This document shows positions 1 through 64,000 of a DNA stretch of 64,000 nucleotides, in pieces. The stretch is taken from assembly GCA_029268065.1 (NCBI GenBank), contig JAJUHC010000001.1, positions 62,001 to 126,000 of the forward strand. The letters run 5' to 3'. The translations under genes were made by a program, and so were the position numbers. The notes under the pieces were generated by a model. That model worked only from the letters and a program-made list of their open reading frames with translations. It was not told the origin of the DNA and did not search any database. Position 1 is the first letter of the stretch. Every line of letters starts with the position of its first letter. This stretch comes from Clostridiales bacterium (GTDB lineage: Bacteria > Bacillota > Clostridia > Oscillospirales > Oscillospiraceae).

Positions 1-416
1 CTGTCAATACAAGCAGATAATATGTGTATAATAAAAATTGTAAAATATAATTACACACATAATTAACCAAATTATAACAAAAATCGCTGAAAAGCAACCA
101 AAAATCAGCAGACCAACGAACTAATGTTAGTTTTTTGCGTTGTGTAGTAAAATAAAAGTGGATAACAATAATACACATACTTGTAATAATACGCACTTTT
201 CAGGACAAAAACCCAATGTGAAAATGTTGCGCGTTTTTTTTGAGTATTTTTTATGCTTTTTTCGGCGATTATACCGCAATAATTCGTAAAAAAAGCTTGA
301 AAGTAGTAAAAATATCATAAATATGTACATAAAATCGTTAGATTATAGTCGATTTTATAGAATACTATGCAAAGCAAATCCTGCTGACGGTGAGGATTTT
401 GCAGTATTGACAAAAT
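1..416. other. AT-rich non-coding stretch
   Basis: This 5' edge of the window is very AT-rich and I see no convincing gene in it. The only open frame of note (127-330, minus) is rich in Ile, Leu, Tyr and Lys as expected from AT-rich DNA, and it has no clear ribosome binding site. No promoter could be assigned with confidence. Confidence 0.5.
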
Positions 417-498
417 GCAACCTATTGCGTATAATATGCAATAGGTTGCGCAAAAATGCGAAACAAAGTTGCGTAAGATTACGCAATGCATTGCGCAA
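417..498. promoter_or_regulatory. Cluster of palindromes upstream of the MarR gene
   Basis: Three inverted repeats lie side by side. GCAACCTATTGC (417-428) is mirrored perfectly at 438-449. TTGCGTAA (469-476) and TTACGCAA (479-486) form a second, and a third is TTGCGCAA at 491-498. All contain a TTGCG or TTGC half-site. The cluster ends about 60 bp before the MarR start, so an autoregulatory operator is the simplest reading. This is inferred from position and symmetry only. Confidence 0.5.
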
Positions 499-559
499 TT
501 TTACGAAATACACATTTTCCCCCCGCTCCCCTTTAATAATTTGAGAGAGGAACGTGTTT

Positions 560-1012
560 ATGACGCAGCGAGAGTATGAGCAATACGTATTCACGAACAT
601 ATTCGTTCTGAGCAACAAGTTCCAGTTTGCCGGAAACAGCATGCTTAAGGATATAAGCATAAAGCAGTGGTTTTTGCTGCTCATAATATCCAAAAAGGAA
701 AGCGAATCGCCCTCGCTTACTGAAATCGCCGAGGCGTTCGGAAGCTCAAGACAAAACGTCACCAAGATGATTGAAGCTCTTGAAAAGAAGGGATATGTGC
801 AAACGAAGCAGCATGAAACGGACAGACGCAACATATCTGTTTCCACAACCCCAAAGACCAGGGACTTCTTTTCAGAATTCGAGGCTCGGGAAAACGAATT
901 TCTCGACGCGGCGTTCAACGACATTTCAGACGTGAGACTTAAAATTGTTGCTTCGGTTTTTGCTAAGCTGCATGAAAACCTCGATGCGCTGACAAAAAAG
1001 GAAACTGACTGA
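560..1012 (+). CDS. MarR-family transcriptional regulator
   Basis: This 150-residue protein has the size and layout of a MarR winged-helix repressor. A helical N-terminus leads to a helix-turn-helix (about residues 50-85) whose recognition helix contains SSRQNVTKMIEALEKKG. A wing follows with the DRRNISV signature typical of MarR proteins, then a C-terminal dimerisation helix. I chose ATG 560 because GAGAGG at 545-550 lies 9 bp upstream; GTG 554 is only 3 bp from it. MarR proteins usually bind palindromes in their own promoter and release them on ligand binding, and the palindromes just upstream fit that. The gene is monocistronic, with no efflux pump or enzyme next to it, so the ligand and targets are unknown. 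Confidence 0.85.
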   Translation: MTQREYEQYVFTNIFVLSNKFQFAGNSMLKDISIKQWFLLLIISKKESESPSLTEIAEAFGSSRQNVTKMIEALEKKGYVQTKQHETDRRNISVSTTPKTRDFFSEFEARENEFLDAAFNDISDVRLKIVASVFAKLHENLDALTKKETD

Positions 1013-1173
1013 TAAGCTGCTGCCGCATTTTAATGATACTACGTTATTACTCAAGGCCGCTTTTTGATTTCCAAGGTCATCTTCTTCAGAGCCTTGTTTT
1101 GCTTGAATTCCATGACTGTTTATCAGCTTATTTTTTGTAAATCTTAATATTCGGTTAACTTTCTGAAAAACAG

Positions 1174-1202
1174 TTGAAGTTTGCCATATTTTCTATTATT
1201 AT
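1174..1202 (+). promoter_or_regulatory. Sigma-A type promoter for the SLH-GH25 gene
   Basis: TTGAAG (1174-1179) and TATTAT (1197-1202) are separated by 17 bp. Transcription would start near 1209, leaving a leader of about 60 nt before the TTG start at 1271. Confidence 0.5.
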
Positions 1203-1270
1203 TTAACGGGACACGTTTTACATAATTACTCGCAATGGCGATTATTTATTCTTATCTGGAGGCACAGGCG

Positions 1271-2668
1271 TTGAAAAAAAGGTTCATGGGGCTGATACTT
1301 TTATTCTGCATGCTGAGCCCGACGCTCAATATCGCATATGCGGAGACGGATACGGAACAAAGCAAAACGGTTACGTTTTCGGATGTACGGCAGAGCGATT
1401 GGTTTTATACATATGTAAGCGAGCTCAGTAAGAATTCAGTGGTCAGCGGCTATCCCGACGGAACATTCAGACCGGACGACAGGGTGACCTGCGGTGAGGC
1501 GTTAAAGCTCATAATCCTGGCGGCGGGATACGGCGAGCAGCCTGCCTCCGGCCGGCATTGGGCGACGGGATATCTTAATTTTGCCTCTGTCAGGAGGTTC
1601 GTCGACGCCGCGACGGTTACAGACCTCGACGCCCCGATAAGCCGCCTGATGATAGCGCAGATCGCCGCAAAGGCTCTCGGGCTTCCTCTGACCGACACCA
1701 GGTCGCCCTTTGCTGACGTTTCCGACATGTATGTGACGGCTCTATTTAAAAAGGGTGTCATTCTTGGGACTTATAATGAGGACGGAAGGCTAATATACTA
1801 CCCTGTGAGCAAGCTCAAGCGTTCCGAGATGAGCGCGATCATATGGAGAATAAAAAATCCCGGCTCCGCTCCGGCCGGCGATATTAACGACGATACAAAA
1901 GATTCCCCAGAGGATACCAAAAACAATCCCGGAACTGAAACGGGCAAAATCGTGTTCGGGAATTATACGCTGGACATTCTCAAGGATGTGCCGGTCAATG
2001 AGTATGACCCCTCCGCCTTTTATGTGTCTAATGGAAAAATGCAATATAGGTCAAACACAATAACGACGTACAGCGGAATAGACGTATCCTCCTATCAGGG
2101 CTCCGTAGACTGGAAAAAGGTAAAAGCGTCTGGAATAGACTTTGCGATAATACGCGTCGGATACCGAGGCTATGAAACAGGGAGAATATGCCTCGACGAT
2201 TATTTCGAGAGCAATGCGCGAGAAGCAGTCGCAGCTGGTTTAAAGATCGGCGTATACTTTTTCTCCCAGGCGACCACGGCGGACGAGGCCAGGCAGGAGG
2301 CGGACTTCGTGCTGTCGTACATTTCGGGGCTTGATATCGCATACCCTGTCGTTTTCGACTGGGAACCGATTAACGCCTCTACCGCGCGAACAAACAATGT
2401 GAGCACAGATGATTTGTGCAGCGCCGCAAATGCTTTTTGCAAAAGGGTCGAGGATTCCGGCTTTAAGCCGATGGTGTACTTCAATAAGTCGGTCGGCTAC
2501 CTAAGGTACGATCTCAGCAAAATTAAGGCGTACGACTTCTGGTTTGCGCAGTATTCGGACAAACCCTCGTTCTATTACAATTTCCACATGTGGCAGTACA
2601 CGTCCAGCGGAAAAGTGAACGGAATTTCGGGATATGTGGATATGAATATCTGCTTCAAAAAATACTGA
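1271..2668 (+). CDS. Secreted SLH-domain GH25 lysozyme-like muramidase
   Basis: This 465-residue surface enzyme is predicted to cleave peptidoglycan glycan strands. It begins with a signal peptide (basic KKR, hydrophobic core, AYA cleavage region near residue 24). S-layer homology repeats occupy about residues 36-200 and would anchor it to the cell wall. An acidic linker and a C-terminal glycoside hydrolase family 25 domain follow, from about 269 to the end. GH25 landmarks are GIDVSSYQG (Asp 271) and FDWEP (Asp 363, Glu 365), the expected acidic catalytic residues. I chose TTG 1271 because GGAGG at 1258-1262 is 8 bp upstream and the signal peptide then starts cleanly; an in-frame ATG at 1235 has no ribosome binding site. 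It is convergent with another SLH protein. A role in wall turnover or growth is inferred from the domains. Confidence 0.85.
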   Translation: MKKRFMGLILLFCMLSPTLNIAYAETDTEQSKTVTFSDVRQSDWFYTYVSELSKNSVVSGYPDGTFRPDDRVTCGEALKLIILAAGYGEQPASGRHWATGYLNFASVRRFVDAATVTDLDAPISRLMIAQIAAKALGLPLTDTRSPFADVSDMYVTALFKKGVILGTYNEDGRLIYYPVSKLKRSEMSAIIWRIKNPGSAPAGDINDDTKDSPEDTKNNPGTETGKIVFGNYTLDILKDVPVNEYDPSAFYVSNGKMQYRSNTITTYSGIDVSSYQGSVDWKKVKASGIDFAIIRVGYRGYETGRICLDDYFESNAREAVAAGLKIGVYFFSQATTADEARQEADFVLSYISGLDIAYPVVFDWEPINASTARTNNVSTDDLCSAANAFCKRVEDSGFKPMVYFNKSVGYLRYDLSKIKAYDFWFAQYSDKPSFYYNFHMWQYTSSGKVNGISGYVDMNICFKKY

Positions 2669-2684
2669 TGTACATAAAATGAGG

Positions 2685-2715
2685 CCGCGCAGCTAAAGCT
2701 GCGCGGTTTCGTTTT
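2685..2715. terminator. Bidirectional intrinsic terminator
   Basis: A perfect 10-bp stem (2685-2694 with 2697-2706) with a 2-nt loop is followed by a T-rich tract. It sits between the stop codons of two convergent SLH genes and probably serves both. Confidence 0.8.
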
Positions 2716-2736
2716 CAATGGTTTGTCAATGCTCCG

Positions 2737-5658
2737 TCAGTACATCATGCTGATTATTTTCGCGACCTCGGCGCGGGTCACATACGCGTCGGGGTTCAGC
2801 ATACCGCCGCTTCCGCCCACAACACCGAGGGATGTAAGCACGCGAACATGGCTTAACGCCCAATCCGGAACTTCGGACGCGTCCTCAAAGCCCGCCAGAT
2901 CGCCGGACTTGTAGCCGCCGGGGAGCGTGCGGCCGACAATCGTCATGGTTTGGGCGCGGGTAAGGGAATCCTTGGGCTTGAAGTACAGCTTGTCGCCTTC
3001 AGTGACACCCTTGATTATCCCGAGGGCATACATAGCCCTGACTGAGGGGAGCGCGTAGTCCGCAATTTCCTTGAGGTCCGCGAAGCCCAGCTTGGTGTCG
3101 GCATACTTGCTAAGGTCCGTGCCGAGGTACCTCGCCATAATGACCGCAAACTGCTCCCGGGTCATTTTCTCGTCAGGCTGGTATTTGAGAACATCGTTTA
3201 CCGAAATGCCGTTCACCACGCCGCGCCCGGACAGGTAGCTTACATACTTTTCAGACCAGTGGCCATCCATATCGCCGAATATCGACTTGCCGGCATCCGA
3301 CGCGGAAAAATCGATCGAATAACGGGAAAGATTGCCGCTCATATCCGATGCGCAGACCGTGACCCTGTGCGACGTCCTGGGATCAAGCGAGGGCAGAAGC
3401 GACTGAAGCTGCCCGCTCTGATAATCGTACTCAAGCGCCTTCCCGTCACAGTAAACCGAGACGTTATAATAGAAAACGCTTCCGTCGTAGTCGTCCCATA
3501 CTCCGCAGACGAGGACGGAGTCCTTAATTTCAGAGAACACGATGGAGGGCGCCTCAGTATCCTTGACCGGCGCTGACTCCGCCAATATCTGATCTATCCA
3601 CACCTCGCCCGAGCCCCTGCCGGATATCTGGATGCCGCTTACATTGCTTTTTGCCGGAAGCACGAACTGCTTCCAGCCGACAAAGTCCAGCGCAACGCTC
3701 TCCGAGGTTTCTCCGGACATCAAAAGCTGCAGACAGTTGCCGGAGCCGTCGCCGTATACCCAAAGCGATACATAGGGGGAGTTGTCGGGGAGCTTAAGGT
3801 CCATAGGGAGCATTGCGTTGCCGCCCGACAGATTGTACTTGAAATCAAGGCTCTGCTTCCCGAAGCGCACCCTTTCGGAGTCGGCGCTCAAAGCGGCCGT
3901 GCCGTACTGGGGCTTGCCGGACAGATTCAGCGTTCCGCCCTCAAAATCCTCCAGGCGTTTAATGCCTATCTTTACCGTTACCGGTATGCTCACAGAGGCC
4001 AAACCCGCGGAAACCGTCAGCGTTCCGCTCCCTGGCGAAAGCCCCGCCGTAAGCGTGCCGTTTGGGCCTACGGTGCCGATGCCGTCGCTGAGCTTCCATT
4101 TGAAGTCGGTGTCCTCCGTGTCGAGCGCAATATGCTTATAAACAGCCTTCGCGCTCAGATTGAGGCTCTGACCGGCTTCCAGCGTTATTGTGCTGAGAGC
4201 TTCCCCGCCCGATTCGTCGACCACCGATATGGAATCGGGAGAGCTGACAACCTTCACCACCGTGGACGCGCTGAGATTTCCCGAAGAAGCCGAGATCACT
4301 ACGTCGCCGGCGCTTGCCGCCGTATATTCCCCGCCGGCGCTTATAGACCCTGCGCCAGACTGAACCTTCCAGCTCACGCTGCCGAGGCTTTTTGCGTTGC
4401 CGTACTTGTCGGCAATCCCGGCTGTGAAGGTTTTCTTGGCGCCGCTAAGTATCGCCGCATCGTATGGGTACACGCCCATGACGGAGGCCTCTCCCAGACC
4501 CGACCCGGCGAGCATTATGAACTGCGTTACATACCGCATATGCCCGTCCGAGGGACTGTTAATCACCGTGTATCCGCTGTCTCCCACAAATTTAGCTCCC
4601 ATTGTGGTGCTGCCGCCGCCGTCCATGAGGCAGGCTTCCGTACAGCCGAGAGCGAGCATTCTCTCGGCAACCTCTGCTATCGACGCGCCGACGCTGTATC
4701 CGGCCTGGCGGCCGTCGACCGTGTAAAGCACGATTTCTCCGCTCGGCTTGATTCCCACGGCGGTTCTCGGACCCGAGCTGTTTTCAAGCCCGCTCTCGAC
4801 CTTTCCGGCGGTCACCAGCTTGTACAGAGAGCCTGCCGCGTACTGCACACTGCTCCACCGCGTATCCTCGCAGCTCACGTTTACGGTGACCGAGGCTCCG
4901 GCGGTAAACAGCTTCAGTACGCTCTGATCGGGCGCGCTTTCGGAGAGAGAAATGATAATCTTGCCTGCGGGTATGTCCACGGGACCCGTGGATTTGACGA
5001 CGCTCTCCACCTTGAGGGTCATCTGCGAATTCACCTTCATATCGCCCTTGACGATGCTGCAGATAACCTCCGTTCCGTTGTCCTTGCTCTTTGTGGTATA
5101 GGAGAAGTCCTCAGTAAAAAGATAAAAACCGCTGCCGGTCCGAACCTTGTTTATTCCGTACAAAGGATAAGTGGAGCTCCCGATCGTAAAGCTCATATTC
5201 AGCTTCGGGGAACCGATGACCGCCGTGCCGTCCGACCTGAAGCCAACGGCGTAATGGTCGTCGTCGGAGCTTATGAGCTTGCCCTCGGTTATCACTATGC
5301 CCAGAGGCTGAAACGTGTCCATGTTGTAGTAGTCTCCGTTGACGCCTGCGACAACGCTGTAACCGCGTTTTTCGAGAAGCTTGGCCATGTCCTCAAAGTT
5401 TCCGTAGTTGCAGAGCTTGGAGCCGTATACTACGAGGGGCTTTACATTCTGATTTGGCTTGTATGTAATGTAATTCTCGGTGACCTTATCGGAGGCGCTG
5501 TCCCTCCAGAACGTATTTGACGAGAGAACTGCATTGCCAGCCAGGGTCGTTTCGAAATGGCGAAGGCTTGTCGTGGGGAATGCGGCGTACGCCACGGTTC
5601 CCAGCATGAGGCTGAGGCACAGCGCCGCGGCGGCGGATCTGACTATTTTCTTTTTCAT
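2737..5658 (-). CDS. Secreted SLH protein with phosphodiester glycosidase (NAGPA-like) domain
   Basis: This large surface protein has 973 residues. It has a signal peptide (MKKK, hydrophobic core, AYA near residue 25). A phosphodiester glycosidase domain follows, with the family landmarks VVAGVNGDYYN (near 103-112), GPRTAVGI and the LMDGGGSTTM loop near 370. The middle carries Ig-like beta modules (Ser/Gly/Val-rich, with KYGNAKSLGSVSWKV typical of bacterial Ig repeats) and a carbohydrate-binding-like region. Three SLH repeats end the protein (about 800-973). The family removes sugar-1-phosphodiester caps, as in the human mannose-6-phosphate uncovering enzyme; bacterial members are thought to act on extracellular polymers, and the substrate here is unknown. 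I chose the ATG at 5658 (minus) because GGGAG lies 8 bp upstream and the signal peptide follows directly. Confidence 0.85.
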   Translation of the reverse strand: MKKKIVRSAAAALCLSLMLGTVAYAAFPTTSLRHFETTLAGNAVLSSNTFWRDSASDKVTENYITYKPNQNVKPLVVYGSKLCNYGNFEDMAKLLEKRGYSVVAGVNGDYYNMDTFQPLGIVITEGKLISSDDDHYAVGFRSDGTAVIGSPKLNMSFTIGSSTYPLYGINKVRTGSGFYLFTEDFSYTTKSKDNGTEVICSIVKGDMKVNSQMTLKVESVVKSTGPVDIPAGKIIISLSESAPDQSVLKLFTAGASVTVNVSCEDTRWSSVQYAAGSLYKLVTAGKVESGLENSSGPRTAVGIKPSGEIVLYTVDGRQAGYSVGASIAEVAERMLALGCTEACLMDGGGSTTMGAKFVGDSGYTVINSPSDGHMRYVTQFIMLAGSGLGEASVMGVYPYDAAILSGAKKTFTAGIADKYGNAKSLGSVSWKVQSGAGSISAGGEYTAASAGDVVISASSGNLSASTVVKVVSSPDSISVVDESGGEALSTITLEAGQSLNLSAKAVYKHIALDTEDTDFKWKLSDGIGTVGPNGTLTAGLSPGSGTLTVSAGLASVSIPVTVKIGIKRLEDFEGGTLNLSGKPQYGTAALSADSERVRFGKQSLDFKYNLSGGNAMLPMDLKLPDNSPYVSLWVYGDGSGNCLQLLMSGETSESVALDFVGWKQFVLPAKSNVSGIQISGRGSGEVWIDQILAESAPVKDTEAPSIVFSEIKDSVLVCGVWDDYDGSVFYYNVSVYCDGKALEYDYQSGQLQSLLPSLDPRTSHRVTVCASDMSGNLSRYSIDFSASDAGKSIFGDMDGHWSEKYVSYLSGRGVVNGISVNDVLKYQPDEKMTREQFAVIMARYLGTDLSKYADTKLGFADLKEIADYALPSVRAMYALGIIKGVTEGDKLYFKPKDSLTRAQTMTIVGRTLPGGYKSGDLAGFEDASEVPDWALSHVRVLTSLGVVGGSGGMLNPDAYVTRAEVAKIISMMY

Positions 5659-5810
5659 ATGTACTCCCAGGAAAAGTGTTTTTTCTATTTTAACAATAAA
5701 GCGGACATGATTAATGTGCAAAATGTTAACAAAACGTGAACAATCCCAGATTTAAGTAACCGGAAATCGTTTCGATTCATAAACAAACAAAACAGGCCGA
5801 TATGAACAGA

Positions 5811-6662
5811 CTAAGGCAACGGGTCGGACATATCCTCGTCGAAAAGCGTATACATTGTGGAATACTTACCGACGGCGCCGAGGGTTTTGCAGCTGAGCCC
5901 ATCCACGCTGACGCCGAAAAACGCACCGACGTCGTGCAGGGTGTCGGTATTAATCAGGAAGGTGCCCTGAAGGCCGGTCTGCCTTTCCTCCATGAAATTG
6001 AAAACGTACATGTGCTTGTTTATTTTTATATAGTCCGCCGGATTGGAAGCCATCCAGCACTTGTCGCCGTTTACCATCGAGTATGTATAGTACATGGGCA
6101 TGGAGTATATGTGCTTTATCTTCAGCTTTCCCGGAACATAGGTCCAGTAAACGGCCTTTCCTATGAGGTCGGTGGTGTAGTCATGCAGGGGTATATCCTT
6201 CGGCCAGGGACCGTCGATGCGCCCGAAGAGAAATTGCCTGTCAACCTCGATTGCGGATTCAGGTACCCCTATCTTGGCTATGCAGGCGGTTACAAGGCCG
6301 GTTTCAAGGTCAATTATAAGGCAATGGGAGCGCGGAGGCTTTGAGCCATGGCAGTAGTGGTTGATAAAATATATCTCCTCTTCGCATGTCCCGTGATGTA
6401 TCTGGCAATACTCCTCGTGTCCCTCGCCGCCGTTTATTGACCAGCTAAGGGCGTTTTTGCCAGTGAACGAGTATTCAAGCACCGTGCCGTCCGAAAAACG
6501 CATGGTAAACGATTTGCCCGTCAGAGCGTCGGTTTCCGGCGGCCGATAAGGTCCCGAGGAGAAGGCCCCTCCCCGGCTGTACTTTTCCGGCGGCGTTTTA
6601 TCCGCTATCGCCTGCACATCTTCCGCCGTCAGCTGGCTCCACCGCCTGCGCATTCTTTCCAA
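5811..6662 (-). CDS. MoaF-like protein
   Basis: This 283-residue cytoplasmic protein resembles the MoaF family. An N-terminal half contains LTGKSFTMRFSDGTVLEYSF, the beta-strand signature of the MoaF N-terminal domain, and a second lipocalin-like half has the pattern GKAVYWTYVPGKLKIKHIY. MoaF was named from a molybdenum cofactor gene cluster, but its biochemical function is not settled, and no cofactor genes lie nearby. I chose TTG 6662 (minus): AGGGGA lies 6-7 bp upstream, and the residues before it look like translated non-coding DNA. ATG 6653 is the alternative. It is divergent from pfkA and the next gene downstream is unrelated, so it is probably transcribed alone. The family assignment rests on remembered motifs. 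Confidence 0.65.
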   Translation of the reverse strand: MERMRRRWSQLTAEDVQAIADKTPPEKYSRGGAFSSGPYRPPETDALTGKSFTMRFSDGTVLEYSFTGKNALSWSINGGEGHEEYCQIHHGTCEEEIYFINHYCHGSKPPRSHCLIIDLETGLVTACIAKIGVPESAIEVDRQFLFGRIDGPWPKDIPLHDYTTDLIGKAVYWTYVPGKLKIKHIYSMPMYYTYSMVNGDKCWMASNPADYIKINKHMYVFNFMEERQTGLQGTFLINTDTLHDVGAFFGVSVDGLSCKTLGAVGKYSTMYTLFDEDMSDPLP

Positions 6663-6801
6663 ACTGATTTCCCCTTTCTGCTTTATCCGGAGTGATAATA
6701 ATATGCCATTACCGCAAATAATAACACACTGAGGACAAAAATAACATAGCATAATACAAATTGCTGATTATTTCCTAACTAAAATTTTCCGTATTCCTTA
6801 C

Positions 6802-6830
6802 TTGAATAAACATGGCATCAATGGTAAAAT
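6802..6830 (+). promoter_or_regulatory. Sigma-A type promoter for pfkA
   Basis: TTGAAT (6802-6807) and TAAAAT (6825-6830) are separated by 17 bp, about 45 bp before the pfkA ribosome binding site. Confidence 0.6.
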
Positions 6831-6879
6831 CCAAAAATAAACCGGATACTAAATACAAAAAGATTGCGGGGGTTTAAAT

Positions 6880-7842
6880 ATGGCAAAAATTCGCAAAATC
6901 GGTGTTCTCACCTCCGGCGGGGATTCGCCCGGCATGAACGCCGCTATCCGCGCCGTTGTGAGGTCCTCACACTATTTCGGGCTTGAAATCGTGGGGGTCC
7001 GCTACGGTTACCAGGGGCTTATGCAGGGCGATATCATGCCGCTGGGAATGCGCAGCGTGTCCAGCATCATCCAGCGCGGAGGCACCATACTTCATACCGC
7101 CCGCAGCGCGGAATTCGCAACCCCGGAGGGGGTGAAGTCGGCGGTCCGCATGGCCTGCGACAGCGAAATTGACGGGCTTATAGTCATCGGAGGGGACGGC
7201 TCATTTCGGGGAGCCAAGGAGCTCAGCGAGCTGGGGCTGCCAACAATCGGCATACCGGGCACCATCGACAACGACATCTCCTGCACCGATTATTCCATAG
7301 GCTTCGACACCGCGTGCAACATTGCGGTGGAGGCCATAGACAGGCTGCGCGACACCTCCGAGAGCCACAACAGATGCAGCATAGTCGAAGTGATGGGGCA
7401 CATGTCGGGCATTCTCGCGCTCGACGTCGGCATAGCCTCGGGCGCTCTCGCTGTCCTCATACCTGAAAAGGAATGGGATTTGCAGCAGGTCTACGATATG
7501 ATCGAGGCACATGAGAAGAGCCATTATATCGTAGTCGTTTCGGAGGCTTATAGGCTTCCGTCGCCGGAGGTGAAGAAGCTCATAGAGGAAAAAACGGGCA
7601 TGACCGCGAGGCTTACCGTGCTGGGGCACATACAGCGCGGAGGCGCGCCGTCGGCGCTGGACCGTGTAAACGCGACAAAGCTCGGATACCGCGCGGTCGA
7701 TCTCATGAGAAAGGGCATAGGAAACCGCGTCGTCGCCATACGCAGCGATCTCCTGACGGACTTCGATATTCAGGAGGCTCTGGATATGAAAAAATCGCTG
7801 GATGAGGTGCTTTTCAAAATCTCTCAGGTAGTATCCATGTGA
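6880..7842 (+). CDS. pfkA: ATP-dependent 6-phosphofructokinase
   Basis: This enzyme phosphorylates fructose 6-phosphate to fructose 1,6-bisphosphate, the committed step of glycolysis, and is normally a cytoplasmic homotetramer. The 320-residue length matches bacterial PfkA. Visible motifs are TSGGDSPGMNAAIR at the N-terminus, GGDGS at 104-108, PGTIDND at 126-132 with the catalytic Asp 130, and the MGHMSG substrate loop. The Gly residues at 107 and 127 mark ATP use; pyrophosphate-dependent relatives have Asp and Lys there. A GCGGGGGT ribosome binding site precedes ATG 6880. The gene has its own promoter and is closed by a strong terminator, so it is probably a single-gene unit despite lying upstream of dgt-dnaG-rpoD. 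Confidence 0.97.
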   Translation: MAKIRKIGVLTSGGDSPGMNAAIRAVVRSSHYFGLEIVGVRYGYQGLMQGDIMPLGMRSVSSIIQRGGTILHTARSAEFATPEGVKSAVRMACDSEIDGLIVIGGDGSFRGAKELSELGLPTIGIPGTIDNDISCTDYSIGFDTACNIAVEAIDRLRDTSESHNRCSIVEVMGHMSGILALDVGIASGALAVLIPEKEWDLQQVYDMIEAHEKSHYIVVVSEAYRLPSPEVKKLIEEKTGMTARLTVLGHIQRGGAPSALDRVNATKLGYRAVDLMRKGIGNRVVAIRSDLLTDFDIQEALDMKKSLDEVLFKISQVVSM

Positions 7843-7856
7843 AAATATGGGCTTTA

Positions 7857-7888
7857 GGGAGGGCGAGATTCGCCCTCCCGATTTTTTT
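7857..7888 (+). terminator. Intrinsic terminator after pfkA
   Basis: A 10-bp perfect stem (7857-7866 with 7870-7879) and 3-nt loop are followed by seven T residues at 7882-7888. It separates pfkA from the dgt-dnaG-rpoD genes. Confidence 0.9.
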
Positions 7889-7971
7889 GAAAATTTATGC
7901 TCAAAAAAGAGGGAAAATTAAATAAAAATCGTATATATAAAGCAAGAACCGTATTGGAAGGGGTGTGCAGG

Positions 7972-8979
7972 GTGAGCAAATGTCCGAGGGAGGTTCGCGA
8001 GGAACTGGAAAGGAGCATCATTTCGCCTTTCGGCGTTCTTGCGTCATGCTCAAAGGGAAGAGAGAGGCCGGAGGAGCCCTGCGAAATCCGTACCTGCTTT
8101 CAGCGGGATATAGACAGGATCGTGCACTCCAAGTCGTTCCGCCGCCTGAAGCACAAGACGCAGGTTTTTCTCCAGCCGGAGGGCGACCATTACAGGACGC
8201 GCATGACGCATACCATCGAGGTGTCGCGGATAGCGAGGACCATCGCCAGGGCGCTGATGCTGAACGAGGACCTTGTTGAGGCGGCTTCCCTGGGGCACGA
8301 TATCGGGCATACCCCCTTCGGGCACGCCGGAGAGCGCGCCCTCAACGAGCTTTGCGGGGAGTTCAGGCATTACGAGCAGAGTCTCAGAGTGGTGGACTGT
8401 ATCGAGAAGGAGGGCCGGGGGCTGAACCTCAGCTACGAGGTGAGACTCGCAATTTTGAACCATACCAAGGGCGCGCCGGACGATACTCTCGAAGCTAAAT
8501 GCGTGCGCCTTGCCGACAGGATAGCCTATATAAATCACGATGTGGACGACGCGATAAGAGCCGGCATACTGACGGCCGGAGACCTGCCGGAGAATGTGAG
8601 AAAAACGCTCGGTGAAAGCCATTCCGTCAGGATAAACACCATAACGTCGGACCTTATAAGACAAAGCTTTGGGAAGAACGACCTTTTTATGAGCCCGGAG
8701 GTCCAGTCGGCCGTCGACGAGTTCCACGATTTCCTCTATGAGATGGTTTACCGCAATCCCAAGGCGAAAAGCGAGGAGAGCAAGGTAGGAGGCATACTCG
8801 GCGGCATATTTGATTATTACGTCAAAAACAGGGACAAGCTGCCGGACGATTTCAAGCTGCTTGCCGAGCGCGACGGCACTCAGCGCGCGGTCTGCGACTA
8901 TGTGGCGGGAATGACCGATAAATACGCGATTTCCAAGTACAGCGAGATATTTATCCCCGCTTCGTGGCATGTAATATAG
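7972..8979 (+). CDS. dgt: Deoxyguanosinetriphosphate triphosphohydrolase-like HD protein
   Basis: This 335-residue protein is predicted to hydrolyse dNTPs to the nucleoside and triphosphate. It carries the metal-binding HD signature: His 80 in MTHTIEVSRI, the His-Asp pair at 109-110 in LGHDIGHTPFGHAGE, and a later Asp in LADRIAYINHDVDD. RDIDRIVHSKSFRRLKHKTQ is typical of the family's N-terminal substrate region. I chose GTG 7972 because GGAAGGGG at 7956-7963 lies 8 bp upstream; ATG 7897 has no site and adds a Lys-rich tail. dnaG starts 88 bp downstream, and dgt-dnaG-rpoD is a common order in Firmicutes, linking dNTP control with replication start. Substrate preference among dNTPs cannot be read from the sequence. 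Confidence 0.92.
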   Translation: MSKCPREVREELERSIISPFGVLASCSKGRERPEEPCEIRTCFQRDIDRIVHSKSFRRLKHKTQVFLQPEGDHYRTRMTHTIEVSRIARTIARALMLNEDLVEAASLGHDIGHTPFGHAGERALNELCGEFRHYEQSLRVVDCIEKEGRGLNLSYEVRLAILNHTKGAPDDTLEAKCVRLADRIAYINHDVDDAIRAGILTAGDLPENVRKTLGESHSVRINTITSDLIRQSFGKNDLFMSPEVQSAVDEFHDFLYEMVYRNPKAKSEESKVGGILGGIFDYYVKNRDKLPDDFKLLAERDGTQRAVCDYVAGMTDKYAISKYSEIFIPASWHVI

Positions 8980-9067
8980 ATTTTTCGGGCCGTCTAAACA
9001 CGCTCTTGGCATATTAAACGAATAAATATTGTATTTTTTGGAAACTATTAACGAAAGGAGGAGCGGA

Positions 9068-10849
9068 GTGGCTTTTTCGGAACGTTTTCTGGACGAGCTT
9101 ATCTCCAGAAACGAGATTTCGGAAGTTGTCGGAAGCTATGTCCGCCTTGTGAAGCGAAGCGGAAGCAATCAGTTCGGGCTCTGTCCCTTCCACAGCGAAA
9201 GGACGCCGTCATTCTCCGTGTCGTCCGAAAAACAGATATATCACTGCTTCGGCTGCGGCAAGGGCGGCGGTGTCATCAACTTCATTATGGAGATCGAAAA
9301 CCTCTCATACCCTGACGCCGTCGCGTTCCTGGCAAGGCGGGTAAACATGGAGCTGCCGGATGAGGACGGGGACAGGGAGCTTCGGAGCAGGAGGGAACGC
9401 ATTATAGCTCTTAACCGCGACGCCGCGCGCTTTTTTTATCAGAATCTCTCCAAACCCGCCGGCAGGGCCGTCGCGGATTATATAGCGGGACGGGGTATAA
9501 CCCCGGCTTCAGTAAAAACCTTCGGACTCGGCGCGGCTCTTGACGGCTGGAGCTCGCTTTGCGACGAGATGCAGTCCCTCGGCTATTCCGCCGCGGAGCT
9601 GCTGGACGCGGGGCTTGCCTCCAAAAGCTCGAAAACCGGCTCGGTTTACGATTTTTTCAGGAACCGTTTTATGTTTCCGCTCATAGATGTGAGGGGCAAC
9701 GTCATAGGATTTTCAGGGAGGCGCATAACGAACGACGAAAACGAAAGGAAGTTCGTCCACTCAAAAGAAACGCTGCTTTTCAATAAAAGCCGGTTTCTTT
9801 TCGGGCTCAATCTGGCGAAGAAGTCGAAGCTGGGTAAAATAATACTCGTAGAGGGAAACGTGGATGTGATTACCCTGCGGCAGGCGGGCTTTGACAACGC
9901 GGTGGCGTCGCTGGGCACCTCGCTTACCGAGGATCAGGCAAGGCTGATATCGAATTATACAAAGGAAGTCGTGATAGCTTACGATACGGACAGCGCCGGA
10001 AAGGCCGCGGCTCAGCGCGCCATAGGCCATCTCGAGAAGCTGGGCGTGGCGATAAAAATCCTGAGCGTCCCGGGAAACAAGGACCCGGACGAGTATATAC
10101 GCAATAATGGCGCCGCTGCTTTCGCCGCGCTCCTTTCCAGTACGGGCAACCATGTGGAATACAGGCTTGAGGAAATAAAGAGCAGGTATGCCCTGGATAC
10201 CGACGAGGGCAGGATTTCGTGTTTGAAGGAAACAGCGGAAATGCTTTCTACACTAAGGAGCCCGATAGAAAGGGAGGTATACGCGGGGCGTATGGCCGAG
10301 CTTCTGAAAATATCGACCGAGAGCATGATGGTCGAAATAAAGCGCGCTTCGCTGAGGCGTATGCGCGAGGCAAAAAAACAGGAGGAGCGCTCATCGAGGC
10401 CGGTTAACGTATTCCGGCCCAAGGAGAGGAGCATACGCTTTGACAATCCGGTGAGCGCCGCCGCCGAGGAGGGCGTCGTAAGGCTGCTGCTGGCAGACCC
10501 CGAGCTTTCCAGTGAAACGGATGGGCTGCAAAAGGAGGATTTCAGCTCGGAGTTTCTCGCAAGGGCGTTTTGCTACATCAGGGAGCGCTGCGACGAACGC
10601 AGACCGGTAAGCGTCTCTCTAATGTCCTCCGAATTTACGCCCGAGGAAATATCACATATTACGCTTATGATGCAAAGGCCGGCTCCGGTCTCCAGCGGCG
10701 TTTCAGCCATGAGGGATTACATAGGCGTTATAAAGAGGGAGCGGCTGCTTGCAAAATCAAAGGAAGATATTCAGGAGTTAATGGAATTGAACCTAAAATA
10801 CAGAGAGAGCAAAGGTTTGGAGGATAAAGATGGCAAAGAAAAACACTGA
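9068..10849 (+). CDS. dnaG: DNA primase
   Basis: This enzyme makes the RNA primers for lagging-strand synthesis, working with the DnaB helicase. The 593-residue protein shows the N-terminal CHC2 zinc-binding module ([13 protein letters not shown], then HCFGCGKGG). Next come the catalytic core with a TOPRIM fold ([15 protein letters not shown] with its Glu, and [11 protein letters not shown] with the Asp pair) and a helical C-terminal helicase-interaction region. I chose GTG 9068 because AGGAGG at 9056-9061 lies 6 bp upstream. The last 20 bp overlap rpoD, so the two are translationally coupled, part of the classic macromolecular synthesis arrangement. The end of dnaG contains the rpoD ribosome binding site. 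Confidence 0.97.
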
Positions 10850-12032
10850 AAAGGCGGCGGGGAGCGCCGGGAAGGACGCGGCTCTGGAAAATCAGCAGAC
10901 TGCGGCGGCGCAGAACAATGAGGATAAGGTCAACGACCTCATAGAAAGAAGCAAGAAGAAGGGGTCCATAAGCCTTAAAGAGCTGATTGATGCTATGGAG
11001 GAGCTGAACCTCGACGCCGAGCAGATGGACAGGATATATGAAACCTTTGAACACTGCGGCGTGGACGTGGTGGACGACGAGGATTTCCTCGCGGAGCCTC
11101 CGGACGATATCGAGCCGGACATGGAGGATATCGAAGAGCTCGCGGAGCTGGAAGAACTGGAAGAGGAAGCGCTTGTGGATCCGGAGTCCCTGGTAGACAG
11201 CTTCAGCGTGGACGATCCGGTCAGGATGTACCTCAAAGAAATAGGCAAGGTGAGCCTTCTCACCCCGGAGGAGGAAGTGGTGCTTGCGGAGCGCATGTCC
11301 TGCGGAGACAAGGAAGCCTGTCAGCGCATGGCGGAAGCCAACCTTCGCCTCGTCGTCAGCATAGCGAAGCGCTATGTGGGCCGCGGCATGCTCTTCCTCG
11401 ACCTTATACAGGAGGGGAACCTGGGGCTTATCAAAGCCGTTGAGAAGTTTGACCACACGAAGGGATATAAGTTCTCGACTTATGCCACCTGGTGGATAAG
11501 GCAGGCAATAACAAGGTCAATCGCCGATCAGGCGAGGACCATACGGATACCCGTCCATATGGTCGAGACCATAAACAAGGTCATAAGGGTATCTCGCCAG
11601 CTGCTTCAGGAGCTGGGGCATGATCCCTCGCCGGAGGAGATAGCCGAAGAAATGGGCATGTCCGTGGATAAGGTGCGGGACATCCTCAAAATCGCGCAGG
11701 AGCCTGTTTCTCTTGAAACGCCGATAGGCGAGGAGGAGGACAGCCATCTCGGTGACTTCATCCCGGACGAGGACGCTTCGGAGCCGGCGGAAGCGGCGTC
11801 CTTCACCTTCCTCCGTGAGCAGCTCATGAACGTTCTGGGGACCCTGACTCCGAGGGAGGAAAAGGTACTGCGTCTCCGGTTCGGAATCGAGGACGGGAGA
11901 ACGAGGACTCTTGAGGAAGTCGGGAAGGAATTCAACGTAACCCGCGAGCGCATACGTCAGATAGAGGCCAAGGCTTTGCGCAAGCTGCGCCATCCGAGCC
12001 GCAGCAAGAAGCTGAAGGATTTTCTGAGCTGA
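10830..12032 (+). CDS. rpoD: Primary sigma factor SigA/RpoD
   Basis: This is the housekeeping sigma factor that directs RNA polymerase to promoters of the TTGACA/TATAAT type seen across this window. The 400-residue length is typical of the Gram-positive SigA form, with a short N-terminal region. Region 1.1 (about residues 30-75) is followed by an acidic spacer. Region 1.2 begins with [11 protein letters not shown]. Region 2 contains [13 protein letters not shown] and [15 protein letters not shown]. Region 3 comes next, then region 4 with the helix-turn-helix [23 protein letters not shown] 10830 is preceded by GGAGG at 10817-10821, inside dnaG. Confidence 0.98.
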
Positions 12033-12251
12033 AGGCTCTCGCGGCTCAGGGGCAATCGCCAAATCGGGTATTTTTGCCGATAGTGCGTTATTCGGTTAAC
12101 GCATATAAGGCTGCGTGTCGGCAGGCGCGCTTTATTGCTCTGATTCTAAGCCTTCCGGGCACCGTAAGCGGGAGCCTTGCGCATTTGTTTCCAGCCGGCC
12201 GCCATGAGGAGAATCCCTTTGCTCCTGAAGGGTTCGCCGCCGTTTTTGTAC

Positions 12252-12280
12252 TTGCGGACGGAGGCAAATTATGTTAATAT
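12252..12280 (+). promoter_or_regulatory. Sigma-A type promoter for the TetR gene
   Basis: TTGCGG (12252-12257) and TAATAT (12275-12280) are separated by 17 bp, about 26 bp before the ribosome binding site GGAGA at 12306-12310. The rest of the gap after rpoD (12033-12251) shows nothing else I can name. Confidence 0.5.
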
Positions 12281-12317
12281 AGTGCCGCAGAAACGTATTG
12301 GGCGTGGAGATAAGGCT

Positions 12318-12896
12318 ATGACTCAGTTTACCAAAAAAGCAATCATGAGCGCTTTCGTCGAGCTTTTGGATTCGATGCCGTTCGATAAGATTTCCGTCGT
12401 CGATATTGCGGAAAGGTGCAAGATCAACAGAAACACCTTTTATTATCATTACCCGGATATATACGCGCTGGTTGACGAGCTCTTTAAGACGGAAACGCAG
12501 AAAATCATCGAGCAGAACGAGGCCTTCGATTCATGGCAGGAGGCCTTCCTTCAGGCTGTCCATTTCGCGAGGATGAACAGAAGGGCGATCTATCATCTGT
12601 ATAATTCGGTCGGCAGCGCCCGCCTCGAGAAGTACATTTACGATGTGACGCTTTCAAACATAACCGCGTTTATCCGCAAGCAGGCGGAGGGGCTCAGCGT
12701 AAGCGAAAAGGAGATCGGAATACTGTCCGAGTTTTATACGATAGCTCTGATAGGCATTTTCACCAAATGGATCGGAGAAGGAATGAAGCAGGATTTTATT
12801 GAACACATCAATGAGATGGGCGAAATCTTGGACGGCAATATCCGGTACACGCTTGAAAAGTGCGATCAGCGCAGGCGTCCGGACAAAAAACCATGA
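12318..12896 (+). CDS. TetR/AcrR-family transcriptional regulator
   Basis: This 192-residue protein has the TetR layout. The N-terminal helix-turn-helix spans about residues 1-50, with FDKISVVDIAERCKINRNTF and the family-typical YYHYPD stretch after the recognition helix. An all-helical ligand and dimerisation domain follows. The C-terminal half, with a Trp near FTKWIGEGM, resembles the subgroup that includes DhaS-like regulators. I chose ATG 12318, 7 bp after GGAGA. The gene precedes a radical SAM enzyme and a second SAM synthetase but is separated from them by a strong terminator. Control of those genes is plausible from proximity and otherwise unproven. Confidence 0.85.
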   Translation: MTQFTKKAIMSAFVELLDSMPFDKISVVDIAERCKINRNTFYYHYPDIYALVDELFKTETQKIIEQNEAFDSWQEAFLQAVHFARMNRRAIYHLYNSVGSARLEKYIYDVTLSNITAFIRKQAEGLSVSEKEIGILSEFYTIALIGIFTKWIGEGMKQDFIEHINEMGEILDGNIRYTLEKCDQRRRPDKKP

Positions 12897-12952
12897 TTGC
12901 CTGAAATTAGAGCACTTCCCGGCAAATGATTAAAAATGAGGCTTTTCCGGCA

Positions 12953-12983
12953 CGCTGCACAATTATTGTGCAGCGCTTTTTTT
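12953..12983 (+). terminator. Intrinsic terminator after the TetR gene
   Basis: A 10-bp perfect stem (12953-12962 with 12966-12975) and 3-nt loop are followed by seven T residues at 12977-12983. Confidence 0.9.
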
Positions 12984-13096
12984 CTGACCATGGAGTTTCA
13001 GAGAGAAAAGGCTTAAATATAAAACCGACGATATAAATCACGACAGAGAAGAATAAATTATTCAGATAATAACAGAAAATTGAAGGGGGAACAGCA

Positions 13097-14464
13097 ATGA
13101 ACGCGGCAGAAAAGCTTAAACACGCCGGCGCGATGAAAGCCTACGATTATGTGGATAAGGACCCGGAAAACAATATTCCAAAGCTTCTGGATGTGCTTTG
13201 CAAACTTGATGATTCGAAAACGGTAACCAGCCAGTCGGAGGCCGTAAGAACCGTTTTTTCCCAGCCGGACAACGCGTGGAAGGATTTGATACTCAGCCTC
13301 TGGACGGATATAGATGACCTTCAGCGCCGAAAGCTGTTTGAAACAATCGCGGTAAACGCGACGCTGATCGGTTCGTCCGCCCAGAACAAGCTTAAAAGCA
13401 AATACGGTTGCAACGTGCCGTGGGCGATACTTTTTGACCCGACAAGCGCCTGCAATCTCAGGTGCACAGGCTGCTGGGCGGCGGAATACGGACACAACCT
13501 CAACCTCAGCTATGATGAAATGGAAAGCATAGTGGCTCAGGGCGAGGAAATGGGCGTTTACTTCTACGTTTTGTCGGGCGGGGAGCCGATGGTTAGGAAG
13601 GACGAAATCATGACTCTCTGCGAAAGGCATCCCGAATGCGCCTTCCTTGCCTTTACAAACGGTACGCTCATAGACGAGGCTTTCGCGGACAGAATGCTCA
13701 GAGTCGGGAATTTTGTGCCTGCGATAAGCATCGAAGGCTTCGAAAAGGATACGGACTTCCGCCGCGGCGAAGGCACATATCAGGCGGTAATGAAAACCTG
13801 CGAGCTGCTGAAGCGCAAAAAGCTGCTTTTCGGAATGTCATGCTGCTACACCTCGAAAAACACCGAGATAATCGGCAGCGAGGAATACTTCGACGCACTG
13901 ATCGACTGCGGGGCAAAGTTCTGTTGGCTGTTTACATACATGCCGATAGGAAAGAAGGCGGTGCCCGAGCTTATGGCTACGGCGGAGCAGCGAAGGTATA
14001 TGTACGATACCATAAGGGGATACCGCGGCACAAAGCCGATATTCACAATGGACTTCTGGAACGACGGCGAATATGTGAAGGGCTGCATTGCCGGCGGCCG
14101 CTACTACCTGCACATTAACGCAAACGGAGACATAGAGCCCTGCGCCTTCGCACATTACTCGGACAGCAATATCCGTACGGACAGAATTTTCGACGCGCTT
14201 CGCAAGCCGTTGTTTATGGCTTATCATGACAACCAGCCGTTTAATCACAATATGCTGAGGCCGTGCCCGGTGCTGGACAATCCCGAGGCGCTGCCGGCAA
14301 TGGTGGAAAAGTCGGGCGCACATTCAACTGACGTTGCCGCCCCGGAGGATGCCAGAGATCTTTCAAAAAAATGCGCCGGACGCGCGGCGGAATGGGCAAG
14401 GGTTTCAGATGAGCTCTGGGAGCAAAGCCAGTGTGAAAAGTGCGGCAAACGCTGCGCGGGGTAA
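13097..14464 (+). CDS. Radical SAM protein of unknown substrate
   Basis: This 455-residue protein is a radical SAM enzyme: CNLRCTGC places the [4Fe-4S]-binding cysteines at 119, 123 and 126. GGEP (SAM amino-group binding) follows at about 159. An N-terminal extension of about 100 residues is helical and unassigned. The C-terminal third is Cys-rich, with one Cys before a HINANGDIEPCAF stretch that resembles SPASM or twitch-type auxiliary cluster domains, and the tail ends CEKCGKRC. Such domains occur in peptide- and protein-modifying radical SAM enzymes, but I see no peptide precursor here, so the reaction is unknown. ATG 13097 follows AAGGGGG. The SAM synthetase gene starts 21 bp downstream, so the two are almost certainly cotranscribed. 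Confidence 0.85.
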   Translation: MNAAEKLKHAGAMKAYDYVDKDPENNIPKLLDVLCKLDDSKTVTSQSEAVRTVFSQPDNAWKDLILSLWTDIDDLQRRKLFETIAVNATLIGSSAQNKLKSKYGCNVPWAILFDPTSACNLRCTGCWAAEYGHNLNLSYDEMESIVAQGEEMGVYFYVLSGGEPMVRKDEIMTLCERHPECAFLAFTNGTLIDEAFADRMLRVGNFVPAISIEGFEKDTDFRRGEGTYQAVMKTCELLKRKKLLFGMSCCYTSKNTEIIGSEEYFDALIDCGAKFCWLFTYMPIGKKAVPELMATAEQRRYMYDTIRGYRGTKPIFTMDFWNDGEYVKGCIAGGRYYLHINANGDIEPCAFAHYSDSNIRTDRIFDALRKPLFMAYHDNQPFNHNMLRPCPVLDNPEALPAMVEKSGAHSTDVAAPEDARDLSKKCAGRAAEWARVSDELWEQSQCEKCGKRCAG

Positions 14465-14485
14465 ACCGGAAAGAAGGAGCCGGCA

Positions 14486-15658
14486 ATGGGCAGCTATTTT
14501 ACATCCGAATCGGTTACGCGCGGACACCCTGACAAGGTCTGCGACCAGATAGCCGACGCCATTCTTGACGAGATTTTGAAAAAAGACCCCTATGCGCATG
14601 TAGCGTGCAAGGTGGCCGCTCTTACGGACTGCGTCCACATCATGGGCGAAATCACTTCCGGCTATTCGCCTGATTACGAAAAGATCGCAAGAAGGGTCAT
14701 TGAGGATATCGGCTATAATGAGCCGGAGCGCGGCTTTGACGCAAAAAGCTGCAGGGTGGATGTGAGCGTCCATGAGCAGTCCCCGGATATAAGAATCGGT
14801 TTAAACAGAAGAAGCGAGCAGGATACCGGGGCGGGAGACCAGGGGATGATGTTCGGCTATGCCTGCGACGAGACCGTGTCGCTCATGCCGCTGCCGATAG
14901 TCCTGGCGCATGCCCTTGCAAGGAGGTTGGAATATACCAGAAGGTCGGGTCTCATGCCTTGCCTTCTCCCGGACGGAAAGGCTCAGGTTACGCTGGAGTA
15001 TGTAAACGGAGAAGCAAAACGGGTTTCCACCGTTGTCTTGTCCGCCCAGCACAGGGAAGGAACCGACATCGACACGCTCCGGTCGCAGCTGACCGAAAAT
15101 GTGATCTGCCACGCGCTCCCCGCCCAAATGCTCGACGACGACACGCTGATTTTCATAAATCCGACCGGCAGGTTTGTTATCGGGGGACCCGCCGGAGACA
15201 CCGGCCTGAGCGGAAGAAAGGTCATATCCGATACCTACGGCGGAAGCGCCCGCAACGGCGGCGGCGCGCTTTCCGGCAAGGACGCCACGAAGATGGACCG
15301 CAGCGGCGCTTATATGGCGAGGTACATCGCAAAAAATATTATAAAGTCCGGGGCCGCCAAAAGGTGCGAGGTTCAGCTTGCCTATGCGATAGGCCTTTCA
15401 GATCCGGTTTCGGTATCCGTCAACACGTTCGGAACCGGGAAGGTGCCGGAGGAAAGGCTTGAGTCGTGGGTTTGCGAAAAGGTTGATATGAGGCCCGCCA
15501 TGATTATTCGCGGCTTCAACCTTCGCAGTCCCGTCTACGAAAAGCTCTCCTGTTATGGCCACTTCGGCGAAAACGCAGCGGGCATGCCTTGGGAAGAAAC
15601 GGATATCGCGGACAGAATAAGATCCGATCTGCTGGAGCACAAATCGTTCCCCGAATAA
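14486..15658 (+). CDS. metK: S-adenosylmethionine synthetase, divergent form
   Basis: This 390-residue enzyme is predicted to make S-adenosylmethionine from methionine and ATP. Family motifs are present: TSESVTRGHPDK (His 14, Asp 16, Lys 17), MGEI, GAGDQGMMFGYA, INPTGRFVIGGP, GLSGRK and SGKDATKMDRS. It departs from the usual sequence at conserved spots. The position matching the potassium-ligand Glu 42 of the E. coli enzyme is Lys 42 here (ACKVA in place of ACETY), and the loop before SGKD reads ARNGGGAL rather than ARHGGGAF. It lies directly behind a radical SAM gene, which suggests a dedicated paralogue supplying that enzyme. Whether another metK exists elsewhere in the genome cannot be seen here. 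Confidence 0.9.
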   Translation: MGSYFTSESVTRGHPDKVCDQIADAILDEILKKDPYAHVACKVAALTDCVHIMGEITSGYSPDYEKIARRVIEDIGYNEPERGFDAKSCRVDVSVHEQSPDIRIGLNRRSEQDTGAGDQGMMFGYACDETVSLMPLPIVLAHALARRLEYTRRSGLMPCLLPDGKAQVTLEYVNGEAKRVSTVVLSAQHREGTDIDTLRSQLTENVICHALPAQMLDDDTLIFINPTGRFVIGGPAGDTGLSGRKVISDTYGGSARNGGGALSGKDATKMDRSGAYMARYIAKNIIKSGAAKRCEVQLAYAIGLSDPVSVSVNTFGTGKVPEERLESWVCEKVDMRPAMIIRGFNLRSPVYEKLSCYGHFGENAAGMPWEETDIADRIRSDLLEHKSFPE

Positions 15659-15724
15659 AACGCCTGTTACAGCGCTCGGCGGGTAAATCAGGGCCCGCAT
15701 ATAAAATGAAGTTGCGCATAATAA

Positions 15725-15759
15725 GAACACACGGCCGGAAGCTTCCCGGCCGTGTGTTT
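15725..15759 (+). repeat. Terminator hairpin, upstream copy of a 35-bp direct repeat
   Basis: A 13-bp stem (15726-15738 with 15746-15758) forms the upstream half of a 35-bp direct repeat that recurs at 15953-15987. It lies 66 bp after metK. This copy has only TTT behind the stem, because the inserted element now separates it from the original T tract. Confidence 0.9.
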
Positions 15760-15952
15760 CAGACTGTCAAAAAACCTAAGAGCAAAAAATGTGATAACAG
15801 TATAAACCCATTTTTCCGGCGGCGTGTACGCCGGAAAAATACATTATCCCGCGCAATTGTGCGCGACCGGGGGGTATCGCGGCTTCAGCCGCGTATCAAG
15901 GGGGTATTGGATACCCCCTTGAAGCGTGTCGAAAGACTTTTTCGACACGCTC
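15760..15952. mobile_element. Family 1 short non-coding insertion (MITE-like), copy A
   Basis: This 193-bp element begins CAGACTGTCAAAAAACC and ends GACACGCTC. Its ends are imperfect inverted repeats: CAGACTGTCAAAAAAC against the reverse complement GAGCGTGTCGAAAAAG, 11 of 16 matching. Inside are five successive hairpins with arms TTTTTCCGGCG, GCGCAATTGTGCGC, GCGGCTTCAGCCGC, AAGGGGGTAT/ATACCCCCTT and GTGTCGAAA/TTTCGACAC (the last with a short loop). A near-identical copy lies at 49323-49514. It encodes no protein, and the flanking terminator hairpin is duplicated. Confidence 0.8.
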
Positions 15953-15991
15953 GAACACACGGCCGGAAGCTTCCCGGCCGTGTGTTTTTTT
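15953..15991 (+). terminator. Terminator hairpin, downstream copy with T tract
   Basis: This is the second copy of the 35-bp hairpin repeat (15953-15987). It carries the T run that continues to 15991, so it is a complete intrinsic terminator and probably represents the original end of the metK transcript. Confidence 0.85.
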
Positions 15992-16098
15992 GCACTATCG
16001 CCGCATAATAAGGCAGGAAGACTCGAGAAAATACTGGTAATAAGGAATAATGCATGATAAAATAACGATATGATACCGGACTGGAGATGCAACTTTAA

Positions 16099-16536
16099 GT
16101 GAAAAAAGGGCTCATTTTCGTTTTGCTGCTTTCTTTGACGATAGTTGTCGTGCTTTGCGGCTGCTCAAATCAAGGCTCAAACACGGCGAAGCTGTCGCCG
16201 GACTTTGACGAGGCAAAGGTTAAAGCCGCGGCGGAAAACGCGATAATGCTCATTAACTCCGGCGACTATCAAAAGCTTTCAGACACTATGGTTAGGTCGG
16301 ATCTACGCTCCAAGCTCTCGGCGGAGGTTCTCAGGGACGCCGCGGATAAAACCATGGGCGGGGCCGGCGAGTTTAAGTCCTTTGAAGCCGTGACGGTGAG
16401 CGGAACCGAGGACAGCGCAAAAAACTCCTATGCCGTCGCAAGCGTGAGGGCGAAGTATAAAAACCAGACCGTGATTTATACCCTTTCATTTGACAAGGAA
16501 ATGCAGCTCGTGGGGCTTTATATGAAGCAGGCCTAG
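16099..16536 (+). CDS. Small lipoprotein with DUF3887-like domain
   Basis: This 145-residue protein has a lipoprotein signal peptide: MKKG, a Leu/Val-rich core, and the lipobox VVLCGC with the modified Cys near residue 22. The mature part (about 40-145) looks like a compact alpha/beta fold of the DUF3887 or SnoaL-like type, starting with AAENAIMLINSGDYQKLSD and ending in a YTLSFDKEMQLVGLY strand pair. It would be anchored to the outer face of the membrane. The start is GTG 16099, with GGAG 13 bp upstream, a rather long spacing. No function can be assigned. It may be cotranscribed with the mannosyltransferase gene 105 bp downstream. Confidence 0.7.
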   Translation: MKKGLIFVLLLSLTIVVVLCGCSNQGSNTAKLSPDFDEAKVKAAAENAIMLINSGDYQKLSDTMVRSDLRSKLSAEVLRDAADKTMGGAGEFKSFEAVTVSGTEDSAKNSYAVASVRAKYKNQTVIYTLSFDKEMQLVGLYMKQA

Positions 16537-16641
16537 TTTGAACGGTCCATATCCGCCAAGACCGAGTGCTCCCTGGATATTGTGTTTTACGCGTTTTATT
16601 TTAAGACCTAATAATAAGCCTGGCGCTTCGGGGGAATAACT

Positions 16642-18546
16642 TTGAAAGAATTGCTGAAATACCTCACTCCCACAATCGTCTTTCCTTTGGTGCTGTTTTG
16701 CGCGCTCCTGCTCTTTTACACAAATTATCTGCAGGAAAAGCGAATGCCGGAAATAGGGGACGACTGTACCGATATCGGTAATGAAGAAAAACCGAGGTTT
16801 TCCTTGGTTAACCCCCTGTATCCGGTTACGAAAAGGGATGTGGCCGCGATTCTCCTGATCACCGCCGTTTACGCGGCGGTGGCTTTTTGGGGCCTGGGCA
16901 ATACGAAAGCACCGATTACCTTCTACAAGTTTGAGGGCGGGGACTACAACGTCACGCTGACTCTGGACGAGCCGCGATATGTGCGAAAAATAATGTACTA
17001 CACAGGGCTCCACACGGGTGAGTACGGCCTTCGCTGGTCGGAAGACGGACAGAGCTGGTCGGACGTGAAAATCATGGAGCAAAGCTACGCCAAGCTTTTC
17101 AGCTGGCTTTCGGCCGACATAGGCGAGGGCGCCCAAATGAGATATATACAGATATGGGCGAGGTACACGCCGCTTGAGCTGGGCGAGCTGGCTTTCTACG
17201 ACGAAAACGGGAAGCTCATCCCCTCGGAGAGCATAAGCTTCTCAAACGACAGGGCGTCAAAGCTTTCCGATGAGCAAGGCACGGTCCCGGCGAAGCCTGA
17301 TTACATGAACAGCATGTATTTTGACGAGATATACCACGGACGAACGGCGTATGAGCATATAGAAAACGTCTACCCCTATGAGGTTTCGCATCCGCCGCTC
17401 GGAAAGCTGATAATAAGCCTCGGAATAAGGCTCTTCGGCATGACGCCCTTTGGGTGGCGATTCATGGGAACGCTTTTCGGCGTCCTCATGCTCCCGTTTA
17501 TGTTCGCCCTGATAAAAAATATGTTCGGAAAGACGCTGATAGCCGTTTCGGGAACGGTCCTTTTCGCCTTTGACTTCATGCACTTCGTTCAGACGAGGAT
17601 AGCGACGATAGATACCTACGGAGTTTTTTTCATACTTGTCATGTTCTATTTTATGTACCGCTACGTCTCTCAGGGTCACGAAACGCCGTTCGGAAAAACG
17701 GCCCTGCCGCTTTTCCTCAGCGGCCTCTTCTTCGGGCTCGGCGCGGCTTCCAAATGGGTGGTAATCTACGGCGGGGGAGGGCTGGCTGTCCTCTGGCTCA
17801 TTAAGCAGATTACGCGGGGAATATACTGCCGCGACAATGGCCTGAGCCGCGAGTTTAAACGGTACATCGTTGAAACGCTGCTATTCTCCGTCTTTGCATT
17901 CATTTTGCTTCCCTGCGTAATCTACGCCCTTTCCTATATACCGTACGGAACGGCTAAGGGCATGACGATAGGCGGAGGAATGCTTTGGAAAAGGGAATTT
18001 TATGAGATTATCCTTGAAAATCAGCGCTTCATGTTCTCCTACCACAGCAAGCTCGTCGCCACGCACCCGTATTCTTCGCCCTGGTATTCCTGGCTGCTTG
18101 ACATCAGGCCGATTTTGTATTATCTTGAATACCTGCCGAACGGCTATAAATCCGCCTTCGGCGCCTTCGGAAACCCCATTTTATGGTGGGGCGGACTCAT
18201 CGCCCTCGTCTATACGGTCAAGCGCTTCGCGAGTACACGCGACTCGAAGGCGCTCTATATCGTCATAGGCTATCTTGCCCAGCTTCTGCCCTGGGTTTTT
18301 GTCTCGCGCATAGTGTTTATTTATCATTATTTCCCATCTACGCTGTTCCTCGTGCTCGCGACCTGCTATGCATTCAATTGCATGTACGAAAAGGGTATCG
18401 GGCGCTTCAGGGCGGGGATAATGGCGTACACGGCCGCGTCAGTAGCGCTCTTTATTGCGTTTTATCCCGTGCTGACGGGAGCCGCCGTGAAAGAATGGTA
18501 TACGACGAATTATCTTCGCTGGATACCCGGAGTTTGGCCGTTCTGA
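16642..18546 (+). CDS. GT39-like protein mannosyltransferase with extracytoplasmic insert
   Basis: This 634-residue polytopic membrane protein belongs with dolichyl- or polyprenyl-phosphate-mannose protein mannosyltransferases. A first transmembrane helix (about 10-30) and a second (about 65-85) precede an extracytoplasmic segment of about 120 residues that resembles a galactose-binding (discoidin-like) beta sandwich. The GT39 core follows, with the acidic FDEIYHGRTAYEHI loop and YEVSHPPLGKLII, both hallmarks of the family, and about ten further transmembrane helices. TTG 16642 follows GGGGAA by 6 bp. It would transfer a sugar from a lipid carrier to secreted proteins, perhaps the SLH proteins in this window, though that link is a guess. 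Confidence 0.8.
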   Translation: MKELLKYLTPTIVFPLVLFCALLLFYTNYLQEKRMPEIGDDCTDIGNEEKPRFSLVNPLYPVTKRDVAAILLITAVYAAVAFWGLGNTKAPITFYKFEGGDYNVTLTLDEPRYVRKIMYYTGLHTGEYGLRWSEDGQSWSDVKIMEQSYAKLFSWLSADIGEGAQMRYIQIWARYTPLELGELAFYDENGKLIPSESISFSNDRASKLSDEQGTVPAKPDYMNSMYFDEIYHGRTAYEHIENVYPYEVSHPPLGKLIISLGIRLFGMTPFGWRFMGTLFGVLMLPFMFALIKNMFGKTLIAVSGTVLFAFDFMHFVQTRIATIDTYGVFFILVMFYFMYRYVSQGHETPFGKTALPLFLSGLFFGLGAASKWVVIYGGGGLAVLWLIKQITRGIYCRDNGLSREFKRYIVETLLFSVFAFILLPCVIYALSYIPYGTAKGMTIGGGMLWKREFYEIILENQRFMFSYHSKLVATHPYSSPWYSWLLDIRPILYYLEYLPNGYKSAFGAFGNPILWWGGLIALVYTVKRFASTRDSKALYIVIGYLAQLLPWVFVSRIVFIYHYFPSTLFLVLATCYAFNCMYEKGIGRFRAGIMAYTAASVALFIAFYPVLTGAAVKEWYTTNYLRWIPGVWPF

Positions 18547-18574
18547 GTTTTTGCTTTTGAGAGAGTTGATCAAA

Positions 18575-19387
18575 ATGTTTTTGACGGATTTTCATACGCA
18601 CAGCAGCTGCTCGCCCGACGCGTCGTCCAGCATGCTGCAGATGGCGCTTGCCGGAGCGGAAAAGGGAATTTCGGTAATGTGCATAACGGACCATGTGGAT
18701 ATCGACGACTTCATGACGGGAAATGCAAGGTCCGACTGCTTCGGGAACTGGGAGGAAATGAGGAGGCAGTTCGGGGAAGCTAAGGAAGCGCTCAAGGATC
18801 TGATAGACCTCCGTCTGGGGATCGAATTCGGGGAAGCCAACCACGCCTCCGCGAGCCATATAGAAGCCGTGACTTCGAAGAAGCTCGACTTCATCATCGG
18901 CTCCATCCACAATCTGCGGGGCTATCCCGACTTCTTCTGCATCGACTATAAAAGCGCCTCGCAATGCGAGAATCTCGTGGAAAAATACGTCGAGGAGCAT
19001 TTTGAGCTTGTGAGACTGGACTGCTTTGACGTTATCGGGCATCTTGGCTATACGAGGCGTTACATGAAGCGCGCCGGCTATGACATCGGTCTTGGAGGGC
19101 ATACGGAGAGGATTAAAGAGCTTTTCAGGCTTATCCGCGACGGCGGGAAGGGTATAGAGCTGAATACCTCGGGACTTCGCGACGGAACCGGTTCGGCCTT
19201 CCCCGAATTAGGCGTGCTGAAGCTTTACCGCGAGCTCGGCGGAGAGATAGTGACAACGGGCAGCGACTCTCACAGGCCGGAGGACGTGGGGAAAAACCTT
19301 GAGGACGGCATGGAGCTCCTGAGGGAAGCGGGATTCAGGTATTTCACCGTGTTCAAGGAAAGAAAACCCGAGTTTATAAAATTATAG
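18575..19387 (+). CDS. PHP-domain histidinol-phosphatase-like protein (HisJ family)
   Basis: This 270-residue protein has the PHP metal-site motifs in order: DFHTHSSCSPDAS at the N-terminus, CITDHVDID, GIEFGEANH, GSIHNLRG, DVIGHLGYTRRY and the closing GSDSHRPEDVG. These His and Asp residues bind the metal cluster that hydrolyses phosphate esters. The family includes HisK/HisJ histidinol phosphatases, but no histidine genes are near, so a different phosphomonoester is possible. I chose ATG 18575, 8 bp after GAGAGAG. The gene starts 28 bp after the mannosyltransferase and is followed after 46 bp by rpiB, so the three are probably one transcript. Confidence 0.85.
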   Translation: MFLTDFHTHSSCSPDASSSMLQMALAGAEKGISVMCITDHVDIDDFMTGNARSDCFGNWEEMRRQFGEAKEALKDLIDLRLGIEFGEANHASASHIEAVTSKKLDFIIGSIHNLRGYPDFFCIDYKSASQCENLVEKYVEEHFELVRLDCFDVIGHLGYTRRYMKRAGYDIGLGGHTERIKELFRLIRDGGKGIELNTSGLRDGTGSAFPELGVLKLYRELGGEIVTTGSDSHRPEDVGKNLEDGMELLREAGFRYFTVFKERKPEFIKL

Positions 19388-19433
19388 GTTTACAACAAAT
19401 ATGTTTTACGCGCATTTGCGCGGGGAGGAAAGC

Positions 19434-19877
19434 ATGATAGCCATAGGATCTGACCACGCGGGCTTCGGCCTCAAGGCGGAAATAAGCAAGTATCTTGAGC
19501 GCAAGGGGATAGAGTTCAAGGATTTCGGGACATTTACCGAGGATAGCACCGACTACCCGGACTACGGCGAGGCCGTCGGAAAAGCGGTCGCCTCGGGCGA
19601 GTGCGAAAAGGGAATACTTATATGCGGCACGGGAGTGGGAATAGGCATTGCCGCCAACAAGGTCAGGGGAGTCAGGTGCGCGGTCTGCTCCGAATGCTAT
19701 TCCGCCGAGATGGCAAGGCTTCACAACAACGCGAATGTTATCGCGATAGGCGAGCGCGTCGTTGGCCCGGGGCTTGCGCTTAAAATCGTAGAAACGTTCC
19801 TCAGCACGGAATTCGAGGGCGGCCGCCACGCCCGCAGGGTGAGTAAAATAATGGCGATAGAGGACCGGCAACACTGA
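19434..19877 (+). CDS. rpiB: Ribose-5-phosphate isomerase B
   Basis: This 147-residue enzyme interconverts ribose 5-phosphate and ribulose 5-phosphate in the pentose phosphate pathway. The N-terminus MIAIGSDHAGFGLK, ICGTGVGIGIAANKVRG with the catalytic Cys, and HNNANVIAIG are diagnostic of the RpiB/LacAB family. ATG 19434 is preceded by GGGGAGG at 19422-19428; an upstream in-frame ATG at 19401 lacks a site. It also supports purine synthesis by supplying ribose 5-phosphate for PRPP, but it is not near the purine operon. Confidence 0.95.
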   Translation: MIAIGSDHAGFGLKAEISKYLERKGIEFKDFGTFTEDSTDYPDYGEAVGKAVASGECEKGILICGTGVGIGIAANKVRGVRCAVCSECYSAEMARLHNNANVIAIGERVVGPGLALKIVETFLSTEFEGGRHARRVSKIMAIEDRQH

Positions 19878-19895
19878 GCTGAAAGGAAGAAAGCC

Positions 19896-20087
19896 TTGAG
19901 CATCGACAAAAAAAGAATTTACAGGAAGCGCAATCCGATTCTGACGGCGCTGAAGGTGCTCGGAGGAGTGATCGCAGCGCTGATATTACTGGTGGTCTTG
20001 CTCTTTTTCAGTTTTCAGAAGTATATCGTATATACCTCTGACGGAATAAAGCTGGATATACCGTATTTGAGACAATACAGAAACTAA
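19896..20087 (+). CDS. Small single-pass membrane protein
   Basis: This 63-residue protein has a very basic N-terminus (DKKRIYRKRN), one transmembrane helix (about residues 18-41, Leu/Val/Ile-rich) and a short extracytoplasmic tail with YTSDGIKLDIPYL. The tail looks like the beginning of larger secreted glycoside-hydrolase-like proteins in Clostridia, so this could be a stand-alone anchor or a remnant, but it ends at an ordinary stop just before a terminator. The TTG start at 19896 has AAAGGA about 10 bp upstream. It follows rpiB by 18 bp and is probably the last gene of that operon. Confidence 0.6.
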   Translation: MSIDKKRIYRKRNPILTALKVLGGVIAALILLVVLLFFSFQKYIVYTSDGIKLDIPYLRQYRN

Positions 20088-20096
20088 AAAAAGCGA

Positions 20097-20138
20097 GAGC
20101 CGCAGTTTTCCTTTTGGAAAACTGCGGCTCATCTCTTT
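20097..20138. terminator. Bidirectional intrinsic terminator
   Basis: A 15-bp perfect stem (20097-20111 with 20116-20130) and TTTT loop lie between convergent units. The plus side continues into a T-rich tract and the minus side into a T run from the A tract before 20095. Confidence 0.85.
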
Positions 20139-20150
20139 TCTCCAGAATAT

Positions 20151-20312
20151 TTATCTCTCGCAGCGCCCGCAGTTGTTGCACTCCCCGCCTCTTTTGCAGG
20201 GCGGGATGTTCAGGAGCTTCGCATAAAAATCCGAGGAGGGAAGCCTTTCCTGATTTGCGGATTGATCAGAATTTCCGGTTTCCTTATTTTCCTCTTTTTT
20301 ATCGGAGTCCAT
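20151..20312 (-). CDS. Small Cys-rich protein (C-x5-C-x2-C-G-x-C), partner of the FAD oxidoreductase
   Basis: This 53-residue protein has a charged, disordered-looking first half (Asp, Lys, Glu, Asn) and ends with PPCKRGGECNNCGRCER, placing cysteines at 39, 45, 48 and 51. Its ATG begins 2 nt after the stop codon of the upstream FAD oxidoreductase, so the two are translationally coupled. The 60-residue protein at 22303-22485 has the same C-terminal pattern (LL-x-I-P before the first Cys, then C-x2-G-x-E-C-x2-C-G-x-C), and I read the two as paralogues. Four closely spaced cysteines suggest a metal or Fe-S site; redox or electron-transfer use is inferred from the neighbours. I recognise no named family. 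Confidence 0.7.
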   Translation of the reverse strand: MDSDKKEENKETGNSDQSANQERLPSSDFYAKLLNIPPCKRGGECNNCGRCER

Positions 20313-20314
20313 GC

Positions 20315-21838
20315 TTACCACTGACGGAACGACTTCAGACCGTCCGCCTCGGCGCGGGCCTTCTTGGCAAGCTCGGTGTACGTGCCGTACATATGCGATT
20401 CGACGCACTCCATATACGCCGGGTCCACCCTGCTGTTGCGCGGCAGCGGTACATCCTGGTCGATAAGGATATTCTGAACCCTCTTGATATCTACGCTGCG
20501 CACGTTGGTGCCGCTCTGAACCGCAACGGCGGCGGCGACGCCGGCCGCCTGACCTGTTCCGACGCACTGGGGAATAAGGTTGAGCCAGTCGATGGCGACG
20601 TCGTCCGAGGAAAGGTGTCTGCCCGGAGCGAGCAGGTTCTCGATGTTCTGCGGCAGGATCGCACGGTAGGGTATCTCCACCGGACCGCAGTCGTTTATCT
20701 GGCAGATCGTCGAGTGCCAGGCTATGGTGTCGTCAAACTGGTTTGCAAAGGCCCAGTCATTGGCGCTCATTATGTATTCGCCCTTAAGACGGCGGCTGCA
20801 GCGCGTTCCGAGCTGCGGGGCTATGTCGTAAATAAACGCGTTTCTGAAGACCAGCGGGCAGGCCTCCTTCAGGTAATCCAGGACTTCGCGCATGGAGATA
20901 CGCGTATTGATTTCCGTGTCCGTCAGATCCTTTACCTTTGTGCAGTCCTTGGCGGCGTGCCAGTTGTTGATCCAGCAGATGCTGTTGTCATTAGAGGGCA
21001 GCGGCACGTTGCGGAAGCCCGCTATCTCTGCCATGCGATTCTTTATGGCCTGCACCTGCGCCGGATGAGCATTGCTCCACTCGTAATACTGATCCCAGTT
21101 TATCCCGCCTACGCGCCATACGACCGCGGTCGTGCTTGAGCGCGTCTGTCCGTCGGCAAGGCTTGCGTAGGGCGCTCCCGTCTGGCTGTAAAGGTCGCCG
21201 TCGCCGGTGGCGTCGATAACCGTCTTCGCAAAAATAGCCTGCCTGCCTTCCTTGCTCTCAAAGATGACGCCCTTTACCTCGTTGCCTTCCATTATGGGCT
21301 TGGTGCCCCAGCTGTGATAAAGCACGCGGATAGCGTCCCTGTGCTCGTAGAGCATCTTGTCCATCTCAATCTTGAGCTGATTTGGCTCGAAGTACACCGC
21401 GCGGACAAGGCGCTTGGTGTCGCGCCTGACTTCCTCTCCGTTCGGTCCCTTTTCGACATGGGTGCCGCGGCTTACGCAGTCGTGAATTGCCGCCCATCTG
21501 TAAAGGAGAGCAGGATCCTCGCTGCCGAGCTTGTCAAGGCTGGGAGCGAGCACCGAGCCGGGCGCGTTCTTCTCGAGCCGGGTAAACCATTCCTCCTGTA
21601 GGCCGCGGACAAAGGACATGTTATACCAGGAAAGGTCCGGCACCATGATAACGTAGCCGCCGGTGACGTCGCCGCCCATATATCCGTAGCGCTCCATCAG
21701 AATGATGTTCTTTGCCCCAGCGCGGGCCGCCGCTATCGCCGCGCTGTGGCCCGCCGCTCCGCCGCCCACGACAAGAATATCGCACTCGTCGTAAACGGGC
21801 AGGTTATTCGCGGATTCCACATAGATTTTCTTTTCCAT
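20315..21838 (-). CDS. FAD-dependent oxidoreductase
   Basis: This 507-residue flavoprotein has an N-terminal Rossmann motif DILVVGGGAAGHSAAIAAARAG (about residues 20-41) followed by a Glu for ribose binding (LMERYGYMGGD). VIDATGDGDLYSQTGAPY is the second FAD-contact motif, and the C-terminal FAD loop reads LLAPGRHLSSDDVA. This layout matches the PF12831-type FAD-dependent oxidoreductases common in Clostridia, most of unknown substrate. I chose the ATG at 21838 (minus) because GGGAGG precedes it. It is divergent from the ior-buk operon and coupled to a small Cys-rich protein at its 3' end, so a role in the same amino-acid or 2-oxoacid pathway is plausible. Confidence 0.85.
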   Translation of the reverse strand: MEKKIYVESANNLPVYDECDILVVGGGAAGHSAAIAAARAGAKNIILMERYGYMGGDVTGGYVIMVPDLSWYNMSFVRGLQEEWFTRLEKNAPGSVLAPSLDKLGSEDPALLYRWAAIHDCVSRGTHVEKGPNGEEVRRDTKRLVRAVYFEPNQLKIEMDKMLYEHRDAIRVLYHSWGTKPIMEGNEVKGVIFESKEGRQAIFAKTVIDATGDGDLYSQTGAPYASLADGQTRSSTTAVVWRVGGINWDQYYEWSNAHPAQVQAIKNRMAEIAGFRNVPLPSNDNSICWINNWHAAKDCTKVKDLTDTEINTRISMREVLDYLKEACPLVFRNAFIYDIAPQLGTRCSRRLKGEYIMSANDWAFANQFDDTIAWHSTICQINDCGPVEIPYRAILPQNIENLLAPGRHLSSDDVAIDWLNLIPQCVGTGQAAGVAAAVAVQSGTNVRSVDIKRVQNILIDQDVPLPRNSRVDPAYMECVESHMYGTYTELAKKARAEADGLKSFRQW

Positions 21839-21927
21839 ATTTGCCTCCCAAAAACGTAATTTCATATTACAAACTACTGATAACAAGCGAAAAAATAGAC
21901 AAAACTGTACGCTTAGTCACTATTATA

Positions 21928-21955
21928 ATGATACTGTATTTTTTTCCTTTGTCAA
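21928..21955 (-). promoter_or_regulatory. Probable promoter for the FAD oxidoreductase unit
   Basis: On the minus strand TTGACA (21955-21950) is followed after 16 bp by TATCAT (21933-21928). A perfect TATAAT also exists at 21927-21922 but at a spacing of 22 bp. The 464-bp divergent region 21839-22302 is AT-rich and holds only these promoters. Confidence 0.5.
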
Positions 21956-22117
21956 TACTTTGGGGTGAAATACTTGCTACACAAAGGTTGTAACTTTTGC
22001 GTATTTTTCTGTGCAAAACACTGAATTTTTCTCGATATTCCGGAAATATTTAGGGACCGATTGTGTAATATGACGGATTGCCATGCTTATTCTTTATTTT
22101 TTTCTATTATAGTTATA

Positions 22118-22146
22118 TTGACAACAAAATTATTACTTGAGATAAT
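22118..22146 (+). promoter_or_regulatory. Promoter for the small-protein-ior-buk operon
   Basis: TTGACA (22118-22123) and GATAAT (22141-22146) are spaced by 17 bp. The leader to the first start codon at 22303 is about 150 nt; its middle is GC-richer, but no known riboswitch is recognisable. Confidence 0.6.
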
Positions 22147-22302
22147 ATACTTACAAATTGTAAAAAAATCTTGCGCCGGAAAACCGTGGGCGTGCCGCCG
22201 CGATTTTTCCCGCTCACACCCTTTAATTTGCCCGACTAACCGCTTTTTGCGACAGCTTTTGCAGCATGATATATTTTGCAAATTACATAATCTGAAAGAA
22301 CG

Positions 22303-22485
22303 GTGACCACGTTGGACGAATTCGGCGGTTTTGATGACTTTGACACGGAATTCACAAACAAAACGATAAGCGAAAAGGAGAAAAAGGACGGCTCCGAAAT
22401 CTTTAAGAATCACCCAGAACTGCTCAGCATCATACCGAAATGCGAGCAGGGCCTGGAATGCGACCATTGCGGATACTGCCATTGA
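22303..22485 (+). CDS. Small Cys-rich protein (C-x5-C-x2-C-G-x-C) leading the ior operon
   Basis: This 60-residue protein has an acidic, Phe-rich start (LDEFGGFDDFD), a charged middle and the C-terminal motif PKCEQGLECDHCGYCH, with cysteines at 47, 53, 56 and 59. The motif spacing matches the 53-residue protein at 20151-20312 exactly. The gene starts with GTG 22303 after a weak GAAAG site (TTG 22312 is an alternative) and lies 50 bp before iorA. Its place as first gene of a ferredoxin-linked oxidoreductase operon suggests a metal- or Fe-S-binding accessory, possibly an electron carrier or assembly factor. No named family is recognised. Confidence 0.7.
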   Translation: MTTLDEFGGFDDFDTEFTNKTISEKEKKDGSEIFKNHPELLSIIPKCEQGLECDHCGYCH

Positions 22486-22535
22486 GACGCAGACAAACGC
22501 TGATATTATAAGGACTTTAACGAGGAGGAATTTTG

Positions 22536-24293
22536 TTGAAACAACTACTGACCGCCAACGAAGCGGTTGCGAGGGGGGCATGGGAAGCGGGAGTTAAGTT
22601 CTCGTCCGCTTACCCCGGAACGCCCAGCACCGAAATACTCGAAAATCTGTCAACCTACAAGGAAATCAATTCAGAATGGGCGCCCAACGAAAAGGTCGCG
22701 CTCGAAGCCGCCATCGGGGCCGCGTTCGCAGGGGCGCGCGCAACGGCATCGATGAAGCATGTCGGCCTCAACGTGGCCGCCGACCCGCTCTTCACGCTCG
22801 GCTATACTGGCGTGAACGCCGGACTCGTAATAATCAACGCGGACGACCCCGGTCTGCATTCGTCGCAGGACGAGCAGGACAACCGCTATTACGCCCGCGC
22901 CGCGAAGATAGGCATGCTCGAGCCCTCCGACTCTCAGGAAGCCAAGGACATGATGAAAATCGCCTTCGAGCTCAGCGAGAAGTACGACACTCCAATACTT
23001 TTCAGGATGACGACCCGCGTTTGCCACTCCAAGAGTGTCGTCGAGCTGGGCGAGCGGAAGGAAGTGCCCTTTGTACCTTATGTGAAAAAGGACAAGTTCA
23101 ACCCCGTCCCCGCCATATCCAAGGTCCTGCACACCAAGGTCGAGGAGCGCCTCAAAAAGCTCGAGGAGTTTTCCAACACCACCGAACTTAACTACATAGA
23201 ATGGGCCAAGGACCGCAAGATAGGCGTTGTCTCCGCGGGTATCGCATATCAGTACGCAAAGGAAGTATACGGCGACAGCGTTTCATACCTGAAGCTCGGC
23301 TTTACCTTCCCCATGCCTATAAAGAAGATCCGCGATTTCGCGTCGCAGGTAGAGACGCTTATCGTCGTAGAGGAACTCGAGCCCTTTATGGAGGATATCA
23401 TAAAGGCCGCCGGAATCCCGTGCACAGGGAAGGCCAAGATACCGAACGAGGGCGAGCTGAACCCGGATATCGTCAGAAAAGCGCTGCTCGGAGTGGAAAA
23501 CAAGACCATACAGTACGACAAATCCGTCGTTGCAGACCGTCCTCCCGTCCTCTGCGCCGGATGTCCGCACCGCGGCTTCTTCTATGAGCTCAATAAGCTG
23601 AAGAACGTCGTCGTTACCAGCGACATAGGCTGCTACGGCCTTGCCCCGAAGGATATCGCTATCTGCATGGGCGGCGGCTTCTCGGTCGCGCACGGCGCGC
23701 AGAAGGTTTTCAATATGGCGGGCGACGGCAGACGCTGCGTCGGCGTCATGGGAGATTCGACCTTCTTCCATTCCGGCATGACCAGCATGCTCGAGGCTGT
23801 CTACAACAACTCCAACGTTCTTCTCGTCGTGCTTGACAACCGCATAACCGGAATGACCGGACATCAGGAGAACCCAGGGAGCGGCTTTACAGCCATGGAT
23901 CAGGAGGCAAACGTCACCGACGTGGCCGAGGTCGCCAAGGCTCTCGGCGTAAAGCATATAAGAACCATCAGTCCCTTGAATCTCAGCGAGGCCAAGGAGG
24001 CGATACAGTGGGGTCTCGGCTTCGATACCCCCGCCGTCATCATCACCCGCTGGCCCTGCGCTCTCAAGAAGCTTTCCGAGGCCGACAAAAAGGAATTCGG
24101 AAATTACAAGACGATTAACAAAGTCGACGCCGAAAAGTGCATCGGCTGCAAGATGTGCGTGAAAACCGGCTGCCCGGCGCTTGAATACCACAGCGATACG
24201 AAGAAGGTCACCATTGACAGGAACCAGTGCCTCGGCTGTGACGTATGCACCCAGGTCTGCCCCAGGAACGCGATAGTTAGGGAGGGCAAATAA
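22536..24293 (+). CDS. iorA: Indolepyruvate:ferredoxin oxidoreductase, alpha subunit
   Basis: This 585-residue subunit oxidatively decarboxylates aryl- or branched-chain 2-oxoacids to acyl-CoA and reduces ferredoxin. The N-terminal pyrimidine-binding half has SSAYPGTPSTEIL. The C-terminal thiamine diphosphate domain has LCAGCPHRGFF, the GDSTFFHSG metal-binding stretch and LDNRITGMTGHQ. The last 60 residues form a ferredoxin-like domain with CIGCKMC and CLGCDVCTQVCPRNAI for two [4Fe-4S] clusters. Two TTG codons are possible; 22536 has the better spacing (7 bp) from AGGAGG at 22523-22528, while 22533 is only 4 bp away. iorB starts 1 bp after the stop, so the subunits are coupled. Confidence 0.95.
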   Translation: MKQLLTANEAVARGAWEAGVKFSSAYPGTPSTEILENLSTYKEINSEWAPNEKVALEAAIGAAFAGARATASMKHVGLNVAADPLFTLGYTGVNAGLVIINADDPGLHSSQDEQDNRYYARAAKIGMLEPSDSQEAKDMMKIAFELSEKYDTPILFRMTTRVCHSKSVVELGERKEVPFVPYVKKDKFNPVPAISKVLHTKVEERLKKLEEFSNTTELNYIEWAKDRKIGVVSAGIAYQYAKEVYGDSVSYLKLGFTFPMPIKKIRDFASQVETLIVVEELEPFMEDIIKAAGIPCTGKAKIPNEGELNPDIVRKALLGVENKTIQYDKSVVADRPPVLCAGCPHRGFFYELNKLKNVVVTSDIGCYGLAPKDIAICMGGGFSVAHGAQKVFNMAGDGRRCVGVMGDSTFFHSGMTSMLEAVYNNSNVLLVVLDNRITGMTGHQENPGSGFTAMDQEANVTDVAEVAKALGVKHIRTISPLNLSEAKEAIQWGLGFDTPAVIITRWPCALKKLSEADKKEFGNYKTINKVDAEKCIGCKMCVKTGCPALEYHSDTKKVTIDRNQCLGCDVCTQVCPRNAIVREGK

Positions 24294-24294
24294 G

Positions 24295-24873
24295 ATGGCT
24301 GAAGTGAAGAACATTCTGCTCTGCGGAGTCGGAGGACAGGGCACGATACTTGCGAGCAAGATCCTCTCCACCGCCCTCGTGTCCGCGGGCTTCGACGTTA
24401 AAATGAGCGAGATCCACGGCATGAGCCAGCGCGGCGGCAGCGTCGTAACGCAGGTTCGCTACGGTGAAAAGGTATATTCCCCGATTATTGGCAAGGGAAG
24501 CGCGGACATTCTTGTCTCCTTCGAGGCAATGGAGGCGCTTCGCTATGTGGGCGAGCTTTCGCCGGACGGCATGGTGGTCGTGAACGACTTCAAAATGCCT
24601 ACCGCCACCACGCTTTCGGGCGCACAGCAGTATCCCCAGGACGCGATTGACCGCGTCAAGGCTCTCGCCAGGACCTATGTGCTGGACGCAAACAAGATAG
24701 CGACGGGACTCGGCAACCCCAAAGCCATGAACGTCGTGCTCCTCGGCGCCCTCGTGAAGCTGATGAAGCTTGACGCTCTCGACTGGACCGCCGCAATAAA
24801 GGAATGCGTCAAGCCGGCGTTCGTCGAGCTGAACCTCAAAGCCCTTGAAGCCGGAATGGCCGCGGTTGCCTGA
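24295..24873 (+). CDS. iorB: Indolepyruvate:ferredoxin oxidoreductase, beta subunit
   Basis: This 192-residue subunit pairs with IorA and belongs to the gamma-like domain family of pyruvate ferredoxin oxidoreductases. The signature ILLCGVGGQGTILASKIL opens the protein, and SEIHGMSQRGGSVVTQVRYG, the CoA-binding-type segment, follows at about residues 38-57. It would act in aromatic amino acid fermentation, after transamination of Trp, Phe or Tyr. The butyrate kinase gene begins 10 bp downstream, in the same operon. Confidence 0.95.
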   Translation: MAEVKNILLCGVGGQGTILASKILSTALVSAGFDVKMSEIHGMSQRGGSVVTQVRYGEKVYSPIIGKGSADILVSFEAMEALRYVGELSPDGMVVVNDFKMPTATTLSGAQQYPQDAIDRVKALARTYVLDANKIATGLGNPKAMNVVLLGALVKLMKLDALDWTAAIKECVKPAFVELNLKALEAGMAAVA

Positions 24874-24883
24874 GGCGTATTGT

Positions 24884-25954
24884 ATGGAAAAACTGCTTAT
24901 CATTAATCCGGGCGGCACATCCACGAAGATTGCCGTCTATGAGGATGAAAAACCGCTTTTTGTGAAATCCATCGTACACGATCCGGATGAGCTGAAGAAG
25001 TACGACGCCGTCGTTGATCAGTTTGAGTACCGCGAGGGCCTTATACTTGATGCTCTGAAGGAAAACAACGTGCCTCTCGAATCCATAACCGCCATCGTCG
25101 CCCGAGGGGGGCTTCTGCCCCCCGTCGCTGCGGGAGCCTACAAGATTAACGAGGACATGGTCTGGCAGCTCCGCAACAAGCCCCACCATGAGCACGCCTC
25201 CAACCTTGCGGCCATCATAGCTTATTCGCTCACCCAGAAGCACAAGGTGCCCGCCTTTATTTACGACGGCGTTACCGTAGACGAGATGCTCCCCATAGTT
25301 CGCATCACCGGTCTGCCCGAAATGCCGAGGAACGCAATAGGCCACAACCTCAATATGAGGGCCATTGCGATGAGATACGCAAAGGAGCGGGGAAAAAAGT
25401 ACTCTGACTGCTCGCTGATAGTGGTCCATATGGGCGGCGGGATATCGGTAAGCGTACACAGCGGCGGAAAAATCGTTGATACGATTAACGACGGCGAAGG
25501 CCCCTTTTCTCCGGAGCGCACCGGCTGGCTGCCCCTCCACGAGGTCGTCGAGACCTGCTTCTCCGGCAAGTACACGGAGCATCAGCTTATGAAGATCATT
25601 AAGACGCAGGGCGGCCTGTACGCGCACCTCGGTACCACCGACAGCCGGGAGGTTGAAAAAAGGATCGCGGCCGGCGACGAGCATGCGAAGCTTATTTACG
25701 ACGCCATGGCGCTTAATATAGCCAAAAACATAGGAAAGGAAGCTCCTGTCGTCTGCGGGAATATTGAAGCCATTCTTCTTACGGGCGGCATAGCCTACTC
25801 CAAGTATTTTACCGGGCTGATTGAGAAGTATGTCTCGTTTATCGCCCCTGTCGTCGTTTATCCCGGCGAAAACGAAATGGAGTCCCTTGCGCTCGGCGGG
25901 CTGAGAGTCCTTCGAGGCGAGGAGGATGCAAAGGAATTTCACAAGGTAGTGTAG
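24884..25954 (+). CDS. buk: Butyrate kinase (short-chain acyl kinase)
   Basis: This 356-residue enzyme of the acetokinase superfamily converts an acyl phosphate and ADP to the acid and ATP. LIINPGGTSTKIAVYEDE at the N-terminus is the phosphate-binding motif, ARGGLLPPVAAGAYKIN and HMGGGISVSVH follow, and LTGGIAYSK closes the ATP site. I chose ATG 24884, just after the iorB stop. No phosphotransacylase lies beside it, so the acyl-CoA made by IorAB would need one from elsewhere. Because of this operon the natural substrate may be a branched or aryl acyl phosphate rather than butyryl phosphate; that is inference. Confidence 0.92.
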   Translation: MEKLLIINPGGTSTKIAVYEDEKPLFVKSIVHDPDELKKYDAVVDQFEYREGLILDALKENNVPLESITAIVARGGLLPPVAAGAYKINEDMVWQLRNKPHHEHASNLAAIIAYSLTQKHKVPAFIYDGVTVDEMLPIVRITGLPEMPRNAIGHNLNMRAIAMRYAKERGKKYSDCSLIVVHMGGGISVSVHSGGKIVDTINDGEGPFSPERTGWLPLHEVVETCFSGKYTEHQLMKIIKTQGGLYAHLGTTDSREVEKRIAAGDEHAKLIYDAMALNIAKNIGKEAPVVCGNIEAILLTGGIAYSKYFTGLIEKYVSFIAPVVVYPGENEMESLALGGLRVLRGEEDAKEFHKVV

Positions 25955-25982
25955 CGCGAAAATAGCTTCAGGATTAAGCTGA

Positions 25983-26038
25983 GAAGAAAGCAGTGCGCCC
26001 CGGCGGCAAGTAAACCGCCGGGGCGCACTGCTTTCTTC
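25983..26038. terminator. Strong bidirectional terminator
   Basis: A stem of about 24 bp runs from 25983-26006 to 26015-26038 with an 8-nt loop. It is GC-rich inside and carries GAAGAAAG/CTTTCTTC at its base. It lies between buk (plus) and the ECF transporter gene (minus). Confidence 0.9.
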
Positions 26039-26069
26039 AAAAGGTTCTCTTACTGTCCGGTATCACGTA

Positions 26070-26591
26070 TCATATGTCTATTTTCGACGCCGCCTTGCGT
26101 ATGCGGCTGACAAACGGCAGCACAATAAGGGCGGCTATGCCGATTTGGACTATGTTTCCCGGTATCGAACCCAGGGGCGATATCCAGTTGCGGTATATTA
26201 TCCCCTCCGCAATATAGTACCCGACCACTTTTATTACGCAGGCCGCTGTGATCGCGAGCAGGTTGACGAAAAAACCGCTGCGCTTTTTTGCTATCGCCCC
26301 CACTGTAAAGCCCATGAGTCCCACGATCACCAGAGTGTACGGCGCCCACACGGTCCAGCTGCTGAGTATGTCAAAAAGAGCCATTCCAACGCCCCCGGCT
26401 ATTGCCCCGTACTTTTTGCCGAAAACTATAGCGATAACAAAAAGCGGAACATTACCAAGGTGCACAAGTCCGCCCTTGCCGAGCAGAAACGTCATCGGAA
26501 AATTAACGAACGCAGTACAGACGTATACGAGGGCAATGAATACGGCGCCGTAAACTATCTGTCTTGTCTTTTTAGAGTTTTCGCTTGTCAT
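26070..26591 (-). CDS. ECF transporter S component, substrate unknown
   Basis: This 173-residue membrane protein is predicted to be the substrate-binding S component of an energy-coupling-factor transporter, which works with shared EcfA, EcfA' and EcfT units encoded elsewhere. It has about six hydrophobic segments. The N-terminal helix carries AVFIALVYVCTAFVNF, and LGNVPLFVIAIVFGKKYGAIAGGVGMA fits the PF07155-type S-component pattern with its Gly-rich packing helix. AAGGAAAGG precedes the ATG. Members of this group import vitamins or their precursors. No biosynthetic neighbour and no recognisable riboswitch in the roughly 110-bp upstream region points to the ligand. Confidence 0.75.
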   Translation of the reverse strand: MTSENSKKTRQIVYGAVFIALVYVCTAFVNFPMTFLLGKGGLVHLGNVPLFVIAIVFGKKYGAIAGGVGMALFDILSSWTVWAPYTLVIVGLMGFTVGAIAKKRSGFFVNLLAITAACVIKVVGYYIAEGIIYRNWISPLGSIPGNIVQIGIAALIVLPFVSRIRKAASKIDI

Positions 26592-26610
26592 ACTGTTTAC
26601 CTTTCCTTGA

Positions 26611-26639
26611 TTGACGGATTTTAATTTCTGCTTTATAAT
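26611..26639 (+). promoter_or_regulatory. Sigma-A promoter for the HAD-VOC genes
   Basis: TTGACG (26611-26616) and a perfect TATAAT (26634-26639) are separated by 17 bp. The HAD gene starts about 70 bp downstream. Confidence 0.65.
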
Positions 26640-26710
26640 ATTCTATATCTGACATTATTTAAATATCCAGTTTAAATAAATTTATAGGTGTCAGTTTAAA
26701 AAGGAAGCCT

Positions 26711-27418
26711 ATGGACACGGTTTTATTTGATTTGGACGGAACACTTCTCCCGCTTGATCAGGACGAGTTTGTAAGTGAATACTTCAGCGCGCTGACGCGG
26801 AGGTTTTCGCACCTCATCGAGCCCAGGGAGCTGACAAGGTCGGTATGGGCGGCGACAGAGGCGATGATTGGAAACGACGGCGCGGATTTCAATACCGAGG
26901 TTTTCTGGAAGGCTTTTTCAGATCTTCTTGGGCGCGATATGAGAATCCACGAGCCGGAGTTTGAGAGCTTTTACGTCAATGAGTTTTCACAGGCTGCGAA
27001 AACCGCATATCCGAACACGCTCGCGGATAAATGCGTCAAGGAGCTGAAAAGACGCGGCTATACTCTGGCGCTCGCTACAAACCCCATCTTCCCCGCGGTC
27101 GCGACCCTCGAGCGCATACGCTGGGCAGGACTTGAGCCCGGCGATTTCGCTTATATTTCGACATACGAAAACTCACGCTTCTGCAAGCCGAATCCAAGGT
27201 ACTTCGAGGAGCTGCTGCAAAAGATTGGCAAGCGTCCTATAGACTGCATAATGGTGGGAAACGACACCATAGAGGACGGCGCCGCAGGCAAGCTCGGCAT
27301 ACCGTTTTATCTTTTGGAAGGGCACGTCGTGGACCACGGGGGAATCCGGGCGGAATGCTTCGCGCGCGGCGATTTTCAAGCCCTGCACAGGTTTATACTC
27401 AGCCTGCCGGCTTTATAA
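26711..27418 (+). CDS. HAD-superfamily hydrolase
   Basis: This 235-residue protein has the haloacid dehalogenase motifs in order: DLDGTLLP (motif I, nucleophile and acid Asp), LATNP (motif II Thr), a Lys in the FCKPNPRYF stretch (motif III) and VGNDTIEDGAAG (motif IV). A helical cap lies between motifs I and II, the type 1 arrangement of small-molecule phosphatases. The substrate is unknown. The VOC gene starts 20 bp downstream and is probably cotranscribed. Confidence 0.85.
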   Translation: MDTVLFDLDGTLLPLDQDEFVSEYFSALTRRFSHLIEPRELTRSVWAATEAMIGNDGADFNTEVFWKAFSDLLGRDMRIHEPEFESFYVNEFSQAAKTAYPNTLADKCVKELKRRGYTLALATNPIFPAVATLERIRWAGLEPGDFAYISTYENSRFCKPNPRYFEELLQKIGKRPIDCIMVGNDTIEDGAAGKLGIPFYLLEGHVVDHGGIRAECFARGDFQALHRFILSLPAL

Positions 27419-27438
27419 ATAACGAAAGGAAAAAAACT

Positions 27439-27810
27439 ATGAAATTCAGAATGGTGCATGAAAATTACAACGTCGCTGACCTTGACGCCTCGCTAAAATT
27501 TTATGAGAAAGCCCTGGGACTTACCGAAAAACGCCGTATCCCTTCACCGGACGGCTCTTTTACGATAGTCTACGTCGGAAACGACGAATCGGATTTCCTG
27601 CTCGAGCTGACAGAGCTTTCCGATCACAAGCAAAAGTACGACCTCGGAGAGTGTGAATTTCATCTTGCTTTCCGCGTCGACGATTTCGACGCCGCGAAGA
27701 AGCTGCATTCGGAGATGGGCTGCATTTGCTATGAAAACGATAAAATGGGCATCTATTTTATACAGGATCCGGACGGCTACTGGCTCGAAATAATTCCGAC
27801 GAGGAAATAG
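27439..27810 (+). CDS. VOC-family protein, glyoxalase I-like
   Basis: This 123-residue protein has the vicinal-oxygen-chelate fold. RMVHENYNVADLDASLKFY opens the first beta-alpha-beta-beta-beta module, and HLAFRVDDFDAAKKLH opens the second. FIQDPDGYWLEIIP carries the C-terminal metal-ligand Glu. Spacing of His, Glu, His and Glu resembles lactoylglutathione lyase, so methylglyoxal detoxification is possible, but glutathione is not typical of Clostridia and the true substrate is unknown. I chose ATG 27439, which follows AAAGGA; the open frame upstream overlaps the HAD gene. Confidence 0.8.
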   Translation: MKFRMVHENYNVADLDASLKFYEKALGLTEKRRIPSPDGSFTIVYVGNDESDFLLELTELSDHKQKYDLGECEFHLAFRVDDFDAAKKLHSEMGCICYENDKMGIYFIQDPDGYWLEIIPTRK

Positions 27811-27836
27811 AAATCGCGTTTTTGCAGTCCGGTCAC

Positions 27837-27869
27837 GGCACGCCGTCTTTCCCACGCGGCGTGCCTTTT
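27837..27869 (+). terminator. Intrinsic terminator after the VOC gene
   Basis: A 9-bp stem (27837-27845 with 27857-27865) and an 11-nt loop are followed by TTTTG. Confidence 0.75.
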
Positions 27870-27920
27870 GTGAATACTCACAAGCACATATTCTTTGATT
27901 AAGGAAATAGTTAAATATCA

Positions 27921-27946
27921 TTATAAAAATATAAATATTTTTATAA
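27921..27946. promoter_or_regulatory. 26-bp perfect AT-rich palindrome
   Basis: TTATAAAAATAT (27921-27932) and its exact complement ATATTTTTATAA (27935-27946) are separated by AA. It lies 170 bp upstream of the enoate-reductase-like gene in an AT-rich gap (27870-28116) with no other feature. An operator or a promoter-region element is possible. Confidence 0.4.
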
Positions 27947-28116
27947 TTCCGCGAATATTATTATGGAACAAACTAGACTTATAGTATATATTCTTAAATG
28001 GGCCTCCTATGGGACAGGGGCCCGACGAAAGCGGCCCGCTTGACGCATTTGAATCGTCCGGCCGCCGAAAAATTGTAATGGCAAAATTATATATTAATAC
28101 AGGGGGATCGAATTCA

Positions 28117-30174
28117 ATGGGTAAATACGATGCAATTTTCCAGCCGATCAAAATCGGCAGCTGCGAAATCAAAAACCGCGTCATCCTCTGCGCTATGGGC
28201 GGCACCTCGCCCTTCGGACACGGAGTCGATACCTATAACCCCGGGGTCCATGACTATTACATAGACCGTGCGAAAGGCAACGTAGGCCTTTTCGTTCCGG
28301 GCGTCACCCTCGTAAAAGCGGAGGGAAAGTACCTTTACAACGCGGTCGACGCCTTCATGGGGCCCGTCAAGGACCTGGTGGACGAGATCCATTCCTACGG
28401 CTCGAAGATTTTCCTGCAGCTCGGCGCCGGATGGGGCCGCTCGCAGGGCAAGCGCGAGGGCATGGTGCTTGAGGATGTCCCCGCCACCTCCGAAGGCATG
28501 CCCAACGTTTGGATCCCCAGCGTGAAGCACAGGGGTATGACCGTCGAGGAAATCGAGGATATGATAGACGCGTTCGGAAAATCCGCCCTGATGTGCAAAA
28601 AAGCGGGCATAGACGGGGTTGAAATCCATGCGATTCACGAGGGCTATCTGCTCGACCAGTTCACGATAGCCAGCATGAACTGGAGGACGGACGAATACGG
28701 CGGCCCGATAGAGAACCGCTTCCGCTTCATCACCAGCATCATCCGCGAGATAAAAAAGCAGTGCGGCGAGGATTATCCGGTCATGATCCGTTACAGCGTG
28801 TCGAGCAAGATGCGCGGCTTCAACCAGGGCGCGCTCCCCGGGGAGAACTATGTGGAATTCGGACGCAGTCTTGAAGAAAGCCCGACGGCCGCAAGAATCC
28901 TCGAAGCCGCAGGCGCGGACGCGCTCAACGCCGACAACGGCTCCTATGACTCCTGGTACTGGGCTCACCCCCCCGTGTACATGCCTTTGGCCTGCAATCT
29001 GCCCGAGGTCACATATATTAAGAACTTCGTAAACATCCCGGTGTTCTGCGCGGGGCGTATGGAGAACCCGGACACCGCCGCCGAAGCGATCGCGGGCGGG
29101 AAGATTGACGGCATCGGCGTATCCCGCCAGTTCCTTGCGGACCCCGAATGGCTCAACAAGGTCCGCGACGGCAAGGTCGAGGACATTCGCCCCTGCATCG
29201 CCTGCCATAACGGCTGCTTCCCCGTAAGTCCTTACCGCAAGCCCACTCCTCCTGACACGCCGATAAAGGACACCAGGCCCAATATGGCGCACTGCGCCCT
29301 GAACCCCGTCTGCATGGATGAAAAGAAGTACGAGCTGAAGCCCGCCGCAAAAGCCAAGAAGGTTGCGGTGGTTGGCGGAGGAATAGGCGGCATGGAGGCG
29401 GCAAGGCTGCTCAAGATGCGCGGCCACGACGTAACCCTCTTTGAAAAGACCGGCGAGCTTGGCGGAGTTTTCATAGCCGCCGCGGCCCCGGACTTCAAGG
29501 AGAAGGACAAGATGCTCATCGACTGGTATAAAAAGCAGCTTAAGGATCTTAAGCTCGACGTAAGGCTCAACACGGAAGCGACCGCCGAGAACCTGAAGGG
29601 CTACGACGAGATCGTGGTCGCCACCGGAGCAAAGGCGAGGGAACTGCCGGTAGAAGGTCTTGCCGAAGCCACGAAGAGCGGCAAGGCCGTCGAGGCCGTC
29701 GAATACCTGCTCGGCAGGAAGAAGGTTGGAAAGAAAACCGTCGTTATAGGCGGCGGCCTTACCGGAATCGAGATAGCTTACGATCTCGCTCTGAAGGGCA
29801 TCAAGCCCGTCGTCGTTGAGATGATGGAGAACATCCTCTTGGTGGAGGGCCTCTGCGCAGCCAACGTGAATATGCTCCGTGAGATAGTGCGCTTCTACGA
29901 CATCAAGGTGTTCGTCTCCAACACGCTCTCAAAGGTTGAGCAAAGCGGAGACGGCCTCAAGGTATCGATCAAGGATGAGTACGGCAAGGTAACCGTGATC
30001 GACGCCGACAGCATGATAATGTCCGTCGGATACGTTTCAGGCGCGCCGCTGAAAGACAAGCTCGTCGCCGCCGGCGTTCCTTCAGACAAGGTCCGCGTCA
30101 TAGGCGACGCCCGTCAGGTCGGGAACCTGCTCACCGTTATCAGGGAGTCCTACGACACCGCATACGCCATCTGA
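28117..30174 (+). CDS. Enoate reductase / 2,4-dienoyl-CoA reductase-like flavoprotein
   Basis: This 685-residue protein has the old-yellow-enzyme plus flavin-disulfide-reductase layout. An N-terminal FMN-binding TIM barrel (about 1-370) includes QPIKIGSCEIKNRVI, DGVEIHAIHEGYLLDQF and the WRTDEYGGPIENRFRF signature. A Cys cluster for one [4Fe-4S] comes next (CIACHNGC and HCALNP), then a C-terminal FAD/NAD(P) domain starting VAVVGGGIGGMEAARLL with a second dinucleotide motif VVIGGGLTGIE. Such enzymes reduce activated C=C bonds of enoates or enoyl-CoAs. The gap between the third and fourth cysteines is about 25 residues, longer than in the usual dienoyl-CoA reductases. I chose ATG 28117, preceded by AGGGGGA. 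It stands alone, but the nearby ior-buk genes fit an amino-acid fermentation theme. Confidence 0.88.
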   Translation: MGKYDAIFQPIKIGSCEIKNRVILCAMGGTSPFGHGVDTYNPGVHDYYIDRAKGNVGLFVPGVTLVKAEGKYLYNAVDAFMGPVKDLVDEIHSYGSKIFLQLGAGWGRSQGKREGMVLEDVPATSEGMPNVWIPSVKHRGMTVEEIEDMIDAFGKSALMCKKAGIDGVEIHAIHEGYLLDQFTIASMNWRTDEYGGPIENRFRFITSIIREIKKQCGEDYPVMIRYSVSSKMRGFNQGALPGENYVEFGRSLEESPTAARILEAAGADALNADNGSYDSWYWAHPPVYMPLACNLPEVTYIKNFVNIPVFCAGRMENPDTAAEAIAGGKIDGIGVSRQFLADPEWLNKVRDGKVEDIRPCIACHNGCFPVSPYRKPTPPDTPIKDTRPNMAHCALNPVCMDEKKYELKPAAKAKKVAVVGGGIGGMEAARLLKMRGHDVTLFEKTGELGGVFIAAAAPDFKEKDKMLIDWYKKQLKDLKLDVRLNTEATAENLKGYDEIVVATGAKARELPVEGLAEATKSGKAVEAVEYLLGRKKVGKKTVVIGGGLTGIEIAYDLALKGIKPVVVEMMENILLVEGLCAANVNMLREIVRFYDIKVFVSNTLSKVEQSGDGLKVSIKDEYGKVTVIDADSMIMSVGYVSGAPLKDKLVAAGVPSDKVRVIGDARQVGNLLTVIRESYDTAYAI

Positions 30175-30188
30175 TAAATATCATAATG

Positions 30189-30219
30189 AAACGCCGGCGC
30201 CCCGAGCGCCGGCGTTTTG
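30189..30219. terminator. Bidirectional terminator
   Basis: An 11-bp GC-rich stem (30190-30200 with 30206-30216) and 5-nt loop lie between the enoate-reductase-like gene and the 3' end of the minus-strand purine operon. Confidence 0.85.
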
Positions 30220-30426
30220 CTATTTGCCGCAGCCCCCCGGCTTCACCGGGTTGCCGTTTTCGTCTACATACCGTATGCTGTCAAGCTGAGCCTTTAGGGA
30301 ATTCCTGAAAGCGGCGACATATTCCTCGCGGAGCTCTTTCCGCTCCTCCGTTTCCTCAGGAGTCAGGCAGCGCTCACGAGAAATCCTGGTAAGCTCGTTT
30401 ATACGGTCAATTTTGTACTGTTCCAT
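30220..30426 (-). CDS. DUF896/UPF0291-family small protein
   Basis: This 68-residue helical protein matches the DUF896 (YnzC-like) family. IDRINELTRISRERCLTPEE opens it, then comes ERKELREEYVAAFRNSLKAQLDSI, the family's hallmark, and a VDENGNPV motif near the end. The family is widespread in Firmicutes and its function is unknown. I chose the ATG at 30426 (minus), preceded by GGGAGG. It lies 40 bp behind purL and is the last gene of the purine operon, before the terminator. Its presence there may only reflect shared transcription. Confidence 0.85.
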   Translation of the reverse strand: MEQYKIDRINELTRISRERCLTPEETEERKELREEYVAAFRNSLKAQLDSIRYVDENGNPVKPGGCGK

Positions 30427-30466
30427 AAAATAACCTCCCTCGACTCCGCACGCTGCGCGATATCTC

Positions 30467-33400
30467 CTATTTGAAGTACAGGACCGCGCTTTTGAACATG
30501 CCGTTATCAAAATTGCCCGGGACATTCTTGTAAAGCAGCGGACCGCTGCGTTCCGTGTGGCCCATTTTGCCGAACGCCCTGCCGTCCGGCGAAGTAATGC
30601 CCTCGATGGCTAGCAGAGAGCCGTTGGGGTTATACTGGATGTCCATGGTAGGCTCTCCCGCGAGATCGACGTACTGTGTCGCTATCTGACCGTTCTCGGA
30701 AAGCCGGCTCAAAAGCTCCTCCGGGCAGACAAAGCGACCCTCTCCGTGCGATATCGCCACGGTGTGTATGTCCCCCACGCTGCAGGCGCTGAGCCAGGGG
30801 GATTTTACCGAGGCCACGCGCGTGCGTACGAGCTTGGACTGATGACGTCCTATCGTGTTGTAGGTCAGGGTCGGGCAGTTTTCATCCATGTCGGTGATGT
30901 GACCGTAGGGAACAAGTCCGAGCTTTATAAGCGCCTGAAAACCGTTACATATGCCGCCGATAAGCCCGTCCCGCTTGTTCAAAAGCTCGTGTATGGCGTC
31001 CTTCAACCTGGCGTTGCGGAAAAACGAGGTGATAAACTTTCCGGAGCCGTCCGGCTCGTCGCCGCCCGAAAATCCGCCGGGAACAAATATTATCTGGGCG
31101 CTTCGGATCTCTTTATACACGCTTTCCACGGAGTCCGCAAGGGCCTCGGGCGTAAGATTCCTGATTACGGCGACGTGCGTCTCGGCACCCGCTTTTTCGA
31201 ACATCCTTGCCGTGTCGTACTCGGTATTAGTCCCGGGAAAAACGGTTATCAGAACCTTTGGCCTCGGGACCTTTACGACGGGGGCGAGATTTGAGCGCCT
31301 GTTGTATTCGAAGGCCTTGACCTGGCGCTTTTCACCGGCGCTATTGCAGGGGAAAACGCTCTCAAGGCGGTCCTCGTAAGTCTTTTCGAGCATTTCAAGC
31401 GAAAGCGTTTCGCCCTTAAAGCTTATTTCGTAAGCGTCGGTGGTGACTCCAAGCGCCTCGCCGAGGATTTCGCCCTCGGTTTCCAGTATAAACGCTCCGT
31501 AGCGGTAGTCGAAAGCGGTCTCATGGTCGATTTTACCATCAAACCTGAAGCCCAGGCGGTTTCCGAAGCACATTTTCATAATTCCCTCGGCGACTCCGCC
31601 GTATGAAGGAGTCCATGCGCTGAGCACGCGCTTTTTTGCGATCATATCCGAAACGAGAGCGAAGTTTTTAAGAAGGCTCTCGGCTTTCGGCAGACCGTTC
31701 TCGCCGTATTCCGGCAGGAGAAGGGAAACGGTGCGGCCGCTTTTCTTGAATTCCGGAGATATGATTCTGCCGGCACCGCAGACGGAAACCGCAAAGGATA
31801 CGAGGGTTGGGGGGACGTCTATATTCTCAAAGCTTCCGCTCATGGAGTCCTTGCCTCCGATGGCGGCGAGCTTAAGGTCGAGCTGCGCGGAAAGCGCGCC
31901 GAGGAGCGCCGCAAAGGGCTTGCCCCAGCGTTCGGGGGCGTTCCTCGGGCTGCCGAAAAACTCCTGGAAGCTGAGGTAGCAGTCGCTGAGCGTCGCGCCC
32001 GAGGCGACGAGCTTTGAAACGGATTCCACGACCGCGAGATATGCGCCCTTGAACTGATCCTTTTCAAAAATGTAAGGATTATAGCCGTAAGCCATCACAG
32101 AGCAGGTGCTGGTTTCACCTTCCAAAACCGGAAGCTTTGCCGCCATGCACTGCGCGGGCGTGCGCTGATAGCTGCCTCCGAAGGGCATGAGAACGGTGGC
32201 GGCACCGATGGTGGAGTCAAAGCGCTCCGAAAGCCCTCGCTTTGAGCATACGTTGAGGTCAGCGGCGAGCGAGGTCATAAGGCTTTTGAAATCGCCGCAG
32301 ATGTGCTTTGAAGGCAGCGTCCCGCTTCCGACAGATATTTTTGTGTGCTTTTCCGCGCCGTTTGAATTCAGGAACTCGCGCGAGATGTCTACAATCGTTT
32401 TCCCGCGCCAGCTCATGCGAAGGCGCGGCTCCGAGCTGACCTCCGCGACGACGGTAGCCTCGAGGTTCTCGTCCGCGGCAAGCTCCATGAAGCGCTTTAC
32501 GTCCCCTTTGTCCAGTACGACGGCCATGCGCTCCTGAGACTCGCTTATCGCGAGCTCGGTTCCGTCAAGGCCCTCATATTTTTTGGGCACCGCGTCAAGA
32601 TTTATTACGAGACCGTCGGCAAGCTCTCCGATGGCGACCGAAACCCCGCCCGCTCCGAAGTCGTTGCAGCGCTTTATAAGCCGCGCGGCCTCGCCGTTGC
32701 GGAAGAGCCGCTGGAGCTTCCGCTCCTCGGGCGCGTTGCCCTTCTGAACCTCCGCTCCGCAGCTTTCAAGAGAATCAAGGGTGTGGGATTTGGACGAACC
32801 CGTCGCGCCGCCGCAGCCGTCGCGTCCGGTGCGCCCGCCCAGAAGAACTATCAGATCGCCCTCGGCCGGCCTTTCGCGGCGCACATTCCCGGCAGGCGCC
32901 GCTCCTACGACCGCGCCTATTTCCATGCGCTTTGCTATATAGCCGTCGTGGTATATTTCATCGACCAGCCCCGTCGCGAGTCCGATCTGGTTGCCGTAGG
33001 AGGAATAGCCCGCCGCCGCGGTCGTTACTATTTTTCTCTGCGGGAGCTTTCCCGGAAGAGTCGTGGAAATGGGCAGCGTAGGGTCGCCGGCTCCAGTGAC
33101 GCGCATCGCCTGATATACATAGGAGCGCCCGGAAAGAGGGTCGCGGATAGCGCCGCCTATGCAGGTCGCGGCGCCGCCGAAGGGCTCGATTTCCGTCGGA
33201 TGGTTGTGCGTCTCGTTCTTGAAAAGGAAGAGCCAGTCCTCGTCCCTGCCATCTACGTCCACCTTGACCTTTACGGTGCAGGCGTTCACCTCCTCGGATT
33301 CATCAAGCTTATCGAGATAACCGTTTTTGCGGAGGTATTTGGCGCCTATCGTGGCGATGTCCATTAAAGTTACGGGTTTATCTCGGCCAAGCTCCTTTCT

Positions 33401-34150
33401 GACAGATAAGTAGCGGTCGAAAGCCTGCTTTACGTCCTTGTCACCAATGTCGAAGCTGTCGATTATCGTCCCGAAGGTAGTATGACGGCAGTGGTCGGAC
33501 CAGTAGGTGTCGATAAGGCGTATCTCGGTCAGGGTAGGGCAGCGCCCCTCCCTCTTGAAGTACTCCTGGCAGAATATGATATCGCCGAGATCCATAGCGA
33601 GACCGTAATCCGATATGAAGGAGGCAAGCCCGTCCCTGTCGAGACCGAGAAATTCGTTCATAACAGGCACATCGCACGGGACTTCAAAGGGTATGTCAAG
33701 CGTGTCCGGAAGCTCCAGAGACGCTTCCCGGCTCTCGACCGGGTTTATTACATACTTTTTTATTGTCTCCAGCTCGTCACGGGTAATCCTGCCGCCCAGA
33801 ATGTATACCCTCGCGTTCCGTACCAAAGGCTTTTCGCCGCCCGAAACGAATTGTATGCACTGGGCGCAGGAATCGGCGCGCTGGTCAAACTGCCCCGGCA
33901 GATACTCTGTTGCAAAAACAGTCTCCCCCTCCGGCAGCTCGAAATAAGCGTTATCGGTCTGCGGTTCGGCGAAGACGGTATTTATGCAGGCGTCGAAGGT
34001 CGCCTTGTCTATATTTTCAACGTCATAGCGGTTAAGCAGGCGCAGGGAAGAAACGGATTTAATCTGCAAAAGCTCGCGGATGTCCGCAAGCAGCGCCCTT
34101 GCCTCCGCCTCGAAGCCATTTTTTCTTTCCGTATAAATTCTGTAAACCAT
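30467..34150 (-). CDS. purL: Phosphoribosylformylglycinamidine synthase, single-chain (PurL-PurQ fusion)
   Basis: This 1227-residue enzyme performs the fourth step of purine synthesis, turning FGAR into FGAM with glutamine and ATP. It is a large single chain. An N-terminal PurS-like part leads to the synthetase core (TYWSDHCRHTTFG, FKNETHNHPTEIEPFGGAATCIGG, GGRTGRDGCGGATGSS). A second AIR-synthase-like half follows, then a C-terminal glutaminase with VFPGTNTEYD, GICNGFQAL (catalytic Cys) and HGEGRF. I chose the ATG at 34150 (minus), with a GAGG site upstream. Most Gram-positive bacteria use separate PurS, PurQ and PurL, so the fused form is notable, though it is known in some Clostridia. Confidence 0.95.
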   Translation of the reverse strand: MVYRIYTERKNGFEAEARALLADIRELLQIKSVSSLRLLNRYDVENIDKATFDACINTVFAEPQTDNAYFELPEGETVFATEYLPGQFDQRADSCAQCIQFVSGGEKPLVRNARVYILGGRITRDELETIKKYVINPVESREASLELPDTLDIPFEVPCDVPVMNEFLGLDRDGLASFISDYGLAMDLGDIIFCQEYFKREGRCPTLTEIRLIDTYWSDHCRHTTFGTIIDSFDIGDKDVKQAFDRYLSVRKELGRDKPVTLMDIATIGAKYLRKNGYLDKLDESEEVNACTVKVKVDVDGRDEDWLFLFKNETHNHPTEIEPFGGAATCIGGAIRDPLSGRSYVYQAMRVTGAGDPTLPISTTLPGKLPQRKIVTTAAAGYSSYGNQIGLATGLVDEIYHDGYIAKRMEIGAVVGAAPAGNVRRERPAEGDLIVLLGGRTGRDGCGGATGSSKSHTLDSLESCGAEVQKGNAPEERKLQRLFRNGEAARLIKRCNDFGAGGVSVAIGELADGLVINLDAVPKKYEGLDGTELAISESQERMAVVLDKGDVKRFMELAADENLEATVVAEVSSEPRLRMSWRGKTIVDISREFLNSNGAEKHTKISVGSGTLPSKHICGDFKSLMTSLAADLNVCSKRGLSERFDSTIGAATVLMPFGGSYQRTPAQCMAAKLPVLEGETSTCSVMAYGYNPYIFEKDQFKGAYLAVVESVSKLVASGATLSDCYLSFQEFFGSPRNAPERWGKPFAALLGALSAQLDLKLAAIGGKDSMSGSFENIDVPPTLVSFAVSVCGAGRIISPEFKKSGRTVSLLLPEYGENGLPKAESLLKNFALVSDMIAKKRVLSAWTPSYGGVAEGIMKMCFGNRLGFRFDGKIDHETAFDYRYGAFILETEGEILGEALGVTTDAYEISFKGETLSLEMLEKTYEDRLESVFPCNSAGEKRQVKAFEYNRRSNLAPVVKVPRPKVLITVFPGTNTEYDTARMFEKAGAETHVAVIRNLTPEALADSVESVYKEIRSAQIIFVPGGFSGGDEPDGSGKFITSFFRNARLKDAIHELLNKRDGLIGGICNGFQALIKLGLVPYGHITDMDENCPTLTYNTIGRHQSKLVRTRVASVKSPWLSACSVGDIHTVAISHGEGRFVCPEELLSRLSENGQIATQYVDLAGEPTMDIQYNPNGSLLAIEGITSPDGRAFGKMGHTERSGPLLYKNVPGNFDNGMFKSAVLYFK

Positions 34151-34216
34151 ATCGCACCTCGCCAAAAATAGTACAGTAAAACCGCGCAAGGCGGCCGTGA
34201 GGACGCCTTTTCGCTC

Positions 34217-35482
34217 CTATTTCGCTTCCAAAGCCCTTTTTCCGATGTCGCGCCTGTAATGCGCGCCCTCAAAGCTGATGGTCCTCACGGCGTCGTAGGC
34301 TTTTTCTATCGCATTTGAAAGAGTGCCGCCCGTAGCCGTTACTCCGAGCACGCGCCCGCCGTTAGTATATATTTTGCCGTTCTCAAGCCTTGTTCCGGCA
34401 TGGTAGACGGTAGCCCCTTTGGTATCTCCGAAGGTAATTTCTTTACCTTTTGCGTAGGACTGGGGGTATCCGCCGGAGGCCATCACTACGCAGCAGGCGC
34501 TCTCGCTTGAAAACTCAATTTCCATATCGCCGAGCTTGCCGTTGCGTACCGCGATAAAAATATCGAGAAGGTCAGTCTTTAAAAGCGGCAACACCACCTG
34601 CGTCTCGGGGTCCCCGAAACGGCAGTTATATTCGATGACCCTCGGTCCCATGGGCGTGAGCATAAGCCCGAAGAAAAGGCAGCCCCTGAAGCTGCGGCCC
34701 TCGGCGTTCATCGCTTTTATGGTAGGGACGAAGATTTCCTCCATGCACCGTCTGTTTATTTCATCTGTGTAATAAGGGTTCGGGGCAATCGTGCCCATCC
34801 CGCCGGTATTGAGACCCCTGTCCCCGTCGAGCGCGCGCTTGTGATCCATCGCGGAGACCATGGGCACGACGGTATTGCCGTCCGTAAAGGCAAGCACCGA
34901 AACCTCGGGACCCGTCAGAAATTCCTCGATAACTATACGGCTGCCGCTCTCGCCGAAGGCCTTGTCCAGCATTATCGAGCGTATCGCGTCAAGCGCCTCG
35001 CTTTTGGTTTCAGCGATTATAACGCCCTTGCCGAGAGCAAGACCGTCCGCCTTGACGACCATAGGGAAACTGACCGAGTCTTCGGCAAACTTCAAAGCCT
35101 CTCCGGCGCTTTCGAATACGTTGTAATCAGCCGTCGGGATGCCGTACTTCTTCATAAGGTTTTTGGAAAAGACCTTGCTGCCCTCAATTATCGCCGCCGC
35201 CTTATTGGGACCGAAGCAGGGGACGCCCGCGGCCTCGAGCAGATCGACGCAGCCGAGGACAAGCGGGTCGTCCGGCGCCACAACCGCAAAATCAATCTCA
35301 TTATTTACCGCGAAGTCGCGGATTTTTTCTATTTCAGTCGCTCCGATAGCGACGCATTCAGCGTCCGAAGCAATGCCGCCGTTGCCGGGAAGAGCATAGA
35401 TTTTCCCGGCCTTCGGGTTTTCGCGGAGCTTTTTGATTATCGCGTGCTCACGTCCGCCGCCGCCGACCACCATTATTCTCAT
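34217..35482 (-). CDS. purD: Phosphoribosylamine-glycine ligase
   Basis: This 421-residue enzyme ligates glycine to phosphoribosylamine with ATP, the second step of purine synthesis. MRIMVVGGGGREHAI opens the protein, VVKADGLALGKGVII is the ATP-grasp lid motif, LNTGGMGTIAPNPYY and EYNCRFGDPETQVVLP are family signatures. It lies 19 bp downstream of the AICAR transformylase gene and 66 bp before purL, within the purine operon. Confidence 0.97.
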   Translation of the reverse strand: MRIMVVGGGGREHAIIKKLRENPKAGKIYALPGNGGIASDAECVAIGATEIEKIRDFAVNNEIDFAVVAPDDPLVLGCVDLLEAAGVPCFGPNKAAAIIEGSKVFSKNLMKKYGIPTADYNVFESAGEALKFAEDSVSFPMVVKADGLALGKGVIIAETKSEALDAIRSIMLDKAFGESGSRIVIEEFLTGPEVSVLAFTDGNTVVPMVSAMDHKRALDGDRGLNTGGMGTIAPNPYYTDEINRRCMEEIFVPTIKAMNAEGRSFRGCLFFGLMLTPMGPRVIEYNCRFGDPETQVVLPLLKTDLLDIFIAVRNGKLGDMEIEFSSESACCVVMASGGYPQSYAKGKEITFGDTKGATVYHAGTRLENGKIYTNGGRVLGVTATGGTLSNAIEKAYDAVRTISFEGAHYRRDIGKRALEAK

Positions 35483-35501
35483 TTCATTCTACCTCCAGGC
35501 A

Positions 35502-36677
35502 TCAATGGTGGAACAGCCTTAAGCCGGTAAAGGCCATTGTGATTCCGAAACGGTTGCAGGTATCGATTACGTCGTCGTCCCGGACGGAGCCGCCGGCCTC
35601 GGCGACGTAGCGTACGCCGCTCCTGCTGGCGCGCACGATGTTGTCGCCGAAGGGGAAGAAGGCGTCGCTCCCGAGCGAGACCTCGGAAACGGCTGCGAGC
35701 CAGGCCCTCTTTTCGTCCTCTGCAAAGGGCTCTGGCCGAGCAGAAAAAACGTTCTGCCAGGCGCCCTCGCCGGTGACGTCCTCGGGAGTCCTTGAAATAT
35801 AGACGTCTATCGCATTGTCCCTGTCGGGCCTTCCGATACCGTCCTTAAAGGGAAGCGAAAGCACCTTCGGGTGCTGGCGCAGATGCCAGTTGTCGGCCTT
35901 GTCGCCCGCAAGTCGCGTGCAGTGCACACGCGACTGCTGACCCGCGCCGACGCCTATCGTCTGACCGCCCTTCGCGTAGCAGACGGAATTCGACTGCGTG
36001 TATTTTAGCGTAATAAGGGAAAGTATCAGGTCGCGCTTCGCGCTTTCGGGGAAGACTTTGTTCTCGGTAACGATATTTTTCAGCAGCTCCTCGTCGATCT
36101 TTACGTCGTTTCTGCCCTGCTCGAAGCTTATGCCGAATACCTGCTTGCGCTCGAGCTTCTCGGGAAGGTAGGAAGGGTCGATTTTGATGACGTTGTAGCC
36201 GCCCTTTTTCTTGCGGCTCAGGATTTCAAGGGCTTCCGGCTCGTAACCCGGCGCGATCACGCCGTCGGAGACCTCGATGGATATAAGCCTTGCGGTCGCG
36301 GCGTCGCAGGTGTCGCTGAGAGCGATCCAGTCGCCGTAGGAGGACATCCTGTCGGAGCCCCTTGCCCTTGCGTAAGCCGAGGCGAGCGGGGAGAGCTCCC
36401 TGCCCTCGACGAAGTATATCCTCTTCAGGACATCTGGAAGGGGCAGGCCGACGGCAGCGCCCGCGGGGCTGACGTGCTTGAAGGAAGCCGCGGCGGGGAG
36501 CCCGAGCGCCTCCTTCAGCTCACTGACAAGCTGCCAGGAATTAAGCGCGTCCAAAAAGTTTATATAGCCCGGTCTGCCGTTCAAAACCTCAAACGGCAGC
36601 TCGCCGCCGCCGGATATGAATACCCTCGCGGGCTTCTGGTTCGGGTTGCAGCCGTATTTAAGAGAGAATTCGTTCAT
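35502..36677 (-). CDS. purH: AICAR formyltransferase, single-domain (PurH C-terminal part only)
   Basis: This 391-residue protein carries only the AICAR transformylase half of PurH. LKYGCNPNQKPARVF, ASFKHVSPAGAAVG, YARARGSDRMSSYGDWIALS and KYTQSNSVCYAKGGQTIGVGAGQQSR are all formyltransferase motifs, and AFFPFGDNI is near the end. The N-terminal IMP cyclohydrolase domain (MGS-like, about 200 residues) of ordinary PurH is absent, and the start at 36677 is clean, so this is not a truncation. The next gene upstream, a PurO-like cyclohydrolase, supplies the missing step. It adds the formyl group from 10-formyltetrahydrofolate to AICAR. Confidence 0.95.
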   Translation of the reverse strand: MNEFSLKYGCNPNQKPARVFISGGGELPFEVLNGRPGYINFLDALNSWQLVSELKEALGLPAAASFKHVSPAGAAVGLPLPDVLKRIYFVEGRELSPLASAYARARGSDRMSSYGDWIALSDTCDAATARLISIEVSDGVIAPGYEPEALEILSRKKKGGYNVIKIDPSYLPEKLERKQVFGISFEQGRNDVKIDEELLKNIVTENKVFPESAKRDLILSLITLKYTQSNSVCYAKGGQTIGVGAGQQSRVHCTRLAGDKADNWHLRQHPKVLSLPFKDGIGRPDRDNAIDVYISRTPEDVTGEGAWQNVFSARPEPFAEDEKRAWLAAVSEVSLGSDAFFPFGDNIVRASRSGVRYVAEAGGSVRDDDVIDTCNRFGITMAFTGLRLFHH

Positions 36678-36701
36678 ATATGAATTCCTTTCATGAAGTT
36701 T

Positions 36702-37415
36702 TTATCCAATCTTGCAGCCGTTTTTATTGATTATCCTTGTATCGGAGATGCCGGTAAGGGTGTCCACATAGCGCACGAAAAGCGATACCTTGTTTTCGGC
36801 GTTAAGGCTTGACCATACCGTTTTCGTGTATGATTCGATGTCGTTTTCCACATTCACGCACTTCGGCTCGCCGCAGAAGGAAGGGATAGGATCCCCGTCT
36901 CCCTGATAGGTGTGGATGATGTGTCCCTCGCCGTTTACCGGGTTTGAATATTCGTAGAAGAAGCGCTGGCAGGTGAGTTCGCCGCCGCTCTTTATGATGC
37001 TCAGCTTGTAGCTGAAGCTCTTTTCGCAAAGCGTCACAAGACCGCTGATGCGGGGCGTATAATTGGGCGCATCAGGCTCGAATACACGGGTGCGTATTGC
37101 GTCCTCAAAGCTTTTTCCGCTCCTTAAATACTCGTATACGGTATCCGTCTGGTCGCCGTTTGTGACTATAATGCTGTTTTCGTAGATGCGCACCGGGGAA
37201 TATATCACAAGAGAAGGGTCTTTGAGCTTGTGCTGCTCGTAGGCCTGAGTCTTTATGCCGCCGTTGACCCTCACGAAAATCCTGTTCCTGCTGTTTTCGC
37301 TGCGCCCCATTATAAAATAGGCTATCACCGCGTACCTCCCGTCGCGGCTCTTGCCGATCAGTATTCCGCGTCCGGGGTAGCTGTTGCCTTCAAGATAGCT
37401 AGATATCTGTTGCAT
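36702..37415 (-). CDS. PurO-like IMP cyclohydrolase
   Basis: This 237-residue protein resembles the archaeal-type IMP cyclohydrolase family (PF07826). It opens with YLEGNSYPGRGILIGKS and has AYFIMGRSENSRNRIF, VTNGDQTDTVYEYL and YTPRISG further on. It would close the ring of FAICAR to give IMP, the last step of the pathway. It lies between purN and the single-domain AICAR transformylase, exactly where the cyclohydrolase activity is needed. I chose the ATG at 37415 (minus), with AAAGG 8-9 bp upstream and only 14 bp after the purN stop. The family assignment is from remembered motifs, backed by this context. Confidence 0.85.
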   Translation of the reverse strand: MQQISSYLEGNSYPGRGILIGKSRDGRYAVIAYFIMGRSENSRNRIFVRVNGGIKTQAYEQHKLKDPSLVIYSPVRIYENSIIVTNGDQTDTVYEYLRSGKSFEDAIRTRVFEPDAPNYTPRISGLVTLCEKSFSYKLSIIKSGGELTCQRFFYEYSNPVNGEGHIIHTYQGDGDPIPSFCGEPKCVNVENDIESYTKTVWSSLNAENKVSLFVRYVDTLTGISDTRIINKNGCKIG

Positions 37416-37429
37416 TGGTAAATATCCTT

Positions 37430-38029
37430 TCATTGAGCATTTGAACACACATATTCGACGGCGCGCGGCAGTATGACCCACTCCGCTTCCTCCATGACGC
37501 GCCTCTGAAGAGCTTCCGGAGTATCTCCGGGCAGAACGTCGACGGCCTTCTGCATTATTATCCTGCCGCCGTCGGGGATTTCGTTTACATAATGCACGGT
37601 GGCGCCGCTGACCTTTACGCCGTAATCAAGAGCGGCCTCATGCACACGGAGACCGTAAAAGCCCTTTCCGCAGAACGACGGTATAAGAGCGGGATGCACA
37701 TTGATGATTTTGCCGTCAAACCTTTTTGTAAAGTCCTCGCCGAGTATTGAAAGGAAGCCGGCGAGGACGATTAAGTCGATTTTTTCTGCCTCAAGAGCCT
37801 CCGCAAGCCGTTCCTCAAACTGCGCCTGCCCTCCGCAGGCTTTTTTTGTGATTGTGAGGGCCTTTACGCCGCTGTTTTTCGCGCGCTCGAGAGCGTAGGC
37901 GCCTTCGACGTTGGATATGACAAGCACGACCTCGCCGCTCCTTATTACACCGCTCTTTTCGGCGTCCAGGATTGCCTGAAGGTTGGTGCCTCCGCCCGAA
38001 ACGAGCACGGCCACACGCTTTTTCAGCAT
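37430..38029 (-). CDS. purN: Phosphoribosylglycinamide formyltransferase
   Basis: This 199-residue enzyme transfers a formyl group from 10-formyltetrahydrofolate to GAR, the third step of purine synthesis. The motifs [37 protein letters not shown] and [14 protein letters not shown] with the catalytic Asn-His-Asp set are present. Its start overlaps the end of purM by 7 bp, so the two are translationally coupled. Confidence 0.96.
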
Positions 38030-39060
38030 ATGACGACCCCCTCGGAGCCCTTTACGATTTCACCGATTATATATGCGTCCTCGCCGTTTGCGCGGAGGAT
38101 TGAAAGCGTCCTGTCGGCGTCGTTTTCAGAAACGGTTATGCTCATGCCGACGCCCATGTTGAAGGTGTTGAACATGTCGCGGACGGGGATCTTGCCTTCC
38201 TTTTGAATGAGCTTGAATATCGGGAGAATGCGCAGCGCCTTTTCTTCGATTTTGGCGGTGAAGCCCTCGGGAATGCTGCGTGGTATGTTCTCGTAGAAGC
38301 CGCCGCCCGTGATGTGCGACACTCCCTTTACCGCGACCTCCTTCAGGAGGGCGAGCAGGGGCTTCACATATATTTTAGTGGGGGTTAGGAGCGTTTCGCC
38401 GATGGAGGCGCCGAGCTCGGGGGAATAGGCCTTAATATCCCGCTTTTCCACGTCGAAAACCCTGCGCACCAGAGAGAAGCCGTTGGAGTGCACTCCGGAG
38501 GAGGGAAGCGCTATAATAACGTCGCGTGCCGCGGTTTTTTTGTTGTCAATTATCCTGTCCTTGTCGACGATGCCGACCGAAAAGCCCGCGAGATCGTATT
38601 CGTCCTCGGGATAAAAGCCCGGCATTTCGGCCGTTTCACCGCCGATAAGGGCGGCTCCCGCCATCACGCAGCCGTCCGCCACGCCCTTTACGATTTCCGC
38701 AACCTTCTCGGGGATGTTCCTGCCGAGCGCGATGTAGTCGAGGAAGAAGAGAGGGGAGGCTCCGGAGCATATTATGTCGTTTACGCACATGGCGACGCAG
38801 TCGATGCCGACGGTATCGTGCTTATCCATCAAAAAAGCTATCTTCAGCTTTGTTCCCACCCCGTCCGTGCCGCTGACGAGCACAGGATTTTTCATTCCAG
38901 CAAGGTTCGGCATAAAAAGACCGCCGAAGCCGCCGATATCGGACACCACGCCCTCGGTATTTGTGCGCGCGATATGGGATTTCATAAGCTGCACCGCGGT
39001 ATAGCCGGCGGTAATATCGACCCCCGCGGCCTTATAGCTTTCACTAAAACTCTTTGACAC
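38023..39060 (-). CDS. purM: Phosphoribosylformylglycinamidine cyclo-ligase
   Basis: This 345-residue enzyme closes the imidazole ring of AIR using ATP, the fifth step. [37 protein letters not shown] and [12 protein letters not shown] are diagnostic PurM motifs, and [13 protein letters not shown] marks the second half. It starts with GTG 39060 (minus), preceded by AGGGGGA, and begins 2 bp after the purF stop. Confidence 0.97.
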
Positions 39061-39062
39061 GC

Positions 39063-40499
39063 TCAGTCCCCCTTTATATCAAGGCCTATTTTCTGATCAA
39101 ACTTCGATTTTGCCGAAACGCCAGATATATCGACATGGTACCTTCCGGTAAAGCAGGCGTCGCACAGGCCGCGGCAGTTCTTGTTCACGAGCTTCGGCAG
39201 GTCGGATACGTTGAGGTAGCCGAGGGAATCGACGCCTATGAACCTTGCCGTCTCCTCGACGGAGTATTTGCAGGCTATCAGGTTTTCCTTGGAATCAATG
39301 TCCGTGCCGAAATAGCAGGGGTTCATGAACGGGGGAGCCGAGGAGCGCATATGGATTTCCTTGGCACCCGCGTCCCTGAGGAGCCTTACTATCCTCGCAC
39401 TGGTGGTGCCCCTCACGATGGAGTCGTCTATCATTATTACCCGCTTGTCCTTAATGACGGATGAAACCACGTTCAGCTTGATCCTCACCGCGTCCTCGCG
39501 GGACTTCTGATCCGGCTGAATGAAGGTCCTCCCTATGTACTTGTTCTTGATGAAGCCTATGCCGTAGGGTATTCCCGACTGCTGCGCATAGCCGAGCGCC
39601 GCGTCTATGCCGGAATCAGGCACGCCGATAACGACGTCCGCGTTCACATGATGGTCGAGAGCGAGGAGAGCGCCCGCCCTGCGCCTCGCCTCGTGGACGG
39701 AGGTACCGTCGATAACGGAATCGGGGCGCGCAAAATAGATGTATTCGAAGACGCAGAGCGCCTTCGGCTTATCGTTGCAGTTTTCCTTTATGGAGCGCAG
39801 GCCGTTGGAGTCGACGACGACAATCTCGCCCGGCTCCACGTCGCGGACAAAGGAGGCGCCGACAGAGTCTAAAGCGCAGGTCTCGGAAGCAAAGATATAG
39901 TCCTCGCCGCGCCTCCCGATAGATAGAGGGCGGTAGCCCAGAGGGTCCCTTGCGGCGACCAGCTTCTGCGGCGACATCAGGACGATGGAGTAAGCCCCCT
40001 CGAGCTGCTTCATCGAAGCCGAAACCGCCGCCTCGATAGAGGGGGTGGAGAGGCGGTTTTTCGTTATCATGTAGGCTATGACCTCTGTATCGCTGGTCGT
40101 GTGGAAGATGGAGCCGGCGGATTCAAGCTCGTATCTCAGGGCCGCGGCGTTGGTGAGGTTGCCGTTGTGCGCAAGCGCCATCGAGCCCTTAATATGGTTT
40201 ATCGTAAGCGGCTGGGCATTTCTGCGGTTGTTGTGGCCGGTGGTCCCGTAGCGAACATGGCCGATAGCAATCTGACCCGGCCCGAGCGCGCACAGGTTGT
40301 CCTTCGTAAAGACGTCGTTTACAAGACCCGTGTCCCTGTGAGCCGTCATAACCCCGCAGTCGTTTACGACAATGCCGCAGCTCTCCTGCCCCCTGTGCTG
40401 GAGAGCAAAAAGAGCGTAGTAGGTGAGCGAGGCCACGTCGGAAGTGCTTTTGCTGTATATGCCGAAAACGCCGCATTCCTCGTGAATTTTATCAAACAT
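39063..40499 (-). CDS. purF: Amidophosphoribosyltransferase
   Basis: This 478-residue enzyme makes phosphoribosylamine from PRPP and glutamine, the committed step of purine synthesis. A short propeptide (MFDKIHEE) precedes the expected nucleophile Cys 9 in ECGVFGIY. The glutaminase domain has HNGNLTN and ALQHRGQES, and the PRPP-binding site reads [15 protein letters not shown]-terminal cysteines ([10 protein letters not shown]) fit the B. subtilis-type enzyme that carries a [4Fe-4S] cluster. A 203-bp gap separates it from purC upstream; the gap holds a hairpin at 40642-40674 and no gene. Confidence 0.97.
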
Positions 40500-40702
40500 G
40501 AAGGTGTCCTCCGGTATATTTTGAAAAACGGTGATTAAAGCCTTGATTCCCGGAGCTAAGTCTTATCGGTCCGGGACGGAAAAGGGCGCCGCGCGGCGTC
40601 GGCGGAAATGCCGCCAAAGCCGCGCCGGAGAAAGCACAGGTGGCCGTCTCTTTTTTTCCATGAAAAAGAGGGCCGTTCACGCGTGTCAGAAAAACGGAAC
40701 AA

Positions 40703-41410
40703 TCACCCCAGCAGACGCCTGTACACCTCAAGATACGCGTCCTCAACTCCGCCGAGGTCGCGGCGGAAGCGGTCCTTGTCCAGCTTTTTGTGGGTCTCGC
40801 TGTCCCAAAGGCGGCAGGTGTCGGGCGAAATCTCGTCGGCAAGCACTATCTTTCCGTCGGGGGTTTTGCCGAACTCGAGCTTGAAGTCCACAAGCTCTAT
40901 TCCGTGTTCCAGGAGATAAGCCGAGAGCACCTCGTTGACCTTCAGGGCGTACCCGGCTATCTCGGAGAGCTCCTCGGGAGTCGCGAAGTTCATCGCGAAG
41001 ATGTGGTACTCGTTTACCATGGGGTCGCCGAGAGCATCGTCCTTATAGGAGTACTCGATCACCGGCCTTGAGAGCTTTATGCCCTCCGCGACGCCGAGAC
41101 GCTTTGAAAGCGAACCGGCCGTTATATTCCTCACGATTACCTCCAGCGGGACGATCCTGACCTTTTTGACCAGGGTCTCGCGGTCGGAAAGCTCCTTTAC
41201 AAAGTGAGTGGGCACGCCGTTCTTTTCAAGAAGCTGCATAAGGTGGTTCGTCATGCGGTTGTTGACCACGCCCTTGCCGACTATCGTTCCCTTTTTCTCG
41301 CCGTTGAAGGCGGTGGCGTCGTCCTTGTAATCGACGATGCAGAGATTCTCGTCGCTTGTGGCAAAAACCTTTTTTGCCTTTCCCTCGTAAAGCTGAACAG
41401 TCTTTTCCAT
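40703..41410 (-). CDS. purC: Phosphoribosylaminoimidazole-succinocarboxamide synthase
   Basis: This 235-residue enzyme joins aspartate to CAIR with ATP to give [44 protein letters not shown] and the [23 protein letters not shown] pair are the expected motifs. I chose the ATG at 41410 (minus), preceded by GGAGG; the open frame extends into purE DNA without a site. It starts 34 bp downstream of purE. Confidence 0.97.
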
Positions 41411-41444
41411 ACCTCGTCCTCCGTAAATGAATGAATAAACAATG

Positions 41445-41933
41445 TTATAATTTTTTCTGAAGCTCTTCGTCCTTAGCAAGGACGGAATCGCGCATGGCTG
41501 CGCGCTGCTTATCGAGCTTCGATGCAAGCTCGGGCTCCGAAACCGCCAGTATCTCGGCGGCTAAAAGCCCCGCGTTCTGCGCGCCGTCTATGGCGACGGT
41601 GGCGACCGGTATTCCGGACGGCATCTGAACGGTGGATAAAAGCGCGTCAAGCCCGTCCAGAGTCGAGGATTTTATAGGTATTCCTATGACCGGCAGAGTC
41701 GTCTGCGCGGACAGCGCGCCGGCAAGATGCGCGGCCTTTCCGGCGGCGGCGATTATGGCGCCGAACCCGTTTGCACGGGCTTCCCGCGCAAACGCCGAAG
41801 CCTCCTGGGGGCATCGGTGAGCCGAATAGACGTGAGCCTCGAACGGAATGCCGAGCTCCTTCAAAACATCGATAGCGGGCTTAACGGCGTCAAAATCGCT
41901 GATGCTGCCCATTATTACCCCTACTTTTTTCAT
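41445..41933 (-). CDS. purE: N5-carboxyaminoimidazole ribonucleotide mutase
   Basis: This 162-residue enzyme converts N5-CAIR to CAIR (class I), or AIR plus CO2 to CAIR in some lineages. [14 protein letters not shown] carries the GSxSD motif, [11 protein letters not shown] the catalytic His region, and [25 protein letters not shown] the central helix and loop. It is the first gene of the operon; no purK is adjacent, so carboxylation of AIR must come from elsewhere or proceed without it. GGAGG precedes the start. Confidence 0.96.
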
Positions 41934-41946
41934 GGCTGTTCCTCCA

Positions 41947-41980
41947 AGAGAAAAAATCAGACGTAGTGCGATGCACTACG
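41947..41980 (-). terminator. Hairpin with T run in the purE leader (possible attenuator)
   Basis: On the minus strand CGTAGTGC (41980-41973) pairs with GCACTACG (41969-41962) across a 3-nt loop, and six T residues follow at 41952-41947. It lies only 14 bp upstream of purE, inside the predicted transcript, so it could act as a leader terminator. The rest of the leader matches no purine, ZTP or PRPP riboswitch that I can recognise. Confidence 0.45.
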
Positions 41981-42131
41981 CCCCTATACAAGTATTTTTG
42001 GCGGCAAAAAGCCCGCGAAACGATGCAATAACGCCTTGTTCGCCGCGGCCAGAACCGTTTTCGGCGCTGTTTCCGGAGCTGAAAAAAGAGCGAAGCAAAG
42101 CATACCACCCTCTCACAATTATCACATGTAA

Positions 42132-42160
42132 AGTATAGCATGGCGTTTCGACATTAACAA
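42132..42160 (-). promoter_or_regulatory. Promoter of the purine operon
   Basis: On the minus strand TTGTTA (42160-42155) and TATACT (42137-42132) are separated by 17 bp. Transcription would begin near 42125, giving a leader of about 190 nt before purE. Confidence 0.6.
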
Positions 42161-42254
42161 CTTAAAAACGTTATAAAAACAGAATTCAGCCTTATACATA
42201 ATAACAACAAAACAATCGGTAAAATTATAGTTAAATTGACGTACAAAAAACGTT

Positions 42255-42500
42255 AAAATGTCCGCTTGCCGCGTACTCCCCTGTGCAAATCGACAAGCAT
42301 TTCCTTCCTGATAGAGTATGGTAACCGCAGGGGCAAACTATACATCCTCAGGCGGCCCGATCGCCGGAAACCTGAGCAGGCCCATCCCTGCGCTCGTCCC
42401 GACGGCGGCGCCCCGCTTCTTCGACCCATGCCGAACACGGCACCCGAAATCCGCGTCGCATGCACAATTTATTACCGAGCCGACAGGCAAAATGACAGCA
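42255..42500 (+). ncRNA. Candidate structured noncoding RNA in a GC-rich island
   Basis: This block is clearly GC-richer than the AT-rich DNA on both sides, and it lies outside both the purine-operon transcript and the nrdD transcript as judged from their promoters. It can form several hairpins: CCCCTG (42278-42283) with CAGGGG (42328-42333), CTCAGG (42347-42352) with CCTGAG (42371-42376) extended inward by CGGC/GCCG, CAGG/CCTG at 42377-42390, and GCCG/CGGC at 42430-42441. No reading frame looks like a protein. A weak -10 (TAAAAT, 42254-42259) sits at its left edge. Strand and ends are uncertain. Confidence 0.35.
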
Positions 42501-42609
42501 AATGAGATTTGCGTGCGAAATATTTGACACCGCAGGCCTCATAAAGAAAAAATGCAAAGCATATTTTATGTAAATTTTACAATATTAATTGCCGGCACTA
42601 ATAATCGTA

Positions 42610-42637
42610 TTGACAAGCACCATTATTAAACTATAAT
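42610..42637 (+). promoter_or_regulatory. Promoter of nrdD-nrdG
   Basis: TTGACA (42610-42615) and TATAAT (42632-42637) are separated by 16 bp, a near-consensus sigma-A promoter. The leader to nrdD is about 50 nt. Confidence 0.8.
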
Positions 42638-42694
42638 ATATAGTACATTGACGAGAAATGACGCCCTATATATTGTGTTTGAAGGTGGTTTTTT

Positions 42695-44782
42695 ATGCTG
42701 ACGCAGATAATAAAGAGAGACAGGTCCTACGCGCCGTTCAAGAAGGAAAAGATCGTGCTGGCGATCTTCAAGGCGGCCACCGCCGTCGGCGGCAACGATT
42801 TTACGACCTCCGAGAGACTGGCCGACGAGGTAATTAGAATCGCCGAGCTTCGATATTCGGACGGAATCGCCGAGGTCGAAGGGATACAGGACATAGTCGA
42901 AAAGGTCCTCATTGAGAACGGACATGCGAAGACGGCAAAGGCCTTCATACTCTACCGCGAAAAGAGGCGCAGCGCGCGCGAGTCAAACGCAATCATCGGA
43001 GCGACCATACACATGTTTTCGGAGTATCTGGACGACAAGGACTGGCAGATAAACGAAAACGCGAACACGCAGAAGTCCATAAACGGACTTAATAATTACA
43101 TCCGCGAGGCTTTCACGAAAAACTACTGGCTGCACGAGGTTTACCCCGAGGAAATCAGGAACGCGCATCTTTCGGGCGAGATACATATTCACGACCTGGG
43201 CTTTTTCGGACCGTACTGCGCGGGCTGGGACTTAAGGCAGCTCCTTATGTACGGCTTCGGGGGCGTACCGGGCAAGGTGGAGTCCAAGCCGGCGAAGCAT
43301 CTGCGCAGCTTCCTCGGACAGATTGTGAATTCGACCTTCACGACGCAGGGGGAGAGCGCCGGGGCGCAGGCCTGGTCGTCCTTCGATACCTACTGCGCGC
43401 CGTTTATCCGCTATGACAAGCTGGATTACAAAACCGTGAAGCAGGCGCTCCAGGAATTCATCTTCAACCTCAACGTTCCGACAAGAGTGGGCTTCCAGTG
43501 CCCGTTTTCAAACCTGACCTTCGACATTAACCCGCCGGTGACGCTAAAGGATCAGAACGTCATCCTGGGCGGGCAGGTCATGCCCGAAAAGTACGGCGAT
43601 TTCCAGCGGGAAATGGACCTCTTCAACATGGCCTTCTGCGACGTTATGATGGAGGGAGATTCAAAGGGGAGAGTGTTCACTTTCCCGATCCCGACCATAA
43701 ACGTTACAAAAAGCTTTGACTGGGACAGCCCCGTTGTCGAAAAGTTCATGGAGATCACCTGCAAATACGGAATCCCGTACTTCTCAAACTATGTGAACTC
43801 CGATCTCTCGCCCGAGGACGCGCTTTCAATGTGCTGCCGCCTCAGGCTCGACACCAAGGAGCTGCGAAAAAGGGGAGGCGGTCTTTTCGGATCGAACCCG
43901 CTCACAGGCTCTATCGGAGTCGTCACCATCGACCTTCCGCGCCTTGCCTATGTCTCCAAGACCGAGTCCGAATTCAGAACAAGGCTCTGGCAGTACATGT
44001 ATATAGCCAAAAACAGTCTTGAAATAAAGCGTAAGGTCATAGAGGAGCAGACGGCAAAGGGACTGTACCCGTATTCCGCCAACTTCCTCAAGGATGTCAA
44101 GCTGAGGACGGGCTGCTACTGGTACAACCACTTCAACACCATCGGACTTGTGGGCATGAACGAGGCCTGCCAGAACCTCCTGGGAGCCGACAAGGATATA
44201 ACCACGCCCGAAGGACAGAGGTTTGCCATAGACACTCTTCGCTATATGCGCGACGTAATAAAGGACATTCAGGACGAGACGGGCCATTATTACAACCTTG
44301 AAGCGACTCCCGGCGAGGGAGCCACCTACCGTCTCGCAAAGCGCGACAAGGAACGCTACCCCGACATCATAACCTCCGGCAAAAACGAACCCTATTATAC
44401 TAACTCTTCACAGCTTCCCGTGGGCTTTACAGATGATATTTTTGAGACGCTGGACCTTCAGGACGAGCTGCAGTCCCTCTATACGGGCGGCACGGTTCTG
44501 CATCTCTATCTCGGCGAGGAAATCAAGGAAACGGCGGCTGCAAAGAGGCTCATAAATAAGATATTCACAAACTACAAGTTGCCGTACATTTCGCTTACTC
44601 CGACCTTCTCGGTATGCAACGACCACGGATACATCTCGGGTGAGCATTTCAATTGCCCGGAATGCGGTCAGCCTGCTGAAGTGTGGAGCAGGGTCGTGGG
44701 TTACCTGAGACCCGTCCAGAACTTCAACACCGGGAAAAAGGCGGAGTATGCGGAGCGCAAAAAGTACGTTATCAAGGAGTGA
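42695..44782 (+). CDS. nrdD: Anaerobic ribonucleoside-triphosphate reductase
   Basis: This 695-residue class III enzyme makes dNTPs under strict anaerobiosis with a glycyl radical. An ATP-cone regulatory domain fills about residues 1-95 (KRDRSYAPFKKEKIVLAI). The barrel follows, with HIHDLGFFGPYCAGWDL and the substrate-site region NPLTGSIGVVTIDLP. The C-terminus has a zinc site, CNDHGY then CPECG, and the radical-bearing Gly 669 in RVVGYLRP. AAGGTGG at 42683-42689 precedes ATG 42695. nrdG lies 7 bp downstream. Confidence 0.97.
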   Translation: MLTQIIKRDRSYAPFKKEKIVLAIFKAATAVGGNDFTTSERLADEVIRIAELRYSDGIAEVEGIQDIVEKVLIENGHAKTAKAFILYREKRRSARESNAIIGATIHMFSEYLDDKDWQINENANTQKSINGLNNYIREAFTKNYWLHEVYPEEIRNAHLSGEIHIHDLGFFGPYCAGWDLRQLLMYGFGGVPGKVESKPAKHLRSFLGQIVNSTFTTQGESAGAQAWSSFDTYCAPFIRYDKLDYKTVKQALQEFIFNLNVPTRVGFQCPFSNLTFDINPPVTLKDQNVILGGQVMPEKYGDFQREMDLFNMAFCDVMMEGDSKGRVFTFPIPTINVTKSFDWDSPVVEKFMEITCKYGIPYFSNYVNSDLSPEDALSMCCRLRLDTKELRKRGGGLFGSNPLTGSIGVVTIDLPRLAYVSKTESEFRTRLWQYMYIAKNSLEIKRKVIEEQTAKGLYPYSANFLKDVKLRTGCYWYNHFNTIGLVGMNEACQNLLGADKDITTPEGQRFAIDTLRYMRDVIKDIQDETGHYYNLEATPGEGATYRLAKRDKERYPDIITSGKNEPYYTNSSQLPVGFTDDIFETLDLQDELQSLYTGGTVLHLYLGEEIKETAAAKRLINKIFTNYKLPYISLTPTFSVCNDHGYISGEHFNCPECGQPAEVWSRVVGYLRPVQNFNTGKKAEYAERKKYVIKE

Positions 44783-44789
44783 AGGCCCT

Positions 44790-45476
44790 ATGACGGTCAC
44801 GGGCATGGTCAAGACCTCGCTTATTGACTATCCAGGAAGGGTCGCCTGTGTGCTGTTTGTCCCGGGATGCAACTACAACTGCTTCTACTGCCACAACAGG
44901 CAGCTGATAGCGGGGTCGGACGGAATTTTGCAGCCTGACTGCATAACGGACTTCCTGGAAAAAAGACGCGGCCTTTTGGACGGCGTTGTGATAAGCGGCG
45001 GTGAGCCGACACTTCAGCCGGATATTGTTCCGTTTATCGAGGAGCTTAGGGAAATGGGATACAGTGTGAAGCTCGATACAAACGGATCCTCCCCGGAAGT
45101 GATCCAAGAGGTTTTAAAAAGGGGACTCTGCGACTTTTTTGCCGTCGACTACAAGGCCCCCAGGCTGAGGTACGGCGAGATCTGCGGAGCCGGGGCGGAG
45201 GCGGACAAGGTGCTGGAAACCATCGGGATGCTGCTGGAGGGCGGATCCGCCTTCGAGGTTCGGACTACCGTGATTCCTCAGCTGAGCGAGGAGGACCTCA
45301 TAACCATGGCGAGAGAGCTTCCCGAGCTGCCGAGATACTCTCTGAACCTTTACAGGAAACCCGAGAAGTTCCTGCCGGAGGATGCGGAAAGAGTCGGCAA
45401 GACGCCTTACACGCAGGCTCAGCTGAACATTTTAGCCGGCATACTCCGCGAATACCAGCCGAATATCAGGACTTGA
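44790..45476 (+). CDS. nrdG: Anaerobic ribonucleotide reductase activating enzyme
   Basis: This 228-residue radical SAM protein puts the glycyl radical onto NrdD. GCNYNCFYCHN supplies the CxxxCxxC cluster ligands and ISGGEPTLQ the SAM contact. SLIDYPGRVACVLFVPGC is typical of the NrdG2 (YjjW/PflA-like) group found in Clostridia. I chose ATG 44790; AAGGAG in the end of nrdD is its ribosome binding site. The pair forms one unit. Confidence 0.95.
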   Translation: MTVTGMVKTSLIDYPGRVACVLFVPGCNYNCFYCHNRQLIAGSDGILQPDCITDFLEKRRGLLDGVVISGGEPTLQPDIVPFIEELREMGYSVKLDTNGSSPEVIQEVLKRGLCDFFAVDYKAPRLRYGEICGAGAEADKVLETIGMLLEGGSAFEVRTTVIPQLSEEDLITMARELPELPRYSLNLYRKPEKFLPEDAERVGKTPYTQAQLNILAGILREYQPNIRT

Positions 45477-45513
45477 AGCTATTCATTGATTGAATGGATA
45501 TTACACATACCGA

Positions 45514-45563
45514 AAGGGCTTGTCGCACCACGTTTTGCAAAAAACGTTTTGCGGCAAGCCCTT
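45514..45563 (+). terminator. Terminator-like hairpin after nrdG
   Basis: A stem of about 13 bp (45514-45526 with 45551-45563, one G-T pair) encloses a loop with its own small ACGTTTT/AAAACGT stem. No long T tract follows on the plus strand, so it may act on both convergent transcripts or by blocking read-through only partly. Confidence 0.5.
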
Positions 45564-45589
45564 CGCCGTTTTACGGCTTCGTGTCGGTT

Positions 45590-46708
45590 TTAGTTTCTGT
45601 TCGGTCCTTTGCCGTTGTCCCTTGCTCCCGCCGAGCTTCCGGACGAGGTCTTGCCGCCGCCCCTGGCTTCGTCATTTGCCGCCGAGGGAGATGGGGCCGC
45701 GCTTGCGGAGGGGGAGGGACTCACGCACGCCGAGGGAGAAGTGCTTGGGGCGTTTCCGTTTTTTCCGTTAACGGAGGAGCCTCCTTTTCCATTATCCTGA
45801 TTTTTTTCCTTCTCCTGCTCCGCTGTTTTGAAACCCCTGTTTTGCTCCTGCTCCCTCAGCTCGCTTTCGGAGCCCCGGTTTATGGTTCCGTTTGCGTTCC
45901 TTACCTTCTCCGCCGCCGCATCGACGCCCTTTAACGCGAGCTGCTGCTCCGTTGTAAGAGCGCCGCTCTTATATGCGTCCAAAAGCTCGTCCGCCTTGAC
46001 AATAAGGTCTGTCATTTTTGCGTCCTTATAGTCGGAGGCCTTCAGAGTCGGGTCAAGGGACTGCATGATCTTTATGACCTTGTACTTGCCCGGCGAGATT
46101 CCAAGCGCCTTTGCCTCGCTCCTCATCGCAAGGTCCGAGCTGTTCGCATAAACGACCGCGGGAAGGTTTTTAGCCTTCATGGCTTCGCTCACGCCGTCCT
46201 CGCCTTCCTTCCGGAGCTTTTCAGCGGCTTCCGAATCCTTTGACTCGGCGGTGACGGAAACGACAGTAGAGCCGTCCGCGGCTATATATCCCTTTTCGGA
46301 TGCCGTCCTTATCAGCTCCGAAACAGCTTCCTTTACGGATCTGTTTTTTACTGCTGCGCTTTCGAGGATTTTTTGCCCGTCCTCATTAAAGGCTTCCGTT
46401 TTTACCACCTTGCCGATGCCGTTGATGCCGAGCTCAAGGCTGGGGTTTATATCGACGCTAAGATAACTGACCGGCGTGTTGTAATATGCGAAGGCGCCGC
46501 CCGCAAGACCGATGCATATGACGGCCGCTGCGGCTATGCTGATAATCTTTTTCATACTGTATGTCCTCCGTTTGATGATTTTCAGCCCCGCGGTAACGGC
46601 GCTTATTTCAGGGTTGCCGTAAAGACGTTCTGAAACGTACTTTTTTGTGCGTTCCTTCAGCGCGTCCTCCGCCTTGACCTTATCCATATAGCTTTTAAAG
46701 GAATCCAT
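45590..46708 (-). CDS. RsgI-like membrane anti-sigma factor
   Basis: This 372-residue protein has an N-terminal cytoplasmic part of about 50 residues that would hold the sigma factor. One transmembrane helix follows (about 54-75, IISIAAAAVICIGLAGGAFA), then an extracytoplasmic domain opening YLSVDINPSLELGINGIGKVV, the signature of RsgI-type anti-sigma factors. The tail (about 310-372) is low-complexity, rich in Ser, Pro, Gly, Asn and Lys, and lacks the sugar-binding module seen in cellulosome-sensing RsgI proteins. It lies 25 bp behind the ECF-type sigma gene, the expected order for such pairs. Confidence 0.85.
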   Translation of the reverse strand: MDSFKSYMDKVKAEDALKERTKKYVSERLYGNPEISAVTAGLKIIKRRTYSMKKIISIAAAAVICIGLAGGAFAYYNTPVSYLSVDINPSLELGINGIGKVVKTEAFNEDGQKILESAAVKNRSVKEAVSELIRTASEKGYIAADGSTVVSVTAESKDSEAAEKLRKEGEDGVSEAMKAKNLPAVVYANSSDLAMRSEAKALGISPGKYKVIKIMQSLDPTLKASDYKDAKMTDLIVKADELLDAYKSGALTTEQQLALKGVDAAAEKVRNANGTINRGSESELREQEQNRGFKTAEQEKEKNQDNGKGGSSVNGKNGNAPSTSPSACVSPSPSASAAPSPSAANDEARGGGKTSSGSSAGARDNGKGPNRN

Positions 46709-46733
46709 GATATCCTCCTTATAATGCTGCAGC

Positions 46734-47216
46734 TCAAAAGTCTTCGCCGAGTCTGCGCCTCATGCTTTCCCTGGCGCGCCTCAGCATGGTGTAGACCGTG
46801 TTTGTGTTCTTCCCCATGATGCCGGCAATCTCGGGAACGGTCCTTCCCTCGTAATAATGCAGGTAGATTATCTGCCTCTGATCGGGAGGCAGCTGCATCA
46901 CCTCTTTGATAAGCTCTTCCTGCTCCGGGCTCTCGAAGGGTATGTCCATTTCCTCGATGCTGACCACCCTTTTCCGCCAGAAACTCTTGCAAAGGTCCTT
47001 GCATTTATTGAAAGCTACGCGGCAGAGCCAGGCTCTTTCGTGCTCGGCGTTCTCAAAGGAGGCTCTGCAGAGGAAGAACTTGAGGAAGACCTCCTGAAAA
47101 ACATCCTCAACGTCCGCGTAGTTTTTCAGATACAGAAAGCATATGCGCCGGACCATGTCGGAGTATTTTTCTATCGCTTCTGAAACGGCTTCGTCGGTAC
47201 CAAACTGCTGCTTCAA
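46734..47216 (-). CDS. ECF-type RNA polymerase sigma factor
   Basis: This 160-residue protein has region 2 (YSDMVRRICFLYLKNYADVEDVFQEVFLKFF, about 17-48) and region 4 (QLPPDQRQIIYLHYYEGRTVPEIAGIMGKNTNTVYTMLRRARESMRRRL), the two domains of an extracytoplasmic-function sigma factor. AGGAGG-type DNA precedes the start. Its activity is presumably restrained by the RsgI-like protein encoded next to it. The stimulus is unknown. Confidence 0.93.
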   Translation of the reverse strand: MKQQFGTDEAVSEAIEKYSDMVRRICFLYLKNYADVEDVFQEVFLKFFLCRASFENAEHERAWLCRVAFNKCKDLCKSFWRKRVVSIEEMDIPFESPEQEELIKEVMQLPPDQRQIIYLHYYEGRTVPEIAGIMGKNTNTVYTMLRRARESMRRRLGEDF

Positions 47217-47370
47217 TCGACTTCCTCCTTCCTGCCCTTAATACGACTGATAAACCCAAATCCGTTCACTTGTTTGCTGAAAATTATCGTTTTCATTATA
47301 TCACGACTAAAAACCGACAGAAAGACTTATAATTCGCGAAAAAATATCTAAAAAACTTCTCGAAAAGGTA

Positions 47371-47417
47371 TTGACAAATCTTAAAATAGCTGTATTATTG
47401 TATTAACCGCTTAATAC
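47371..47417 (+). promoter_or_regulatory. Promoter and inverted-repeat operator of the GntR-ABC operon
   Basis: TTGACA (47371-47376) and TATTAT (47393-47398) are spaced by 16 bp. Immediately after the -10 is GTATTAA-CCGC-TTAATAC (47400-47417), a perfect 7-bp inverted repeat over the expected start point, fitting a repressor site for the GntR protein encoded next. Confidence 0.7.
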
Positions 47418-47454
47418 AGCGACACAATATATCTAGGATACGGACGGTGATTAT

Positions 47455-47823
47455 ATGACATGGAGCTTTACGGCGGACAGACCCATTTACATGCAGATGC
47501 AGGAGCAAATAAAGCTTTTTATTGTATCGGGTATCTATCCTGCCGGAGCAAAGCTTCCCGCGGTCAGGGATCTGGCGGCGGAGGCCGGGGTGAACCCCAA
47601 CACACTTCAAAAGGCGCTCTTGGAGCTTGAGCGGGAGGGTCTTGTTTATACCCAGCGCACAAGCGGAAGATTTGTGACGGAGGACGAGGAAATGATTAAT
47701 CAAGTGAAAACGGAGCTGGCGCAGGAGCAGATACTGCAGTTTCTGAAAAAGATGGAGGATATGGGCTTCGATAAGACGGAAACCCTGGAGCTTATAAGAA
47801 AAACGGCGGAGGAGATGAAATAA
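47455..47823 (+). CDS. GntR-family regulator (YtrA type)
   Basis: This 122-residue protein has an N-terminal winged helix (RPIYMQMQEQIKLFIVSG then LPAVRDLAAEAGVNPNTLQKAL) and a short C-terminal tail of about 40 residues. This is the layout of the YtrA subfamily, which lacks a large ligand domain and controls ABC transporter operons. Its stop overlaps the start of the ATPase gene by 1 bp. The inverted repeat at 47400-47417 is its probable operator. Confidence 0.9.
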   Translation: MTWSFTADRPIYMQMQEQIKLFIVSGIYPAGAKLPAVRDLAAEAGVNPNTLQKALLELEREGLVYTQRTSGRFVTEDEEMINQVKTELAQEQILQFLKKMEDMGFDKTETLELIRKTAEEMK

Positions 47824-48518
47824 TGGCTATTCTTGAGTGCAGCGGGCTCACAAAAAAATACGGCGCCAAGACGGCGCTCGACAACATAAGCCTGACTGTT
47901 GAGACGGGGCGAATAGTGGGACTACTCGGGCCTAACGGCAGCGGGAAGAGCACCCTGCTCAAGCTGTGCAACGGCCTTCTGACCCCGAGCGGCGGAAGCC
48001 TTGCGATAAACGGGATGGCGCCAGGAATCGGCACGAAGGCGATTGTGTCATACCTGCCGGAGCAGACCTACCTGAACGACTGGATGAGGGTAAAGGATCT
48101 TTTAGAGTTTTTCGCGGATTTTTACAAGGATTTTGACCGCGCGAGGGCCCTGGAAATGCTTAAAAACCTTGACATCTCGACCGAAGACAGGCTGAAGACG
48201 CTTTCCAAGGGGACGAAGGAGAAGGTGCAGCTGATCCTTGTTATGGCAAGGGAGGCAAAGCTATATCTGCTCGACGAGCCTATCGGGGGAGTCGACCCGG
48301 CGGCAAGGGATTATATTCTGAATACGATAATAAAGAACTACAATCCCGAGGCGACAGTCATAATTTCAACGCATCTTATCGCGGACATCGAAACCGTTCT
48401 CGACGACGTCATATTCATATCCAAGGGCAAGGTCATGCTCACATCCTCGGTGGACGACATCAGGGAGAAAAACGGAAAATCGGTGGATGCGCTTTTCAGG
48501 GAGGTATTCAAATGCTAG
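47823..48518 (+). CDS. ABC transporter ATP-binding protein
   Basis: This 231-residue nucleotide-binding subunit shows Walker A GPNGSGKST, the signature LSKGTKEKV, Walker B LYLLDEPIGGVDP and the switch His in STHLIAD. It belongs with the YtrB/BcrA-type exporters controlled by GntR regulators. The signature motif begins LSKGT rather than LSGGQ, common in this group. The permease gene overlaps it by 7 bp. Confidence 0.93.
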   Translation: MAILECSGLTKKYGAKTALDNISLTVETGRIVGLLGPNGSGKSTLLKLCNGLLTPSGGSLAINGMAPGIGTKAIVSYLPEQTYLNDWMRVKDLLEFFADFYKDFDRARALEMLKNLDISTEDRLKTLSKGTKEKVQLILVMAREAKLYLLDEPIGGVDPAARDYILNTIIKNYNPEATVIISTHLIADIETVLDDVIFISKGKVMLTSSVDDIREKNGKSVDALFREVFKC

Positions 48519-49270
48519 GAAAACTGATGAAGTACGATATGAAGGCGCTCGGAAGGGTGTTCCTTCCCTTCTACGGCGCGCTGCTGGCGATTTCGATAAT
48601 AAACCGCATACTGGGCGCCTTAAAGCTCGTAGTACCCATGGCGATAGGGGCGGGCGTTTACAGTTTAACACTCGGCGGAGTATGCGTGCTCACCCTTGTC
48701 CTCACGCTCCAGATATTCAGAAGAAACCTTATGGGAAACGAGGGCTACCTTATGTTCACGCTCCCGGTCAGCACCGACAAGCTGATTCTGAGCAAGCTTT
48801 TTACAGCTTTTGTCTGGTATATACTCAGCTTCATTGCCCTGATGATCTCGATTCTTGTCATTTCGGCCGTGAGGATCGATCCTCGCGAGATCATATCCGG
48901 ATTCATTAGCATGATGAATGAGCTTCCCGTGAGCGGCCCCGAGTTTGCACTGTTCGTGCTGGAAGCGCTTTTAACGATAGCCATAACCCTTCTCAGCTCG
49001 ATAATGTTCCTCTATGCGTGCATATCGCTGAGCCTTTTGGTCAGCAAGCACAGAGGGCTGTTTACCTTCGGCGCCTTCGTGGTGCTGAGCATACTCTGGC
49101 AGATGGCGGTTTCGGGCATCGCGAGGGCTCTTCCGATATGGCACATGGAGTGCAACACACAATCGGCTCACACCATTCTCTGGGGGCTGACGGCGCTGGG
49201 GCTGGTAACCTTCTTCATTTTCTACTTCATAACAAGATACATGCTCACGCGAAGGCTCAATCTTGAGTAA
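48512..49270 (+). CDS. ABC transporter permease
   Basis: This 252-residue membrane protein has about six transmembrane helices and starts with the LGKLMKYDMKALGRVFLPFY cytoplasmic helix common to ABC-2-type permeases of GntR-controlled operons. FMLTLPVS-like text (GYLMFTLPVSTDKLILSKL) is another hallmark. It would pair with the ATPase encoded just upstream. In related operons the substrate is often a cell-wall-active peptide, but none is shown here. Confidence 0.85.
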   Translation: MLGKLMKYDMKALGRVFLPFYGALLAISIINRILGALKLVVPMAIGAGVYSLTLGGVCVLTLVLTLQIFRRNLMGNEGYLMFTLPVSTDKLILSKLFTAFVWYILSFIALMISILVISAVRIDPREIISGFISMMNELPVSGPEFALFVLEALLTIAITLLSSIMFLYACISLSLLVSKHRGLFTFGAFVVLSILWQMAVSGIARALPIWHMECNTQSAHTILWGLTALGLVTFFIFYFITRYMLTRRLNLE

Positions 49271-49286
49271 ACGCGTTTATATAAAA

Positions 49287-49322
49287 CCAATGTGCCTCCG
49301 GAGCTCTCCGGAGGCACATTGT
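49287..49322 (+). repeat. Terminator hairpin, upstream copy of a 36-bp direct repeat
   Basis: This perfect palindromic stem (AATGTGCCTCCGGAG and complement) starts 16 bp after the permease stop. It recurs exactly at 49515-49550. Family 1 copy B lies between the two. Confidence 0.9.
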
Positions 49323-49514
49323 CAGACTGTCAAAAAACCTAAGAGCAAAAAATGTGATAACAGTATAAACCCATTTTTCCGGCGGCGTGTACGCCGGAAA
49401 AATACATTATCCCGCACAATTGTGCGCGACCGGGGGTATCGCGGCTTCAGCCGCGTATCAAGGGGGTATTGGATACTCCCTTGAAGCGTGTCGAAATACT
49501 TTTTCGACACGCTC
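49323..49514. mobile_element. Family 1 short non-coding insertion (MITE-like), copy B
   Basis: This 192-bp element is nearly identical to copy A at 15760-15952, in the same orientation, with the same ends (CAGACTGTC and GACACGCTC). A handful of differences are seen: GCACAATTG for GCGCAATTG, a run of five rather than six G, ATACTCCC for ATACCCCC, and GAAATACT for GAAAGACT. The five internal hairpins are retained. Confidence 0.8.
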
Positions 49515-49556
49515 CCAATGTGCCTCCGGAGCTCTCCGGAGGCACATTGTCGTTTT
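49515..49556. terminator. Terminator hairpin, downstream copy with T tract
   Basis: This is the second copy of the 36-bp hairpin repeat, followed by TCGTTTTT. It keeps the T tract and lies 19 bp before the end of the convergent DUF2207 gene, so it may stop transcription from both sides. Confidence 0.8.
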
Positions 49557-49574
49557 TGGTATGAGGAAACGGGT

Positions 49575-51509
49575 CTACCAGCGTCCGCCTCCGCCTCCGC
49601 CGAAGCCGCCTCCGGAGAAGCCGCCCCCGGAAAAGCCGCCTCCGCCGAAGCCGCCCCTGCTCGTTTGGATCGGGGGAGTCGTCATGGAAGCCCGCATCGT
49701 GTTCATCGAGCGGAACATCATGTTGTAGAAAAGGAAGGAATTGAAGGCGCCGGCCTGATCATATACGTACCAGGAGGGAGGAGGCATCGCGATGTCCTCA
49801 AACTTTTTCGCCCATTTGTCGCTTACTCCCAGCGCATAGGCGTAGGGCAGCACATCATAGAAATAAGTGGGATTCTCCTCGACAAGGCGCTCCAGGCGGT
49901 CCTTCTCGGCGAGATTGAGGAAGTTGCGAAAGCCAAGTATCTTGCCGTAAAGCTCGTTGCCGTAGGGAGTGCGCTTGCGCATGAATATCGCCATTACGCC
50001 CGTAAACAGTGTTGCGGCGGGAACGACGATCCCCACGGGGAACATGCCCTGCTGGCTCATGTAGAAGTAGTAAGCATACATCACCGCCGCCGTAAGTATG
50101 AGGCCGAATAAGAGCATGACTGACTTCTTTGCCCCGCTTAAGACGTTCCATCTGTAAGCGACGCTTTTGATATACACTATCGGCATCAGAACGACTATCG
50201 CGGCGATCAGAGAAAACGCCAGAGTAAAGGTGAGCGAGAAGTAGACAATGTAAATTGTCCTGAATATACTGCCGAAAACTGTGAGCCCCGCCAAGAGCAG
50301 CACGAGGTTCCCGAGCGCGGAGGACCTCTTGCTGTACAGCAGGCGATCCTTTTCGGCATAGTGCGCCTTTATCATGGTTTTGGTTTCCGAAACGTGGGTA
50401 TATGTTTTCTGCCTGAGCTCCGAAACTAGAACGCTGTCGCGGTTTTTGAATATCTCCGAAAACAGGTACTTCTCGTACTTGTTCGGCAGCTCGGGCAGCT
50501 CCATGAGCTTTGTGAGCCTGAAATCGTCCTTTTCAAGCTGCTCGATGGTTAAATAGCCTCCGGAAGCCCAGTACAATATAAGGGAAACCACATCCCTGTC
50601 GTCGACTATCGTATCTATGATGTATCCGGCCTCGGCCGAGGTGACGTTGTCCGGAGGATAAAACTCAACGGGCTTTACGAGCATATCGTCCCTTCCGAAG
50701 CGCAGGAACAAAACAAGCGAGAGAACCGCGACAAAAACCGACGCTGCGATAATCAGCTGCTGCCAGGAGAATTCCGGCGGTACGGTGAAGTAGCCTTCCG
50801 GCAGGTCTATTTGTATCGTCAGGGCCTCGCCAGGCTTGAGCGTTTTGCCGAGAGTGCCGGACACTGTGTTGTTGTTTATCAAAAACTGCACGGGGGTGCC
50901 GGCGGTAGAGCCTGCGGGGCCTGAAAAGAACCACATCTTGTCTGCGTCGAAGCTTTTGGGCATGGTCACGTTGAAGGTGACGTTGCTGACGGAGCAGTCC
51001 CAGCTCGTGCCGATGATGTTGTAATATACAAAATCCTGCGTTGCTATCTGATCGTTGCCTATGGAGTAGTCGTAGCTGATTTTATAGACCTTTTTGCCAA
51101 TAATAAGCTTGTCGGCCGAGCCTATTTTGATGACCACGTTGCCGTTCTGCCTTGAAAGCTGATACGGGTCGCTGAAAACGCTGACAGAGGTGACGGCGGT
51201 GTTGTATACTATGCGCCTCGTAACGCCCCCCTTGTTCCAGTCCATGACCTGCCTGTAAGGAATGTAGCGGTAGATGCCGTGGCTTGAGAGTCTGAAATTG
51301 ACCGTAATCGTCTCGGTGACGTGAAAAACATTGTCGGCGCCTATTTTGATGTCGACGTTGTAGGCGGTGATATCGTATCCGCTGTCGGCGGCGCGTCCGT
51401 TTGCCGGCAGAATGGCGAGACAGCAAAAGACAAGAAGCAGCATGGTGGCAGACAACCGGAAAAGCCTGCTTGGGCCGGCCTTACTTACCCTTTTATTATT
51501 CATGGTCAA
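49575..51509 (-). CDS. DUF2207-family membrane protein
   Basis: This 644-residue protein has a signal peptide (Leu-rich core, NGRAADS cleavage region). A beta-rich extracytoplasmic DUF2207 domain follows (about 45-245, with VFHVTETITVNF and GIYRYIP). Several transmembrane helices come next (about 255, 410-480), then a C-terminal tail of Gly, Phe and Ser repeats ending GGGGGRW. DUF2207 proteins are often encoded beside LemA, as here, and their function is unknown. The TTG start at 51509 overlaps the lemA stop by 4 bp and has AAGGG at a good distance; ATG 51503 is an alternative. Confidence 0.85.
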   Translation of the reverse strand: MTMNNKRVSKAGPSRLFRLSATMLLLVFCCLAILPANGRAADSGYDITAYNVDIKIGADNVFHVTETITVNFRLSSHGIYRYIPYRQVMDWNKGGVTRRIVYNTAVTSVSVFSDPYQLSRQNGNVVIKIGSADKLIIGKKVYKISYDYSIGNDQIATQDFVYYNIIGTSWDCSVSNVTFNVTMPKSFDADKMWFFSGPAGSTAGTPVQFLINNNTVSGTLGKTLKPGEALTIQIDLPEGYFTVPPEFSWQQLIIAASVFVAVLSLVLFLRFGRDDMLVKPVEFYPPDNVTSAEAGYIIDTIVDDRDVVSLILYWASGGYLTIEQLEKDDFRLTKLMELPELPNKYEKYLFSEIFKNRDSVLVSELRQKTYTHVSETKTMIKAHYAEKDRLLYSKRSSALGNLVLLLAGLTVFGSIFRTIYIVYFSLTFTLAFSLIAAIVVLMPIVYIKSVAYRWNVLSGAKKSVMLLFGLILTAAVMYAYYFYMSQQGMFPVGIVVPAATLFTGVMAIFMRKRTPYGNELYGKILGFRNFLNLAEKDRLERLVEENPTYFYDVLPYAYALGVSDKWAKKFEDIAMPPPSWYVYDQAGAFNSFLFYNMMFRSMNTMRASMTTPPIQTSRGGFGGGGFSGGGFSGGGFGGGGGGRW

Positions 51510-52060
51510 AACTGCACCCTTACGTTCTGCCTTTCGTCGGAGCTTATCTCGAACATCGGCTCCTGTCTGAAGCCGAAGATCGAAGCGACTATGCTGCTGG
51601 GGAAGGATTCGACCTTGGTGTTCATAGACCTTACGACGGAGTTGTAATACTTCCTTGAATTCGCGATATCCGCCTCAACGCTCTGAAGCTGCTTTTGCAG
51701 CTCGACAAAGTTCGAGTTTGCCTTGAGGTCGGGGTAAGACTCTGCCAGAGCGAAAAGCGATCTGAGAGTCCCGGTGAGAGCGTTTTCACCTTCTATCCTG
51801 TCCTTGACGGAGGATGCGTTTATCGCGGAATTTCGGGCGGATATCACGTTTTCCAAGGTGCTCTTCTCGTGCTGAGCGTAGCCCTTGACGGTCTCAACAA
51901 GATTTGGTATGAGGTCGTAACGCTTTTTCATGTATACGTCCATGGTGGAATAGGCTTCCCGCACCATATTGCGAAGCCGGACAAAGCCGTTGTAAGCGGA
52001 AACGAGCCAGACGGCAATCACCAGTACAATGACGATTATAACCCAAGTCAATGTATTCAC
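51506..52060 (-). CDS. lemA: LemA-family protein
   Basis: This 184-residue protein begins with one transmembrane helix (WVIIVIVLVIAVWLVSAY) and continues with a long helical bundle: RLRNMVREAYSTMDVYMKKRYDLIPNLVETVKGYAQHE, then SVEADIANSRKYYNSVVRSMNTKVESFPSSIVA. Both are LemA hallmarks. The function is unsettled. It is cotranscribed with the DUF2207 gene, a frequent pair. Confidence 0.93.
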   Translation of the reverse strand: MNTLTWVIIVIVLVIAVWLVSAYNGFVRLRNMVREAYSTMDVYMKKRYDLIPNLVETVKGYAQHEKSTLENVISARNSAINASSVKDRIEGENALTGTLRSLFALAESYPDLKANSNFVELQKQLQSVEADIANSRKYYNSVVRSMNTKVESFPSSIVASIFGFRQEPMFEISSDERQNVRVQF

Positions 52061-52226
52061 CCTTTCAATATCTGTTATTTTAACCTGTATAGCTGGAAAT
52101 ACTTTGGCAGATTTCTCCGGAAGCCTGCCCGAAAAGCATTGCCTGTACTATTATATAAAACTTTCAGGGAAAATAATAGTAATATTTTCGTCTTTTGATT
52201 CCATAGAGGACATAAAGCATGAATAA

Positions 52227-52256
52227 CAATATTACGCAAAATTAAATATAATATTG
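52227..52256. promoter_or_regulatory. Inverted repeat overlapping the MFS promoter
   Basis: CAATATTA (52227-52234) is mirrored by TAATATTG (52249-52256) with 14 bp between. The right arm overlaps the -35 of the MFS promoter, as an operator would. No regulator gene is adjacent. Confidence 0.4.
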
Positions 52257-52282
52257 CAATTTCTTTACACAGAGAATAAAAT
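52254..52282 (+). promoter_or_regulatory. Promoter of the MFS transporter gene
   Basis: TTGCAA (52254-52259) and TAAAAT (52277-52282) are spaced by 17 bp. Confidence 0.55.
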
Positions 52283-52327
52283 AGATAACTAGAAATATAA
52301 TCTGCGCGTAAAGAAGTGGTTTTTATT

Positions 52328-53563
52328 GTGAAAAGCGAAGCAGCCTCAAAATTCAACAACCCTTTCATACCCCTTAAGCATAGCAATTTCAGGTACTACT
52401 TTTTCGGCATGATCGTTTCGCAGACCGGCTCGTGGATGCAGAACATAGCCCAGCCATGGCTGGCTTACAGACTGACCGATTCCCCCTTCCTGTTAAGTCT
52501 CGTCAGCGCACTGCAGTTTTTGCCCGTGCTGTTTCTCTCCCTGTTCGCGGGAGTATTTGTGGACCGATTCCCTAAAAAGAAGATACTCATGTTCACACAG
52601 TCATCATTTCTTCTGATAACCATGGCGCTGGCCGTGCTTACCTGGCTCGGAAAAGTCCGTTACTGGCACATACTTATCACAGCGACTCTGATGGGAATAA
52701 CGAATACCCTTGATATGCCCTCCAGGCAGTCCTTTGTAATCGAGCTTGTCGGGAAGGACGACCTGATGAACGCCATAGCCCTCAACTCCGCGGTGTTCAA
52801 CGTCGCGAGGATATTTGGGCCCGCGCTTGCAGGGATCATCATGGCTAAGTTCGGTCCCGCACTCTGCTTTTTCGGCAACTCGCTGAGCTTCGGGGCCGTT
52901 TTGATAAGCCTTTTTCTGATAAAGCCGTACCCGATTGAAAGAAAGCCGCCCAAGGAACAGAAAATACTTGAGAATATCAGGGAAGGGCTAGTTCATATAT
53001 ACCAGAACAAAATTCTGCTTTCCACCGTGATAATAATGTCCGTTGTAAACCTTTTCGGAATGAACTTTCAGGTGCTCGTCCCCGTCTATACGGTTCAGAT
53101 ACTGAAAAAGTCGGAGGTGACCTTCGGGCTTCTCATGTCCTTCATGGGCTTCGGCTCTCTGGGAGGAGCGCTGCTGACCGCCTCCATAAGCAGGGCGGGT
53201 CCCAAAAGGTTCATGCTTTATGTCGTGCCTTTCATAAACTCAGGAGCGCTCATGCTGGTGGGGATACTGAGGTCGTACTACCTTATCGCCGTGATACTCA
53301 CCATAAACAGCTTCTTCAACATGATGCTCATGGCGAGCGCGAACTCGTCCATGCAGCTCAATACGACAAACGAGTTCCGGGGAAGGGTTATGAGCCTTTA
53401 CACCATGGTCTTCGCGGGCATATCGCCTTTCGGAAACGTCTTCGCCGGCGCCATATCCAACAGGTTCAACGCCGCCATCGGCTTCATCGCCTGCGGCGCG
53501 GCTCTCCTGATAGTTATGACGCCCCTTTATTACTTCCTCGGTAAAAAGGTCGGCAAGGTATAA
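52328..53563 (+). CDS. MFS transporter, EntS-like exporter
   Basis: This 411-residue protein has twelve predicted transmembrane helices of the major facilitator type (MFS_3 group). NFRYYFFGMIVSQTGSWMQNIAQPWLAYRLT opens it, GVFVDRFPKKKIL is the loop 2-3 motif and SRQSFVIELVGKDDLMNAIALNS is typical of the EntS/enterobactin-exporter-like branch. I chose GTG 52328, 8 bp after AAGTGG; GTG 52316 is possible. The gene is monocistronic and may be controlled through the inverted repeat at its promoter. Substrate unknown; drugs or siderophore-like molecules are typical. Confidence 0.85.
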   Translation: MKSEAASKFNNPFIPLKHSNFRYYFFGMIVSQTGSWMQNIAQPWLAYRLTDSPFLLSLVSALQFLPVLFLSLFAGVFVDRFPKKKILMFTQSSFLLITMALAVLTWLGKVRYWHILITATLMGITNTLDMPSRQSFVIELVGKDDLMNAIALNSAVFNVARIFGPALAGIIMAKFGPALCFFGNSLSFGAVLISLFLIKPYPIERKPPKEQKILENIREGLVHIYQNKILLSTVIIMSVVNLFGMNFQVLVPVYTVQILKKSEVTFGLLMSFMGFGSLGGALLTASISRAGPKRFMLYVVPFINSGALMLVGILRSYYLIAVILTINSFFNMMLMASANSSMQLNTTNEFRGRVMSLYTMVFAGISPFGNVFAGAISNRFNAAIGFIACGAALLIVMTPLYYFLGKKVGKV

Positions 53564-53575
53564 GAACAAAAAACG

Positions 53576-53728
53576 CAAGGGACTGTTGCATAACAAATTT
53601 GCGATAGCAAATTGCAAAAAAAGCGGCCCTACAAACAAAAAAATGCGCTTTGAAATGGCTATTAAGGCCAAATCAAGGCGTATTTTTGTACATTATTTTT
53701 CGACCAGGGCGTTTTGCTGCAGCCCCTG
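53576..53728. mobile_element. Family 2 short non-coding repeat (MITE-like), copy C
   Basis: This 153-bp element has inverted-repeat ends: left GGGACTGTTGCATAAC, right (reverse complement) CAGGGGCTGCAGCAAAACG. It contains the hairpin AATTTGCGATAGCAAATT and a longer imperfect stem from AAAAATGCGC to GCGTATTTTT. Copy D is at 61601-61755. It starts 12 bp after the MFS stop and ends 2 bp before the nadE stop codon (minus). Confidence 0.75.
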
Positions 53729-53730
53729 TT

Positions 53731-55656
53731 TTAGCTCATTTTTTCAAGGTCCCTCAGCCATAAGGCGCAGGACGCGTCCGAGGGCATCCTCCAGTCCCCG
53801 CGCGGCGACAGGGTCGCGGAACCGACCTTCGGGCCGTCCGGCATACAGGAGCGCTTGAACTGCTGGGAGAAAAAGCGCTTCATGAATACCCTGAGCCAAC
53901 GCAGTATGGTTTCGTCCGTATAAGCGCCGGCATAGGCGTATTTCGCCAGCCTGAATATCTTCGAGGGCGAAAATCCGAAGCGCAGGGTGTAGTAAAGGAA
54001 AAAATCATGCAGCTCGTAAGGTCCGACGATATCCTCCGTTTTCTGGCTTATGTTGCCGGACTCGTCCGCCGGCAGCAGCTCGGGCGACACGGGCGTGTCG
54101 AGGATGTCCCTGAGGACAACTGCGAGCGCGTCGTCGGCGCTTTCGGCGACAAATCGTATGATATAGCGCACCAGGGTCTTAGGAACGGAGGAATTTACGC
54201 CGTACATAGACATGTGGTCCCCGTTGTATGTCGCCCAGCCGAGAGCAAGCTCCGAAAGGTCGCCGGTACCGATTACTATGCCGCCCTCCTTGTTCGCAAG
54301 ATCCATGAGCACCTGCGTGCGCTCCCTGGCCTGGCAGTTTTCGTAAGTCACATCGCGTACGCCGGGGTCCTGCCCGATATCCTCAAAATGCCGGTTCACA
54401 GACTTCGTTATGTTTATCTCCCTGAAGGTCACGCCGAGGCAGGCGGAAAGCTTCTCCGCATTGCCCTTTGTGCGCCTCGTGGTTCCAAAGCAGGGCATGC
54501 TCACGGCGATAATGTCCTTTCTGGACCGCCCCAGCATATCCATGGCGCGCGCCGTCACAAGGAGGGCAAGGCAGCTGTCGAGACCGCCGGATACTCCGAT
54601 AACGGCGGCTTTGGCACCCGTATGCCGGAGGCGCTTTTTGAGGCCGTTCGACTGTATCTGAAGTATGGTTTCGGCACGCTCGTTAATAAGCGAATCATCA
54701 GGAGGAACAAAGGGGTTGCGGTTTATTTTTATCGTGAGCTCCGTATCCCTTATCTCCTGGTCAAATTCAATCTCTGTAAATGTATCATCCTTTACAGATT
54801 GATAGCTCGTCATCTTGTGCCTTTCACTCGCTATCCTCTCGACATCTATCTCGGCGGAAAGGAGATTTACTTTACCGAAAGGCTTGTTTTCGGCGAGCAG
54901 AGAACCGTTTTCATATATGAGATGGTGCTGCGAAAACACCATGTCCTGGGTGGATTCGCCGGGACCCGCGTTGCAGTAGATGTAGCCGCAGATAAGGCGG
55001 GCGGAGGTGGAGGCGGTGAGAAGACGCCGATAGCCTTCCTTACCTATAACCTCGTCGGAGGCGGAGGGATTTGCAATCAGCGTGCAGCCGGCTTTGCAGA
55101 GCGCCTCGCTGGGCGGGCTCTGCGCCCAGAGATCCTCGCATATCTCGACCCCGAAGCGGTAGCTTTCAAGCCTGCTGTGGCGGAAAACAAAGCGATTTCC
55201 GAGCGGTATCTCGCTGCCGTCAACAATCACGGAGGCCTTTTCGCTCACTATCTCGTCGCCCGATGAAAACTGCCGCTTTTCGTAAAACTCAGAATAGGCG
55301 GGAAGGTACGTCTTAGGGATCAGCGCGAGTATGCTGCCCCTGTGGATTACGGCGGCGCAGTTAAAAAGCTTATACCTGTATTTTACGGGCAGCGAGGCGA
55401 CGACAACGGGATACTTGTCCGTTGTAAAACGGCTTATTTCCTTCAGGGCTTCGAGTGCCGATTCCAAAAGGAGGTCGGAATAAAAGAGATCGCCGCAGGT
55501 GTAGCCCGTAATGCAAAGCTCAGGCAGCACGAGAAGATTCACCCCCGCGCCGTCTGCTTCAAGTATGCGATCTTTAATTTCCCGCGTGTTCGCGGCCGTA
55601 TCGGCGACCGTTATATCGACGGAGCCGGCGGCAACCTTGATAAAGCCGTCCTTCAT
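53731..55656 (-). CDS. nadE: Glutamine-dependent NAD+ synthetase
   Basis: This 641-residue enzyme amidates nicotinic acid adenine dinucleotide to NAD+ with glutamine. The N-terminal nitrilase-type glutaminase (about 1-275) shows its triad: Glu in LVLPELCITGY, Lys in IPKTYLPAYSEFYEKRQF and Cys in FGVEICEDLW. The C-terminal synthetase has GVSGGLDSCLALLV (ATP P-loop), GTGDLSELALGWATYNGDHM and, at the end, FKRSCMPDGPKVGS. I chose the ATG at 55656 (minus), with AAGAGGG 8 bp upstream. It follows asnB by 58 bp, and a hairpin lies in that gap. Confidence 0.96.
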   Translation of the reverse strand: MKDGFIKVAAGSVDITVADTAANTREIKDRILEADGAGVNLLVLPELCITGYTCGDLFYSDLLLESALEALKEISRFTTDKYPVVVASLPVKYRYKLFNCAAVIHRGSILALIPKTYLPAYSEFYEKRQFSSGDEIVSEKASVIVDGSEIPLGNRFVFRHSRLESYRFGVEICEDLWAQSPPSEALCKAGCTLIANPSASDEVIGKEGYRRLLTASTSARLICGYIYCNAGPGESTQDMVFSQHHLIYENGSLLAENKPFGKVNLLSAEIDVERIASERHKMTSYQSVKDDTFTEIEFDQEIRDTELTIKINRNPFVPPDDSLINERAETILQIQSNGLKKRLRHTGAKAAVIGVSGGLDSCLALLVTARAMDMLGRSRKDIIAVSMPCFGTTRRTKGNAEKLSACLGVTFREINITKSVNRHFEDIGQDPGVRDVTYENCQARERTQVLMDLANKEGGIVIGTGDLSELALGWATYNGDHMSMYGVNSSVPKTLVRYIIRFVAESADDALAVVLRDILDTPVSPELLPADESGNISQKTEDIVGPYELHDFFLYYTLRFGFSPSKIFRLAKYAYAGAYTDETILRWLRVFMKRFFSQQFKRSCMPDGPKVGSATLSPRGDWRMPSDASCALWLRDLEKMS

Positions 55657-55676
55657 TGCAATAACCCTCTTAGTCG

Positions 55677-55714
55677 CATTCAGGGGGCATTTCATGCCCC
55701 CTGAATGATTTTTT
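55677..55714. terminator. Hairpin with T run, read on the plus strand
   Basis: A 14-bp perfect stem (55677-55690 with 55694-55707) has a 3-nt loop. The T run ATTTTTT (55708-55714) follows on the plus strand, so it is a terminator against antisense read-through. On the minus strand it lies between asnB and nadE without a T tract and may only partly separate them. Confidence 0.55.
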
Positions 55715-57295
55715 CTATTTGCCCGATTCACCGTAGTTTGAGAGGACCCTGGCGGACGGGTCGTTCACGTTGCAGCCTTCCCAATCCTTGTTCGGCATCC
55801 AGAAGTCGAATATCATTTCAGCCTGTCCCGGATAGTATTTTTCGAAAAGCTCCCGGTACAGCAGGGATTCCTTGGTGAAGGGCCTTGCGAAGGAGTATTT
55901 CTCTATCGCTTTTTCATATTCCCCGTCCGTATATCTGGACTCGGCGTATTCCTTGAGATAGTCGACCATCGAATGCCCCATCGCGTCGCTGAAGGCCGCC
56001 TTTTCGCGGTAAAGAATGCCGTAGGGGAGATAATCGCCCTCAAAGGCGCGCCTTAAGAGGTACTTGCCCTTGTTGTACACGTTCATTTTCCTTGCGGGGT
56101 TTATCGCCATGACGTATTTTACAAAGTCGAGGTCGCCGAAGGGAACCCTTGCCTCAAGTGAATTTACCGAGATGCAGCGGTCGGCGCGCAGAACATCATA
56201 AACGTGAAGCTCCCGCAGACGCTTCTGCGCCTCCTTCTGAAACTCCTCGGGATTCGGCGCGAAGTCGGTGTATTTATATCCGAAAAGCTCATCCGAGATT
56301 TCGCCCGTGAGGAGCACGCGCACATCGGTGTTTTCGTGGATGTATTTGCATACCATGTACATGCCTATGCTGGCGCGTATCGTCGTTATATCGTATGTGC
56401 CGAGGATGCTGACAACGGTCTCAAGGGCGTCCAGCACGTCTTCCTTTGAAATAACGACCTCCGTGTGATCGCTTTTAATGTATTCGGCAACCTCCCTGGC
56501 GTACTTGAGGTCTATTGCGTCGGCGGTCATTCCTATCGCAAAGGTCCTTATGGGCTTTTTGAGGGTTTTTGCCGCTACGGAGCAGACGAGAGAGCTGTCG
56601 AGGCCGCCGCTGAGAAGAAAGCCCAGCGGAGCGTCGGCGTCCAGCCTCTTCACTATCCCGGCGACAAGCTTGTCGTGTATATTTCTGCATATTGTGTCGA
56701 GGTCGTCGTCTATAATCTCGTCTACCCTCGCTATATCGCAATAACAAACGAATTCGCCGTCGCAGTAGTAGTGTCCCGGCGGGAAGGGCAAGACCTTCTC
56801 CGTCAGCCCCACCAGGTTTTTTGCCTCGCTGGCAAACACTATGCTTCCGCTTTTCGTATATCCGAAAAACAAGGGCCGGATGCCTATCGGGTCGCGTGCG
56901 GCGATCAGTGATTTCTTCTCCGCGTCATAAATGACCATCGCAAACTCGGCGTCGAGTTTTTTGAACATGGAAAGGCCGAATTCGCGGTATAAAGGCAGGA
57001 TAAGCTCGCAGTCCGAATCGCCCCTGAAGGCGTACCCCTTCTTTTGAAGTTCCTTTTTGACGGGACGGAAGCCATAAAGCTCGCCGTTACAGACCACATA
57101 GTTTCCATCCAGCTCGAAGGGCTGCATGCCGCACTCGTTAAGACCCATGATCGCGAGACGGTGAAAGCCGAGAAGCCCGCAGCCGGTTTCGACGATCCTG
57201 CTCGCGTCCGGACCCCTTGAAACAGTCCTGTCAAAGTGCTTTTTGAATTCCGGGACCGGAATGTCCGTCCCGCAATAACCCATGATTGAACACAT
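55715..57295 (-). CDS. asnB: Asparagine synthase (glutamine-hydrolysing)
   Basis: This 526-residue enzyme makes asparagine from aspartate, glutamine and ATP. Cys 2 directly after the initiator Met is the glutaminase nucleophile, and VSRGPDASR and VCNGELYG belong to the same domain. The synthetase half opens with PLGFLLSGGLDSSLV (ATP-binding P-loop) and includes LLTGEISDELFGYKY. GGGAGG precedes the start at 57295 (minus). A T-box leader with an Asn specifier lies directly upstream, so expression should rise when tRNA-Asn is uncharged. Confidence 0.95.
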   Translation of the reverse strand: MCSIMGYCGTDIPVPEFKKHFDRTVSRGPDASRIVETGCGLLGFHRLAIMGLNECGMQPFELDGNYVVCNGELYGFRPVKKELQKKGYAFRGDSDCELILPLYREFGLSMFKKLDAEFAMVIYDAEKKSLIAARDPIGIRPLFFGYTKSGSIVFASEAKNLVGLTEKVLPFPPGHYYCDGEFVCYCDIARVDEIIDDDLDTICRNIHDKLVAGIVKRLDADAPLGFLLSGGLDSSLVCSVAAKTLKKPIRTFAIGMTADAIDLKYAREVAEYIKSDHTEVVISKEDVLDALETVVSILGTYDITTIRASIGMYMVCKYIHENTDVRVLLTGEISDELFGYKYTDFAPNPEEFQKEAQKRLRELHVYDVLRADRCISVNSLEARVPFGDLDFVKYVMAINPARKMNVYNKGKYLLRRAFEGDYLPYGILYREKAAFSDAMGHSMVDYLKEYAESRYTDGEYEKAIEKYSFARPFTKESLLYRELFEKYYPGQAEMIFDFWMPNKDWEGCNVNDPSARVLSNYGESGK

Positions 57296-57317
57296 AAAAT
57301 TTCCTCCCAGTAAAATA

Positions 57318-57565
57318 AATGTACAGCTGTTTTCAATAGGACGAGCAGCTGTTTGCCCGCGGTGCCACCTATTTTACCCAGAGGGTCTCCTTAAGGCTTC
57401 CGTATGAAAGCCCGGCCGCTTAACGCGCGGACACGGCGCACCTACTGACCCTGAGGCTTTCGGATTGCGGCTACAAAGTGTTATTCATACGGGCCCGATA
57501 CCCGGCTTACACTGTCCCGGACTCACTGAAAACGGACTTGCGTATTACTTCTCTTTGTCAACGCC
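57318..57565 (-). promoter_or_regulatory. T-box riboswitch with Asn (AAC) specifier
   Basis: Read on the minus strand, the leader contains the T-box core GGTGGCACCGCGGG (plus 57357-57370). Upstream is a stem I region with GAATAACACT, where AAC (57482-57480) sits at the specifier position. AATAGG and CCTATT (plus 57368-57373 and 57335-57340) form the antiterminator around the T-box bulge. ACAGCTG and CAGCTGT (plus 57346-57352 and 57323-57330) form the competing terminator. UGGC in the bulge fits the G discriminator of tRNA-Asn. Confidence 0.9.
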
Positions 57566-57768
57566 TTTGAAAATATTAAATTATGTTTGTTTTAGGCCTT
57601 AAAATAAACAAAAAAGCGACAGGAAAGCGACAGAAATACATCTGCGACGCCTTTGTCGCTCTTTTTTTATTATCACATTTTACTCTCAAAACGCAGTTTT
57701 GTCAATATGTTTTCAAGCAAGACGCTTTACTGTTAAAAAATTGCATTTTGAGCCGGATAAAAGCCGAT
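57566..57768. other. AT-rich gap between the asnB leader and vanZ
   Basis: This stretch is AT-rich with two short AAGCGACAG direct repeats (near 57614 and 57626). It presumably contains the asnB promoter, but no good -35/-10 pair could be picked. No gene is supported. Confidence 0.4.
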
Positions 57769-58227
57769 TCAGCTTCTATAACGTTTTTTCGGCTTAATAA
57801 GCGCAAAAATTAAGAGCACCACGAAAACTGCGGCCGAAACCCCGCAAAAATCGAGCAGAACGTCGGATACCAGAGGCCCGCGGTTTGAGATTATCTGTAT
57901 CGACTCGTCTGTAACGGCGGCGGCGAGGCCTACGAAAAGACAGTTGCAGACACCCTGAAAGCTCACTCGGCTCCTGACGACCATAAGCAGCGAAAGCTCG
58001 ATACCGAGAACGAAGTATTCGGTGAAGTGCGCCAGCTTTCTGACCAGATGATCGGTCACGTTGCCCTTGCCGACAAAGAATTCGAGAAACGGGGCGATTA
58101 TTTCAAGCACCCTTCCGCTCTTTGCCTTGGACTCGGGAATGCTTTGCAGCGAGTTGCCCCAGATGAGAGCCAGAGTTACGATTATGAGTATGACAAGCAA
58201 AACGGAAAGAAGATTTCGTTTTTTCAT
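57769..58227 (-). CDS. VanZ-like membrane protein
   Basis: This 152-residue protein has four predicted transmembrane helices and VanZ-family motifs. LIWGNSLQSIPESKAKSG follows the first helix, VRKLAHFTEYFVLGIELSLL carries the conserved His-Phe-x-Glu-Tyr, and DESIQIISNRGPLVSDVLLDFCG has the Asp-Glu and Asp positions. VanZ confers low-level teicoplanin resistance in enterococci, but most family members have no known role. It is transcribed alone or behind mntH, from which two hairpins separate it. Confidence 0.88.
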   Translation of the reverse strand: MKKRNLLSVLLVILIIVTLALIWGNSLQSIPESKAKSGRVLEIIAPFLEFFVGKGNVTDHLVRKLAHFTEYFVLGIELSLLMVVRSRVSFQGVCNCLFVGLAAAVTDESIQIISNRGPLVSDVLLDFCGVSAAVFVVLLIFALIKPKKRYRS

Positions 58228-58312
58228 GAACAGAGCTCGCCTTTTCAGGTATTTTTTGTTTGCCTGTTCATGATACTACCATTTGATGCCTTTGTCAAAA
58301 GCAATATGCATA

Positions 58313-58413
58313 TGCAAGCGGCCGAGCCCTGCCGGAGCAGGGTTCAGCCGCTTGCAAGCAGAATGGCAGCGCTCCCGGGACGTCGGAAGCAAGGGCATCC
58401 CGGCCGGAGCGCT
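58313..58413. repeat. Two adjacent hairpins between mntH and vanZ
   Basis: The first hairpin pairs TGCAAGCGGC (58313-58322) with GCCGCTTGCA (58347-58356) and holds an inner stem CCCTGC/GCAGGG. The second pairs AGCGCTCC (58368-58375) with GGAGCGCT (58406-58413) and an inner CGGGA/TCCCG. They sit just after the mntH stop and may act as a terminator. Confidence 0.55.
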
Positions 58414-58418
58414 CTGGC

Positions 58419-59702
58419 CTACATTACGCCTGAAAAAGTAAAATGCAGCAAAGCGGCGTTAAACAGGACTATTACGGAAACGATTACCGCGCCAAGGAGC
58501 CGGACCCATTTTTTGTTTACGAATTCGCCCATATATTCCCGTTTTCCCGTGATTATCAGCATCGGAACAATCGCGGCGGGCAGGGCGAAGCTCAGGCCGG
58601 CCTGACTCAGGACCAGCGCCTCCATGGGATTAACGCCGCAGAGTATAACGGCAAGACCCGGCAGCATTGTGATGATTCTTCTTGCGTTGAGCGGCAGCTT
58701 GAAGTCGACGAAACCGTCCATGATGCTCTCTCCGGCCATCGCTCCGACCGATGAGGACGAAAAGCCGGAGGCTAAGAGCGCGGCGCCGAAGGCCCCGCTC
58801 GAAAGCCTTCCCAAAAGGGGCTCGAGCGACCTGTGCGCAAGCTCAATAGAGTCCGCTGCGACGCCCCTGCTGTAAAATACCGCCGCGGACACCACCACCA
58901 TAGCCGCGTTCACCACAAAGGCTATGTTCATGGCGACCGCAATGTCGATTTTCTCCATACGCAAATGCTTTTTTCTGTCCTCACCCTGAGCGCCGCGGTT
59001 TCTGCACTGCACCAGCTGCGAGTGCAGGTAAATGACGTGGGGCATGACTGTCGCGCCCAGCATTGAGACGGCAATCAGCATCGCGCGTTTATCGGGAATG
59101 GAGGGGAAAAGCGTATGCAGGGCGACCTGCCCCCAATCGGGCTTTGAAAGAAAAAGCTCGATTGCGTATGCCGCGCATATCACCGCAATGAGCGCGGTAA
59201 TGACTCGTTCCACCGCTTTTTGTCCGTATTTCTGGAGATAAACTATTCCGAAGGTGACCGCCGCGGTCAGAAACGCCGACCATACAAGCGGTATACCGAA
59301 GAGAAGGTAAAAACCCAGAGCGCCGCCTATAAATTCGGCGAGCGTCGTCGCCATGGCGGCGGCAGTCGCCACGATGTAAAAGAACCAGTTTGCGCTTTTC
59401 GGAAAGACGTCGCGGCACATTTCTGAAAGGCTTCGCCCCGTCGCTATGCCGAGCTTCGCAGACATTATCTGAAGGAAAATGGCCATGAGATTGCTAAGAA
59501 GTATCACCCACAGCAGGGAGTAGCCGAAATACGAGCCGCCGCTTATATTGGCCGCAAAGTTGCCAGGATCTATGTAAGCTACGCTGACGACAAACGCGGG
59601 ACCCATGAACTTTAAAAGGTTTCTTATTTTATCCTTCAAGCTTTCCGCGCCGTATAAGACGGCATATTGTGGCTTGGGGCTTGTTTTGATTGAGTCGTTC
59701 AT
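58419..59702 (-). CDS. mntH: Nramp-family divalent metal transporter
   Basis: This 427-residue protein has eleven or so transmembrane helices and imports Mn2+ (or Fe2+) with protons. The two unwound metal-binding helices are visible: SVAYIDPGNFAANISGG in helix 1 (Asp, Asn) and ATVMPHVIYLHSQ in helix 6 (Met, His). FSSSSVGAMAGESIMDGF is another family motif. The divergent neighbour is an MntR-like regulator, which supports manganese as substrate. Confidence 0.93.
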   Translation of the reverse strand: MNDSIKTSPKPQYAVLYGAESLKDKIRNLLKFMGPAFVVSVAYIDPGNFAANISGGSYFGYSLLWVILLSNLMAIFLQIMSAKLGIATGRSLSEMCRDVFPKSANWFFYIVATAAAMATTLAEFIGGALGFYLLFGIPLVWSAFLTAAVTFGIVYLQKYGQKAVERVITALIAVICAAYAIELFLSKPDWGQVALHTLFPSIPDKRAMLIAVSMLGATVMPHVIYLHSQLVQCRNRGAQGEDRKKHLRMEKIDIAVAMNIAFVVNAAMVVVSAAVFYSRGVAADSIELAHRSLEPLLGRLSSGAFGAALLASGFSSSSVGAMAGESIMDGFVDFKLPLNARRIITMLPGLAVILCGVNPMEALVLSQAGLSFALPAAIVPMLIITGKREYMGEFVNKKWVRLLGAVIVSVIVLFNAALLHFTFSGVM

Positions 59703-59730
59703 TTTTCACGTTCCAATTAAGTATTTCCCG

Positions 59731-59749
59731 AGGCTAAAATTATTCGCCT
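59731..59749. promoter_or_regulatory. Possible MntR/DtxR operator
   Basis: AGGC (59731-59734) and GCCT (59746-59749) are inverted about an AT-rich centre, a 19-bp span like that of DtxR-family sites. It lies in the divergent mntH-mntR gap. The match to the consensus is weak. Confidence 0.3.
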
Positions 59750-59867
59750 GATACAATTTATGAAACGCGGTAAAACAAAGTTACGGGGCGGTATGAAAAC
59801 CTCGCTGTGGAGTTTCCGAAAAAGCCGAATATTCTGAAATGAATATTGTTTTAAAGGCGGGCTTTTG

Positions 59868-60371
59868 ATGGAAAACGATTTCAAGACCTTCAGCGAGTAC
59901 ATGAAAAAGGAAGACAATTCCCTGACGGCTTCAATGGAGGACTATCTGGAAATGATATTTCGCCTGTCGCAAAGCACGGGCTTCGTAAGGATACACGAGC
60001 TCTCGGAGGCTCTGAGCGTACAGCCGCCCTCGGCCACAAGAATGGTGCAGAAGCTGAGCGAGCTGGGTCTAATAAAATACGAAAGGTACGGTTATATAAT
60101 GCTGGAGGATGACGGAGCAAGTCTGGGAGGGCTGCTTTTAAAGCGCCACAACACCATTGAGGCGCTTCTCAAAATACTTGGAGTGGCGCCGCGCGACATA
60201 CTGTCCGAAACCGAAAAGGCCGAGCATACCCTCAGCGGCGAGACGGTGCGCCTTATCGAGGCGTTCATAGGGTTTATAAGGGAAAATCCGGACGTCGCGA
60301 TCAGATATGACGCTTTCAGGGGAAAGGGCGCGGAGGAAGCCGCCGAAAAGGATTTGCCGACAAAGCTTTGA
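59868..60371 (+). CDS. mntR: DtxR/MntR-family metal-dependent regulator
   Basis: This 167-residue protein has the iron/manganese regulator layout. An N-terminal winged helix reads SMEDYLEMIFRLSQSTGFVRIHELSEALSVQPPSATRMVQKLSELGLI, and YGYIMLEDDGASLGGLLLKRHNTIEALLKILGV leads into the metal-binding dimerisation domain with His and Glu ligands. It lacks the SH3-like third domain of DtxR, as MntR does. ATG 59868 is 7 bp after AAGGCGG. Divergent placement to mntH suggests it represses that gene when Mn2+ is high. Confidence 0.88.
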   Translation: MENDFKTFSEYMKKEDNSLTASMEDYLEMIFRLSQSTGFVRIHELSEALSVQPPSATRMVQKLSELGLIKYERYGYIMLEDDGASLGGLLLKRHNTIEALLKILGVAPRDILSETEKAEHTLSGETVRLIEAFIGFIRENPDVAIRYDAFRGKGAEEAAEKDLPTKL

Positions 60372-60472
60372 CCAAGACTTGGCGGCGATAACGGAAAATC
60401 GCTCCGGATTCAACAAAATTTCAACATTTCCCTGCAATAATCATTTTTAAACACGATATTTCCGCATAACGA

Positions 60473-60501
60473 TTGCGCCGAAACTGGCGATGTGATAGTA
60501 T
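60473..60501 (+). promoter_or_regulatory. Promoter of galE
   Basis: TTGCGC (60473-60478) and TAGTAT (60496-60501) are spaced by 17 bp. Confidence 0.5.
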
Positions 60502-60551
60502 GTGCTTATTACCAGACGCATTTTTACAAATGACAGACAGGAGCGTTTATA

Positions 60552-61574
60552 ATGTTGATTTTGCTTACCGGAGGAGCGGGCTTCATCGGTTCCCATACGG
60601 CGGTCGAGCTGATATGTGCCGGTCATGAGGTGATTATTGCCGACAACCTTGTCAACAGCAAGGAGAGCGTGCTTGGGCGCATAAAAATGATTACCGGGAA
60701 AAACGTTAAGTTTTATAAGATAGACGTCAGCGATAAAAAGGAGCTTGAAGGGGTTTTCGCGCAGAACAGTATAGACGCCGTGATACATTTCGCGGGACTG
60801 AAGGCGGTGGGGGAATCCGTGAGCAAGCCGCTCGCGTACTATCGGAACAATCTGGATGCGGCGCTGACACTGCTCGAGACGATGGAGAAGTTCGGCGTCA
60901 AAAGGCTCGTTTTCAGTTCGTCGGCCACGGTCTACGGCGTTCCAGAAACGGTCCCCCTCGTCGAGGGAATGAAAACCGGCTGCACGAATCCCTACGGCTG
61001 GACGAAATTCATGATAGAACAGATAATGACCGACGCCTGCTTTGCCGACAAGGAGTTTTCAGCTGCGATACTGCGCTATTTCAACCCCATAGGAGCGCAC
61101 GAGTCCGGGCTGATAGGAGAGGAGCCGCAAGGGATCCCAAACAACCTTCTGCCGTATATTACCCAGGTGGCGGTCGGCAGGCTGAATAAGCTCCGGGTGT
61201 TCGGCAATGATTACCCGACGAAGGACGGCACCGGCGTGCGGGACTACATCCATGTCGTAGACCTTGCGAAGGGGCACCTCGCGGCCATCGATTATGCCTC
61301 GAAGCACAGGGGGGCCGAGGTGTTCAATCTGGGAACGGGAACGGGGTACAGTGTGCTTGACATAGTTCACGCCTTTGAAAGGGTCAACGGCGTTCCGGTT
61401 CCTTACGAAATTACGGACCGCCGGCCGGGAGACATCGCCGAGTGCTATGCTGATCCGGAAAAGGCAAACAGGGTTCTCGGCTGGAGGGCCGAAAAGACAC
61501 TGGACGACATGTGCCGCGACTCGTGGAACTGGCAGAGGAAGAATCCCGAGGGCTTCGACACCGCAATCGGGTGA
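60552..61574 (+). CDS. galE: UDP-glucose 4-epimerase
   Basis: This 340-residue short-chain dehydrogenase-fold enzyme interconverts UDP-glucose and UDP-galactose for sugar use and polymer synthesis. LLTGGAGFIGSHTAVEL is the NAD-binding motif. FSSSATVYG carries the catalytic Ser, and NPYGWTKFMIEQI the Tyr-x3-Lys pair with Trp in the middle. VRDYIHVVDLAKGH and RRPGDIAECYADPEKA are further GalE marks. It stands alone and is followed by a family 2 repeat. Confidence 0.96.
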   Translation: MLILLTGGAGFIGSHTAVELICAGHEVIIADNLVNSKESVLGRIKMITGKNVKFYKIDVSDKKELEGVFAQNSIDAVIHFAGLKAVGESVSKPLAYYRNNLDAALTLLETMEKFGVKRLVFSSSATVYGVPETVPLVEGMKTGCTNPYGWTKFMIEQIMTDACFADKEFSAAILRYFNPIGAHESGLIGEEPQGIPNNLLPYITQVAVGRLNKLRVFGNDYPTKDGTGVRDYIHVVDLAKGHLAAIDYASKHRGAEVFNLGTGTGYSVLDIVHAFERVNGVPVPYEITDRRPGDIAECYADPEKANRVLGWRAEKTLDDMCRDSWNWQRKNPEGFDTAIG

Positions 61575-61600
61575 GACGTAGGCTGCCGAAATCAAAAGAG

Positions 61601-61755
61601 CAGGGGCTGCTGCAAAACAAATTTGCGATGGCAAATTGCACAAAAAAAGCGGCCCTACAAACAAAAAAATGCGCTTTGAAATGGCTTTTAAGGCCAAATC
61701 AAGGCGCATTTTTGTACATTATTTTTCGACCAGGGCGTTTAGCTGCAGCCCCCTG
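61601..61755. mobile_element. Family 2 short non-coding repeat (MITE-like), copy D
   Basis: This 155-bp element has inverted-repeat ends: CAGGGGCTGCTGCAAAAC on the left and, as reverse complement, CAGGGGGCTGCAGCTAAACG on the right. It matches copy C at 53576-53728 closely, including the run GCGGCCCTACAAAC. It lies between galE (plus, 26 bp away) and the GH114-like gene (minus, 13 bp away). No target duplication is visible. Confidence 0.75.
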
Positions 61756-61768
61756 TGCGGTTTACAAT

Positions 61769-62500
61769 CTATAAGTCCATGTACCCGTTTTTCGCATGGT
61801 AATACAAAAAACCGTTAAGCTCCGCCGCGGCCCTTACCTTGCGCCCGCTCAGCGGGTCGTATGCGCCGTCCGTAAGCATCAGTATCGTTAAATTGTATTT
61901 ATCCTTCAGGTATCTCAGCTTTTCGGACTCTGCGGCGTCGAACGCAGGAGGGTTTTCAACGCAGATCCCGTCCAAAAGCCCGGCGGTATAATGATACAAA
62001 AATTCGGTGCCGTTATTCTGGACCAATATCAATTCGGGAAAATATCCGCGAAGGCGGCGCAGAAAAGCAACCGCAGAATTGACAAGGGCGTTTTTCCGAG
62101 TTGCGGGCAGATTGAAATACTCAATGTCGGCGAGCGTGTCAATGAATATCCCGTCGAAGCCGCGGTTAAGGTATAGATCCGTAATTCGCTCCATAAGAAT
62201 CGACTGCCATTTTTCAGAGCCGAGGTCCGCAAGAAGATTGTTATAGGCTCTGTTCATGACGGGCCGGCCGCTGTGCTTGAGAAAGTCGTTTTCCGACAGA
62301 CGCGAACAGGCAGAGCTCTCCGGTGCTACCTCAATAAAGCTCAGATATGCGAGCAGACGGGTGCCGGAGCGCTTCAAACGCTCCAAGGCCGCGTTTTCGT
62401 GCCCCGAAGCCTCGATAACGGCAAGGTCAAAGGACGCAATTTCGTCTTCGCGTCCGAAGCCGTAGTATACGGCAAAGCTCAGCACATCGTTTATATTCAT
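61769..62500 (-). CDS. GH114-like (TM1410-type) protein without signal peptide
   Basis: This 243-residue protein looks like the TIM-barrel family that includes GH114 endo-alpha-1,4-polygalactosaminidases and TM1410. SFDLAVIEASGHEN is the first strand, GTRLLAYLSFIEVAP carries the family's conserved strand, RGFDGIFIDTLADIEYFN has the acidic pair, and LILVQNNGTEFL follows. GH114 enzymes are normally secreted, yet no signal peptide is seen, so it may act on internal material or not be catalytic. It overlaps the HD-GYP-like gene upstream by 4 bp, so the two are cotranscribed. Confidence 0.75.
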   Translation of the reverse strand: MNINDVLSFAVYYGFGREDEIASFDLAVIEASGHENAALERLKRSGTRLLAYLSFIEVAPESSACSRLSENDFLKHSGRPVMNRAYNNLLADLGSEKWQSILMERITDLYLNRGFDGIFIDTLADIEYFNLPATRKNALVNSAVAFLRRLRGYFPELILVQNNGTEFLYHYTAGLLDGICVENPPAFDAAESEKLRYLKDKYNLTILMLTDGAYDPLSGRKVRAAAELNGFLYYHAKNGYMDL

Positions 62501-64000
62501 ATCCCGGTCAGGTCTTTAATTCTTGAGACGTACTCGGATTTGATAAAGCAGGTCTCGCAATCGTTTCCGTGCGCCCTGCACCTGGCATCAGGGTACTCCC
62601 AGCATTTTCTTGATTTGGCTTTGTAAGCGGGGCAGTCGGCGCATATCTCCTGGGGAGAAAGACGCATTTCCCAGCAGGGCCCCAAAGGGCCGTCGACGGC
62701 GGCGCATTCCTTCTGCTTCCTCTCAAACCAGCCCACAAGAGCGTTTACAACCTTTGAGTCAAGCTGAGAGCCGGCAGCGGCCTTGAGCGCCTCCAGCGCG
62801 AGGGGAAAGGGCAGCGCCGGCCTGTAATCCCTTGAGCTGATGGTAGCGAGAAAGGTTTGAACCACGGCAAGTATCCTTGAGCCGATGGGGATGCTCTCTC
62901 CCGAGATGCCTGTCGGGTACCCGTGACCGTCGTAACGCTCATGGTGATACAGTATGCAGCGCGCGACGTTCAAATTGCCGGTCGTCGTTTCCACCAGTGA
63001 TGCGCCGACTTTGACATGCAGCTTCATGGTTTCAAACTCCAGCTCCGTGTATATGCCGGTCACGCCGAAAAGGTCGTCGGAGAGACAAATGGCGCCGATG
63101 TTGCTTAAAAAGGCCGCGAGAGCGGTATCCTCGGTTTCCTCCTCGCTCAAACCGAGCTCCCGCGCGATGATCATGGCGTATCTGTACATCAGGTGAGAAT
63201 AGCCGACTGTGGAGGGCCTCAGATTGTCCACAAGGTTCGCCATCATCTTGAGTATGTCCATGTTAGATTCGGCGATCTTCTTAAAACCGTCGTAATGGTT
63301 TATGATTTCGCTTATTCTTGTCATCATGACCTGAAGCGCGGACAAATGATAGCTTTTTACCGCGCGCGAACTCAGGAAGTAAAACACCGCGACGTTGCTG
63401 CCGCTCCTGTGGAAGAGCACAAACTTTATATTGTCATTGTTGAAGCAGCCTCTGATTTTTACGAAGCGTTCGTCAAAGTCCGAAATATAAGCGCTTTCCG
63501 TATCCCTGGGTATGCCTATGAGAAAGTCAAGCACCGAGGCATTTTTAAAAAGCTCCATGCTTTCCTTGTCTATTCCTAGAGCGGTTTCCAGGACTACGCT
63601 TCCCTCGCGGCGGCACAAAAGCACCGCACCGTCCGCACCCAGGGTTATGAGCGCCATCTTCATTACCATCTCAATAATGGAGCTGACATTTGTGAGAAAT
63701 CCCGAGATCTTTTTCGAAGCCCTTTCGGATACCTCAAACTCTTTGGCCTGATAGCTGCTGTCGCTCAGCTTGAGCAGGCATGAAACGATATTCCCGGCCT
63801 TGCCGCCGAGAGCGTCAAGCGCCTTTCGGGTCTTTGGGGGGATGTTTTTTATCGGACCCGCCAGGATTAGCATGTCCTTTGAAAGAGGTATAACGACCAG
63901 GTTTACCTGCCCTTCCCTTATCTCCATCGTCTGGGAGAATATTACGTCGGTCGGAAGCGTCAGTGGCATGGTATACGCGTCCTTTATGTAAGGGGCAAGG
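62497..64000 (-). CDS. HD-GYP-like signalling protein with degenerate metal site (5' end beyond window)
   Basis: The reading frame stays open to the window edge, so the true N-terminus may lie outside; from the first ATG at 63969 it is 490 residues. About 80-235 resembles a GAF-type sensor. About 255-405 is an HD-GYP-type domain: it keeps YHHERYDGHGYP and the GSRILAVVQTF helix, but the HD pair of the usual HDIGK motif reads SNIGA, so the metal-binding His and Asp are missing. The C-terminal 70 residues are Cys-rich (ICADCPAYKAKSRKCWEY and further Cys), like the CW-type tails of other signal proteins. It is probably a binding rather than a cyclic-di-GMP-cleaving protein. Confidence 0.7.
   Translation of the reverse strand, partial: LAPYIKDAYTMPLTLPTDVIFSQTMEIREGQVNLVVIPLSKDMLILAGPIKNIPPKTRKALDALGGKAGNIVSCLLKLSDSSYQAKEFEVSERASKKISGFLTNVSSIIEMVMKMALITLGADGAVLLCRREGSVVLETALGIDKESMELFKNASVLDFLIGIPRDTESAYISDFDERFVKIRGCFNNDNIKFVLFHRSGSNVAVFYFLSSRAVKSYHLSALQVMMTRISEIINHYDGFKKIAESNMDILKMMANLVDNLRPSTVGYSHLMYRYAMIIARELGLSEEETEDTALAAFLSNIGAICLSDDLFGVTGIYTELEFETMKLHVKVGASLVETTTGNLNVARCILYHHERYDGHGYPTGISGESIPIGSRILAVVQTFLATISSRDYRPALPFPLALEALKAAAGSQLDSKVVNALVGWFERKQKECAAVDGPLGPCWEMRLSPQEICADCPAYKAKSRKCWEYPDARCRAHGNDCETCFIKSEYVSRIKDLTGI

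Follow-up and report, generated by a model that had tools for sequence, protein, structure and literature searches.

A non-coding element of Oscillospiraceae and its IS1182-family relatives probably insert at DNA hairpins and copy the whole hairpin to both sides

Results

Two copies of one element lie between duplicated hairpins at gene ends

The window analysed here is a stretch of 64 kb of an Oscillospiraceae genome, and it contains two copies (A and B) of a non-coding element, each placed between two copies of a hairpin. The features around copy B, and the corresponding ones at copy A, are as follows.

48512 to 49270, + strand: open reading frame (ORF) upstream of copy B, 252 aa, stops before the hairpin
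49287 to 49322, no strand: left target hairpin of copy B, 36-bp TSD
49323 to 49514, + strand: non-coding element (putative MITE), copy B, 192 bp, ends CAG...CTC, left end taken from the consensus of 40 aligned copies
49323 to 49338, + strand: left terminal inverted repeat (TIR), CAGACTGTCAAAAAAC, a motif also found at the ends of IS1182-family insertion sequences (ISs)
49499 to 49514, - strand: right TIR, reverse complement GAGCGTGTCGAAAAAG
49515 to 49550, no strand: right target hairpin of copy B, 36-bp TSD
49575 to 51509, - strand: convergent ORF downstream of copy B, 644 aa, C-terminus rich in glycine
15725 to 15759, no strand: left target hairpin of copy A, 35-bp TSD
15760 to 15952, + strand: putative MITE, copy A, 193 bp
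15953 to 15987, no strand: right target hairpin of copy A, 35-bp TSD

The product of the ORF upstream of copy B is one that we take to resemble an ABC-transporter permease. The copy B hairpin is found 16 bp past the stop of an ORF, and the convergent ORF ends 24 bp away from it; it is from this gene-end position that we infer the label 'terminator'. Copy B is flanked by identical direct repeats of 37 bp (49287-49323 and 49515-49551), each an inverted repeat of 16+16 bp with a 2-nt loop. Since the family end consensus CAG...CTC assigns the last repeat base to the element, the TSD was scored as 36 bp. This agrees with the original prediction, which had placed an element in the same orientation as copy A between exact 36-bp hairpin copies. 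Copies A and B are ~98% identical over 194 columns and occupy the same strand. The 35-bp hairpin at copy A differs from that at copy B, as had been claimed. The view that chance was an improbable source of two such cases also held, the pairs at A and B being the sole exact direct repeats of at least 20 bp at 150-360 bp spacing in the 64 kb, with 0 in 20 block shuffles.

Hairpin TSDs accompany most copies in the host genome

A search of the host genome (2.44 Mb, 50 contigs) returned at least 40 copies of the element, with 40 of 40 scored matches, drawn from 120 first-look candidates, at E ≤6e-58. The 11 bases of the right end were matched 65 times, against 1 match for the reversed pattern; a degenerate end pattern gave 119 matches against 8. 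The 95 fetched loci contained 76 distinct right ends. There were 55 entries with both flanks; in two of them (L001 minus, L014 plus) the palindromic right end had been read on the wrong strand, and the other 53 were analysed.

TSDs of 20-48 bp were present in 46 of these 53 copies and were exact in 31 of the 46; element length ranged from 181 to 297 bp. In all 46 the ends of a hairpin coincided with the ends of the TSD within 3 bases (end-anchored stem score of at least 7), compared with 95 of 2000 random positions at which such a stem starts. In 29 of the 31 exact TSDs the stem began at the terminal base or one base inward, on both sides. Thus, the flanking repeats are palindromic far beyond expectation, the outcome that the original prediction had proposed to look for. 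No 12-mer was common to any two of 47 TSDs, and the idea that element and hairpins form one larger repeat with constant flanks is thereby excluded. Hairpin loss, the replacement known from IS1272, was not seen in the 46 of 53 copies that have a hairpin on both sides.

The seven copies for which no long TSD was called are of several kinds. L009 (G000:C1:229983-230173) has a 7-bp TSD, ATTTTAA, at a non-hairpin site. L086 is bordered by a hairpin pair whose copies differ by an indel, the hairpins to the left and right of L058 are unrelated to each other, and L065, L074, L077 and L144 have a hairpin on the right with no called partner. Note that L089 has only a weak anchored stem of 4 pairs, found by a looser scan and missed by the stricter pattern.

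A longer form of the element of ~294-297 bp (L060, L080, L086, L089, L091, L093) has the same ends as the forms of 181-194 bp, and its hairpin TSDs are mostly of the same type. At L068 (2794-3142) a serial array was observed, consisting of a hairpin, a MITE, a hairpin, an element of ~80 bp with similar ends and another hairpin. This array suggests that a duplicated hairpin can serve again as a target.

Most target sites are at the ends of open frames

We examined the gene context of the 46 target sites by a permissive rule, applied without a control, that accepts open frames of at least 80 codons, stop to stop, ending within 200 bp. Thirty sites were located between two converging open frames, 12 after a left frame only, 3 beside a right frame only and 1 near none. 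Most targets are therefore where intrinsic terminators would be. The expectation that the element keeps a constant orientation relative to the T tract failed: among 45 copies, 21 were richer in A before the insert, 15 were richer in T after it and 9 were ties.

A congener has a single hairpin at locus A and a different insertion at locus B

In the congener G004, the orthologue of locus A has a single cognate hairpin and no element. The host's left gene is absent there, so that synteny supports an empty site only on the right. Locus B has matching genes on both sides, and a different MITE is found there in G004 between two identical hairpins of 32 bp, which are a diverged version of the host's copy B hairpin. 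Hairpin pairs that are identical within a species and different between species are expected of independent TSDs.

The element shares its ends with a probable IS1182-type partner

Six contig ends of the host assembly (C9, C11, C13, C29, C34, C37) carry 135-139 bp of a second element, which has the end motif of the MITE followed by a TATAAT promoter-like box and the start of an ORF, MEEWKKDSRRDVIMVDIDTLVPKD. Each of the six ends adjoins a different hairpin (stem score 9-17). The ORF start resembles MEEWKKDARRDVVITDLDALVPKDH, the start of the intact IS1182 transposase in the relative L153. In G310 the same end DNA runs into a partial match to the NCBIfam model NF033551 (85.8 bits, below the cut-off of 270). 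No full IS1182-type transposase was found assembled in the host genome, the assembly breaking at these repeats; a longer host match on C2 (133 bits) is a decayed copy with three stops, and it too is bounded by a hairpin at its end. The hairpin AAGGGCGGCCAAATGCCGCCCTT is seen beside the left end of the partner IS on one contig and beside the TTTGACAGGCT end on another (L094 and L199, at the ends of C37 and C29). Given this common hairpin, C37 and C29 probably hold the opposite ends of a single IS copy.

A DUF772 gene of G000 and G004 was considered as the partner and rejected. Its full relative L104 belongs to the IS5 family (414.8 bits, cut-off 275), and the G000 and G004 fragments have the same IS5 model as their best match, in part and at 145.5 and 161.3 bits. 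In 31 loci of IS5-type relatives and other DUF772 matches, some of them overlapping, no exact flanking repeat of at least 16 bp was found at 1000-2600 bp spacing. One decayed DUF772 transposase fragment, nearest the IS5 model (L099, G000:C10:73247-73741), has a tRNA-like gene and a hairpin resembling a terminator in its vicinity.

Full-length IS1182-family relatives also duplicate hairpins

We scanned GTDB contigs with seven such transposases. Of 155 confirmed relatives 80 loci were kept, and 55 of them had at least 180 bp on both sides; L151, L152, L156 and L157 are the same elements as L240, L244, L219 and L218 and were counted once. TSDs of 20-64 bp were present in 37 of the 55 full-length ISs, exact in 34, and all 37 contained stems (score 6-30) anchored 0-2 bases from the TSD ends. 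The TIRs beside the hairpins read CAG-N-CTGTC-R-AAAAA or CAGACTGTAGACAAA, with 9-14 of 14 positions matched. The hosts include Oscillospiraceae, Selenomonadales, Desulfosporosinus hippei and, on a complete chromosome, Claveliimonas bilis (Lachnospiraceae).

Among the other 18, six have both TIRs but two different hairpins (L239, L242, L245, L252, L263, L270), as would result if copies had recombined or the assembly were chimeric. Five have a hairpin at the one readable side (L203, L208, L216, L251, L266); the left end of L203 was matched by pattern and has no hairpin. L249 has an 8-bp TSD, TAGCTCAA, at a non-hairpin site, L215 has a seemingly decayed hairpin pair, L281 shows a weak stem at one end, and in four the ends were not recognisable. 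Together with L009, L249 provides the rare cases of 7-8 bp TSDs at non-hairpin sites, perhaps the default stagger of the enzyme on linear DNA.

Six plasmid IS1182 relatives, from 25 listed of 1735, were examined and yielded no pair of hairpin TSDs. The TIRs of ISCfr1 and of a Sulfitobacter IS are of a different type, and neither has a hairpin TSD; a small hairpin adjoins the left end of a plasmid copy of ISEfa7; an Enterococcus plasmid copy (L301) has both TIRs and flanks that do not match; and two further relatives have no clean pair of ends. Hairpin duplication is thus shown for a Clostridia/Selenomonadales subgroup, not for the IS1182 family as a whole.

The transposase of the full-length relatives scored above the NF033551 cut-off in L153 (388.6 bits), L248 (407.8), L279 (433.7) and L272 (448.4), and the Pfam domains DUF772 and DDE_Tnp_1_6 were above cut-off in L153 and L248. 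Residues D148, D280 and E407 are invariant in 51 transposase sequences and, judged by their spacing and invariance, would form the catalytic triad. An AlphaFold model built from the 51 sequences reached a pLDDT of 84 (45 with 7 sequences), and its best alignment was with Tn5 transposase (Z 14.7, 273 residues, rmsd 4.7). With Foldseek alone, no match fell below E 0.001 (best 1.0e-3), and a sequence search for a relative of solved structure found none.

The element is short and multicopy, and has in common with a full IS both the TIR and the type of TSD. Because the terminal repeat CAG-N-CTGTC-R-AAAAA and hairpin TSDs also occur in full-length IS1182-family elements, we classify it, from these sequence features, as a MITE of a hairpin-targeting IS1182 subgroup; the original prediction had named no mobile-element family. 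By the same comparison it is very probably moved by an IS1182-type transposase, which would act in trans.

The interior of the element is a chain of hairpins

The interior was analysed in an alignment of 40 of the 46 copies (length 180-195 bp). The following hairpins were scored in copy B.

49373 to 49403, no strand: internal hairpin 1, arms of 12 bp; two pairs with compensatory changes in 10-11 of 40 copies, a third pair in 1
49440 to 49455, no strand: internal hairpin 3, CGCGGC / GCCGCG; two-sided changes at two pairs, in 16 of 40 copies
49460 to 49482, no strand: internal hairpin 4, AAGGGGGTAT...; two-sided changes at two pairs, in 21 and 11 of 40 copies
49485 to 49513, no strand: terminal hairpin, forms the right end; two-sided change at one pair, in 3 of 40 copies

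Over the whole chain, 8 of 51 pairs had two-sided changes and few were broken, these counts referring to related copies and not to events. Candidate sources of the pattern are an RNA, a DNA structure or hairpin-templated repair. No gathering-level Rfam match was found in the 451 bp around copy B (49200-49650); the 11 weak sub-threshold matches in this segment included no group II intron family. A conserved hairpin, CCGGCGGCGTGTACGTCGG, with an upstream GCCTCGCAGAGTTTCGCC motif recurs at L035, L043, L049 and L055 of G042, which belongs to a different family of the order, and may be an older non-coding element.

Discussion

The claim of a structure-guided insertion that duplicates its target hairpin is supported by 46 of 53 MITE copies and 37 of 55 full-length relatives, and by the single-hairpin site at locus A and the hairpin duplication by another element at locus B in the congener. 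We consider it probable, at roughly 85%, that an IS1182-type enzyme drives insertion of the MITE at an extruded hairpin, with the whole hairpin copied to both sides. Both the landing site and the length of the duplication appear to be set by the shape of the target and not by its sequence.

A DDE transposase normally works with a fixed stagger, and TSD length is usually constant for a given transposase. A stagger as long as the target is most simply explained by a cruciform, since extrusion brings the two joining points together and the junction is alike for all lengths. In the mechanism that we propose, the palindromic target would be extruded as a cruciform, and a Tn5-like DDE transposase would join the 3' ends of the element to the two 5' feet of the cruciform. 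Gap filling would then place the whole hairpin on both sides of the insert. Joining at both 5' feet followed by fill-in would leave the target to set the length of the TSD. With DDE transposases, as PMC5678879 also describes, TSDs arise when the joined 3' ends meet 5'-staggered points on the target strands. The genes on either side would each still be separated from the insert by an intact hairpin (terminator), and both hairpin copies would remain targets for further insertions. The wider proposition, that throughout an IS1182 subgroup of Oscillospiraceae, Lachnospiraceae, Selenomonadales and Desulfosporosinus the target of the DDE enzyme is a cruciform four-way junction whose fold dictates TSD length and leaves both terminators intact, seems to us only slightly better than an even bet.

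An IS1182 enzyme might instead insert into a hairpin of single-stranded DNA at a replication fork or transcription bubble, the duplication arising by gap repair or by replication of the joined strand. The anatomy of the TSDs alone does not tell this route from a cruciform, and 45 of 46 targets have, on one side or both, an open frame of at least 80 codons ending within 200 bp, where terminators fold. However, for the palindrome to be copied exactly and in full, both strands must be joined at the 5' foot, a single folded strand leaves the second cut unpositioned, and orientation is not constant; we regard this route as unlikely. A mover from outside the family, either a Cas1-like integrase, an RNA-based one in the style of group IIC introns or a decayed IS5-family transposase, is much less probable still. 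A decayed IS5-family gene is present in the genome, a TIR-like motif lies close to the single copy in G004, and both the duplication of palindromic CRISPR repeats and the preference of group IIC introns for terminators offer precedents. Against these stand an IS1182 partner with both the same TIR and the same type of TSD, the lack of exact flanking repeats of at least 16 bp at 1000-2600 bp spacing in 31 IS5-type and DUF772 loci, and the lack of a gathering-level Rfam match in the 451 bp around copy B.

Two further accounts place the second hairpin elsewhere in the history of the locus. A short TSD could have been made at insertion and the second hairpin added later by recombination or slippage, as the two non-hairpin insertions with 7-8 bp TSDs might suggest. 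Yet TSDs are exact in 31 of 46 MITEs and 34 of 37 ISs and end within two bases of the stem base, and later addition would not stop at the ends of the element; we give this account very little weight. Alternatively, the hairpins might belong to the element, forming a composite repeat with hairpin ends, and every copy does look like hairpin, element, hairpin. This was rejected, as the 47 TSDs have no common 12-mer, and locus A in the congener has a lone hairpin; its probability is close to nil. Insertion at an extruded hairpin by an IS1182-type transposase thus remains our preferred reading.

For the IS1182 family, direct repeats of 0-60 bp are reportedly listed in ISfinder. The elements studied here have its common features, a DDE transposase and TIRs, with TSDs of 20-64 bp compared to a family range of up to ~60 bp. 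ISCaa15, another member, is described with 4-bp direct repeats in PMC3196728, and some members are cited as targeting palindromes in PMC4923244 and PMC5678879. The closest precedent is IS1272 / TnSha1 of Staphylococcus, which is in the IS1182 family. According to these two papers its targets are hairpins, among them several terminators, and are selected by their structure rather than their sequence. As described by Furi et al. (PMC4923244) and Wan et al. (PMC5678879), IS1272 insertion leads to partial deletion or replacement of the target hairpin and forms no TSD. Thus, family and hairpin targeting are common to both, but the hairpin is duplicated here and removed by IS1272. Duplication of a whole hairpin is drawn as a hypothetical pathway (b) in Fig. 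13 of PMC5678879.

Like other bacterial MITEs, of which MITEAba12 is an example (PMC6382973), the element is short, non-coding and present in high copy number, with TSDs and with TIRs as in a full IS. It differs from usual ones in its hairpin TSD of variable length and in its interior chain of hairpins with compensatory changes. The TSDs of usual MITEs are short and fixed. Group IIC introns, which are RNA-based, insert beside terminator hairpins without duplicating them. Terminator hairpin sites are common to both systems, but in the present case the hairpin is duplicated and the 451 bp around copy B contain no such RNA match. Cas1-Cas2 duplicates a palindromic CRISPR repeat at insertion, and serial insertions build arrays with one fixed repeat per array. 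The L068 array is comparable by analogy only, the enzyme being different.

In searches of the open-licence PMC literature we found no report of exact whole-hairpin duplication as a standard outcome, and no description of long IS1182 direct repeats as whole hairpins or of MITEs of such kind. That IS1182 relatives target hairpins is already known; what is seemingly new, with priority uncertain, is that a subgroup and its MITEs duplicate the complete hairpin exactly.

TSDs of 20-64 bp are hairpins in nearly every long case (L089 being weak), so that the dependence of transposition on a cruciform can be tested on defined plasmids. The link to IS1272 suggests one enzyme family with two outcomes, in which joining at the 5' feet would duplicate the hairpin and joining at the 3' feet would delete it. 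For a genomic parasite, this would be a simple route to a harmless landing at gene ends with terminators kept, and it may account for the repeats with hairpin flanks at which genome assemblies of gut Clostridia break.
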